Assembly (NCBI RefSeq): GCF_002078605.1
Contig: NZ_MSJR01000014.1
Location: forward strand, 1 to 42,675
Length of the DNA: 42,675 nt
Direction: 5' to 3'
DNA from: Salegentibacter sediminis
GTDB taxonomy: Bacteria > Bacteroidota > Bacteroidia > Flavobacteriales > Flavobacteriaceae
The notes below the pieces were generated by a model that was given only the letters and a program-made list of their open reading frames with translations, made no database searches and was not told where the DNA came from. Numbering within the stretch: the stretch's first letter is position 1; each line of letters begins with the position of its first letter. Below, one piece after another: positions 1 to 42,675 of the stretch. The translations under genes were made by a program, and so were the position numbers.

Positions 1-673
1 AGTAATAGTCAAAATGTGCAGAAAAGATGTTTAAAATTCTAAATATATGTTCTGGATCAATACGATCTAGATCATCAATTACCAGAACTGTTTTCTTGGA
101 AGGATAAGTATGTTTTAATGTTTGTAAAAGAAAGGATATTAATACGGTCAATGCATTTTCTTCTCGAATAGTACCATCCTTTTTCGTGAATTCTTCAAGA
201 AATGTTTTTAAATCATTTTCATCATCTATTTTTTTTGATTTCCTGAATGCAAGAATCTTTTTTCTTAGTTCTAAAATAGGTTTTGCTACAAAATTTAAGT
301 TTTGATCTAATTTAGAAAGCTTAGTTATTAGTTTTTCTATTAAAGATTGATAGTTGTTAAGAAAGAAATATTCAGTAGCTAGGTAATTCCCAAAATCTAT
401 TTTTTCAAAATCCGGATTTTCTTTAAATAACTGTAATCCAATATCGAATTTAATTAGCTCAAAAATATCTTCATTAGCAGAGACCGAATAGTTTACAGGG
501 TTTAATCTGATTTCTATGTATTCATTATTATTTCTTTTAAAAAACTCATTAATGAAATACGTTTTACCAATCCCAAAAATTCCGGATAATATTATTCGAT
601 TATTATTATCTATGTTTAAATGGTTTTTAAATCTAGACTCTTCATTTTCAATCGGTAAATTTTTAAATTCCAT
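1..673 (-). CDS. KAP-family P-loop NTPase, C-terminus cut off by the window edge
   Basis: Reading the minus strand from the ATG at 673 gives an open frame that runs off the left edge (224 complete codons). Near the start is a Walker A P-loop, GIFGIGKT, at residues 31-38. Near the window edge is a Walker B-like stretch, VLVIDDLDRIDPEHI, in which the aspartates would coordinate magnesium and the DLDR signature is typical of KAP and related STAND NTPases. KAP NTPases are known from phage-exclusion proteins such as PifA and from membrane-associated ATPases; the part seen here has no membrane segment. No Shine-Dalgarno sequence precedes the ATG. Function is inferred from motifs only; a role in phage defence is possible but unproved. 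The remainder of the gene lies outside the window. Confidence 0.8.
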   Translation of the reverse strand, partial: MEFKNLPIENEESRFKNHLNIDNNNRIILSGIFGIGKTYFINEFFKRNNNEYIEIRLNPVNYSVSANEDIFELIKFDIGLQLFKENPDFEKIDFGNYLATEYFFLNNYQSLIEKLITKLSKLDQNLNFVAKPILELRKKILAFRKSKKIDDENDLKTFLEEFTKKDGTIREENALTVLISFLLQTLKHTYPSKKTVLVIDDLDRIDPEHIFRILNIFSAHFDYY

Positions 674-829
674 TCGGAGGAGGATTTGGTTAAATATTGT
701 TGGCAACGGTTACGGTTAACGCCAGTGTGCGGAGATTAGCACGCGGAGTTGTCGGCTTGTTGTTTTGTTTCTTTGGAGTTCTAAGTTACCGTTTTTCCTA
801 CAATACCGCATATTGGGTCGTTAACCGAT

Positions 830-1493
830 GTTGTAAGCAGTTTTTTATTTCAATTTCCCAATCCAAATATCTCCTTTTGGATAAAAATAGGTTTTTTCAT
901 TATTTCTCTCAACTACGTGAAATTCTTCTTGAATTAGCTTTTTATAGAATCGTTGGTTCTTATAATATTCCTTTTTGTCTGGGTATTGTTCTTTAGACCA
1001 ATTTATTTCCCATTCTTCATAAGAGTCAAAATCAATTTTTCCTTCCCAATTAAATTTTTTCAAATCAGATGAGAATTTTCCAAATTGATTTAAATCAAGG
1101 TAATTATCACCTTTTGAAGGTATGAAATTTTCATTTTCGTAATAGTTTATCTTTTCTTCAATTGCACAAACAATTTCAGATTTTAGCATTCTTGGATTAT
1201 AAAGCCAAATTGCTAAATAATAATCTTTACCTAATTTGTCCAGTTCTTTTTTCCATTCGAAATAAGTATTCAATAAAGTTCGAATAATTAGTTTTCGTAA
1301 TTCTCCATTAATTTTAAATTGCTCACCGTACCATTCTTCAATTTCGTAATTGTAATATTTTTTTTCTTTTAGAAAATCCAAATCCAATTTTAAGTCAGAA
1401 TTATTAATTGACTTATTTATACCTCTAATAATTTTCTTTGAAAGAATTGATTTTTTTCTCATTTCCGGGATTTTCCTAAAAATTGCTTACAAC
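830..1493. repeat. Inverted repeat pair enclosing one gene (cassette-like unit)
   Basis: The 15-mer at 830-844, GTTGTAAGCAGTTTT, is matched in reverse complement by 1479-1493 (14 of 15 bases). The left copy ends one base before the stop codon of the enclosed minus-strand gene and the right copy lies 16 bases beyond its start codon, so the pair tightly brackets a single gene. To the left, 697-829 is GC-richer than either neighbouring gene and has further self-complementary bits (GGTTAAC near 714, GTTAACC near 820). I see no transposase. Similar TTGTAAGCA ends around small hypothetical genes are something I recall from flavobacterial genomes, which I cannot check here. Confidence 0.5.
845..1462 (-). 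CDS. Hypothetical protein, 205 aa
   Basis: I do not recognise a family. The protein is 205 residues, rich in lysine, glutamate, asparagine and aromatic residues, with a basic N-terminus (MRKKSILSKKIIRG) and no signal peptide or membrane segment, so it is probably cytoplasmic. The C-terminal half contains many tyrosines and tryptophans, including YDSYEEWEINW-like acidic stretches. The coding DNA is markedly AT-rich. It is a solitary gene placed between an inverted repeat pair, and its left neighbour is the KAP-type NTPase; this suggests accessory or recently acquired DNA. Length and an uninterrupted frame argue that it is a genuine gene; there is no basis for a function. Confidence 0.7.
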   Translation of the reverse strand: MRKKSILSKKIIRGINKSINNSDLKLDLDFLKEKKYYNYEIEEWYGEQFKINGELRKLIIRTLLNTYFEWKKELDKLGKDYYLAIWLYNPRMLKSEIVCAIEEKINYYENENFIPSKGDNYLDLNQFGKFSSDLKKFNWEGKIDFDSYEEWEINWSKEQYPDKKEYYKNQRFYKKLIQEEFHVVERNNEKTYFYPKGDIWIGKLK

Positions 1494-1695
1494 TTGTTTT
1501 ATACGCAACAATTTACAGATATATCCAGAAGAAAGCCGGGATAAAGCAGATGAAGATATCCTATTTTATTAACACTTAAGGGAAAAAGGATAGAACAAAT
1601 GAGCCCCAGAGAAAAGTCTTAGAAGAAATTAGGCAGGGGCCTCGGGCAAAGAAGATCCGGTAGAGGCTATCAGCAGTATAAAAGAACTCAACTTC

Positions 1696-2094
1696 CTATT
1701 TACATCGCACTATTTCCTGATTGAAAATTTTAGTAATTAGTGGAATGGATAATGGTTTAACCAGGTAATCCTTTACAAATTTATATGCAGCTACTTTTTG
1801 CCTATCAGTTTTAGAAATTGAAGAGGTTAAAATATAAACAGAAATCTTGTTGTCATTAAATTCTTTCAAACCTTCGAGAAAATCCCACCCATTGAATTCA
1901 GGCATATTGAGATCTAAAAAGATGTATAGTTTTTCGAGGGAATTAGATCTGATGTGTTGAAGATTAAAGGCTAAAGCTTTATTTGCCTTATAAAAGGAAA
2001 TAATTTCAGGATTTCGATCATCCATAGCAGCAGAGATCAACTTTTCATTTATGAGATGCGCCATGGGATCATCATCTACTAAGAGAATTTTCAT
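1696..2094 (-). CDS. Single-domain response regulator (CheY-like receiver)
   Basis: The 132-residue protein is one receiver domain with no output domain. The acidic pocket is D7-D9 (LLVDDDP), the phospho-acceptor is D61 in FLDLNMPEFNGW, the switch Thr/Ser is T90-S91 in YILTSS, and the conserved lysine is K113 in DYLVKPL. Proteins of this size usually pass phosphate in a phosphorelay or act by protein-protein contact. There is no kinase next to it, so its partner is probably a hybrid kinase elsewhere. It is a single gene with about 400 bases of non-coding DNA upstream. The family call is secure; the pathway is unknown. Confidence 0.9.
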   Translation of the reverse strand: MKILLVDDDPMAHLINEKLISAAMDDRNPEIISFYKANKALAFNLQHIRSNSLEKLYIFLDLNMPEFNGWDFLEGLKEFNDNKISVYILTSSISKTDRQKVAAYKFVKDYLVKPLSIPLITKIFNQEIVRCK

Positions 2095-2493
2095 AAAGAA
2101 TTCGGATTGATAAAAAGTACTTGATTCAATTTATGTTAAAACCTCTTCGTCTAATCGGATAATTAAGGTTTAATAGGCAAATGTTAAAATAATTTAAAAT
2201 AAAACCTAAAAAAATTTTATAAATATGACCTTTGGTCCGATAAAAATTACCTTTCATCGATTATTTAGACGATTTTAATGATTGCAAAGATTTGATTGAA
2301 ACAGGTTATGAGGAGGAAGCTCCCTAAAACTGATTATTTGCCATTGTAAATTCCCAATCTTCCTGAAAAAGGAACAATAATTTAAAGAATTTTGTGGCTT
2401 TGCTCAGTATTTCCTTTTATTTTGGCTGGTTATAGTTATTTTAGGCCGAAAGAATATTAAGATTGAGCCATTATTTTATTTTAAACATTCATT
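2095..2493. other. Intergenic region between divergent genes, no gene seen
   Basis: About 400 AT-rich bases separate the receiver gene (minus) from the small plus-strand gene at 2494. Stop codons break all frames and I see no RNA gene, terminator or clear repeat. Promoters for both neighbours must lie here, but no TTFG-like -33 box with correct spacing to a -7 box is convincing. Confidence 0.5.
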
Positions 2494-2709
2494 ATGGGTA
2501 GACCATCCACAAAAGCTAAAGATCTAAGAGACGGATATTATATTGAAGTCCGAAATAAGAACCAAAAAACCGGCATCAAAATTCGAAGGGATACCAAAGA
2601 GCAACTGCTACTGGCTATTGAAGAATATAAGGAAAGTAAGGAAGTTATTGTTTTAGGTAAATCTGAAAATGGAAAAATGAAGGAGATTCCAGATCTTAAA
2701 ATAGATTGA
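2494..2709 (+). CDS. Small conserved-looking hypothetical protein, 71 aa
   Basis: The 71-residue product starts MGRPSTKAKDLRDGYYIEV and is strongly charged (many Lys, Glu, Arg), with alternating patterns suggesting two or three beta strands followed by one helix (residues about 35-50, KEQLLLAIEEYKESKEV). It has no signal peptide, membrane segment or cysteine. The opening GRPSTKAKDLRDGYYIEV resembles short basic proteins annotated as hypothetical in Flavobacteriaceae, and the basic N-terminus could contact nucleic acid, but that is only an impression. It stands alone between a receiver gene and an amine oxidase gene. A clean ATG and good codon use make it likely to be real. Confidence 0.6.
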   Translation: MGRPSTKAKDLRDGYYIEVRNKNQKTGIKIRRDTKEQLLLAIEEYKESKEVIVLGKSENGKMKEIPDLKID

Positions 2710-2807
2710 TTATTAAGCTATTTTAATGTAGTGGTTCAATTTTATCTGGAAGTTCCCGTTTTTTTCTAGGTTCGTTTTAAGCTTTATCAGGGTTTAGACC
2801 GGTAAAA

Positions 2808-3866
2808 CTATTTCAGTAATTTATCGGCAGTATTTAATGCCGCGATAACTGCACCTTCCATATAGCCGGCAAATGCGGGTGCTGTTTCTGTTCCCGAAAA
2901 GTATATCTTCCCGTTCATATAGCTTTTCTGTAATAAGGGATGTCCATTATTTTGATGGGGCCTGTGGATAATTTGGTTGCCATCAGATATGAATTCATCT
3001 ATCCAAATTTTATCAACGTAAGTGCTCGGGTTCAAAGCTTGTTCTCCTAAGAGTTCTTTTAATTGCTTTAAAACAAGTTCTTTTCTCACCTCCCGGGGAT
3101 AGGAGACTGCTCCGGCATTTAAAAAGCCTGTAAAGCCAAATTTGTTTTGTTCAAAATTGGTGTGGTCGTACATCTCGGTAACAATTCCGGAGTGGCTAAA
3201 TAACATGCCTGAGTAACCATTCTGTCGCCAAAAAGGCTCTTCATATTCCAGGACAAATTTAATGGCTCCCGCCATCCAGGTTTGTACTTCCGGTAGAATT
3301 CGTAAAACATCCTCCGGTAAAGCAGGAGAAATTTGAATTTGCGAAACAACAAGTTGTGGAGGAATGCATAGCACTGCCTTATCAGCATAATATTCTAAAC
3401 CATTATCAGCTTTAATAATCAATTGGTTCCCAGCTTGTTTTATAGCATTTACTTTGGTGTTCAGGTGGATGTTTTCAGAGCTTATTTTGCGGCTTAAGGT
3501 ATCTGTGAGCATTTGAGTGCCTCCAACTATTCTATAGGAAGGGGCTTCTGAATCAGGAACATAGAATTCTTGTGCCGGTTCAAAAGATTTAGTTTGAAAA
3601 AGTGAAAGGCCTTTAGAGAATTGCGGATATTTTTTTAAGTCCAATTCTTGAATTAGGGAAATTAAATTTGGATGCTTTTCCGAAAACCAGGTTGCCCCCA
3701 ACTCCAGGGGAGTGTTTAATTTTCCCTGTATGCTTTGTATTCTTCCCCCTAATCTTGAGGAGGCTTCTAAAATTATGGTCTCAATATTCTTTTTTGAAAG
3801 TAAATAAGCTAAAGTAAGGCCATTTAACCCACCTCCTAGAATTATTATTCTTTCGTTTTGTTTCAT
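2808..3866 (-). CDS. FAD-dependent amine oxidase (flavin monoamine oxidase family)
   Basis: The 352-residue protein begins with the FAD-binding dinucleotide fold: GGGLNG at residues 11-16, a ribose-binding E34, and the family signature LEASSRLGGR at 33-42. Near the C-terminus YFSGTETAPAFAGYMEGAV matches the second FAD-contacting motif of the amine oxidase family. A substrate-domain segment, WMAGAIKFVLEYEEPFW, lies in the middle. It would oxidise an amine (or a related C-N bond) to an imine with peroxide as by-product, in the cytoplasm, as no signal peptide is present. It is about 100 residues shorter than typical monoamine oxidases, which is common in bacterial members. The substrate cannot be predicted. 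It appears monocistronic. Confidence 0.88.
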   Translation of the reverse strand: MKQNERIIILGGGLNGLTLAYLLSKKNIETIILEASSRLGGRIQSIQGKLNTPLELGATWFSEKHPNLISLIQELDLKKYPQFSKGLSLFQTKSFEPAQEFYVPDSEAPSYRIVGGTQMLTDTLSRKISSENIHLNTKVNAIKQAGNQLIIKADNGLEYYADKAVLCIPPQLVVSQIQISPALPEDVLRILPEVQTWMAGAIKFVLEYEEPFWRQNGYSGMLFSHSGIVTEMYDHTNFEQNKFGFTGFLNAGAVSYPREVRKELVLKQLKELLGEQALNPSTYVDKIWIDEFISDGNQIIHRPHQNNGHPLLQKSYMNGKIYFSGTETAPAFAGYMEGAVIAALNTADKLLK

Positions 3867-4120
3867 TGAATATCATATTTTAGCAGCTTGCAGTTGACCT
3901 GCATAATTTGGTCATTTAGACACCTCGCTTTTATATGTCGGGAATTTAAGTATTTCTCCTTTCCTTTTTTCTGTTAGAACTACAAAATTACCTGCCCCAT
4001 TGTGGTTTAGCAAGAATTTCTGAATAACCTGGAAAACACCCCGGTTTTACCCCCAATTAGGTTTTTTCAATTTGGAGAATTTCCTGCAGCTTTTTAGTTA
4101 GTCGGGAATCATTCGACCAT

Positions 4121-4148
4121 AAAAAAAGCCGACTTTTCAGCCGGCTTT
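4121..4148 (-). terminator. Rho-independent terminator of the SYLF lipoprotein gene
   Basis: Stem AAAGCCG (4125-4131) pairs with CGGCTTT (4142-4148) around a 10-base loop; read on the minus strand the stem runs into a T tract (A4121-A4127 on plus). It begins 20 bases after the stop of the gene ending at 4168. Confidence 0.85.
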
Positions 4149-4167
4149 GCTATTCGGTGTTTATAGA

Positions 4168-4713
4168 TTATTCCTCAGTAAATTGAAAGCTTTGTCCGCC
4201 AACCGATACTCCGGCCATCGCTCCGGCTTTTGGCATAGTAGCTACACCAACGCCATCCTGAAACTTAATGGTTTTAGATTTACCTTTTTCGACAATGACC
4301 GCGGAGGCATTTGCTGAAAGTTCATACTCGCCGTCCTTAAAATCATCAAGGGCTTCCTCGGTTTTGAAAAATAGAACCTCTCTGTAAGCTTTTCCGCCTG
4401 CCTGAAGTCCTATATCTACTTGTTTAAGATCAGCGTAACCAATCATAGTTCCATTTTCGTAAACTATACCGTTACCTGAAGCACCACCAATAATGTATGC
4501 ACCTTTACCTACGTTGGGAAAGACTGCATATCCCACAGAAGTGTTGAATAATTCCTGAAGATTATCATCGGCCTGAGTCATTGCTTGTTTGGCTTCCATT
4601 GCATCCTGTCTTAGCGTGTCTCCATCGCCCATATTTCCTGGGCCGCAACTAATGATGCTTATAAAGAGCATTAAAAGACCGGTTTTTCCTAATAAGTTGT
4701 TCAACATTCTCAT
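4168..4713 (-). CDS. SYLF-domain (YSC84-like) lipid-binding lipoprotein
   Basis: The 181-residue protein opens with a hydrophobic leader ending in a lipobox-like SIISC (Cys at residue 23), so it is probably a lipoprotein. The remainder matches the SYLF/Ysc84 domain: GYAVFPNVGKGAYIIGG, a GIVYENGTMIGYADL strand pair, QAGGKAYREVLFF and the closing GVSVGGQSF. Bacterial SYLF proteins are small secreted or membrane-anchored proteins thought to bind lipids; their physiological role is not settled. The gene stands alone and ends at a strong terminator. The start could be the first or second Met (residues 1 and 3); this does not alter the lipobox. Confidence 0.85.
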   Translation of the reverse strand: MRMLNNLLGKTGLLMLFISIISCGPGNMGDGDTLRQDAMEAKQAMTQADDNLQELFNTSVGYAVFPNVGKGAYIIGGASGNGIVYENGTMIGYADLKQVDIGLQAGGKAYREVLFFKTEEALDDFKDGEYELSANASAVIVEKGKSKTIKFQDGVGVATMPKAGAMAGVSVGGQSFQFTEE

Positions 4714-4970
4714 AATTTCTCTATTTTTTGGTTTTTATGAAAGTAATATCTAACTCTGGACTATTCTGTTAAGCAGACGTTATTTGGGAAGACCTTAAAT
4801 ACTTTCGTGAATGAATGTTAAACATGAAATGTGCGCCAGGTTATTCCAGATTTTTTAGATGTTCCGATTTTTGCTTATGATAAAACCCTTGGCAACATCT
4901 TGATTTCGATATTTTCAAGAAAAAGTTTAGCTTGCACTTACTAAACCAGCCTTTATCCTAACTTAACCTC

Positions 4971-5534
4971 ATGAAAAAATTCCTGATTGCTGCAATATTT
5001 TGCAGTCTAAGCATTTTTGTTAATGCCCAAAACGCAAGTGTAGAAGAATCAAGCTTCGGCATCCAAACCGGACTTTTTGGTCTTTGGGGCCATAATGAGA
5101 CTAAGCTTTCCAACCAAATTGCATTGCGAACAGAAATCGGCTTCGATAGCGGCATATGGGGAGGTTCCTTTTACGATAAGACCGGTTATGTAATCACCCC
5201 GGTAATATCCCTGGAACCCCGTTGGTACTACAACCTTAATAAACGCCTGGAAAAATCAAGAAGAATAGATGGCAATAGCGGGAATTTTTTGTCGCTTAAA
5301 ACAGCTTATCACCCAGATTGGTTCGTGATTTCAAACTACGACGAGATCAGTATTATTAGTGATATTTCCATCATTCCCACCTGGGGCATAAGAAGACATC
5401 TGGGCAGTCACTTTACCTATGAAACCGGCATAGGTTTGGGATACCGTTATATCTTTGCCAAACAAGCCGGCTATCTCGAAAATACCAGTGAGGCAGCTCT
5501 AAATCTGCATTTGAGAATAGGGTATAGGTTTTAA
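4971..5534 (+). CDS. Secreted outer-membrane-type protein, 187 aa, function unknown
   Basis: A typical Sec signal peptide (MKKFLIAAIFCSLSIFVNAQ, cleavage after Ala-Gln) is followed by about 165 residues with alternating hydrophobic and polar residues, many Gly and aromatics, and a terminal ...HLRIGYRF ending in Phe. These traits suit a small beta-barrel or barrel-like protein of the outer membrane. The segments ALRTEIGFDSGIW, PVISLEPRWYYNL and HFTYETGIGLGYRYIF look like successive transmembrane strands. I do not recognise a named family with certainty. It has its own upstream gap and no operon partner. The start at the ATG that opens the signal peptide is secure. Confidence 0.75.
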   Translation: MKKFLIAAIFCSLSIFVNAQNASVEESSFGIQTGLFGLWGHNETKLSNQIALRTEIGFDSGIWGGSFYDKTGYVITPVISLEPRWYYNLNKRLEKSRRIDGNSGNFLSLKTAYHPDWFVISNYDEISIISDISIIPTWGIRRHLGSHFTYETGIGLGYRYIFAKQAGYLENTSEAALNLHLRIGYRF

Positions 5535-5671
5535 GGAAAGAAGAGAAAAGGGATTTTATAAATTATAGGCCTGGTTTTATAACAGCTGAGTATGAATTAC
5601 CGTATGCCTAAAGTCATGGACGTTGCTGGAATTGCTATAGTTTTCTAAGAGCTCATCTAAAATTCAACTTT

Positions 5672-6589
5672 CTAAAAATCCTGATCTTTTCTGAATTTTG
5701 GGAGCTTAGATTTTCCAAAGGCTATTAGTAATAATCCAAGAATGGTGATGAGTCCTCCTATTAAAGCAATAGTTTCGGGAAACTGGCCAAAATATAAATA
5801 GGCTCCAAATAATACAAAAAGCCCCTTTGTGCTGTTGATTATAGCTTTTTGGGATAAGGGTATATACTGTAAGGCCAAATATCCTGCAATTACCGTTAAA
5901 AATGGTCCCAGGGAAGCTCCAATGAAGATATTCAATAAAGGTTTAAAACTTATTGCTAAAGGATCTTCGGTATATAACAAGGCTATAATTGAAAAGATCA
6001 GTAAAAAGAAACTACGGTTGGTGGTCAAAATTATAGGGTTGATATTCCTGATGTTCTTTTTAATGATAACGGAACTAACAGCCGAAAATACACCGGAATA
6101 CAATACATATTGAGTGCCATCAATAAACATATCATCAATGGAGGTATTGCCTTTATAACTTATAATAAATGCACCCATAACGGCAAGCACCATCCCTATA
6201 AACTCCTTGCGGTTAAAACGTTCTTTCAATAGGAAAAAGCCCAGGCTTATAACAAAAACAGGGGATATGTTTCCAATAAAAGAGGTGATTGCCGGATTGG
6301 AGATAGTATGTATGGCCTTAAAGAAGAAATAACTGCCTGCTACTTCAATAATACCCAGGATTAGTAGGATACCCAGGTTTCTTTTGGCAAATTGCTTTAT
6401 TGATCTGTAAGTTTTTTGGGTACAACCATAAAAAAATATCCAGGTTAGTCCAATGGCAAACCAATAAACTCCAAACTGAGGCAGACTGACCTCCATAAGG
6501 GCAGCTTTACTGAATATATAAACGTTGGATACGGCAATTACAGAGACAAAAGCCAGAAAAACACCTTTTAAATTAGCTGATACTTTCAC
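5672..6589 (-). CDS. EamA/DMT-superfamily transporter
   Basis: The 305-residue protein is very hydrophobic, with about ten predicted membrane helices arranged as two similar halves, as in the drug/metabolite transporter superfamily. Each half carries EamA features: NPAITSFIGNISPVFVISLGFFLLKERFNRKEFIGMVLAVMGAFII in the first half region and PLSQKAIINSTKGLFVLFGAYLYFG in the second. Such proteins usually export amino acids or small metabolites across the inner membrane; the substrate is not predictable. It is monocistronic and its 5' end faces the metallothionein-like gene, with 327 bases between. Start at the Met before VSANLKGVFLAFVSV is natural for an inner-membrane protein. Confidence 0.88.
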   Translation of the reverse strand: MKVSANLKGVFLAFVSVIAVSNVYIFSKAALMEVSLPQFGVYWFAIGLTWIFFYGCTQKTYRSIKQFAKRNLGILLILGIIEVAGSYFFFKAIHTISNPAITSFIGNISPVFVISLGFFLLKERFNRKEFIGMVLAVMGAFIISYKGNTSIDDMFIDGTQYVLYSGVFSAVSSVIIKKNIRNINPIILTTNRSFFLLIFSIIALLYTEDPLAISFKPLLNIFIGASLGPFLTVIAGYLALQYIPLSQKAIINSTKGLFVLFGAYLYFGQFPETIALIGGLITILGLLLIAFGKSKLPKFRKDQDF

Positions 6590-6916
6590 GCTATAAAGTT
6601 AGCATCTTCTCCTTAGGGTATAAGCAACATTTGTTGCCAAGCCGTCCAAATAGCGGTTTCCCCTAATTGAATCATGGGTTCCTTTATAGTTAAGACCAAT
6701 CTATGCTATGGCTTAATCCTTACTTACACAATAATAAGTTTAGGATACTAAAGGCTAAAACGGGATGCCGCAGGGAAAAAGCTGCAGACCTTGACCCGGA
6801 AAAGGATAATTTTATCAGGCAAGTTTGCTGCTTTTCAATTTAGCCTGCTTAAAAAAACAAAATTTAATGTATCTTTTTTAGGATTTATCGGTCTACTTAG
6901 GGAACAATAAAATTTT
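6590..6916. other. Divergent intergenic region upstream of the metallothionein-like gene
   Basis: No gene is visible in these 327 bases. A possible -7 box, TATCTTTT at 6870-6877, lies 39 bases before the metallothionein start, but the expected TTTG is missing 19 bases upstream (GCTT there), so the promoter call is weak. A GC-richer stretch occurs at about 6755-6800. No clear operator palindrome was found. Confidence 0.35.
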
Positions 6917-7036
6917 ATGACTATGAATAATTGTAAATGCACCAACTGTGATTGTACTAAATGTAATTGCGGAAATTGTTTGGAGAGTAACTGTCCTTGT
7001 TCCAAATGCGATTGTGATAAATGCGATTGTTGTTAA
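6917..7036 (+). CDS. Metallothionein-like cysteine-rich peptide, 39 aa
   Basis: ATG at 6917 to TAA at 7034-7036 encodes 39 residues of which 14 are cysteine: C6, C8, C11, C13, C16, C18, C21, C26, C28, C31, C33, C36, C38, C39. The cysteines fall in CxC and CxxC spacing, with Asn, Asp, Lys and Thr between and no aromatic or long hydrophobic residue, which is the pattern of metallothioneins that bind Zn, Cd or Cu in thiolate clusters. Two Cys-rich halves are separated by GNCLESN (19-25), suggesting two clusters. It is not recognisably one of the named bacterial SmtA types, which contain His and are longer. It is followed by a hairpin terminator and then sigZ. A cysteine-rich leader peptide acting in attenuation is the alternative; the regular spacing favours a metal-binding product. 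Confidence 0.78.
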   Translation: MTMNNCKCTNCDCTKCNCGNCLESNCPCSKCDCDKCDCC

Positions 7037-7043
7037 ATTTGAT

Positions 7044-7072
7044 AAAGCTTAGTCTATGAACTAAGCTTTTTT
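7044..7072 (+). terminator. Intrinsic terminator (or attenuator) between the metallothionein-like gene and sigZ
   Basis: AAAGCTTAGT (7044-7053) pairs perfectly with ACTAAGCTTT (7060-7069) around a 6-base loop and continues into T7070-T7072 (six T in all, 7067-7072). It starts 7 bases after the peptide stop and ends 10 bases before the sigZ ATG, leaving no room for a separate sigZ promoter downstream of it, so sigZ probably depends on readthrough or on an RNA start upstream. Confidence 0.85.
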
Positions 7073-7082
7073 ATATTTATAT

Positions 7083-7607
7083 ATGGAAACTCAAAAAATT
7101 TGGAACAATTTCGGGGATGAATTATATTTTTTCATACTTAAGAAGGTGAAAGATAAAAATGCTGCCAATGATATTTTCCAGAATACCTTTCTAAAAATTC
7201 ATGATAATCTCGCCAGGCTTAAAAAAGAAGAAAAAGTAAAAGCCTGGGTTTTTCAAATTGCCAGAAATGAAATAGTGAATCACTTTCATAAAGAGTCAAT
7301 TTATCTGGAGCAGGTAAATACCAATAAAGAAATTCCTTTGCCAAAATATCATCAAATCTGCTGTTTTGATAAATTCATAAATGAGCTGCCTGAAATTTAC
7401 AGGGAAGTAATTGAATTGGTTTATATAAAAGCTTATAAACAAAAGGATGTTGCAAACAAATTAGGGATAAGCCTTGAAAATGTAAAAGCAAGAATACGGA
7501 GGGCAAAAATTATTTTAAAGAAAAATTTCAGGGAATGCTGTAAGTACGAATTTGATGAAAACGGAAAGTTAACAGGAGAATCAAATTGTGCTATTTGTAA
7601 TACCTGA
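7083..7607 (+). CDS. sigZ: RNA polymerase sigma factor, SigZ type, with C-terminal cysteine cluster
   Basis: The 174-residue protein has ECF-type sigma regions: region 2 at about residues 8-78 (NNFGDELYFFILKKV, then VKAWVFQIARNEIVNHFH) and a region 4 helix-turn-helix at about 106-146 (IYREVIELVYIKAYKQKDVANKLGISLENVKARIRRAK). The C-terminal tail has C152, C153, and C169xxC172 around FDENGKLTGE, a layout I know from SigZ proteins and a plausible metal or redox sensor; C93-C94 may add ligands. No anti-sigma gene is adjacent. The gene begins 10 bases after a terminator that ends the metallothionein-like gene, so the two are probably linked in metal response. It would redirect RNA polymerase to a stress regulon. 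The family is confident; the signal is inferred. Confidence 0.88.
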   Translation: METQKIWNNFGDELYFFILKKVKDKNAANDIFQNTFLKIHDNLARLKKEEKVKAWVFQIARNEIVNHFHKESIYLEQVNTNKEIPLPKYHQICCFDKFINELPEIYREVIELVYIKAYKQKDVANKLGISLENVKARIRRAKIILKKNFRECCKYEFDENGKLTGESNCAICNT

Positions 7608-7751
7608 GTGATTATGGCGGCCAATGATGGCTAATCGCTTACTTAAGATGAATTAATAATCGTCGTACACTAACAGGAACAATCCAGAACAAATGGGAGA
7701 AAGCCAATTACCTTAAAGGTTTTTTTTTAATTTAGAAGAAAAGAATAATTA

Positions 7752-8720
7752 ATGTCTGGAGTATTATTATTTATTGGGATTATACTATTGCTATTAGCAA
7801 TTCATGACTTTTTTTTCACCACACTTTCCGGAAGTGGTACTGGGTTCGTTTCCAGGAATATTTCTGTTTTTTCCGATAGGCTAATTCAGTTTTGTGTGAA
7901 GCTTTTTGGAAGAAAAGCATATAATTATAATGGATTATTTGTGAATCTAATGATTCTTTTTTTCTGGTTGCTCTTAATTTGGAGTGGCCTCTTTTTGGTT
8001 TATTCTTCTAATCCTGAAGCCATCACAAACAGCAGCGGCAGGATTGCAAATCACTGGGAGCGCTTTTATTTTACCAGTTATACTCTTTCCACCCTGGGGA
8101 TGGGGAATTTTAAACCAACTACCCCGGTCTTTGAACTGGTAACCGGTTCTTTTTCATTTTTTGGGTTTATTTTCTTCACAAGCGCGATGACATATTTCCT
8201 TTCCGTTTCATCTGCGCTGGTAAATAAGAGGAGCCTGTCTAAAAGTGTATATAATGTAGGGCATAGTCCCCGGGCCATTGCAGGAAATATTTTAAATTTT
8301 GATTCTTCCTTCAGCTATCAGCAAATTTTAGAGATGCAAAAAATGATAGATAGACATTCTGTAAATCATCATGCCTATCCTGTTGTTCACTTTTATAGAC
8401 AGAGTAAATCCACGGATAGTTTTAGTATTAATATAGCAAGATTAGATGAAGCAGTTACAATTCTCCTTCATTCAAAAGAAGCAAAAAATTTTGAAAAGGA
8501 ATTAAACTTGTTGCGTTCGTCTATATCTGGTTTTCTAGAAGATATTCAAGAGAACTTCTCCTCAAACCTCTCTCTGAAAAAAACTACGGTAGATTCTTAT
8601 GATTTCCCGTCTTTAGAATCCGGAAAAACAACAAAGGAATTACAAAAACGCAGGCGTATTATTGAGGCTTTACTAAGAAGTGAAAACTTTACCTGGGATG
8701 ATGTTTTTTCTGGAAGTTAA
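7752..8720 (+). CDS. Potassium-channel-like membrane protein
   Basis: The 322-residue protein has an N-terminal membrane helix (residues about 2-24), a second at about 65-88, a pore loop and a third helix at about 130-155. The pore carries YFTSYTLSTLGMGNFKP, in which TLGMGN sits where K+ channels have TVGYGD; Thr, both Gly and the spacing are kept while Tyr is Met and Asp is Asn. The cytoplasmic C-terminal half (about residues 165-322) is soluble and helical and lacks an RCK/TrkA nucleotide fold that I can recognise. It is probably an inner-membrane ion channel of the two-helix pore family; selectivity for K+ is likely but the altered filter leaves it open. The gene appears to stand alone after sigZ. 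Confidence 0.75.
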   Translation: MSGVLLFIGIILLLLAIHDFFFTTLSGSGTGFVSRNISVFSDRLIQFCVKLFGRKAYNYNGLFVNLMILFFWLLLIWSGLFLVYSSNPEAITNSSGRIANHWERFYFTSYTLSTLGMGNFKPTTPVFELVTGSFSFFGFIFFTSAMTYFLSVSSALVNKRSLSKSVYNVGHSPRAIAGNILNFDSSFSYQQILEMQKMIDRHSVNHHAYPVVHFYRQSKSTDSFSINIARLDEAVTILLHSKEAKNFEKELNLLRSSISGFLEDIQENFSSNLSLKKTTVDSYDFPSLESGKTTKELQKRRRIIEALLRSENFTWDDVFSGS

Positions 8721-8958
8721 GCTGTCTTTCAGGCTTTTGGCAAAAGTGTAATCGGAGTGACCAGAACGTCATCCAAAGTCCTCTTAATTAGTCTATAACA
8801 AGGAAAAGCCGGGGGCTGCAATATTTTTTTAAAAAAAAGAAAAATTTAAAACTGTAAGGAATGAAAAATTCAAGCTTCTAATACCAGAGCAAATCGCACA
8901 TCCTCACATTAATACGATTCAAAACATATTTACGTTATTAGGTAATAAAACACAAAAA

Positions 8959-9396
8959 ATGAAAAAAGGATTAATATTAGTAATTCTACTTTTAAATTTA
9001 AGTACTGTTTTTGCCCAGGAATGGGAGACAGATTTTGAAAAGGCAAAAGAACTTGCAAGCGAGGAAGATAAACCAATCGTATTGGTTTTCCAGGGTTCAG
9101 ACTGGTGTGCACCTTGCATCAAATTAGACAGGGAAGTTTGGAGTACAGACGCCTTTAAAAATTATGCAACGGACAATTACATAATGTTGCAGGCAGATTT
9201 TCCCCGAAAAAAGAAAAACGAATTATCAGAAGCTCAAAGAAAGGCAAACGCTAAATTAGCAGAAACCTACAACAAAAATGGTGTTTTTCCATTTGTGGTT
9301 GTCCTCGATTCAAAGGGGGAGGTATTGGGGAAGACAGGCTACAAAAAAACAACACCACAAAATTATATTAAGGAATTAAATTCATTAATAAAATAA
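8959..9396 (+). CDS. Periplasmic thioredoxin-family protein
   Basis: The 145-residue protein has a Sec signal peptide (MKKGLILVILLLNLSTVFAQ) and a thioredoxin fold with the redox motif SDWCAPC, the two cysteines two residues apart, followed by a characteristic IKLDREVW helix. VFPFVVVLDSKGEVLGKTGY supplies the cis-Pro strand (Phe-Pro) expected opposite the active site. It would reduce or isomerise disulfides in the periplasm. It is the first gene of an apparent operon: apbE follows its stop codon by one base, then DUF4266 and DUF3570. In this setting it probably keeps cysteines of the downstream proteins, such as the GGCGCN tail of DUF4266, reduced; that is inference. Confidence 0.88.
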   Translation: MKKGLILVILLLNLSTVFAQEWETDFEKAKELASEEDKPIVLVFQGSDWCAPCIKLDREVWSTDAFKNYATDNYIMLQADFPRKKKNELSEAQRKANAKLAETYNKNGVFPFVVVLDSKGEVLGKTGYKKTTPQNYIKELNSLIK

Positions 9397-9397
9397 C

Positions 9398-10378
9398 TTG
9401 AAAGGCCTCCTCACTTTATTTGTGATTCTGTTTTCTGTAACAGTTATGGCGCAGCAGCCATACAAACGCACACTCAAATTAATGGGTAGCCGTTTTGAAA
9501 TTACTGTGGTGGCAAAAGATTCTATTGTTGCAAATAAACATATAGATACTGCGGTGGCTGAAATTTCAAGAATTGAAAAACTCATTTCCTCCTGGGATGC
9601 TAATTCGCAAACTTCTGAGATAAATAGAAATGCTGGTGTTAGCCCTGTTAAGGTAAGCCCTGAACTATTCGAACTGATTGCACGCTCTATTAAGATCTCC
9701 CAATTAACCGATGGTGCTTTTGATATTACTTATGCCTCCATGGATAAAATATGGAAATTTGATGGTAGTATGACGCAAATGCCTTCAGAAGAAGAAATAA
9801 ATGCATCTGTGGCAAAAGTTGGCTTTCAGAACATTTTTCTGGATAGAGAAAACAGCACCGTATTTCTTAAAATGAAGGGAATGAAAATCGGTTTTGGAGC
9901 CATAGGTAAAGGCTATGCTGCCGATAAGGCTAAGGCTCTGCTCATTTCAAAAGGGGTGGCTTCTGGAATTATAAATGCGTCCGGTGATATGAATACCTGG
10001 GGAAAGCAGCCTAATGGGGAGGATTGGAAAATAGCTATTACCAATCCTATGAACAAAAATAAGGTCTTCGCATTATTGCCTATTACTGATGGCGCGGTAG
10101 TAACTTCCGGTAATTACGAGAAATATGTCAATTTCCAGGGGAAAAGATATACCCATATTATTGACCCCCGAACAGGCTATCCGTCAAGCGGAATTATTAG
10201 TGTAACCGTCTTTGCACCAAAGGCAGAACTAGCCGATGCCCTAGCGACCTCTGTATTTGTTATGGGTAAAGAAACCGGATTAGACCGCATCAATCAATTG
10301 CCAGGAATTGAGTGTATTATAATTGATGATAAAGGGAATATCACTAAGTCAAAGAATATTGAATTTGATAAACTATGA
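9398..10378 (+). CDS. apbE: FAD:protein FMN transferase (ApbE)
   Basis: The 326-residue protein starts at a TTG one base after the thioredoxin stop and has a signal peptide (KGLLTLFVILFSVTVMAQQ), as expected for periplasmic ApbE. Family motifs are clear: MGSRFEITV, DGAFDITY, GAIGKGYAADKA, IINASGDMNTWG, DGAVVTSGNYEKY, RYTHIIDPRTGYP and ADALATSVFVMG. The DALAT motif and the preceding Asp bind magnesium. The enzyme splits FAD and attaches FMN by a phosphoester bond to Thr or Ser in a [ST]GA[ST]-like site of partner proteins. The next gene begins inside its stop codon (ATGA). The partner is most likely encoded in the same operon; see DUF3570. TTG is a rare start, but no ATG fits the signal peptide. 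Confidence 0.93.
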   Translation: MKGLLTLFVILFSVTVMAQQPYKRTLKLMGSRFEITVVAKDSIVANKHIDTAVAEISRIEKLISSWDANSQTSEINRNAGVSPVKVSPELFELIARSIKISQLTDGAFDITYASMDKIWKFDGSMTQMPSEEEINASVAKVGFQNIFLDRENSTVFLKMKGMKIGFGAIGKGYAADKAKALLISKGVASGIINASGDMNTWGKQPNGEDWKIAITNPMNKNKVFALLPITDGAVVTSGNYEKYVNFQGKRYTHIIDPRTGYPSSGIISVTVFAPKAELADALATSVFVMGKETGLDRINQLPGIECIIIDDKGNITKSKNIEFDKL

Positions 10379-10587
10379 AGAAAAAGTTTATAACTGCGGT
10401 CTTAATAACTACTTCTTTTTGTAGCTGTGCGGTAGTAAAGGAATATGAGAAGGTGAATATAAATGATCCTGATATGCTGCTTTCAGAAAAGAAAGTAGAC
10501 CGCAATCTTACTACTGCCCATTCCTACCGGGAAGCGGCCGTGGGTGCAAATGGAGGAAAAACTGGAGGCGGCTGCGGCTGTAACTAA
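10375..10587 (+). CDS. DUF4266 small secreted protein or lipoprotein
   Basis: The 70-residue product overlaps the apbE stop by four bases (ATGA), implying translational coupling. It has a short signal sequence with candidate lipoprotein cysteines (TTSFCSC, Cys18 the likelier), a conserved middle ...NINDPDMLLSEKKVDRNLTTAHSYREAAVGANGG, and a C-terminal GGCGCN, the hallmark I associate with DUF4266. The lipobox is imperfect, so lipidation is uncertain. Biochemical role is unknown; the family is repeatedly found beside ApbE and DUF3570 genes to my knowledge. The paired cysteines at the end could bind a metal or form a disulfide handled by the operon's thioredoxin. Confidence 0.82.
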   Translation: MKKKFITAVLITTSFCSCAVVKEYEKVNINDPDMLLSEKKVDRNLTTAHSYREAAVGANGGKTGGGCGCN

Positions 10588-10588
10588 T

Positions 10589-11914
10589 ATGATGGCTATG
10601 TACAAAAATATCCTGCTTTTTATTGGGGTATTCGCTTTTGCGAATGTGTACTCACAAACAACCCAGGACTCAACAAAAGTTTATAAAAAACGTGTTCTTG
10701 AAACCACTGAAGTAGATTTTCTTACAAGTTATTACACCCAGGATGGTGACAATGCTGCTGTTAGTGGAGGTGTTGGGACAGAGGAGTTAACCGATGCTAC
10801 AGGAACTTTTGTGGTTTCCATTCCCTTAAACGACGACGATGTGTTGACAATTGATGCAGGAGTTTCTGCATATACATCTGCCTCCTCAAGTAACATAGAT
10901 CCCTTTGATGATGGCCCGGCAGATCCTTTTCAGGCATCCTCCGGAGCCTCCAGTGGAGACCTTTGGGCAAATCTAACAGGGAGTTATAGCCATAGCTCAG
11001 ATGATAGAAACGATATTTGGTCTGCAAAACTTTCGGTATCTTCAGAATACGATTATTTTTCTGTAGGTATTGGGGGAAGTTATACTAAACTTTTTAATGA
11101 AAAGAATACTGAGATTAGTGTAAACGGAAACGTATATATAGACACCTGGAATGCAATCTATCCCATAGAATTGAGACCTTTTGGGGAAGGCGGAGATGGT
11201 TTGAGCAATCGGTTGTTTGCCCAAAATACTATAACAGGTAACTCCAATTATAATCCTCAATTTTCAGCATTTGACAAGGAAGGGCGTAATTCGTATTCCT
11301 TAGGATTGGGATTCTCCCAAATACTCCATAGAAACCTGCAGGGGTCAATAGCAATAGATTTTGTGCAACAGGACGGATTATTGTCTACGCCCTTCCAAAG
11401 AGTATATTTTGGGGATGTAGCCGATTCTTTTATTGATAGTTTTCACCTCGCCGATGCTGTTGAACGTTTGTCTGATTCAAGGTCTAAAATAGCCGTTGGG
11501 GGGCGTTTAAACTGGTACCTCAATGAAATATTTACGATGAGAACTTTTTATCGTTATTATTCTGATGATTGGGGAGTTACCTCCCATACCGCAAGTCTTG
11601 AAGTTCCTGTTAAGATTACAGATAAGTTTACGCTGTATCCCTCGTATAGATTCTATAATCAAACGGCAGCAGACTACTTTAGACCTTATGAAGCAGCCCT
11701 GTCTACAGATGAATATTACACCTCTGATTATGACCTTTCGGAATACTCCGCAGATCAATTTGGATTTGGAGTTTCCTACACCGATATTTTTGCCAAAATG
11801 CACATCTGGCAATTTGGTTTAAAAAGTGTAGATATAAAGTTTTATAAATATGACCGGGACTCTACATTTAGTTCTAATATTATAACAGCAGGCTTTAAAT
11901 TCCTTATGGATTGA
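10589..11914 (+). CDS. DUF3570 outer-membrane beta-barrel protein
   Basis: The start is placed at the ATG 10589, immediately after the DUF4266 stop (nearby ATGs at 10592 and 10598 are equally possible), since a signal peptide (MYKNILLFIGVFAFANVYSQ) follows; the longer frame from 10544 would run through DUF4266 coding sequence. The mature part, about 420 residues, has many amphipathic beta strands, and ends ...SSNIITAGFKFLMD as a barrel would. Recognisable DUF3570 stretches include LETTEVDFLTSYYTQDGDNAAVSGG, YPIELRP, LSTPFQRVYFGD and RTFYRYYSDDWGVTSHTASLEVPV. At about 10922-10960 it encodes DPFQASSGASSGD, similar to a flavinylation site. It closes the thioredoxin-ApbE-DUF4266 operon. Confidence 0.85.
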   Translation: MMAMYKNILLFIGVFAFANVYSQTTQDSTKVYKKRVLETTEVDFLTSYYTQDGDNAAVSGGVGTEELTDATGTFVVSIPLNDDDVLTIDAGVSAYTSASSSNIDPFDDGPADPFQASSGASSGDLWANLTGSYSHSSDDRNDIWSAKLSVSSEYDYFSVGIGGSYTKLFNEKNTEISVNGNVYIDTWNAIYPIELRPFGEGGDGLSNRLFAQNTITGNSNYNPQFSAFDKEGRNSYSLGLGFSQILHRNLQGSIAIDFVQQDGLLSTPFQRVYFGDVADSFIDSFHLADAVERLSDSRSKIAVGGRLNWYLNEIFTMRTFYRYYSDDWGVTSHTASLEVPVKITDKFTLYPSYRFYNQTAADYFRPYEAALSTDEYYTSDYDLSEYSADQFGFGVSYTDIFAKMHIWQFGLKSVDIKFYKYDRDSTFSSNIITAGFKFLMD

Positions 11915-11947
11915 GGGTAATCAGGATGTAAAATAACTTCCGGCTTC

Positions 11948-12748
11948 TTAATCGTGTAAGACAAAAATGGGCAATCTGTTAGGGGCTGTTAAATAGTATC
12001 CGTGTTTAGAATGCATGATGTGACGGCAAATTTTAATATTTTTTGCCAGGAGGCTGATTACATCGAATTTCTTCTGAAATTCATTCCATACACTTTGGTC
12101 GTAACTCTCTACATCGTTTAGTTTAGAAAAGCTCACCTGCATTTGGTCAAGGTCTTCAAAAACAGAAGTTCTTGAGGGTGTATGTTCAGGAGCGATGGTG
12201 TCTCCTAACTCCCAAACACTAAGCTGAGTATTATGTAAAAATTTACTCTCTTTTAGAAACTTCAGGTTTTTCCGATGCAGGGAAACTGAATAATCTATCG
12301 GCATCAGAATGCTTTCGATCTCCCTGAATTGAACGTCCTCTGGAACAGCTAAAAGATTGCATTTTATTTTGGAAATGATCTCAAAAGTATGATCCCCAAG
12401 AATAGTAGAATGTCGCATATCTTTACTCACAGCTCCCATAACCAAAAGATCGATTTTATTTTTCGCCAGCAGGTCACGGGTGGTATTTACGAGATTATCT
12501 TCTGAATAATGGCCGTTTACCTGGTGTGGTCTGTCAAGTGAACGCTCTCTAAGCTTATCCACTCGTTCCTGTAGTCTTGCTTTTGTTGCCGTTCTCTTCC
12601 TTTCCTTTTCCTCTTCAGATGCATCGGAATCAGGCACGTAGATATTCAAGAGGATAAAAGAAACCTTTTCTTCCCTAAGTAAATCCATGGCATAATGGGT
12701 GGCATTAATTGCCACCTGCGAAAAGTCTGAAAGTAATAAGACGTTCAT
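11948..12748 (-). CDS. Universal stress protein (UspA family)
   Basis: The 266-residue protein has one clear Usp domain at about residues 1-145: strand MNVLLLSDFS, helix INATHYAMDLL, a long charged linker (EEEKERKRTATKARLQERVDKL), and LVMGAVSKDMRHSTILGDHTFEIISKIKCNLLAVPED. This last segment replaces the ATP-binding G-2x-G-9x-G-[ST] with a weaker version. The C-terminal half starts like a second Usp domain (IESILMPIDYSVS) but then lacks recognisable motifs, so it is degenerate. Usp proteins are cytoplasmic stress factors that bind ATP or other ligands. The gene is convergent with the DUF3570 operon, with 33 bases between stops, and is monocistronic. Confidence 0.85.
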   Translation of the reverse strand: MNVLLLSDFSQVAINATHYAMDLLREEKVSFILLNIYVPDSDASEEEKERKRTATKARLQERVDKLRERSLDRPHQVNGHYSEDNLVNTTRDLLAKNKIDLLVMGAVSKDMRHSTILGDHTFEIISKIKCNLLAVPEDVQFREIESILMPIDYSVSLHRKNLKFLKESKFLHNTQLSVWELGDTIAPEHTPSRTSVFEDLDQMQVSFSKLNDVESYDQSVWNEFQKKFDVISLLAKNIKICRHIMHSKHGYYLTAPNRLPIFVLHD

Positions 12749-12965
12749 TTTTTTTGTTTAAAAGCACAAACTTAACATAAACCTTGTCATATTAATATGA
12801 TTATGATCAGGTCGGGTTTTTCTGACAAAAAAAAAGGTTATCTAAGTTATGGCTCTAAGGTGTGCTCCCGGTACTAATCCTTAAGTGGCGAATTGCTGGG
12901 TGGTTTTTAATGCTTAAATTCCACTGAAGTGACTTTTTTATATCATAAAAAAGCAGGGTTTTTCA

Positions 12966-12996
12966 TTTGCCTTGTTATTATTTAATCGTAATATTG
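12966..12996 (+). promoter_or_regulatory. Promoter of the ars operon (TTFG-N19-TAnnTTTG type)
   Basis: TTTG at 12966-12969 and TAATATTG at 12989-12996 are separated by exactly 19 bases; the second matches the Bacteroidota -7 consensus TAnnTTTG in all but one fixed position. Transcription would start about 13003, some 20 bases before the first gene's ATG at 13023. Confidence 0.7.
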
Positions 12997-13014
12997 CAAT
13001 GATACAATATTACG
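12987..13014. promoter_or_regulatory. Probable ArsR operator, 10-bp perfect inverted repeat
   Basis: CGTAATATTG (12987-12996) and CAATATTACG (13005-13014) are perfect reverse complements separated by 8 bases. The left arm contains the -7 box and the right arm covers the predicted start of transcription, so a bound dimer would block RNA polymerase. ArsR dimers bind such palindromes; arsR is the second gene of the operon. Confidence 0.75.
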
Positions 13015-13022
13015 TATTTACT

Positions 13023-13469
13023 ATGAAACTTTCAGAAATAAAACAACAGCTTAACTACCTGGATAAAATTGCTTTTCAGTTGCCTAATGGTGAATTGGTG
13101 CCTAATCATTTTCACGTGACCGAGATAGGAAAAGTCACCAAACATTTTATCGATTGTGGCGGAAGCGTACGCAAGGAGGAAGTGGTTAATTTTCAGCTAT
13201 GGAATGCAAACGATTATGATCATCGCCTGCATTCAGAAAAATTAATGCACATCATAGAGCTCTCTCAAAAAACTTTGGGAATAGAAGACCTGGAGATAGA
13301 AGTGGAATATCAGGGACAAACCATTGAAAAATTTGGTTTGGACTTCGATGGCACCAATTTTATGCTCACTACCAAACATACCGATTGTCTTGCCAAAGAT
13401 AAGTGTGGGATCCCGAGTAAAGAGACGGTGGCAACAAATGCTTGCTCTCCAGAGAGCGAATGTTGTTAA
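13023..13469 (+). CDS. DUF6428 family protein of the arsenic operon
   Basis: The start is set at ATG 13023 (MKLSEIKQQLNYL), because an upstream in-frame ATG at 12972 would place coding sequence over the promoter and operator. The product is 148 residues, no signal peptide, with VPNHFHVTEIGKVTKHFIDCGG and a C-terminal tail containing five cysteines (TDCLAKDKC..., NACSPESECC). I recognise it as DUF6428, a family found at the head of ars operons in Bacteroidota. Role unknown; the Cys-rich tail makes arsenite binding, delivery or sensing plausible. arsR follows 18 bases downstream. It would be repressed by ArsR and induced by arsenite. Confidence 0.85.
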   Translation: MKLSEIKQQLNYLDKIAFQLPNGELVPNHFHVTEIGKVTKHFIDCGGSVRKEEVVNFQLWNANDYDHRLHSEKLMHIIELSQKTLGIEDLEIEVEYQGQTIEKFGLDFDGTNFMLTTKHTDCLAKDKCGIPSKETVATNACSPESECC

Positions 13470-13487
13470 TTAATTAAACTATATAGA

Positions 13488-13820
13488 ATGGGAGTTACAA
13501 AATCCGATTTATTTAGCACGACTCAGAATGAGCTGGCTACATATGCCAAAGTATTTGCACACCCTGCGCGCATAGCGATCCTGCAATATTTACTAAGAGC
13601 AAACACTTGTTGTAATACGCACCTGGTGGAAGAATTAGGATTGGCGCAGGCCACCATCAGCCAACATCTGAAAGAATTAAAAAACCTCGGTATCATCCAG
13701 GGAACGGTAGAAGGCGTGTCGGTGAACTATTGTATCAATCCTGAAAAATGGCAGGAAATCAAAGACAGGTTTACGGTCTTTTTTGATAGTTATGAACCCG
13801 GCGGTTTTTCCTGTTGTTAG
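13488..13820 (+). CDS. arsR: ArsR-family arsenite-responsive repressor
   Basis: The 110-residue protein is a winged-helix ArsR/SmtB regulator: FAHPARIAILQYLL then NTCCNTHLVEELGLAQATISQHLKELKNLGII. C41-C42 sit where ArsR proteins bind As(III) close to the recognition helix, and C109-C110 close the protein and may supply further thiol ligands. Binding arsenite would release it from the operator in front of the operon. It lies between DUF6428 and arsC, in the same direction, with gaps of 18 and 10 bases. Family and role are confident; which cysteines act as ligands is inferred. Confidence 0.93.
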   Translation: MGVTKSDLFSTTQNELATYAKVFAHPARIAILQYLLRANTCCNTHLVEELGLAQATISQHLKELKNLGIIQGTVEGVSVNYCINPEKWQEIKDRFTVFFDSYEPGGFSCC

Positions 13821-13830
13821 TCTATTTGAT

Positions 13831-14445
13831 ATGATTTTTAGAAAAATTGAAGAAATCATTGAGTCGCTGGAACTTCAATCAATTCCCGATTCCCGAAAAG
13901 CGGAATTGGCTCCTCTTATTGATTTTATTGAGGAGAAGCTCAAAGCCAAAAAACCGATTAAGCTTAACTTTATTTGTACCCATAACTCGAGAAGAAGTCA
14001 TCTCGCCCAGATCTGGGCACAGGTTATGGCTGAATATTTCAACATTGAAAAGCTAAGTTGTTATTCGGGAGGAACCGAAGCTACCGCTATGTTTCCGGTA
14101 GTTGGTGAAATCCTCGCAGAACAAGGGTTTGAGATAAGCCCGATTTCTCAGGATGAGAATCCGGTATATGTCATTAAATATGCTGCTAATTCCCATCCGG
14201 TAATTGGTTTTTCCAAAACTTTTGATCATACATTCAATCCTGTTTCCGGCTTTGCAGCGATCATGACCTGTTCCCAGGCCGATGCAGACTGTCCTTTTAT
14301 CGCTGGAGCCGAAAAGCGAATCCCGATTCCTTACGACGATCCCAAAGAATTTGACGGTACACCCCAACAGAAGGAAAAATACCGGGAACGCAGTCTTCAA
14401 ATCGCTACTGAATTATACTATGTTTTTTCCAAAATCAAGCAATAA
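13831..14445 (+). CDS. arsC: Arsenate reductase, low-molecular-weight phosphatase type
   Basis: The start is set at ATG 13831, just after the arsR stop; an upstream in-frame ATG at 13783 overlaps arsR. The product is 204 residues with an N-terminal helical extension of about 40 residues followed by the phosphatase-fold loop CTHNSRR (C49 to R55, CX5R). C147 and C154, spaced C-x6-C in TCSQADADC, match the relay cysteines of thioredoxin-coupled ArsC, and PYDDP supplies the DP acid. It would reduce arsenate to arsenite, with electrons from thioredoxin. Its stop overlaps the acr3 start (TAATG). Related proteins are annotated as protein-tyrosine phosphatases, but context and cysteines favour arsenate reductase. 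Confidence 0.9.
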
Positions 14446-15476
14446 TGACGCAGCCTAAGAAACAAATCCCGTTTTTTGAACGCTATCTCAGTTTGTGGGT
14501 AGCGCTATGCATTGCAGCAGGAATTTTAATTGGCCATCTACTGGGCGAAAGTATGCAGGTGTTAGCCGATGCCCAGATCTATAATGTAAATATCCCAATC
14601 GCTATCCTCATCTGGCTTATGATCTATCCCATGATGCTGCAAATAGATTTTAGTAGTATCAGGAATGTCGGTAAGGCTCCTAAAGGTCTTATCCTCACCC
14701 TGGTTGTGAATTGGCTGATAAAACCATTTACCATGGCCTTTTTCGCCTGGATATTCTTTGAACATCTCTATTCAGCCTGGATCGATCCCGGGATGGCCGG
14801 GGAATATATTGCCGGAGCGATTTTGCTTGGAGTAGCACCTTGTACCGCGATGGTTTTTGTGTGGTCTTATTTAACCGATGGTGACCCAAATTATACCCTC
14901 GTGCAGGTTTCTATAAACGATTTGATTATCCTGGTAGCATTTGTGCCCCTGGTTGGACTGTTATTAGGGATCACCGATATTAGTATCCCTTATGAAACCT
15001 TAGTGGCTTCGGTGCTCATCTTTGTGGTGATACCGCTTATAGCCGGGGTGATCACCAATAAAGTACTGGTTAAAAAACACGGGGAAGAGTGGTTTACAAA
15101 TCATTTTTTACCAAAGTTGAAACCTCTAAGTATCCTGGCGCTCTTACTTACCCTGGTATTATTGTTTGCTTTTCAGGGTCCTAATATTTTAGATAATCCA
15201 TTGATCATCCTGTTAATAGCGGTTCCACTTATCATTCAATCCTATTTTATATTTTTTATTACCTGGTTTGCCGGCAGAAAACTAAATTTGAAACATGCGA
15301 TTTGTTCTCCCGCAGCTATGATAGGAACGAGTAATTTTTTCGAGCTGGCGGTTGCAGTTGCCATTGCCCTATTCGGGCTCCAGAGTCCGGCTGCTTTGGT
15401 AACTGTAGTTGGTGTATTGGTTGAGGTTCCTGTTATGCTCAGTTTGGTAGCCTTAGCCAATAAATGGAGGTATTAG
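14445..15476 (+). CDS. acr3: ACR3-type arsenite efflux permease
   Basis: The 343-residue protein has about ten membrane helices. ACR3 signatures are present: [21 protein letters not shown] at the N-terminus, [32 protein letters not shown] with the conserved cysteine needed for arsenite transport, [12 protein letters not shown] and [17 protein letters not shown] near the end. It expels arsenite across the inner membrane by proton exchange. It is translationally coupled to arsC through a TAATG overlap and ends the operon. No clear hairpin terminator follows. Confidence 0.94.
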
Positions 15477-15959
15477 ACTTTATAAAAAAATAAATGCCTG
15501 ATCTAATCACGCGTTTTTCGCACAACTAATAATAATTTTTTTGCTGATCTTTTGTAGGAACCTCTTATAAGGAAATTTCAATCTGATTTAATCTGAAAAA
15601 ATATGGAGCTCACAAATTAAAATTCATTCTGATTCAGATTATATTTTTCGTCATTTTGAGCAATTCAAAGCGAACTTAAACGGAAGAAGAATCTTGCGTA
15701 ATTGGATGAGGTTTTTTTAAAAAAAGTCCTGAATATAGTGATCATGATCAGTATATCCCGAAATAATTATCGATTGACAAGCGATAAACAAATCTAATAG
15801 CTAGCTTGTGCCCGCAAATCGACTGAGACTTATTTTTAAAAAAATATGTTTCAGATTTTCTTCTAACCGATCTCTGATTATTTCAGCATAAAGTTCCGAA
15901 GTAAAATAACTGATAAGCCCAAAATTACCGTCACAACCTTTCAGAAAAATAATATAATT
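15477..15959. other. Intergenic region after the ars operon, with small palindromes and a degenerate repeat
   Basis: No gene is visible in 483 bases. The stretch 15652-15705 begins GTCATTTTGAGC and ends GAAGAATCTTG, which looks like a worn single copy of the GTCAtt...gaaTCTc repeats found elsewhere in the window. TGATCATGATCA at 15739-15750 is a perfect palindrome, and TTATCG (15767-15772) with CGATAA (15782-15787) is an inverted repeat; either could be a control site for the gene at 15960. Confidence 0.45.
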
Positions 15960-17384
15960 ATGAGTCATATCTTAAAGGGGGAGAAAGATTTTCAATCCAG
16001 CCACTCCGTAGAAAACAAAGCTCTGAGAATAAACTTAAATAAACACATCTACGGTACTTTTGCCGAAATAGGGGCCGGCCAGGAAACGGTACGTAATTTC
16101 TTTAGGGCAGGAGGGAGTTCCGGGACCATCGCCAAAACTATTAGTGCTTATGATAAGGATTTTAGTGACGCTATTTATGGTCGTGAGCCCCAGGGCAGAT
16201 ATGTTACCGAGGCCAGGCTAAAAGATATGCTCAATTTTGAAACCCGGGTTATTGAAGAACTTATTTCAAAAGAGAAACATCCCGATAAATTATTCTTTAG
16301 CTATGCCAATACGGTGGCTACTATAGATTATGCCAAGAAATACAAAGGTCACGGCTGGGTAGGAATTCAATTTCAAACCGAACCTGAAGGGGACTATAAC
16401 CAAATTATAATCCATATTCAGTTCCAGGAAAACAACGCCATGCAACAACAATGTACGCTGGGCTTGATGGGAGTAAACCTTATTTATGGGGCCTTTTATT
16501 ATCACGATGATCCAAAGAAACTTTTAAAGAGTCTGTACGATCATATCGATGTGGATAAGATTGAAATTGATGCGATTAATTTTCATGGGCCTGCCTTTAG
16601 CGCTGTAGATAATCGGTTACTTAGCCTGGAATTACTTCGGAAAGGGATAACCGAAGCGGTAATGTTCAATGCCGATGCCAATAATGTATTGCCTGCCAGC
16701 GTGCTTTATAAAAAGAATATCCTAACCTTAAGAGGGAGCTTCAGGCCTGTCACCAAGGTAAATATGAACATGTATGAAGAGTCCTTAAAGCTGTTTTTAA
16801 AGGAAAGGAAAGTTGATCCGGAAAATACCACCGTGATCTTTGAAATGACATTAAACAACCTTAAGGCCGAAGGAGATATTGATGAGAAAGATTTTCTGGA
16901 CCGGGCGCGCTTACTGTGTGCCATGGGACATACGGTGATGATCTCCGATTTTCAGGAGTATTATAAGGTGGTGGAATATTTTTCGCAACACACCAAAGCT
17001 CAAATGGGTCTTGCCATGGGAGTAAATACCCTTACCGAAATTTTTGAAACCAAATACTACCAGCATCTTAGTGGGGGCATCCTGGAAGCCTTTGGGAAAT
17101 TGTTTTTTAAGAATTTGAAGATTTACTTATACCCCCTAAAAGAGAGGGATACAATTCTGAATTCTGATAATCTCAAGGTGGAGAAAGGGATGAAAGAATT
17201 ATACAAATTCTTTAAAGATAACGGTAGAGTAGTCGATATTAAAAACTACCAACCTGAAATTCTCGATATTTTCTCCAGAGAGGTGCATAAAATGATTAAA
17301 GAAGGGAAAGAAGGCTGGGAAGACTCGCTGCCCGAACAAACTTCGAAAATGATTCTCGAGGAAAAATTATTTCAAACTTCCTGA
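15960..17384 (+). CDS. Large conserved protein of unclear function (often annotated as a TonB-dependent receptor or adenylyltransferase)
   Basis: The 474-residue protein is soluble, with no signal peptide and no long hydrophobic run. It opens with MSHILKGEKDF and contains NKHIYGTFAEIGAGQETVRNFF, FRAGGSSGTIAKTISAYD and FSDAIYGREPQGRYV, which I recognise as a widespread family seen in Bacteroidota and other phyla. Its database names (TonB-dependent receptor, nicotinate-nucleotide adenylyltransferase) do not fit what the sequence shows: there is no plug or barrel and no HxGH motif. GTFAEIGAGQ has a flavour of a nucleotide or SAM-binding turn but that is speculation. It is single, with a good terminator downstream. 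Confidence 0.8.
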   Translation: MSHILKGEKDFQSSHSVENKALRINLNKHIYGTFAEIGAGQETVRNFFRAGGSSGTIAKTISAYDKDFSDAIYGREPQGRYVTEARLKDMLNFETRVIEELISKEKHPDKLFFSYANTVATIDYAKKYKGHGWVGIQFQTEPEGDYNQIIIHIQFQENNAMQQQCTLGLMGVNLIYGAFYYHDDPKKLLKSLYDHIDVDKIEIDAINFHGPAFSAVDNRLLSLELLRKGITEAVMFNADANNVLPASVLYKKNILTLRGSFRPVTKVNMNMYEESLKLFLKERKVDPENTTVIFEMTLNNLKAEGDIDEKDFLDRARLLCAMGHTVMISDFQEYYKVVEYFSQHTKAQMGLAMGVNTLTEIFETKYYQHLSGGILEAFGKLFFKNLKIYLYPLKERDTILNSDNLKVEKGMKELYKFFKDNGRVVDIKNYQPEILDIFSREVHKMIKEGKEGWEDSLPEQTSKMILEEKLFQTS

Positions 17385-17417
17385 AACCACAGCCTCTATA
17401 AGGAGCCGAATATTTAG

Positions 17418-17445
17418 GAGGTTGCCAATAGGCGACCTCTTTTTT
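17418..17445 (+). terminator. Rho-independent terminator
   Basis: GAGGTTGCC (17418-17426) pairs with GGCGACCTC (17431-17439), with one T-G wobble and a 4-base loop, followed by six T. It lies 34 bases after the stop at 17384. Confidence 0.88.
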
Positions 17446-17575
17446 GTTTAAAATAAAACCCGGGGATACTAGCACGACAACAAAAAAAAACCACCCCAGG
17501 AAGTATAGCTGCATCCGGGTATAGATCAAGCGCGGGTTTTACCGAAACGCGACCGGGATTAAATTGAAATCATGC

Positions 17576-17692
17576 TTATTTCACATTCAAAAAAACGGTC
17601 ACAAAGATGATCACAAAAACCACAATGCCTATGGCAGTTAGTTCCTTGTGGTATTTTTTGATCCAATTAAGAAATGTAAAGTTCTGATCCAT
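17576..17692 (-). CDS. 38-residue single-pass membrane peptide
   Basis: Minus-strand ATG at 17692 to TAA at 17576-17578. The peptide has a polar N-terminal part (MDQNFTFLNWIKKYHKEL, net positive) and a single strong membrane helix at about residues 19-35 (TAIGIVVFVIIFVTVFL), ending NVK. The organisation suits a small inner-membrane protein with the N-terminus inside. It lies 135 bases upstream of nothing on the same strand but is downstream of the 17828-20883 regulatory operon in the same direction, so it could be cotranscribed. No homologue is known to me. Its completeness and hydrophobic profile make it plausible; it could still be chance. Confidence 0.5.
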   Translation of the reverse strand: MDQNFTFLNWIKKYHKELTAIGIVVFVIIFVTVFLNVK

Positions 17693-17827
17693 ATCTCCTG
17701 ATTTTATAGCAGATTGGTTCACAGCATTGAGGACAGGAATAAATTAATGAATTTATACTTCTGAAGATATGGGGGAAACCCTCTGTTTTGGATAATACCT
17801 TTTTCTTAACAGGCATAGGTTTCCAGC

Positions 17828-18595
17828 CTACATTTCCAACCATTGCCTGAAAGCTGCTGCCTTACTGCTGCTTATTACCTGGTCCCCGGGAGTTTCAGGT
17901 TTGGTACGCAGGAGCAATCTTCCTTTAAAATAACTTTCAGCTTTTTCCACTGCCATGATATTTATAATTAGCTGCCGATTCGCCCTGAAGAAACTATGGG
18001 TGTCCAGTTGTTCTTCCAACTGATCCAGGCTATTATTCACCGCAAATCGTTTTCCTTCACAATTCACTAAAAGAACTATTCCGTCTTCGGCTATAAAATA
18101 GGCTACTTCTTCTGTGGGGATCACCTGGATACTTTGTCCGCTTTTTACCATAAATCTGGATTTTGTCTTAGGCTTAGATTTACTCTGAACATCTTGAAGT
18201 AGTTGCTGGAAATTATTCAGTTGCTCGTGAAGCCCTTGATGGTTTAAACTTTCAAACTTTGCAATAGCGCCGGTGAGTTTCTCCTTCTTGATAGGTTTTA
18301 AAAGATAATCTATAGAGTTTACTTTGAAGGCTTCAATGGCATATTGATCATAAGCCGTAGTAAATATAACAGGGCAGGATACTTCTACCTGGTTAAAAAT
18401 TTCAAAGCTGTTTCCGTCAGATAGATGGATGTCGCAAAAAATTAGTTCCGGTGGGGTATTTGTTTTAAACCAGGCTACAGTTTCCTCAATACTTGGCAGG
18501 ATCTCAAGAATTTTGGTTCTGGGCTTTAGTTCCATGACCATCGCCGCCAGGGCCTGGGCTGCAAAATTTTCATCTTCAATAATTACTACTTTCAT
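17828..18595 (-). CDS. LytTR-family response regulator
   Basis: The 255-residue protein has a receiver domain with E7-D8, phospho-acceptor D55 in FCDIHLSDG, T79-T80 and K100 in YLLKPIKK, and a LytTR DNA-binding domain from about residue 145 (RFMVKSGQSIQVIPTEEVAYFIAEDGIVLL, then SFFRANRQLIINI). It would bind direct-repeat sites upstream of target genes. It is last in a three-gene minus-strand operon: its start overlaps the stop of the decayed kinase by 20 bases. Its likely target is the divergent receptor gene at 21080, given the repeats between. The kinase partner is probably the intact one at 19684-20883. Confidence 0.93.
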   Translation of the reverse strand: MKVVIIEDENFAAQALAAMVMELKPRTKILEILPSIEETVAWFKTNTPPELIFCDIHLSDGNSFEIFNQVEVSCPVIFTTAYDQYAIEAFKVNSIDYLLKPIKKEKLTGAIAKFESLNHQGLHEQLNNFQQLLQDVQSKSKPKTKSRFMVKSGQSIQVIPTEEVAYFIAEDGIVLLVNCEGKRFAVNNSLDQLEEQLDTHSFFRANRQLIINIMAVEKAESYFKGRLLLRTKPETPGDQVISSSKAAAFRQWLEM

Positions 18596-19682
18596 TATCT
18601 TTAATTTTCAATAATGGTAATTCTACTACCAGCTGATTGTTTTCGGAATAAACCTCTGGCAGCTCTTCGCTGAAAAAAGCATACCTGCTTTTTATAGGCT
18701 CAAATTTGGTTCCTGCCTCTGAATAAAAAACACTTTTCCAATATTTATGGCATTTCACCTTTAATTTTCCATCTTCTGCAGATAGTTGTATCTCCGGTTT
18801 ATCTTTGGCATTTGAATTTTCCATTTTCACAAGGTTTTCAATTACAAAAAATAAAACTCCCGGAGGTAAATATAAATTCCCGCTATCTTTTAGAGAATCC
18901 TTGTGAATTTTAATAGTTTCGCCTGATTGGCTATTTACCAGGTAGCTATAAGCATCTAGTGTTTCCAACTCTTCCTTAAATGTGATTAATTCATTTTCGT
19001 TGGAAGCCAGGAAAGAGCGGTATACCTCAGAAAGCTTTTCTACGAATCTCACGCTTTCCTCCGGATCCTTTGTGATAAGGGGAGTGAGTACTTCCAGGTT
19101 GTCGAACAAAAAATGAGGGTTTGCCTGGTCCTTAAGTTCCTGTAGTTCAGCATGAAATTTTTCCCTTTCCAGGCGGGCAGCATTCAATCTCTCCCGTTGC
19201 AGACGTTTCCTTATTCTGTTTCGCTCTACAAAATAGTAGAAAAATAGCCCTGAAACAGCTTGAATTACAAAACCTCTCCTTACAGCATCGGGGAACCATT
19301 GTACTTCTTCAACCCATATCACTATTACCCATAAAAATGGCAATTTAATGGCCGCCGTTAAAAATATGGTAGCTAAAACCACGATAAAACCCTCCGCCAA
19401 ATTGGTGAGAAGGCTGTTCAGGTTTTGAAAAGGAGGAGAATGGATGAATCTCGAAATTTTAGGGTATAACCAGAAAAGAATTAGAAAATAAAATACGCTT
19501 AAAATTAATTCTACCCAAATGGTGTAATCAAGAGGTATTAATACAGTGCCACGTGAAATATATATGGAGACCAGGTATAATACTAGGGTAACCAGTATGG
19601 CTACAATAATATTTTTCATCCACACCCGGTATTTATTATGGGGTGATGTAGTTAAATGACTATGTTTTGCAGGGAGATTCAC
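18576..19682 (-). CDS. Degenerate LytS-like sensor histidine kinase (pseudokinase)
   Basis: The 368-residue protein has about four membrane helices in residues 24-150, a coiled-coil linker (RIRKRLQRERLNAARLEREKFHAELQ, abbreviated here by position 153-178) and a His_kinase-like domain. The phosphoryl histidine is kept: H190 in QANPHFLFDNL. The ATP lid is lost: the N-box reads IENLVKMEN instead of IENAVKHN, and the G-box GxxNxxxR of its neighbours is absent. It therefore probably cannot bind ATP, while its histidine might be phosphorylated in a heterodimer. It follows the intact kinase by one base and overlaps the regulator. The frame is intact over 368 codons, so the gene is preserved, not a recent pseudogene. 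Confidence 0.82.
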   Translation of the reverse strand: MNLPAKHSHLTTSPHNKYRVWMKNIIVAILVTLVLYLVSIYISRGTVLIPLDYTIWVELILSVFYFLILFWLYPKISRFIHSPPFQNLNSLLTNLAEGFIVVLATIFLTAAIKLPFLWVIVIWVEEVQWFPDAVRRGFVIQAVSGLFFYYFVERNRIRKRLQRERLNAARLEREKFHAELQELKDQANPHFLFDNLEVLTPLITKDPEESVRFVEKLSEVYRSFLASNENELITFKEELETLDAYSYLVNSQSGETIKIHKDSLKDSGNLYLPPGVLFFVIENLVKMENSNAKDKPEIQLSAEDGKLKVKCHKYWKSVFYSEAGTKFEPIKSRYAFFSEELPEVYSENNQLVVELPLLKIKDNESSNY

Positions 19683-19683
19683 T

Positions 19684-20883
19684 CTAATAGGTTTGTTTTT
19701 TCATAATTTCCTCTTTGGATTCTAACTTTAAAAGAGGAATTTCTGCGATGAAGTTTCCATTGACTCTTTGAAATGATGTTTGCTTGTCGGTTAAGAATCT
19801 ATACCTGTTGATGAGATTTTTTAAACCTGTTTGGGTTGATGTGGTCGCTGTTTTTCTTGATTTTATTTTATTAGAGACAATCAGGCTGTCATCTTCAGTA
19901 GTGACCTTAATTACCAGAGGGTCTTTTCTTGTGGACCCGTTATGCTTAACCGCATTTTCGATGAGGCTTTGTAAAGCCCCGGGTGGTATAAACAGTTCCT
20001 TTTTTTCTTCAGGTATCTCCATGTTGAAGGTGATAGCATCTCCAAACCTGGTTTTCAGTAGAAAAGTGTAAGCCTTAACGACATTTAATTCCTGTTCTAA
20101 GCTTATCAGTTCTTTTTCACTGTTTTGAAGAAAAGCCCGATATACTTCCGATAATTTTTGTACAAATTTTATGGCCCGGGCCTGATCTATCCTAATCAGG
20201 GTTGCCAGGACATTCAGGCTGTTAAACAGAAAATGCGGATTCATCTGATTCCGAAGATGCTGTAATTGGGCTTCAAAACTTTCTTTTTGCAGTTTTGCGC
20301 TTCGCAGTAATTCCTTTTCCAGGCGCCGTTTACTCTGTTCTCTTTCTCCAAAATAATAGAAGATTAAGGCAAGAATAGCCATAAAAATGTAATTAAGCCT
20401 AATCTTCATATCAATTACGTCAATTTCAGGGAATACCAGGAAAAAGGGAATCAGAACCGTCACAAACAACAGGAGTACGGCACTAAAAATTACCAGCAGG
20501 GCTTCTACGCTGGATTTTAAAACAATAGGAGAACCTTTAAGTTTTAGGTTCACAAAAGAAGAGATTCCGCGGTGAACCAGGAATACTGAAAGAAGAAATA
20601 CAAAGGTAGCGGTCAATTCAAAGGCCATAATCTTATTAAAGACCGAGGTGCCATCCTGATTAAGAAACAAATTTCCCTGGTGAAGATATACAATAGTAAA
20701 GAAAATAAAAATGCTGGTTACCAGGGCTTTCAATATAAGTTTCCCGATCCATCCTTTTGAATTTTCTTTCTGTAAAGGCTCTTCAGCAGCGATTTGGTTA
20801 TGTAATCCGGTGGAGGTGATATATTTCTTGATTAACTGTTTCAGGTAAAAGTAAAGAATAAATAGCTTTTTTGTGGAATTCAT
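19684..20883 (-). CDS. LytS-like sensor histidine kinase
   Basis: The 399-residue protein has four or so hydrophobic helices at about 45-165, a linker helix with many charged residues, and a His_kinase domain with H217 in NQMNPHFLFNSLNVL, N-box LIENAVKHNGS and G-box TGLKNLINRYRFL. It should autophosphorylate and pass phosphate to the LytTR regulator. It is the first gene of a three-gene operon, followed with one-base spacing by a decayed paralogue. It shares a 196-base intergenic region with the divergent receptor gene. The absence of a periplasmic sensor domain means it probably senses in or at the membrane. Confidence 0.93.
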   Translation of the reverse strand: MNSTKKLFILYFYLKQLIKKYITSTGLHNQIAAEEPLQKENSKGWIGKLILKALVTSIFIFFTIVYLHQGNLFLNQDGTSVFNKIMAFELTATFVFLLSVFLVHRGISSFVNLKLKGSPIVLKSSVEALLVIFSAVLLLFVTVLIPFFLVFPEIDVIDMKIRLNYIFMAILALIFYYFGEREQSKRRLEKELLRSAKLQKESFEAQLQHLRNQMNPHFLFNSLNVLATLIRIDQARAIKFVQKLSEVYRAFLQNSEKELISLEQELNVVKAYTFLLKTRFGDAITFNMEIPEEKKELFIPPGALQSLIENAVKHNGSTRKDPLVIKVTTEDDSLIVSNKIKSRKTATTSTQTGLKNLINRYRFLTDKQTSFQRVNGNFIAEIPLLKLESKEEIMKKQTY

Positions 20884-20951
20884 GGTTTCTGAATATTAAA
20901 GGTTCATCCATCTGAAGGCAATTTCAGGGAAATTTTAAAAACTCCTTTCCA

Positions 20952-21014
20952 TTTCATCTACCCCATATCCCGTTTCACCCATCAGATTTCCCGCTTCGTC
21001 AGAATCTAGTTCCC
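20952..21014 (+). repeat. Three imperfect 21-bp direct repeats between kinase operon and receptor gene
   Basis: Units begin at 20952, 20973 and 20994. The first two share TTTCA at their start and TCCCG at their end and match at about 15 of 21 positions; the third is weaker (shares CTTC, TC and TTCCC). The 21-bp period equals two turns of DNA, which suits the direct-repeat architecture of LytTR binding sites. A further CCCGTTTCCC lies at 21021-21030. Confidence 0.55.
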
Positions 21015-21079
21015 TAAGGGCCCGTTTCCCTTCATCTTTGAGGTATAAAACAAGTATTAACCCATTAAAGATCAAAGTG

Positions 21080-23503
21080 ATGAAGTTGTATCGTAATTTA
21101 TTTTTTAGTGTATGTTTATTAGTTAGTCAATTTGTGTTAGCACAGGAGGGAATCTCCGGCAAACTGGAAGACCAAAAGGAGGAAACTGTTCCTTTTGCTA
21201 CGGTCTCTGTGATTAAACTGCCGGATTCCACCCTGGTAACAGGGACTACCTCTGATATTGATGGTAATTTTAATTTAAAGCCATCAGAAGAAGGTGAATA
21301 CGTCCTGAAATTCTCAGCCATCGGTTATGCCGATAATTTTTCTGAGGAACTCGAAGTCTCAGGCCCCGGTTTCAATTACGATCTGGGAGTTATTCTGCTT
21401 TCCGAAGAGACTACTATGCTCGATGAAGTGATGCTGAAAAGCTGGAAACCCAGAATGAAGGTGGAGAACGGGAATGTGACCATGGAAGTGGAAGGAACCA
21501 CTATGGCCGCGGGGAACAATGCCTACGAAATGCTGGTAAGGGCTCCCGGGGTCTCTGCCGACCAAAATGGAAATTTTAAGCTTAACGGAAGAAGCGGGGT
21601 TTCGGTAATGCTGGATGGCCGACTCACCTATTTGAGCCAGGAAGACCTGAAAAATCTGCTGGAATCAATGCCGGCCGAAAATATCAAAAGCATCGAGGTG
21701 ATGAACAATCCACCCTCAAAATACGATGCAGAGGGCAGCGCCGGGATGCTAAACATCAATCTTAAAAAGAACAGTATGAATGGCTTTAGTGGTAGCGTTT
21801 ATGCCGGTTATACCAAAGGCAAACCCAACCTCTTTAACAGTGGCACTAATTTTAATTTTAACCAGGGGAACTGGTCCAGTTTCATTAATCTTGATGTTTC
21901 AGAGCGGGGGACGGTTAGAGATGCTGAAGTAGAGCGGATCTATCCAGAAGAAGGAGATATCACTGAATTCCAGCAACAGGGACGCCAGGAATATATAAAG
22001 CTGGTGCCCTCGGTAATGGCCGGGAGCGATGTAGAGCTTAATGAAACCCACAGCGCAGGGGTGATGGCACAGTTTAATTATACCGGGATAGATGATGAAT
22101 GGCTAACCGACAGCCAGTTGTATAATAACACTGGAGACAAGCTTGCAGATATAGCTTCAGAAAATTACAAAACTACAGACACCTATAATGGCAGGTTAAA
22201 CTTTCATCATAAAATGAACCTGGATACCGCAGGCACCAGTATCTCTACAAATCTGGATTATGCGTTTTTAAAGAAGGATATTTTTTCAGAATTTTATAAT
22301 GCTTATGTTTATCCTACTGCCGATCCTGAAAATGAAATCCTTTTTAATGAATCTTTTTCAAACTACGACATTTATGCCGGGCAAGTCGACTTTAACCTGC
22401 CGCTGCGCAATGGTGGAAATCTGGAGACAGGAGTAAAAGCCAGTAAGGTAGTTTCAAAGTCAAACCTCGATTTCTATATCGATGAAAACGGGGAACGGGT
22501 TTTCCAACCGGAAAACAGCGACAGTTTTCGCTATGAGGAAGAGATATATGCGGCTTATGCAGAATTCTCCAAACAATTTAATGAGACCTGGAGCATAAAT
22601 GCCGGGTTAAGGCTGGAACAAACGAATGGCCTGGGAATTTCGGCTTCTATGGGGGAGGAGAACAAAAAAGAGTATCTGGAATTTTTTCCGAATCTGCAAC
22701 TTAACCAGAAAGTAAGTGATAATTATGAACTTACTTACTCTTATAATCGCAGGATCAAACGTCCAGCCTACGACAGGCTAAATCCGTTTCAATTTTTTAT
22801 AGACCCGTACAATTTAATTGTGGGAAACCCGAACCTGAGACCTCAGTTTTCCAATTCCTTCAGTATCATTCAGAACTTTTTCAGCAAGTATAATCTCAGC
22901 CTTCAATATGAAAGTATAACCGATTACAATACTGAAATCTTCTCGGTAAACGAAGCCACCGGAATCACTAAGGTAACCACCGGGAACCTGGATAATTACA
23001 GCTCCTATATGGCCAGCCTTATAGCTCCTGTAGAGTTTACTTCATTCTGGAACAGTAATAACAGCCTCATTTTAAATTACCAGGATAATCAAACGATAAT
23101 TGATGGTATAGATGTGGTGAATGAATCATTGTTTTATATGCTGCAATCTAATCATCAGATCAATTTACCGGCCGATTTCAAACTGGAGTTGAACGCTACC
23201 CTTCAGGGCCCAATGACGGTTGGTATTTATTACGTTGAGCCTATGCAATGGCTTGACGCTGGCATAAAACGGAGCTTTATAGATAATAAGCTGGACGTGA
23301 CCCTAAGGTTCACCGATATCTTCAAAAGTCAGGATCTAAAGATCACCTCGGAAATTGGCCAAAACCAGTTCAATATAGATCAGTATTTCAATAAACAGGC
23401 CGTAAGCCTGAACCTTCGCTATAATTTCAGCAAAGGAAACAGCAAAAAGAACACTCGCTCTACAAATACCCTGGAAGAAATGGACAGAGCGGGGGTTAAA
23501 TAA
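21080..23503 (+). CDS. TonB-dependent receptor-like outer-membrane protein
   Basis: Start at ATG 21080, since a signal peptide follows (MKLYRNLFFSVCLLVSQFVLAQ); an upstream in-frame ATG at 21038 adds only a non-signal leader. The 807-residue protein has a CarboxypepD_reg-like beta-sandwich (about 25-100), a plug with NNAYEMLVRAPGVSADQNGNFKLNG (position about 140-165) and NIKSIEVMNNPPSKYDAEGSAGMLNI, then a large outer-membrane beta-barrel. No SusD partner is next to it. It likely imports a ligand or acts in envelope stress; the substrate is unknown. Expression is probably driven by the adjacent LytTR system. A terminator follows at 23534. Confidence 0.9.
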   Translation: MKLYRNLFFSVCLLVSQFVLAQEGISGKLEDQKEETVPFATVSVIKLPDSTLVTGTTSDIDGNFNLKPSEEGEYVLKFSAIGYADNFSEELEVSGPGFNYDLGVILLSEETTMLDEVMLKSWKPRMKVENGNVTMEVEGTTMAAGNNAYEMLVRAPGVSADQNGNFKLNGRSGVSVMLDGRLTYLSQEDLKNLLESMPAENIKSIEVMNNPPSKYDAEGSAGMLNINLKKNSMNGFSGSVYAGYTKGKPNLFNSGTNFNFNQGNWSSFINLDVSERGTVRDAEVERIYPEEGDITEFQQQGRQEYIKLVPSVMAGSDVELNETHSAGVMAQFNYTGIDDEWLTDSQLYNNTGDKLADIASENYKTTDTYNGRLNFHHKMNLDTAGTSISTNLDYAFLKKDIFSEFYNAYVYPTADPENEILFNESFSNYDIYAGQVDFNLPLRNGGNLETGVKASKVVSKSNLDFYIDENGERVFQPENSDSFRYEEEIYAAYAEFSKQFNETWSINAGLRLEQTNGLGISASMGEENKKEYLEFFPNLQLNQKVSDNYELTYSYNRRIKRPAYDRLNPFQFFIDPYNLIVGNPNLRPQFSNSFSIIQNFFSKYNLSLQYESITDYNTEIFSVNEATGITKVTTGNLDNYSSYMASLIAPVEFTSFWNSNNSLILNYQDNQTIIDGIDVVNESLFYMLQSNHQINLPADFKLELNATLQGPMTVGIYYVEPMQWLDAGIKRSFIDNKLDVTLRFTDIFKSQDLKITSEIGQNQFNIDQYFNKQAVSLNLRYNFSKGNSKKNTRSTNTLEEMDRAGVK

Positions 23504-23533
23504 ACCTTTCTTCCAGATACAACTATCATCCTG

Positions 23534-23563
23534 AGTCCTCGTGAAAGCACGAGGACTTTTGTT
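23534..23563 (+). terminator. Rho-independent terminator of the receptor gene
   Basis: AGTCCTCGTG (23534-23543) pairs perfectly with CACGAGGACT (23548-23557) around AAAG, then TTTTG. It starts 31 bases after the receptor stop at 23503. The T tract is short. Confidence 0.8.
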
Positions 23564-23564
23564 A

Positions 23565-23595
23565 TTTGATAAACCTACAAAATCCCTTATCTTCA
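23565..23595 (+). promoter_or_regulatory. Candidate promoter of the HD-domain gene
   Basis: TTTG at 23565-23568 and TATCTTCA at 23588-23595 are 19 bases apart, matching the Bacteroidota promoter layout; the -7 box differs from TAnnTTTG at its last two positions. The start codon at 23605 follows closely, giving a very short leader. Confidence 0.45.
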
Positions 23596-23604
23596 AAAGA
23601 AAAA

Positions 23605-24129
23605 ATGGAAAAGCAAGCCCTGGAATTTGCCCGGAAAGCTCACGGAGACCAGCATCGAAAATATTCTGAAGAAGCATATATAGAGCATCCTATCCGCGTG
23701 GCCGAACTGGTGAGAAGCGTAGCCCATACCCCTGAAATGATTTGTGCGGCCTACCTACACGATGTGGTAGAGGATACCCCGGTCTCCCTGCAGGACATTG
23801 AGCGAAAATTCGGGAGAAAAATAATGGCTCTGGTGGAGGAACTAACCGATGAATACGAGAAAAAGAATTACCCGCATCTCAATCGGCGTCAGCGCAAGCA
23901 AAAAGAGGTGGAACGGCAGGCAGGAATAAGCCCGGAGGCCAAAACTATCAAGCTCGCCGATGTGGTAGATAACACCCGCGATATTCTTAAAAACGATCCC
24001 GGTTTTGCCCGTAAATATATTCGGGAAATGGAATCTCTGGTGGAAGTTCTGCAGGGCGGAGATTTTAAGTTGCTGATGCGAGCCTGCTATGAGGTCCAAC
24101 GTGGGATCATTCAATTAAAAAACCACTGA
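23605..24129 (+). CDS. HD-domain phosphohydrolase, MESH1/SpoT hydrolase-like
   Basis: Start placed at ATG 23605 because an upstream in-frame ATG at 23566 would overlap a candidate promoter. The 174-residue product has the HD metal-binding set: H in YIEHPIRVAELV, HD in AAYLHDVVEDT and D in TIKLADVVDNTRDI. These are the motifs of (p)ppGpp hydrolase domains of the Rel/Spo family, and the protein is the size of stand-alone small alarmone hydrolases. It would cleave (p)ppGpp or a related nucleotide in the cytoplasm. No synthetase domain is present. It stands alone, with a terminator from the receptor gene just upstream. Confidence 0.88.
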   Translation: MEKQALEFARKAHGDQHRKYSEEAYIEHPIRVAELVRSVAHTPEMICAAYLHDVVEDTPVSLQDIERKFGRKIMALVEELTDEYEKKNYPHLNRRQRKQKEVERQAGISPEAKTIKLADVVDNTRDILKNDPGFARKYIREMESLVEVLQGGDFKLLMRACYEVQRGIIQLKNH

Positions 24130-24223
24130 TCCCACCGGGTTTAAAACCTTCTAATTGTCGGTTTTAAAGCTTAAATTTATAGATTCTTTGAAAGGCAATT
24201 ATTATAAATATAAATTCTGAATT

Positions 24224-24712
24224 ATGAATATTTTATACCTGCACGGACTCGAAAGTAAGCTCAATGAAGCCAAAAGGGTTCGGCTTCAGAAATACGGAAA
24301 GGTGTTCGCGCCAAATATCGATTATTACAATATCCCCAACGCTATAGAATGGGTGCTGGGCAAATATGTCGACACCAAATTCGGGGCGGTGATAGGCAGC
24401 AGTATGGGGGGCTTCGCAGGTTATTATATTTCCAACCGGCTGGATGTGCCGGCACTGCTTTTCAACCCGGCATTAAAGGCCCGAACTACATATCAACAGG
24501 TGCCTGAGCTAAATCCTCATGCTAGCGCTTTTAAACAATTGGTGATAGGGCAACGAGATCCCGTGGTAAATCCAGCAGACACCTTAAACTTTTTGGGGGA
24601 ACATCTGGATCGTAGATCAGCATTATATATGCACCTGCGGCCCGAAATGGAACACCGGGTGCCCCTCGATTGCTTTGAGCAGGAACTGAAGGTCTTTTTT
24701 AAAAGAATTTGA
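24224..24712 (+). CDS. YqiA/YcfP-like alpha/beta-hydrolase
   Basis: The 162-residue protein begins with MNILYLHGLESK, the oxyanion HG turn. The nucleophile is S60 in GSSMGGF, the acid is probably Asp in GQRDPVVNP and the histidine is in MEHRVP near the end. This fits the small YqiA/UPF0227 esterase family. It is cytoplasmic; the natural substrate is unknown. It converges on the DUF1059 gene with one base between the stop codons. Confidence 0.82.
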   Translation: MNILYLHGLESKLNEAKRVRLQKYGKVFAPNIDYYNIPNAIEWVLGKYVDTKFGAVIGSSMGGFAGYYISNRLDVPALLFNPALKARTTYQQVPELNPHASAFKQLVIGQRDPVVNPADTLNFLGEHLDRRSALYMHLRPEMEHRVPLDCFEQELKVFFKRI

Positions 24713-24713
24713 A

Positions 24714-24917
24714 TTAGCGATTCATTTTATATTCATCAGATTGAGGTTTCTCTTCTCTGATAAGTCTTCTCATATCCTGTTTTATTTGCCCGGTAGGTTT
24801 CAAACCGTGTACCTCATGGGAGTGAAGTCCGGCCAGGCGTAAAATTTCATCTTTATTTTCTCCGCGGATTTCGACCTTACAATCGAAACCTGCATCACGG
24901 CAATAATAAACTTTCAT
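24714..24917 (-). CDS. DUF1059 small protein
   Basis: The 67-residue product reads MKVYYCRDAGFDCKVEIRGENKDEILRLAG and then SHEVHGL. The CRDAGFDC pair of cysteines followed by a helix and a conserved HxxEVHG-like histidine stretch is the DUF1059 pattern. It is probably a cytoplasmic single-domain protein; the two cysteines and histidines could bind a metal. The start codon ATG at 24917 is supported by the family pattern. No partner gene is adjacent; the neighbour on the same strand, the dihaem cytochrome gene ending at 25025, lies upstream by 107 bases. Confidence 0.82.
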   Translation of the reverse strand: MKVYYCRDAGFDCKVEIRGENKDEILRLAGLHSHEVHGLKPTGQIKQDMRRLIREEKPQSDEYKMNR

Positions 24918-25024
24918 AGCAAGTGTTTTTTTGATGGCATTTTAAATGTACCCAAAAATCACTTTACCATAATTTTATTTAATGTGCTTTTAAGACTATT
25001 TAGTATATTTTAAGGGCTCTGGTC

Positions 25025-25960
25025 CTATTCTAATTTAATGCTCCAGATTCCCCGAACTTCATTTTCTGAATAGCCCAGGGCCCTGTCTTCAGGATAGAGT
25101 TCTTTGATCTTTTGCAAAACCTCGGGCTTCATTTCTTCAGGTTTTCCATGGCACTGCAAACACATCTTGTTGGTGACTATGGGATAGTAGAACTTGTTTT
25201 TTTCTCCTTTTGGTATTACCACAGGCGCGGGTTCCCTGCCATTACGGATTGCCTGCTTAAAATGGGTTATATAATATTTCTCTTCTTTGTTGGCAGCATT
25301 GGCGGGATTCCGGTTTTTGTCTGATACTCGTTTTATCACCGCATTATGCTCTTTTTCCATTTGTGCGGTTAAGGGAATAGCTTCTACGTTACAGAACTCC
25401 AGGGCATGCAAAGGGCCTCCTTCCTTTAAAGCCTTCTTTAGATTCTTTCCAAGTTGTTGCTGAGTGGCCTGGGCGATCTCCATCCCTGTTTTGGCTAATG
25501 TGTTTTCCTGGGCGTTCTGGCCCATGCCCATCCCACGGCCATGCATTCCTCCCCCTTGCATTTCAGGTAACTCTGCCTCATAGAGATAATCTGCCAACTG
25601 TCTTATTACTGAATCAGGGAAATCCTGGTAGGGCATAAGTCCGAAATTTCTGATAGCTCCATACATCCTGGCTTTTTCTTCTGTAGGTTCCTTTACAAAA
25701 TTCATGATATCGGCGATGAAATCTTCCCTGGTGATGTCGTCCATCAGATAATGCATTTGCACCATGCTCATCGGCGGCCCCAGCCTTATCCCGCTCTCAG
25801 GCGAATGACAGGCGTAACAGTGTTTCTCCATAAGGGCTTTTCCCGGGTGTTCCTGTGATCCAGCCTTAGCAATCAATTCAGGCTCTTTGTAGCTGTCTTT
25901 TTTATCCTTGCAGGAAGCAACCAGGATTATCAAACTGAGCAATAATATAAATCTTTTCAT
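25025..25960 (-). CDS. Dihaem cytochrome c lipoprotein with Tll0287-like (DUF3365) domain
   Basis: A lipoprotein signal (MKRFILLLSLIILVASC, Cys17) is followed by a cytochrome c-like domain with CYACH at residues 48-52 and a distal Met-rich stretch GPPMSMVQMHYLMDD that may offer the axial Met. After a Gly/Met-rich linker (GGGMHGRGMGMG) comes a DUF3365/Tll0287-like domain with a second haem site, CLQCH, near residue 273. It should carry electrons in the periplasm or at the outer face of a membrane. The protein is 311 residues and is transcribed towards DUF1059. Similar Tll0287-like domains are thought to sense or transfer redox state; the partner is unknown. Confidence 0.9.
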   Translation of the reverse strand: MKRFILLLSLIILVASCKDKKDSYKEPELIAKAGSQEHPGKALMEKHCYACHSPESGIRLGPPMSMVQMHYLMDDITREDFIADIMNFVKEPTEEKARMYGAIRNFGLMPYQDFPDSVIRQLADYLYEAELPEMQGGGMHGRGMGMGQNAQENTLAKTGMEIAQATQQQLGKNLKKALKEGGPLHALEFCNVEAIPLTAQMEKEHNAVIKRVSDKNRNPANAANKEEKYYITHFKQAIRNGREPAPVVIPKGEKNKFYYPIVTNKMCLQCHGKPEEMKPEVLQKIKELYPEDRALGYSENEVRGIWSIKLE

Positions 25961-26033
25961 CTTATGGTTTATTGTTTACCTAAAGATACTAAAGAATTGT
26001 TTTGGAAAGATTCTGAATTAAGCTGTCCCCAAC

Positions 26034-26065
26034 AAAAAAAAGATGGCCGGAACCCCGACCACCTT
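26034..26065 (-). terminator. Rho-independent terminator of katG
   Basis: On the minus-strand RNA, AAGGTGGTCGG (complement of 26055-26065) pairs with CCGGCCATCTT (complement of 26040-26050) around a 4-base loop with two G-U wobbles, then a run of T (complement of A26034-A26041). It follows the katG stop by about 30 bases. On the plus strand it has A-C mismatches, which assigns it to the minus strand. Confidence 0.85.
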
Positions 26066-26094
26066 TTTTCAAACTTAATTTTGGTTTTCTGAAA

Positions 26095-28353
<2,259 letters not shown>

Positions 28354-28524
28354 TTAAAGTTTTAGCGGTTTATATTCTAAAAATACTATAATTTTTCCTT
28401 ATTGCTTTTGTGTTTTTATATTTTATAGCTATGGTGTTTAGATAAAAACTATTGCCGAAGAAGGGAAGGGGGAAGTGGGGCGATTCCGGTTGTGGGTTCT
28501 CGGTTCTTCGGCTTTCCTGGAGTC

Positions 28525-28816
28525 GTCATTCCGGGCTTGACCCGGAATCTCATCCTGATAGTTTTCCGTTTTGGGTTCCGAAGTTCCCGGTTGCTTACTC
28601 AGATGGGACCCTGAATCGAGTTCAGGGTGACGGTGGAAGTGTATTTTTCTCAGTTGTGAGTTGTCGGTTGTGGGGTGTGGGGTTTCGGTTCTGCGGCTTT
28701 CCTGGAGTCGTCATTCCGGGCTTGACCCGGAATCTCATCCTGATAGTTTTCCGTTTTGGGTTCTGAAGTTCCCGGTTGCTTACTCAGATGGGACCCTGAA
28801 TCGAGTTCAGGGTGAC
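28525..28816. repeat. Composite palindromic repeat, two copies, block 1; rest of 28351-28993 is non-coding
   Basis: Module A (28525-28554, GTCATTCCGGGC...TCTCATC) and inverted module B (28602-28631, GATGGGACCCTG...GGTGAC) form one unit, repeated at 28710-28739 and 28787-28816, 185 bases further on. The two copies differ by only a few bases over more than 100. Flanking text includes GGCTTTCCTGGAGTC in both. The rest of this 643-base gap (28351-28524 and 28817-28993) has no gene that I can support; promoters for katG and the LytTR gene at 28994 should lie there. Confidence 0.85.
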
Positions 28817-28993
28817 GGGGGTTGTGGGTTCTTTTAAGCATCCCGAGTTAACCAATTAACGAAGCCTCATTCTCTTCGTAATTCCGGCGCAGGGAAATTT
28901 CATAGTGTTGGTCCAATTCTATTACTTTTTTAGCCTTCTAAAGCCATAATTCAAAATGTTAAGAAACTCACAATTTAATTGTAATTTTACCTT

Positions 28994-29746
28994 ATGATTA
29001 AAGCGGTAATTATTGACGACGAAGTCAATGCTCAGAATTTATTGGAGAAAACCCTCGACAGGTATTTTCCCAATAAATTTAATATTGTGGGAAAATGCAT
29101 TTCAGTAGATTCCGGGGTTCTTGCGATCAAACAACACGAACCCGAATTGGTTTTTTTAGACATTCAAATGCCTGAAAAGAATGGTTTTGAACTCTTCCAG
29201 TATTTTGATGTTATTAAATTTGAGGTCATATTCACCACCGCCTATAATCAGTTTGCCATTAAAGCTATCAAACGTAGTGCGCTGGATTATTTATTGAAAC
29301 CCATTAATCATTTAGATCTGGCCGAAGCCATAAAAAGGTTTGATAGAAAAAATGAAGGCAATTCTGCCCAGAAGAAACTTTCTTTATTACTGGAGAATCT
29401 GAATGTAAATGACCAGAACGTAAGAAAAATTGCTTTTCCGACGATAGAAGGATTTGAACTCATTCATACTAATCAGATTCTGTACTGTAAAGCCGAAAGT
29501 AATTATTGCAGCCTTAAAAAAATTGATGGCAGCATTAAAACTGTTTCGAAAACTTTAAAACACGTGGAAGAAATCCTTCCGGCCTCTGTTTTTAAAAGAG
29601 TTCATAAAAGCTACGTCATCAATTTAAATTATGTGGTGAGCTATCATAAGGCAAACAAGGAAATTAAATTAACAAACGGAGAAAAACTTCCTGTTTCTTT
29701 CCGAAAAGAAGAAGAGTTTATCAATGCCATTCTACCAAATAACTAA
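28994..29746 (+). CDS. LytTR-family response regulator
   Basis: The 250-residue protein has a receiver domain with D8-D9, phospho-acceptor D56 in FLDIQMPEKNGF, TTAYNQ and a YLLKPINH lysine, followed by a LytTR DNA-binding domain from about residue 145 (IAFPTIEGFELIHTNQILYCKAESNYCSL, positions 145-173; FKRVHKSYVINL). It would act on promoter direct repeats. The next gene, a propeller-type sensor kinase, begins 23 bases before this stop codon, so the two are translationally coupled partners. It is the second of three LytTR regulators in the window. Confidence 0.94.
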   Translation: MIKAVIIDDEVNAQNLLEKTLDRYFPNKFNIVGKCISVDSGVLAIKQHEPELVFLDIQMPEKNGFELFQYFDVIKFEVIFTTAYNQFAIKAIKRSALDYLLKPINHLDLAEAIKRFDRKNEGNSAQKKLSLLLENLNVNDQNVRKIAFPTIEGFELIHTNQILYCKAESNYCSLKKIDGSIKTVSKTLKHVEEILPASVFKRVHKSYVINLNYVVSYHKANKEIKLTNGEKLPVSFRKEEEFINAILPNN

Positions 29747-32708
29747 GCTTTTCCTCTTATTTTTTTTATGCTTTAGTCTAGCCTTCTCCCAGAATTATCC
29801 CGGTAATCATTACACTGCCGCCAGGGAGCTACCAAATGATGCTGTGCGGTCCTTAATGGTTGATAGCAATAACATTCTATGGATTGGCACTGAGAACGGA
29901 GTTGTTAAAAAGGAAAATGACGAATTTCAATACTTTTTTGAAGAAGACGGACTGGCTTTAAACAGCTGTTGGGCCATTGCCGAAGATAAAAACAGCAATT
30001 TATGGTTTGGCAGCTACGGGGAAGGTCTTAGCATTTACGATGGCTTTACATTTAAAGTGATTTCAGAAAAAGATGGATTGGTCCATAACGAAATCACTAA
30101 ATTCTTTTCCTTCAGGAATAAAATGTACGTGGGTACCAGTGACGGTGTTTCTGTGATCGATATAAATACCTATGAGGTAATTTCCTTAAATAATTCTCCC
30201 GGGGATGAATTGTTCAGGGTTCAGGATTTTTTTGAATATCAGGGAAAAATTTACGTGGCGACTTATAATTCAGGAGTTTTCAGAATTCTGAATGAGAAGG
30301 GCTTAACAGACCTGGTTAAGGTGAATGATCATGAATACATTTATTCTGTTTTTGTAGATAATGACAGTATTTATAGCAGTAATAAGGGGTTTTTTACAAA
30401 AACCAGTCTTGCAGGTTATGTTGGTAAAAAGGATTCTCTTCCATTAAAAAAACATGGAGCTTCCATAGTCTGGGATTATGTAAAAACCAAAGATGATAAA
30501 ATTTTTGCAGCAGCCTGGGGGATCTATGACACCAATGGAGGAATTTATGAAATGCTAAACCACCATATGGTTTCGAGGGCCTCAGAATTTAATGTTTTCA
30601 GCAAAGAAGTAATTTCTTTGGCTTATGATTCCAGTTTTGAAAAATTATATGTTGGAACCAGGGATGCCGGCTTATTTGAGATTGCTTTAAATCCGCAAAT
30701 AAAATTCCATGAATTTAAGGGGAAAGATATCATGGATTATGCTAATACTCTAAACACTTCCGCAGTAATATTAAATAATGGCATCCTTTTACAGGGGCGA
30801 GAAAATAAACAGCGAATAAGTTTAGCCCGACTTAAAAAATGGCAGGAGAACTATGTGTTACATACCAAATTGCCACTTCCGAGGCACCGGGATGATTTTT
30901 ATGAACTGGATTATACTACAAAAGCCGCAGATATAAGTTTTTATGATATAAAAGTATCCCGGGGACTATACTGGGTGAACACCAATATCGGAATCTTTGC
31001 CATTAAGGATTCCGGGGAATTGGATCGTTATTTACCCCTGCATACCGAAGAGATTAATTTTACGCCAGATGGGAATCTTATAGAAACAAATCCATATGGT
31101 GGCGTAAGAGTGTACCGTGATTTGGACGCTTTTGAATATACCCATTTTAATAAAGCGGATTCCCAAACTCCCACTATGGTAGTAAGCAGTTTACAAAAGG
31201 GGGGTAAAACTTATTTTTTATCGGTTTTTTCCGGACTTTATGTTTGGGAAGATAATGGGTTTAAGTCTTATTTAAAAAACGGAATCTGGAAAGAGAAAAA
31301 ACTAAAACACATCACAACTTTAGGAGAAAACCTGGCAATTTCGAGTGAGTTCGGAGATGTATTTATTCTAAATGATGAGGCAGGATTTAAAATTCTGAAG
31401 AAAATACCCCGTGCTAAAATTCAGGGGAATTCCATTTCGTTTTTGAAGGATTATCAGGGAACTTTAATTATTGGCACCGAAAAAGGATTAAATCTCTATA
31501 AAGACGAGCGGTTTATTTTTTTAGATAAGGAACAGGGCCTGGAACAGGTTTTACTGAGTGCCGAAGTAATACAGAATACTTTGTTTATAGGGAGTAAAGG
31601 CGGCTATTATGAGGTAGATCTGGATGCGGTAAGTGAGTCGAAGGCGTTGGTAGATCGATTAAACCTGAAAGATATTTTTATCAACAACGATAAATATTCA
31701 TTGGGATTATTAGGCGATGAGGATAAGTTGAATCTGGCGCACAATGAAAATACGGTTTTCCTGAAGTTCAGTACCAATGCGCATCCTTATCCGAATAAAT
31801 TGAAATATCAGTATCGTTTAAATGCTGATGAGCCCTGGAGTCTTCCTTCTTCCACCCCAGAAATATTTCTGCCTTCTTTACCACCCGAAGATTATGAAAT
31901 AGACGTAAAAATATTAGATGAAAGCACAGGTTTAAGTTATACTCAACCCTTGTTAAGTCTGGCTGTATTGCCACCATTCTGGAAGACCTGGTGGTTTGCT
32001 TTACTGATGGCCAGCCTGGTGATGATGGTAATTTATAGTATTTATAGATTTCAGATAAGGCAAACCCGAAAATTTGAAGCACAGAAAGGCTTGATCCAAA
32101 AGCGCTTTGAAGAAACCAAAATGGAAGCCCTGCTGGCACAAATGAATCCGCATTTTATTTTTAATGCGATGAATTCCATTCAGTATTTTATCATGGACAA
32201 TAATGTAGATAAAGCCACCGGGTTTTTAGGGGATTTCTCCAGGCTAATCAGGCTAAACCTGGATCATTGTACCAAGCCTACTATATTACTCACTGAAGAA
32301 ATTGAATATCTGCAATCTTATATTCGGGTTGAAAATACGCGCTTTGATAATAAAATAAAGGTGAGCTTTGAGATGGACCCTTCAATCGATCCCTACGAGT
32401 TAGAAATTCCTACGATGATCCTACAAACCTTTGTGGAGAATGTTTTCGTCCATGCTTTTTCACCGGTTGTGAGTAAGCCAACTTTAAAAGTATCTTTTAA
32501 GTTGTTGTCAGATAGTGTTTTGCAATGCAAAATTGAAGACAACGGGCTTGGATTTTCAGGGGCTTCCAGCAATAAATTGCACGAATCCAAAGGTGTGAAT
32601 TTAGTGAAAGAGCGATTAAGTTTATTGGGCTACGATGTGGAAGAAGCATTACAAATTATTTCTGAAAAAGATAAAGGCACTGCTGTTATTCTTAAGCTAC
32701 AGGTTTAA
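29724..32708 (+). CDS. Two-component regulator propeller sensor kinase
   Basis: The 994-residue protein has a signal sequence (residues 1-22, ending SLAFSQ), then repeated beta-propeller blades (Reg_prop type: LPNDAVRSLMVDSNNILWIGTENG and similar LWFGSYG, LYVGTRDAG, LIIGTEKG) up to about residue 640, a Y_Y_Y-like domain at about 650-750 (KLKYQYRLNADEPW), one membrane helix at about 757-775 and a His_kinase domain with H810 in AQMNPHFIFNAMNS and a G-box KGVNLVKERL; DNGLGF is the D-box. The layout is a periplasmic sensor with cytoplasmic kinase. It pairs with the overlapping LytTR regulator upstream. Such proteins are often linked to polysaccharide or envelope responses. Confidence 0.94.
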   Translation: MPFYQITKLFLLFFLCFSLAFSQNYPGNHYTAARELPNDAVRSLMVDSNNILWIGTENGVVKKENDEFQYFFEEDGLALNSCWAIAEDKNSNLWFGSYGEGLSIYDGFTFKVISEKDGLVHNEITKFFSFRNKMYVGTSDGVSVIDINTYEVISLNNSPGDELFRVQDFFEYQGKIYVATYNSGVFRILNEKGLTDLVKVNDHEYIYSVFVDNDSIYSSNKGFFTKTSLAGYVGKKDSLPLKKHGASIVWDYVKTKDDKIFAAAWGIYDTNGGIYEMLNHHMVSRASEFNVFSKEVISLAYDSSFEKLYVGTRDAGLFEIALNPQIKFHEFKGKDIMDYANTLNTSAVILNNGILLQGRENKQRISLARLKKWQENYVLHTKLPLPRHRDDFYELDYTTKAADISFYDIKVSRGLYWVNTNIGIFAIKDSGELDRYLPLHTEEINFTPDGNLIETNPYGGVRVYRDLDAFEYTHFNKADSQTPTMVVSSLQKGGKTYFLSVFSGLYVWEDNGFKSYLKNGIWKEKKLKHITTLGENLAISSEFGDVFILNDEAGFKILKKIPRAKIQGNSISFLKDYQGTLIIGTEKGLNLYKDERFIFLDKEQGLEQVLLSAEVIQNTLFIGSKGGYYEVDLDAVSESKALVDRLNLKDIFINNDKYSLGLLGDEDKLNLAHNENTVFLKFSTNAHPYPNKLKYQYRLNADEPWSLPSSTPEIFLPSLPPEDYEIDVKILDESTGLSYTQPLLSLAVLPPFWKTWWFALLMASLVMMVIYSIYRFQIRQTRKFEAQKGLIQKRFEETKMEALLAQMNPHFIFNAMNSIQYFIMDNNVDKATGFLGDFSRLIRLNLDHCTKPTILLTEEIEYLQSYIRVENTRFDNKIKVSFEMDPSIDPYELEIPTMILQTFVENVFVHAFSPVVSKPTLKVSFKLLSDSVLQCKIEDNGLGFSGASSNKLHESKGVNLVKERLSLLGYDVEEALQIISEKDKGTAVILKLQV

Positions 32709-32931
32709 CGATAACTTTCAAATTCGGTACGTTTACTAATTCACGCTCCTTTGCTTTAGCCTAATATTTAGTTTTGGGAGAGATTAGTGAGAGTTACAGT
32801 AGTAGCTATTTATAAACTGTTCCCGGATCATAATTATAAGTAGGGTTATAATGTTTTGCGGGACAATAGTCAATGTTACTTCCTTAATCTTAAAAACAGA
32901 AGATCGTCTTTAAAGTTCGATGATTTGTTCA

Positions 32932-32964
32932 AAAAACCACTGGCCATTAGTCAGTGGTTTTTTT
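32932..32964. terminator. Terminator, probably bidirectional, after the propeller kinase
   Basis: AAAAACCACTG (32932-32942) pairs perfectly with CAGTGGTTTTT (32952-32962) around a 9-base loop. The T run after the plus-strand arm and the A run before it allow it to work in both directions. It lies 223 bases after the kinase stop. Confidence 0.82.
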
Positions 32965-33070
32965 CTTTACCCCTAAGCTGTGAGGAGTCTCATCCTACGG
33001 TTCTCAGTTGTGAGTTGTGAAATTCTCAGTTGTACGTTGTGGGTTCTCGGTGCTGCGGTTTTCTTTGAGT

Positions 33071-33376
33071 CATCATTCCGGGCTTGATCCGGAAATTCAT
33101 CCTGCTGCTCATCTGTGCGTGTTCACTCGGATGAGATCCTGAGTCAGGCTCAGGATGACGGGGGAAGTGGTTTGGGTTGTCGGTTCTTCATTGTGAGTTG
33201 TCTGTTCTGCAATTTTTTTTGAATCGTCATTCCGGGCTTGACCCGGAATCTCATCTTGTTGCGCAGCTGTGCGTGCTCACTCAGATGGGATTTCTCACTT
33301 CGTTCGAAATGACAAATAAGGCAGGGTGTTCCTGTCATTCCGACGGAGCGAGGTAGGAGCGACGAGGAATCTCATC
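33071..33376. repeat. Composite palindromic repeat, block 2, with divergent module types; rest of 32709-33562 is non-coding
   Basis: Modules: A at 33071-33101 (variant with GATCCGGAAATTCATC), B at 33130-33159 (GAGTCAGGCTCAGG stem), A at 33225-33254, then an alternative B-like hairpin at 33283-33313 (TTTCTCACTTCGTTCGAAATGAC) and an alternative A-like element at 33334-33376 (GTCATTCCGACGGAGCG...GAATCTCATC). All keep the GTCA...TCTCATC skeleton or its inverse. The remainder of the 854-base gap holds the terminator at 32932 and low-complexity GTTGTGAGTT-type text; 33462-33490 is GC-rich. No gene seen. Confidence 0.8.
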
Positions 33377-33562
33377 CTAGGGTCTGTTGTGAGTTCCTTA
33401 TGTAATCTATTCCTAATTTCTTAAGTTTATTTAACCTGGGGCGGTAAACTTTGTCTCCCCTGGGCCAGGGAAACGGCCCGGACGGCCCGGACTTAGTTCG
33501 TTAATCAGGTTAATTATTTTCTTTGAAAGCTTAGTCGCTATTGGAATTGAAACTTTATCCTT

Positions 33563-34030
33563 TCAAAACTCTAATATCTTAGCAATCAAGAACTTATATT
33601 CCTGCACATTCTTATCAAAATCCTTTTTTAAGTGAAAGCCTAATAAAATTCCTATCGCTAATAAACTTCCTCCAAACAGGTACATATAGGAATTGCTACT
33701 GAGGTTTAGGAAAATCCCAACTAAAATACCCAGCCCCAGAATTATATGTCCATAAATTAATAATAGCGCTAATGGATGTTGCGCAAAGGAAACTTCAATA
33801 TCAGTCTTATTCCCCGCAGCTGCTTTTACTATTTTTCCATTCACAATAAGATTGTTTTGGGTATTTATTTCAAATGGCAATAAAAAGCGTTTGCGGAGTT
33901 TAAATTGGACCGGATTATTTTCATGGGCATCCAATTTAAAAACAAATCTATCAGCGACTCCCAACGAGGATTCTAGTTTTTGGCTAATCTCCTGAGGGCT
34001 ATTATTTACCTGAAAATTCCATGCTTTCAT
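33563..34030 (-). CDS. Hypothetical membrane protein, 155 aa
   Basis: The 155-residue protein has a soluble N-terminal part (residues 1-80, beta-rich: FVFKLDAHENNPVQFKLRKRF, positions about 28-50) followed by two membrane helices (about 84-106, LALLLIYGHIILGLGILVGIFL, and 113-132, YMYLFGGSLLAIGILLGF) and a charged C-terminal helix. I do not recognise the family. It is monocistronic, on the same strand as the VIT-type transporter gene 260 bases upstream. It could be a membrane-anchored PH- or lipid-binding-like protein, but that is a guess. Confidence 0.65.
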   Translation of the reverse strand: MKAWNFQVNNSPQEISQKLESSLGVADRFVFKLDAHENNPVQFKLRKRFLLPFEINTQNNLIVNGKIVKAAAGNKTDIEVSFAQHPLALLLIYGHIILGLGILVGIFLNLSSNSYMYLFGGSLLAIGILLGFHLKKDFDKNVQEYKFLIAKILEF

Positions 34031-34289
34031 AAATCGTTTTGAAATGTTTACCAGGCCTTAGCCTTACCGCAAGTTGACGGAGTAGCACACACACTTGTGG
34101 GCTTAGATCTGGTTTGTTGGTGAAGTTAATTATTTCTTTCTAAGGATGCCATTTTTATAATAGAATTATCCCACCCTCATCCGGCGCTTTTGGAAATTCT
34201 CTTCCTAAGAATCTTTTTGTAGTTGGCTCACCTCTTAAGGGTGGTTATAAATCAGAGTGGTGTTTTCACTGAGTTCCTGCCCCCGGGCA

Positions 34290-34997
34290 TTATACATTAA
34301 CGCCAAAGATATATCCCACCAGGGCCGATAGTCCCATGGCAATTGTGCCCCAGATTGTAATTCGCAAGATAGCTTTTGTTACACTTGAACCCCCTGTTTT
34401 TGCCGAGGTTGCTCCTAAAATGATCAGAAAAATAGTTGTGAAACCATAAAGCAGGTATTCCATTCCTTTTATTGGGGAAAAAAGTACTACCAATAACGGT
34501 AGGACACCCCCGGCAATAAATGATGCCCCTGAAGCTACAGCTGCCTGAATTGGGTTGGCCTGACTAATCTCATTTATTCCTAATTCATCTCTAACATGGG
34601 TCCCCAAAGCATCATACTCGGTCATCTCTAGGGCTACTTGCTTTGCTGTTTCCTTTTTTAGTCCCCTATTCTCATAGATCTGGCTTAAAATTTTCAATTC
34701 TGTTTCGGGCATTTCTTCAAGCTCTTGTTTTTCTCTTTCGATATCCGCCTTTTCGGTGTCTGTTTGTGAACTCACAGAAACGTATTCTCCGGCAGCCATA
34801 GATAATGCACCGGCAACCAGTCCTGCTACTGTGGCTAAAACAATTGGTTCTCTTGTAGAACTTGCAGCTGCAACTCCAATGGCAAGACTTGAAATAGATA
34901 TTATTCCATCGTTCGCCCCCAGAACAGCAGCTCTTAACCAATTGCTTCGGTGTATGTAATGGGGATCTAAGTAATTGTCTATGGTTACATTTTTCAT
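34290..34997 (-). CDS. VIT1/CCC1-family metal (Fe/Mn) transporter
   Basis: The 235-residue protein starts with RSNWLRAAVLGANDGIISISSLAIGVAAA, the first helix signature of the VIT family. It continues with AGALSMAAGEYVSVSSQTDTEKADIEREKQEL, the helix with metal-binding acidic residues and the charged cytoplasmic segment, and closes with three helices (ASFIAGGVLPLLVVLF, YGFTTIFLIILGATSAKTGG and ITIWGTIAMGLSALVGYIFG). Such proteins export or sequester iron and manganese ions, powered by proton exchange. It is a single gene. The family is confident; the transported metal is not decided by sequence. Confidence 0.92.
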   Translation of the reverse strand: MKNVTIDNYLDPHYIHRSNWLRAAVLGANDGIISISSLAIGVAAASSTREPIVLATVAGLVAGALSMAAGEYVSVSSQTDTEKADIEREKQELEEMPETELKILSQIYENRGLKKETAKQVALEMTEYDALGTHVRDELGINEISQANPIQAAVASGASFIAGGVLPLLVVLFSPIKGMEYLLYGFTTIFLIILGATSAKTGGSSVTKAILRITIWGTIAMGLSALVGYIFGVNV

Positions 34998-35192
34998 TTC
35001 TTTTCAGTCTGTGGTTCTAAATACAATTTTAGGGGCCTTGCATCTTTATCTAAAATTAAGATTTCTTCCTCTAATTCACCGGGGAAAATCCAAAAATTAA
35101 TCTGGCTCTATTAATAAATTATGTCAGGTTTACATAATCCCCCTTGAATGATCTTTGGGAAATGGTTTCTCAGCAGTCTTACAAGCCAGATT

Positions 35193-36539
35193 TTAAATAA
35201 AATACCATAAACAAAGTGAAGAAACGAGTCCCGTAATTGCAATTAAACCGGTCATGACAGTCCAGGACTTAAAGGTTTGCTTTTCAGTCAAACCCAGATA
35301 CTGACCTACCAGCCAAAATCCGCTGTCATTTACATGAGAAAGTATAGTTGCGCCCGAAGCAATAGCGATTACCATAAGGGCAATTTGGGGTTGCGATAAA
35401 CCTGCACCTACCAGAACCGGTGCGGTTATTCCGGCTGCAGTGATCATGGCTACCGTAGAAGACCCCTGGAGGATGCGAATTAATGCTGCGACAGTAAAGC
35501 CGAAAACCAGTGGATTAAAAAAGGAATTATTCAAAGCTTCAGCAATCATTTCTCCTGCCCCGGTATTAACCAGGATCTGTTTAAATGCACCTCCTGCTCC
35601 TGTAAGAAGAATTATAACTCCCGCCGCCTGAAAGGACCGGGTAGAGATCTTTAACAGATAATTCCTGGTCATCCCTCTTTTTATCCCCAGGAAATACCAG
35701 GCAATGAAGTTTGCAATAATTAAAGCTGAAAATGGATGCCCTATTAATTCGATAATATATACAATAAGACCCGGGAGGGTGGCTTCAGCAAAAAAAGGGC
35801 TGTTAACCAGGGTATTCAATACAATGAGAAAAATTGGAGTAACAATAATCCATAAGATCATTCCCGGGGAAGGGACATTGGAAATCTCTTCTTTCTTTTC
35901 CTCAAATACTTTTGCTTCAATATGAATTTTCTTAGAAATAAATTTTGCAAATAAAGGTCCGCTAACAATTGCTGTAGGAATCCCCGTGAGTACCCCAAAA
36001 ACTATCACCCAACCCAGATCTACTCCCAGGATATCGGCCACAGCGATGGGTCCCGGGGTTGGCGGGATAAAAGCATGAGTTATTGCAAGTCCCGCGAGCA
36101 ATGGCAAAGCATAAAGCAACAGGGATTTTCCCGTGCGCCTGCTAAGGGCGTAAGTTACCGGAACCAGGATTATAAATGCCACATCAAAGAACACGGGAAT
36201 GGCGACTACAAATCCGGTTAGCATCATGGCCCAGGGAGATTTTTTGTCTCCGGTTTTATTAAGCATATAGGCCGCCAGAGACTGGGCCCCACCCGAATGT
36301 TCCAGAATGGCTCCAAATAATGCCCCTAAACCTACCACCGTTGCTACAAAGCCAAGGGTACCTCCCATTCCCTCCTGCATACTGCTTAAAATATCTGAGG
36401 CAGGCATCCCGGCGATAATTCCAACCGCTAAAGATACCAGCAGCAAGGCCAGAAAAGCCTGGATCTTTAATTTTAAAATTAAAAAAAGCAGGAGTGCAAT
36501 GCCTATGAAAACAGCCAGTAGTAATTGTATATCCATCAA
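35193..36539 (-). CDS. gntP: Gluconate permease, GntP family
   Basis: The 448-residue protein has about twelve membrane helices. GntP-family features include LGALFGAILEHSGGAQSLA, THAFIPPTPGPIAVADILGVDLG and HVNDSGFWLVGQYLGLTEKQTFKSW near the end. It imports gluconate with protons. It begins 8 bases after the stop of the gluconokinase/6-phosphogluconate dehydrogenase gene and is therefore cotranscribed with it; the substrate call rests on that neighbour as well as on the family. No regulator of the GntR type is next to the pair, so control is not visible. Confidence 0.93.
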   Translation of the reverse strand: MMDIQLLLAVFIGIALLLFLILKLKIQAFLALLLVSLAVGIIAGMPASDILSSMQEGMGGTLGFVATVVGLGALFGAILEHSGGAQSLAAYMLNKTGDKKSPWAMMLTGFVVAIPVFFDVAFIILVPVTYALSRRTGKSLLLYALPLLAGLAITHAFIPPTPGPIAVADILGVDLGWVIVFGVLTGIPTAIVSGPLFAKFISKKIHIEAKVFEEKKEEISNVPSPGMILWIIVTPIFLIVLNTLVNSPFFAEATLPGLIVYIIELIGHPFSALIIANFIAWYFLGIKRGMTRNYLLKISTRSFQAAGVIILLTGAGGAFKQILVNTGAGEMIAEALNNSFFNPLVFGFTVAALIRILQGSSTVAMITAAGITAPVLVGAGLSQPQIALMVIAIASGATILSHVNDSGFWLVGQYLGLTEKQTFKSWTVMTGLIAITGLVSSLCLWYFI

Positions 36540-36547
36540 TTAGGTTT

Positions 36548-38440
36548 TTACCATTTAGTGTGAAAAAATTCTCCTCTGGGTTTACCTACACGTTCATAGG
36601 TGTGAGCGCCAAAATAATCCCGCTGTGCCTGAATCATATTTGCTGAGGTTTGTGCGGCGGTGAAACTCAAAAGATAATTTAGCGCTGCCGACATACCCGG
36701 CATCGGGACTCCCGCCTGTAGCGCCTGGGTGATTACGAGAATCAGATCCTGACGGGCCTCTTTTATAAAATCAACAATCTCTTTATGCAACAGAAGGTTT
36801 TCGTCTTTATTTTCACGGAACAATTTTACCAGATCTTCCATTAAACCAGACCTGATGATACATCCATTGGTCCAGATGCGGGAGATTTCAGAAAGATTGA
36901 GATTCCAGCGGTATTCTTCTGAAGCCGATTTAAGCAGGTCAAATCCTATGGCATGATTAATTATTTGTTCAGCTTGAAAAGCCTGAAACAGACTTTTCTC
37001 AATCTTTTTAAATTCTTTTTTATGGGGCTTTGTGTTATAAATTTCTGCTGCCTTTACTCGTTGTTCTTTTTTCCCAGAGATAATCCTGGCCATCACTGCT
37101 GAGGTTATGGTATCTAAAGGCACGCCTAATTCCAGGGCTGCTTTGGTAGACCAACCTCCTGTTCCTTTTTGTTTTGCGGCATCCAGAATCTTATCCAGAA
37201 TAAATTCGGCATTTTCCTTTTTCCTTAAAATCTCAATGGAGATCTCCAGCAGATAGGATCGCATTTCTTTATTCCATTTTTCAAAAAAACCGGCAACTCC
37301 TTCCTGGTCCAGACTAAGGGAAAACCGCATAAAATGATAAATTTCAGCAATAAACTGCATTTCGGCATATTCAATACCGTTATGCAGCATTTTTACAAAA
37401 TGACCTGCACCCCCAGGGCCTATATAAGTACAACAGGCTTTGCCGTTTTTATCCTTTGCCGCAATCTTTTCCAGAATATCGCCAATACGATCATAAGCGG
37501 TAGGTTCCCCTCCGGGCATTATGGAAGGCCCTTTTAAGGCTCCTTCTTCTCCCCCCGAAATTCCAGTTCCCAAAAACAGAATGCCCTTCTTCTTTAAAAA
37601 CTTTTCACGTCTCTCACTGTCTTTATAATGAGAATTCCCACCATCGATAATCAGGTCATCCTTTTCCAGGTGAGGCAGCAGATTTTCTATAACAACATCA
37701 ACTGTTTTCCCGGCATTTACCATTAAGATAATATTTCGGGGGCGCGCCAGAGAAGCAACAAATTTTTCAGGCTCATCAAACCAGTTAAATTTGAAATCAT
37801 TGCTATGGGAGGCGGCAAAATCTTTTGCAACATTTTCTTCCACAGCTTTAAGGTGCCTGTTAAAAACCGATACCTGCACCCCTTTTGAAGCCAGATTAAG
37901 AGCAAGGCTTTTTCCCATCACTCCCAGCCCATAAAGCCCGATCCGGGAGATTTTATTATTTAATTTTTGCATGATCTGTTGTATTATCTGCTCCGGGGAG
38001 TTATTGGCATCAATATGTATCCCGTAGCCTGGTGGTTCTAAGGTCTCGAATTGAGAGGTGAGTAATTCAGGTTTAAAAAAATGATCTTTCCGAAGCAGAA
38101 GTCGTTCTTTGATCAATTCAAAAGTAGAATGTAAATATATCCAGGTAAGCTGCTCCCGGGGAATAGACTGAAGTTGTTTCCTGTACTTTTCCTTCAGGGC
38201 TGAACAGGCCAGAACGGCACCGCCCTTTTGGTTCCATGTGCTTATTTTTCGGGCAAGAATATCCAACCAGCCTTTTCGGTCTTCGTCCTGCAATGGAATT
38301 CCCGCTTTCATTTTTTCCACATTTTCAGGGGGATGAAAATCATCGGCATCATAAAACAGAAGGTCCATCTGCAGGGCCAGTAATTTTCCAACTGTGGACT
38401 TTCCCACCCCCGAAACCCCCATTACGATGTATACTGCCAT
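36548..38440 (-). CDS. gntK-gnd: Fused gluconokinase / 6-phosphogluconate dehydrogenase
   Basis: The 630-residue protein joins two enzymes. Residues about 1-160 are gluconokinase: P-loop GVSGVGKST (8-16), DADDFHPPENVEKM and ALKEKYR. From about 166 it is 6-phosphogluconate dehydrogenase: NADP fold GLGVMG (171-176), IIDGGNSHYKDSERR, GTGISGGEEGAL, GGAGHFVKMLHNGIEY with the catalytic Lys and Asn, GTGGWSTKAA, and the C-terminal AQRDYFGAHTYER and GEFFHTKW. The fusion would phosphorylate gluconate and then oxidise and decarboxylate it to ribulose 5-phosphate, on one chain. The gene precedes gntP by 8 bases. Both domains appear complete, without frameshift. Confidence 0.96.
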   Translation of the reverse strand: MAVYIVMGVSGVGKSTVGKLLALQMDLLFYDADDFHPPENVEKMKAGIPLQDEDRKGWLDILARKISTWNQKGGAVLACSALKEKYRKQLQSIPREQLTWIYLHSTFELIKERLLLRKDHFFKPELLTSQFETLEPPGYGIHIDANNSPEQIIQQIMQKLNNKISRIGLYGLGVMGKSLALNLASKGVQVSVFNRHLKAVEENVAKDFAASHSNDFKFNWFDEPEKFVASLARPRNIILMVNAGKTVDVVIENLLPHLEKDDLIIDGGNSHYKDSERREKFLKKKGILFLGTGISGGEEGALKGPSIMPGGEPTAYDRIGDILEKIAAKDKNGKACCTYIGPGGAGHFVKMLHNGIEYAEMQFIAEIYHFMRFSLSLDQEGVAGFFEKWNKEMRSYLLEISIEILRKKENAEFILDKILDAAKQKGTGGWSTKAALELGVPLDTITSAVMARIISGKKEQRVKAAEIYNTKPHKKEFKKIEKSLFQAFQAEQIINHAIGFDLLKSASEEYRWNLNLSEISRIWTNGCIIRSGLMEDLVKLFRENKDENLLLHKEIVDFIKEARQDLILVITQALQAGVPMPGMSAALNYLLSFTAAQTSANMIQAQRDYFGAHTYERVGKPRGEFFHTKW

Positions 38441-38636
38441 TCGTGAAAAACATTTAAGATTTGAAACTTACGAACTTCAGAGCCTAAATCCAATATTATT
38501 ATTTGCATCAATTTCCCGGTTACAAGGCCGTAAAAAGAAGTTAGAAGAAGATTTTTATTCCTTTTAAGCTCCTGGACTACTATTGTTTGTTGTGGGTTCT
38601 CAGTTGTGAGTAGTGAAGTTGTCAGTTGCTCACTCA

Positions 38637-39560
38637 GATGAGACCCTGAATCAAGTTCAGGGTGACGGTTGTTTTTGTGTTGTCTCGTCATTTCGGGCTG
38701 GACCCGGAATCTCATCCTGCCGGTTCTCAGTTTTAAGTTGTGAGCTTGCCAGTTGCTCACTCAGATGAGACCCTGAATCAAGTTTAGGGTGACGGTTGTT
38801 TTTGTGTTGTCTCGTCATTCCGGGCGTGACCCGGAATCTCATCGCGCGGTTCTTCGTTCTCAGTTCTCAGTTATGAAGTTCTCAGTTGCTTACTAAGATG
38901 AGACCCTGAATCAAGTTCAGGGTGACGGTTTTTTGTGTTGTTTTGTCATTCCGGGCTGGACCCGGAATCTCATCCTGCCGGTTTTCAGTTGTGAGTTGTG
39001 AAGTTGTCAGTTGCTCACTCAGGTGAGACCCTGAATCGAGTTCAGGGTGACGGTTGTTTTGTGTTCACTCGTCATTCCGGGCGTGACCCGGAATCTCATC
39101 CTACCGGTTCTCAGTTGTGAGTAGTGAAGTTGTCAGTTGCTCACACAGGTGAGACCCTGAATCGAGTTCAGGGTGACGGTTGTTTTGTGTTCATTCGTTA
39201 TTCCGGGCGTGACCCGGAATCTCCCAGGCGGTTCTCAGTTCTGAGTTCTGAAGTTCTCAGTTGCTCACTCAGATGGGATCCTGAATCGAGTTCAGGGTGA
39301 CGGTTGTTTTGTGTTGTTTCGTCATTCCGGGCGTGACCCGGCATCTCATTCTGCCGGTTCTCCGTTTTAGGTTGTGAAGTTCTCGGTTGCTCACTCAGAT
39401 GGGATCCTGAATCAAGTTCAGGGTGACGTTTGTTTTTGTGTTGTCTCGTCATTCCGGGCGTGACCCGGAATCTCATCGCGCGGTTCTTCGTTCTCAGTTC
39501 TCAGTTATGAAGTTCTCAGTTGCTTACTAAGATGAGACCCTGAATTGAGTTCAAAGTGAC
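38637..39560. repeat. Tandem composite palindromic repeat array, block 3 (8 B and 7 A modules); fills 38441-39581
   Basis: Module B (GATGAGACCCTGAA...GGGTGAC) begins at 38637, 38764, 38897, 39022, 39148, 39272, 39398 and 39531, i.e. every 124-133 bases. Module A (GTCATTCCGGGC...GAATCTCATC) stands between successive B copies. Each module is a hairpin and B is the inverted counterpart of A. Connecting text is GTTCTCAGTTGTGAGTT-like. 38796-38911 is identical base for base to 39430-39545 (116 bases). The rest of this 1.1-kb gap (38441-38636) holds no gene. It separates the LytTR operon end (39582) from the start of the gluconate operon. Confidence 0.92.
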
Positions 39561-39581
39561 GGTCTGAAATTTCCTGCCTAA

Positions 39582-40325
39582 CTATTTCAACCAGTCTTTA
39601 AAACCTCTTACCCGTTCGCGGCTAACGATGATCTTTTCACCCTTGAAGTTTTTTAACTTAACCAGGAAGCGTTGGTTGGAGTGGGTGATGATATCTTCAA
39701 TGCCTTTGAGATTGATGATGAATTTACGGTTAAGCCTGTAGAAATCTTTCGGGTTGAGTAGGGGGTCCAGTTTCTCCAGGCTATGGTCTATCAGGTAAAA
39801 CCTGTTTTCGCTTGTGTGGAGGTAAGTAGCTTTGTTTTCGGAATAAAAACAAACTATGTCTTCGGTGTCTATGATCTTCAGGTGCTGGCCTACACTAATG
39901 GTAAAACGTTTTTTATAAGGATCAGTTCCGCTGAGCAGGGCTTTGATCTCTTCCAGCTTTACCTGATCGGCCCCCGAATGATTGTTCCTGAATTTTGCCA
40001 GAGCTGTCTCCAGCTCTTCCTCGTCAATGGGTTTAAGTAGATAATCTACACTATTCAATTTAAAAGCCTTCAAGGCATATTCATCATAAGCGGTTGTGAA
40101 AATAATAGGAGAGTTTATTTCAACCTTCTCAAAGATCTCAAAGGAGAGTCCGTCGCTTAACTGGATGTCCAGCAGGATAAGATCGGGCTGGGGGTTTTGC
40201 CGGAACCATTGGATGCCTTCTTCCACAGAAGTTAAGGTGGCTGTCACAAAGATCCCTGCCTTTTCCAATAAGCGCTCGAGCCTTCTTGCGGCGGGTTTTT
40301 CATCTTCAACTATTAGTACTTTCAT
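39582..40325 (-). CDS. LytTR-family response regulator
   Basis: The 247-residue protein has a receiver domain with D8, phospho-acceptor D53 in LLDIQLSDG, TTAYDEYA and a K in YLLKPIDE, and a LytTR domain from about residue 140 (RFTISVGQHLKIIDTEDIVCFY; FYRLNRKFIINLKGIE). It is the last gene of a minus-strand operon consisting of a 2TM-fused kinase, a free 2TM protein and this regulator, with nine bases between it and the 2TM gene. It should be phosphorylated by that kinase. The first of the array repeats begins 21 bases after its stop. Confidence 0.94.
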   Translation of the reverse strand: MKVLIVEDEKPAARRLERLLEKAGIFVTATLTSVEEGIQWFRQNPQPDLILLDIQLSDGLSFEIFEKVEINSPIIFTTAYDEYALKAFKLNSVDYLLKPIDEEELETALAKFRNNHSGADQVKLEEIKALLSGTDPYKKRFTISVGQHLKIIDTEDIVCFYSENKATYLHTSENRFYLIDHSLEKLDPLLNPKDFYRLNRKFIINLKGIEDIITHSNQRFLVKLKNFKGEKIIVSRERVRGFKDWLK

Positions 40326-40334
40326 AATTTCCAG

Positions 40335-40646
40335 TTACTCCCAGGTTTTCTTCTTTTCCTTATCCATCAATTCCTTGATCTTGCGGTCTTCCCAATCTTT
40401 TCCGAGCAGCACATTCGGGCCGAAAACACTTGCCCAATGCGCAAACAAACCAATCCCCCAAAAGAATGCGGTGTTGTAATTCCAGATATTAGCCAGGCCG
40501 TTTATGAAGCCCTCATCCCTGGTGCTAACAATAAATATAACGATATTGATAAACAGATATACCAATAGATGCACATAAAAGCCCTTGATGTCTTTCACCT
40601 TTTTTTGGGCATTCCTGTACTGCAGGCTGTTCTTATTGATTTCCAT
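40335..40646 (-). CDS. 2TM-domain protein
   Basis: The 103-residue protein has a charged helix (NAQKKVKDIKGFYVHLLVYL), two membrane helices (LVYLFINIVIFIVS, and a second near residue 65-85, AFFWGIGLFAHWASVFG) and a charged C-terminal tail with WEDRKIKELMDKE. This is the 2TM-domain layout, a family often cotranscribed with LytTR systems in Flavobacteriia. Its start overlaps the upstream kinase stop (TAATG). It is homologous to the C-terminal part of that kinase: both share the VKxIKxFY segment, FxWxxGL and the WxxRKIxEIM tail. Function unknown; a membrane modulator of the kinase is a reasonable guess. Confidence 0.88.
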   Translation of the reverse strand: MEINKNSLQYRNAQKKVKDIKGFYVHLLVYLFINIVIFIVSTRDEGFINGLANIWNYNTAFFWGIGLFAHWASVFGPNVLLGKDWEDRKIKELMDKEKKKTWE

Positions 40647-41968
40647 TAGTTCCAGGTTTTATTTTGTGATTCTTTTTCCATTATCTCCCTGATCTTTCGT
40701 TCCTGCCAGGCAGCTCCATAGCCGAATACGGAAAACCCGTGGATAGTAAGTCCCAGACCCCAGCCGAAAAGCGGGAACCAAAACCATTTAAATTCCCAGT
40801 AGGTATAATAATTAATAAAGATAAGAAATGGAATTACAACCATATAGGATATTAGGTTGGAGTAGAATTCCTTAATCTCTTTTACCCTTTCTTTTGCTTT
40901 AAAATAAGCGTTCTCATGTTGCATTTGATCGGTTTCCATAATTGACAATTGTTTAGTTAATATTGGTAATTTTACCGTAAAAGTGTCCCGGTCTTTTTCG
41001 ATAAATATTTTTCTTTTCGTCACCAGCCCGTAGCGATTGATGATGTTCTCAAGACCCACCCCTTCGCGTTGATGCAGGGTTTCTTTTATTTGCAGATTGT
41101 TCTTTACGATCAGGTGTCCCTGCTCCTCGTAGATCTTTATAATAAGAGGCCGACTCTCACTGGCGATATTATGCTTTACCGCATTCTCCAATAAAAGTTG
41201 AAGGGAGAGGGGAACGATCTTTGCCTCTTCGGAAGTAAAATTTTCGTCGATTTCAAAGTGAATGCTGTTTTCAAAGCGCATATGTAAAAGCTTCATGTAC
41301 ACCCTTGAAAATTCCAGTTCCTCCTTCAGACTCACCAGTTCTTTATCTTTCTGTTCCAGTACATACCGATATACCTTGGAAAGAGAGCCGGTAAACTTCT
41401 GGGCCTTTTCCGGGTTCTCTTCGATGAGGGAACTAAGTACATTTAAACTGTTAAACAAAAAATGCGGATCCAGTTGGTTTTTCAGACTTTCAAATTTAGC
41501 TGAAGCACTCCCGGCAATTATCTTCTGTTCGGTTATTTTCTCTTCCTGTAATGCTTTATAAAAATAAACCACGTGAAAGAACAGGGAGATAATCGTGGTA
41601 AAAAGCAATGGCAACAAATAAAAGCGCAGACGTTCATTGGCAAGGAATTCGGTGAATTCCACCGAACGAAAAACGGTAAAGTCTACCATCCGGCAAAAAA
41701 AGAATCCGATTAAGGTGAGGATGATGGAACCTGCCGAAGCGAAAAGCACTCGTTTTACACCTGCATTTTTCCAACCTATTTTTGCATTGAAAAAAGAAAA
41801 ATAAGCTGCGTTAATAGCCGTAAGTACAAGGCTGTAGAAAAAATATATCCCCCAGGTTCTATAATTTATAAGCTTATCAAAATCCTGATTGCTGAAGATA
41901 AGCTCTAAGATTATAACCAACACACAAATGGCGAGACTTACTTTTAATATTTTCTGAAGAAGTTTCAT
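40646..41968 (-). CDS. LytS-like histidine kinase with C-terminal 2TM domain
   Basis: The 440-residue protein has about four membrane helices in residues 7-150, a His_kinase domain with H169 in NQLDPHFLFNSLNVL, N-box LLLENAVKHN and G-box GVGLENIINRYGL. After the kinase end (VKLPILTKQLS, to about 342) a METDQMQHEN... segment begins at M344; residues 344-440 are a 2TM domain. This looks like a once-separate 2TM gene joined in frame by loss of the kinase stop codon. The neighbour downstream is a free 2TM protein, then the LytTR regulator. It should phosphorylate that regulator. Confidence 0.92.
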   Translation of the reverse strand: MKLLQKILKVSLAICVLVIILELIFSNQDFDKLINYRTWGIYFFYSLVLTAINAAYFSFFNAKIGWKNAGVKRVLFASAGSIILTLIGFFFCRMVDFTVFRSVEFTEFLANERLRFYLLPLLFTTIISLFFHVVYFYKALQEEKITEQKIIAGSASAKFESLKNQLDPHFLFNSLNVLSSLIEENPEKAQKFTGSLSKVYRYVLEQKDKELVSLKEELEFSRVYMKLLHMRFENSIHFEIDENFTSEEAKIVPLSLQLLLENAVKHNIASESRPLIIKIYEEQGHLIVKNNLQIKETLHQREGVGLENIINRYGLVTKRKIFIEKDRDTFTVKLPILTKQLSIMETDQMQHENAYFKAKERVKEIKEFYSNLISYMVVIPFLIFINYYTYWEFKWFWFPLFGWGLGLTIHGFSVFGYGAAWQERKIREIMEKESQNKTWN

Positions 41969-41970
41969 GA

Positions 41971-42150
41971 TTAGGTGTTTGAATTGATTTTCATACCAGA
42001 TGGTTTCACAAAATTAACACAAGCAGAAGTCACTTTTGTAGGCATGATAATATTTTCTCTGGTAGCGGGGGGAGTTTCGGGCTGTATGTCAAGAGGTAAA
42101 CCCATTGCTTCCACGAGCTTCATCAGGATAATTATCAATGCTGTTGCCAT
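41971..42150 (-). CDS. Possible small gene abutting the 2TM kinase
   Basis: Minus-strand ATG at 42150 to TAA at 41971-41973 gives 59 residues, beginning MATALIIILMKLVEAMG and containing a Pro/Thr stretch QPETPPATREN. Its stop ends two bases before the kinase ATG at 41968, so translational coupling is conceivable. The opposite strand is also open here (GTG at 41975 to 42172, 65 residues with a hydrophobic segment), and I cannot decide which, if either, is coding. No family is recognised. Confidence 0.3.
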   Translation of the reverse strand: MATALIIILMKLVEAMGLPLDIQPETPPATRENIIMPTKVTSACVNFVKPSGMKINSNT

Positions 42151-42278
42151 TTTTTTTCGTTTTATAAGGTAAAGATGATTACAGAAAGCCCGGAAACAAA
42201 AATAAAATGACTGAAGTGTAGCAATTGAAGGATGAATTGTTGTGAACCTGTTTAGGGTTTATCGTTTTTTCTCACTGA

Positions 42279-42675
42279 GATGGGATCCTGAATCGAGTTC
42301 AGGGTGACGGTTGTTTTGTGTTGACTCGTCATTCCGGGCTGGACCCGGAATCTCATCCTGCCGGTTCTCCGTTTTGGGTTGTGAAGTTGTCGGTTGCTGA
42401 CTCAGATGGGACCCTGAATCGAGTTCAGGGTGACGGTTGTTTTGTGTTGACTCGTCATTCCGGGCTGGACCCGGAATCTCATCCTGCCGGTTCTCCGTTT
42501 TGGGTTGTGAGGTTGTCAGTTACTCACTCAGATGGGACCTTGAATCAAGTTTAGGGTGACGGTTGTTTTTGTGTTGTCTCGTCATTCCGGGCGTGACCCG
42601 GAATCTCATCCTGCTGGTTCTCCGTTGTGAGTTGTGAAGTTGTCGGTTGCTGACTCAGATGAGACCCTGAATCGA
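42279..42675. repeat. Tandem composite palindromic repeat array, block 4, continuing past the window
   Basis: Module B begins at 42279, 42405, 42531 and 42658 (period 126-127); three module A copies lie between. The last B copy runs off the right edge, so the array continues. Units share the same connecting text as block 3. From 42151 to 42278, between the kinase operon and the array, I see no gene; the operon promoter must lie there. No frame across the array is a credible gene. Confidence 0.9.

Follow-up and report, generated by a model that had tools for sequence, protein, structure and literature searches.

A Conserved Unit of Metallothionein-like Peptide, Hairpin and SigZ-like Sigma Factor in Salegentibacter sediminis, a Candidate Metal(loid) Response Module

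A 14-Cys metallothionein-like peptide, a terminator-like hairpin and a SigZ-like ECF sigma factor lie in direct succession in Salegentibacter sediminis, and comparison with relatives supports the three as one conserved unit. The unit is located in a 42,675-nucleotide stretch of DNA (contig NZ_MSJR01000014.1), called the window here, and is preceded by a candidate promoter from which the sigma factor most likely transcribes its own peptide-sigma operon. It is rather likely that the unit is a self-activating two-gene response module for a thiophilic metal(loid), with As(III) as the leading inducer, and that the inducer is sensed by the sigma factor's own cysteines. Comparative support for the module comes from the gene order, the promoter, the hairpin, the cysteine pattern, the near-exclusivity of the promoter in one clade of relatives (clade A), and the arsenic genes beside distant relatives. 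The earlier note on this DNA had described the order of peptide, hairpin and sigma factor with a cysteine-containing tail, and all of these parts were found where it had placed them. It had also proposed that metal load, or the cysteine and translation status over the peptide, sets readthrough into the sigma gene; the link to metals is graded as likely, but a readthrough switch of this kind is not supported.

The peptide, the sigma factor and their relatives

The peptide had been described as having 39 residues, and the open reading frame at 6917-7036 does encode 39 residues with 14 Cys. The form that is conserved in relatives, however, starts at the second ATG and is 37 residues long (6923..7036, forward strand, stop codon included), the in-frame ATG at 6917 adding two residues. 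With 14 Cys in 37 residues in CxC/CxxC spacing, the peptide is short and Cys-dense as metallothioneins are, and it has no match in Pfam, NCBIfam, PHROGs or PDB sequences and so belongs to no curated metallothionein family there. It is encoded once in its own genome and is a bacterial metallothionein-like peptide that is predicted to bind metal. A peptide search of 249 family genomes matched 13, comprising 11 at the sigma locus, one orphan (G223) and one match judged spurious (G238), which has an E of 0.008 and lies inside a 212-aa frame. This search is blind to the 11-Cys peptides of clade B, because G002 and G013, which both have such peptides, gave no match, and divergent 14-Cys peptides may escape it. 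The orphan 14-Cys peptide in G223 (L223 1471-1611, reverse strand) has neither a sigma gene nor a SigZ-type promoter within ~1.5 kb.

The sigma gene (7083..7607, forward strand) encodes 174 aa and is assigned to the ECF sigma factors by its matches to Pfam Sigma70_r2 (PF04542, 37.7, cut-off 24) and r4_2 (PF08281, 48.5, cut-off 25.7). It had been called SigZ-type, and SigZ, known from Bacillus, is the family that it matches best, along almost all of its sequence, but its scores of 148 bits for TIGR02959 (cut-off 168.65) and 150.8 bits for NF007215 (cut-off 212) are below both curated cut-offs; the SigZ label is a resemblance. The next-best ECF paralogue in the same genome is 38% identical over residues 12-147.

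Relatives in the Flavobacteriaceae were searched for the same gene order. The sigma factor was found at E ≤ 1e-25 in 83/397 family genomes (85 matches), and these matches together with 20 named loci from GTDB contigs make up 105 sigma loci, the window (L009) counted. A Cys-rich peptide is encoded upstream of the sigma gene in 87 of the 105 loci, which supports the single unit of peptide, hairpin and sigma in the earlier note as a conserved one. The upstream peptides are of two types, 14-Cys (clade A) and 11-Cys (clade B), and contain exactly 14 or 11 Cys in 84/87 cases. The named clade-A hosts include Salegentibacter, Psychroflexus, Maribacter, Polaribacter, Cellulophaga, Mesonia and Aequorivita, and those outside the Flavobacteriaceae are Roseivirga, Brumimicrobium and Pedobacter. 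The 18 loci without an upstream peptide include G226 (L025), a truncated sigma (L058) and a sigma with stop codons (L128/L234), which has the promoter and no peptide that could be found; L058 and L128/L234 count as misses among the 105 loci. Ten of the 18 do not have the second Cys of the tail pair, and five have the pair and are neighbored by ArsM (4) or by a downstream Cys peptide (1). Two pairs of loci are near-identical, L015/L047 and L041/L042. The latter pair represents nearly identical units in Psychroflexus tropicus (L041) and Roseivirga spongicola (L042), which belong to different families, and this likeness reflects either a recent transfer or a contaminated assembly.

The C-C...CxxC cluster described for the sigma tail is confirmed as C152-C153 and C169-x2-C172 and is part of a conserved pattern, and the linker features C93-C94 in addition to the tail cysteines of the earlier note. 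C152-C153 is kept in 44/44 mt14, 47/47 mt11 and 16/16 ars-linked rows of the alignment, and C152-C153 together with C169 is present in every one of these rows that has residues there, the last residues being absent from some clade-B rows that derive from sequence stretches ending at the match. C153 is found in 5/15 other family rows, all five of which adjoin ArsM (4) or a downstream Cys peptide (1), and two of these five genes are also represented among the 16 ars-linked rows. The clade-A tail, which is paired with the 14-Cys peptide, reads like ECCKYE..GKLTGE.NCxxC, and the clade-B tail, which is paired with the 11-Cys peptide, reads DCCDYKLN..G.LVGEIKDKEDCKVC. A metal site derived from structure was rejected, as the AlphaFold model of the tail is below pLDDT 50.

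A conserved neighborhood around the unit was rejected: among the window and 19 named loci with unequal flanks, no gene besides sigma (ORFs ≥80 aa) recurs in more than 3/20 loci, and mt14 loci have no conserved neighbor except the peptide. A plasmid-borne unit was rejected as well; five plasmid records match the sigma factor, all below 60% identity (27-34%), and the two that were inspected have no adjoining Cys peptide. Two more types of Cys peptide are located upstream of sigma at L181 2428 and L179 2966 (sigma-oriented; family f25). Downstream of the unit, at 8959-11914, the window contains genes for a thioredoxin-like protein, ApbE (FMN transferase), DUF4266 and DUF3570 in tandem, which looks like an envelope redox/flavinylation cluster; the DUF4266 protein is small and has a C-terminal GGGCGCN.

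The promoter upstream of the peptide and the hairpin downstream of it

The candidate ECF-type promoter is located at 6868..6896 on the forward strand and consists of TGTATCTTTT as the -35 region (from 6868) and GTCTAC as the -10 region (6891-6896), with the conserved start of the peptide 26 nt 3' of GTCTAC. The consensus upstream of the peptide is TGTATCyTTTT-N12-GTCTAC in clade A and TGCATCTTTTT...CGTCTA in clade B. The exact pattern has a single occurrence in the 3.26-Mb genome, at 6868-6896, versus 0 for the reversed control. A strict pattern was found in 70/87 peptide loci and in 0/1740 shuffles, and a relaxed pattern, which was composed after inspection of the sequences, in 87/87. The distance from the promoter to the peptide start is 24-30 nt in 80/87 loci, and of the seven loci outside this range L016 and L026 are due to trimming of the peptide by the script. 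Additionally, the -35 box follows the sigma clade, with GTATC in 42/42 clade-A loci and GCATC, GCGTC and GAATC in 41, 2 and 2 of 45 clade-B loci. A scan of 24 clade-A genomes with ≤1 mismatch revealed 41 sites, of which 23 are at the sigma locus, 17 are away from it (versus 14 for the reversed control pattern), and one is 2.2 kb from sigma in G226, before a TonB-dependent receptor gene. A conserved promoter that matches the sigma clade and is nearly confined to the locus makes it most likely that the sigma factor transcribes its own operon, and the regulon in most clade-A genomes is likely this single operon. In G226 the receptor gene behind the SigZ-type promoter (L144 3777-5948, reverse strand) is convergent with a sigma gene that has no peptide, so that an import gene occupies the place of the peptide.

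The box is tied most strongly to the sigma factor by loci in which the partners are split and the box precedes both of them, namely sigma and a separate Cys peptide in L157, L161, L162 and L233, and sigma and ArsM in L192 and L231. The same promoter type is located directly before ArsM in L155, L163, L164, L192 and L231 and before ArsI in L167, and no box was found before ArsI in L168-L171, L174 and L178. It also precedes genes with no recognized metal role in L154, L156, L166, L172 and L175, and in L172 and L175 it is found before sigma as well; the promoter type is thus not tied to metals alone. The gene behind the box at L172 2234 and L175 3710 (sigma-oriented; family f8) is secreted-looking and ~315 aa long. 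A third SigZ-type promoter, besides those of sigma and ArsM, is located at L231 2481 (reverse strand, G350), and at L233 2919 (forward strand, G109) a different Cys peptide with 11 Cys in 45 residues follows sigma and has its own SigZ-type promoter. The sigma factors of L173, L183-L187 and L189-L191 do not have the second tail Cys and share a downstream gene that by eye is a PhzF-like isomerase, which suggests a distinct lineage with a different function; the PhzF-like gene of L166 has a SigZ-type box directly in front of it.

The hairpin (7044..7069, forward strand) features a 10-bp stem, a 6-nt loop and a T/A-rich tract 3' of it. The perfect stem with a T tract reported earlier was therefore recovered and has the form of an intrinsic terminator, but the distance from the stem end (7069) to the sigma ATG (7083) is 13 nt and not 10. 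The stretch from the peptide stop to this ATG folds at -14.3 kcal/mol (z -4.5 versus 200 shuffles), and intergenic folds with E ≤ -5 and z ≤ -2 were found in 36/39 loci tested of the 14-Cys group and 44/45 of the 11-Cys group, three longer stretches being left out. In the counts of hairpins, T-rich tails and -7 boxes, the clade-A loci L016 and L026 were entered in the 11-Cys group after script trimming. Pairing of the stem reaches 99.2% over 25 clade-A rows (24 distinct), and both sides have changed at 7/10 pairs, which was matched by 0/500 shuffles and is above all slid versions; this set leaves out 15 further clade-A loci, which are mostly more divergent or duplicates. A T-rich tail (≥5 T in the 9 nt after the stem) is found in 27/37 loci of the 14-Cys group and 15/45 of the other, so that the hairpin resembles a partial terminator, a likeness that is weaker in the 11-Cys group. 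The gene pair is kept without a strong hairpin in 4/84 peptide loci tested (L024, L028, L030 and L026), which indicates that the hairpin tunes rather than makes the system. It probably just keeps the sigma level below the peptide level.

It is highly improbable that termination at the hairpin is regulated, with readthrough set by metal load or by the supply of cysteine at the Cys codons. The covariation of the conserved stem would fit such a role, as would the short distance from stop to stem (median 4 nt in the 14-Cys group and 7 nt in the other), because a ribosome that has reached the stop codon could cover the 5' arm of the hairpin. An attenuator of this kind features a conserved, mutually exclusive antiterminator, yet in 36 clade-A loci, 34 of which keep the hairpin, a search for conserved pairing of the RNA that encodes the peptide with the 5' arm found none (median z +0.5 versus codon shuffles). 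The sequence and place of the hairpin also differ between the clades, no strong hairpin is present in the four loci named above, and Rfam gave no match up to E 1 in window positions 6600-7700. Cysteine- or metal-responsive attenuation was rejected on the antiterminator result and an Rfam element on the lack of a match, and the switch set by metal, cysteine or translation is not supported, given that no antiterminator was found and that some loci keep the gene pair with no strong hairpin.

The sigma gene had also been thought to have no space for a promoter after the terminator. This fits the window, in which the last 30 nt before sigma contain no TAnnTTTG, the primary-sigma -7 box of Flavobacteria (PMC9723704), and it does not fit every relative. 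TAnnTTTG is present in this interval in 15/38 loci of the 14-Cys group versus ~1.2 expected from shuffles, and in 4/47 loci of the other group versus 1.5 expected. The excess in the 14-Cys group favors the alternative that sigZ has its own primary-sigma promoter over the T tract of the hairpin, in which case the hairpin would merely end the peptide mRNA and readthrough would be unneeded. The box is nevertheless absent from the window and from 23/38 and 43/47 loci of the two groups, no conserved -33 box was seen by eye, and a start at this position would give a leaderless or nearly leaderless mRNA, a class that accounts for 5.5% of mRNAs in F. psychrophilum (PMC9723704). These features make a separate sigZ promoter fairly improbable. 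The ECF-type promoter upstream of the peptide, which the earlier note overlooked, is better supported as the control point than hairpin readthrough.

Arsenic genes and the candidate inducer

In a maximum-likelihood tree of 137 rows, mt14 (46 rows, 100/100) and mt11 (46 rows, 100/95) are sisters (97/83) and are next to an ars-linked clade of L160, L163, L177 and L180 (96/80); the tree is midpoint-rooted with long branches, which limits how far its branching order can be read, and the truncated sigma L058 and the sigma with stop codons L128/L234 were left out of it. The peptide clades may descend from an arsenic-linked ancestor. A search with an alignment of 16 sigma factors gave 40 matches in 39/395 Bacteroidota genomes, the own genome included. 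A Cys peptide is located near 17/40 matches (upstream of sigma in 13, of which 11 are of the clade A/B kind and 2 of other kinds, and downstream in 4), an arsenic gene is near 14/40 (ArsM 3, ArsI/CadI 9, ArsP-like permease 2, one of them by eye), and neither a Cys peptide nor ArsM, ArsI or ArsP was recognized near 9/40. The genes beside sigma that score over the NCBIfam cut-off are ArsM in L155, L163, L164 and L192, ArsI/CadI in L159, L167 and L168, and ACR3 in L167; the remaining ArsI and ArsM assignments were made by tblastn. The L180 permease is a PF03773 protein that is below the cut-offs of both NCBIfam models it matched. The ars-linked relatives resemble the window unit in having a homologous sigma factor with a tail CC and a further tail Cys and, in several cases, the same promoter type, and they differ in their product, which is an arsenic enzyme or pump instead of a Cys peptide. 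A sigma factor encoded on a Hymenobacter plasmid (34% identical) is closely preceded by a box of this type, and ArsC and ACR3 are annotated 2-2.5 kb away from it.

The window itself contains an ars cluster 5.4-7 kb downstream of sigZ (13011-15476, all forward strand). It consists of a DUF6428 protein (13011..13469; PF20001, 215 bits), an ArsR/SmtB-family regulator (13488..13820; NF033788, 68 bits, cut-off 55; PF01022), an ArsC-like reductase (13834..14445) and an ACR3 arsenite efflux transporter (14445..15476; TIGR00832, 404.7 bits, cut-off 282.8). The ArsC-like assignment is weak (TIGR02691, 39.4 bits versus a cut-off of 174.3, with no Pfam match), and the genes at the corresponding position of the ars clusters in three relatives are 61-70% identical to it. 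No SigZ-type box was found at this cluster, whose first gene is DUF6428, and with its own ArsR-family gene the arsenite efflux of the window does not seem to need SigZ. ACR3 proximity was counted in 42 sigma genomes, 27 of clade A (including G226, which has no peptide) and 15 of the ~45 of clade B. ACR3 is over the cut-off in 34/42 and within 10 kb of sigma in 5/34, from four genera, compared to ~0.23 genomes expected for random placement; four of the five cases were already known before the count. The distances are 6.9 kb in the window, 3.6 kb in G287 and 5.6 kb in G525, and in G160 and G340 ACR3 is ~0.3 kb away, directly upstream of the unit. All five cases are among the 23 clade-A genomes with ACR3, versus 0/11 in clade B.

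As(III) binds three thiolates, and Cd, Cu and Zn form thiolate clusters. On this chemistry the tail and the peptide both fit several ions, and it is the arsenic genes beside relatives that tip the balance to arsenic as the ligand. Several observations stand against the self-activating module with As(III) as inducer: clade B has no ACR3 within 10 kb, the arsenic genes of the window have an ArsR-family regulator and lack a SigZ-type promoter, boxes of the promoter type also precede the TonB-dependent receptor gene and genes with no recognized metal role but were not found before several ArsI genes, nine phylum matches have neither a Cys peptide nor ArsM, ArsI or ArsP recognized nearby, and the peptide of G223 has no sigma gene within 1.5 kb.

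It is rather unlikely that the natural inducer of the same autoregulated module is Cu, Cd or Zn and that the arsenic genes of relatives reflect shared thiol chemistry. Transition metals are sensed by the Cys-rich tails of the ECF sigma factors CorE (Cu) and CorE2 (Cd, Zn) (PMC8999054, PMC3107203), the name of the ArsI/CadI model refers to heavy-metal resistance at large, the L180 permease also matches a Cu/Zn efflux model (93 of 300 bits, below the cut-off), and the window's arsenic genes already have their own ArsR-family gene. No recurrent copper or cadmium neighbor gene was noticed by eye, however, ACR3 proximity is enriched in clade A, and ArsM and ACR3 are arsenic-specific by name. The same partners, ArsM, ArsI and ACR3, make it improbable that the sigma factor senses thiol oxidation (disulfide stress) with the Cys peptide as a thiol buffer rather than a metal buffer. 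Vicinal Cys pairs such as those of the tail can form disulfides, and thiol-sensing control exists in other ECF systems, via anti-sigma factors. The thioredoxin-like gene 1.4 kb downstream of the unit would suit this function, but it was found in no other locus compared (E ≤ 1e-10).

The preferred mechanism, with a metal(loid) sensed by the sigma factor, is predicted from these comparisons, and this holds for the use of the promoter by the sigma factor, the ligand, the direction of the response, the efficiency of termination, the lack of an anti-sigma factor and metal binding by the peptide. The ECF sigma factor with its Cys-rich tail would direct RNA polymerase to TGTATCyTTTT-N12-GTCTAC just 5' of its own operon, and the main product would be that of the first gene, the 14-Cys metallothionein-like peptide. 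The hairpin 3' of the peptide would stop or process most transcripts, so that less sigma factor is made via readthrough, enough for positive feedback. Activation of the sigma factor would require no anti-sigma factor and would follow from the binding of a thiophilic metal(loid) to C152-C153, C169-C172 and perhaps C93-C94, As(III) being the likeliest ion and Sb(III), Cd, Cu or Zn the alternatives. The peptide would then bind the ion and close a negative loop.

Relation to known systems and significance

The nearest mechanism to that proposed for the window sigma factor is that of the CorE-type sigma factors. CorE and CorE2 of Myxococcus xanthus were assigned to ECF44, now ECF238 (PMC8999054), and like the window protein they are ECF sigma factors with a Cys motif in the linker, while their Cys-rich extension at the C-terminus may have a counterpart in its tail (PMC8999054, PMC3107203). 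Metal-related targets and the lack of an anti-sigma factor are further likenesses that the window sequence suggests. The CorE tail has 38 residues with six Cys (PMC3107203), whereas the window sigma factor has a short CC-x15-CxxC tail with four conserved Cys (152, 153, 169 and 172), a comparison made by description. The CxC motif in the sigma2-sigma4 linker, which is found in the former ECF44 only (PMC8999054), is replaced by C93-C94, and the window sigma factor is therefore not assigned to the CorE type. The CorE targets named in the available parts of the two sources are cuoB, copB and perhaps copA (PMC8999054, PMC3107203), with no metallothionein in front of sigma as in the window unit. The 21 CRD sigma factors counted in PMC3107203 are from four phyla that do not include Bacteroidetes.

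A SigZ encoded on a Priestia plasmid has a vicinal CC at the end of region 4, as found here. It does not have the C-terminal CxxC, and no adjoining Cys peptide is annotated in the PLSDB gene table, which is incomplete. The bacterial metallothioneins SmtA/BmtA and MymT are small, Cys-dense peptides like that of the window. The window peptide differs from these in having no Pfam or NCBIfam match, in its regular CxC-x2-CxC spacing and in being, as the promoter suggests, under a sigma factor and not a repressor; MymT, a metallothionein that protects against copper, is controlled by RicR (PMC10141476). The parts of the unit are thus of known kinds, and their pairing with one promoter and a hairpin between them was not found in the literature searched. 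In one open literature collection, mainly searched by titles and abstracts, no earlier report of a metallothionein-like peptide paired with its own sigma factor is among the matches listed, and no report of arsenic with an ECF sigma factor in Bacteroidetes was found there.

A broader reading, which is tentative, places the unit in a Bacteroidota-wide class of arsenite-sensing ECF sigma factors that act without an anti-sigma factor. The lineage of the window would have dropped the arsenic enzymes and kept practically one target, the metallothionein 5' of sigma, with the hairpin setting the ratio of sponge to sensor in a ~0.75 kb module that spreads between families.

The unit provides a testable function for SigZ-like sigma factors in a major phylum and adds a metallothionein-like type that is absent from the family libraries searched. 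It is also a compact example of metal(loid) sensing that may take place through a sigma factor's own cysteines, with an apparent regulon of one operon. If arsenite is the inducer, the unit would show that arsenic genes can be regulated through a sigma factor as well as through ArsR, and it would offer a small, portable promoter-sensor pair for biosensing.
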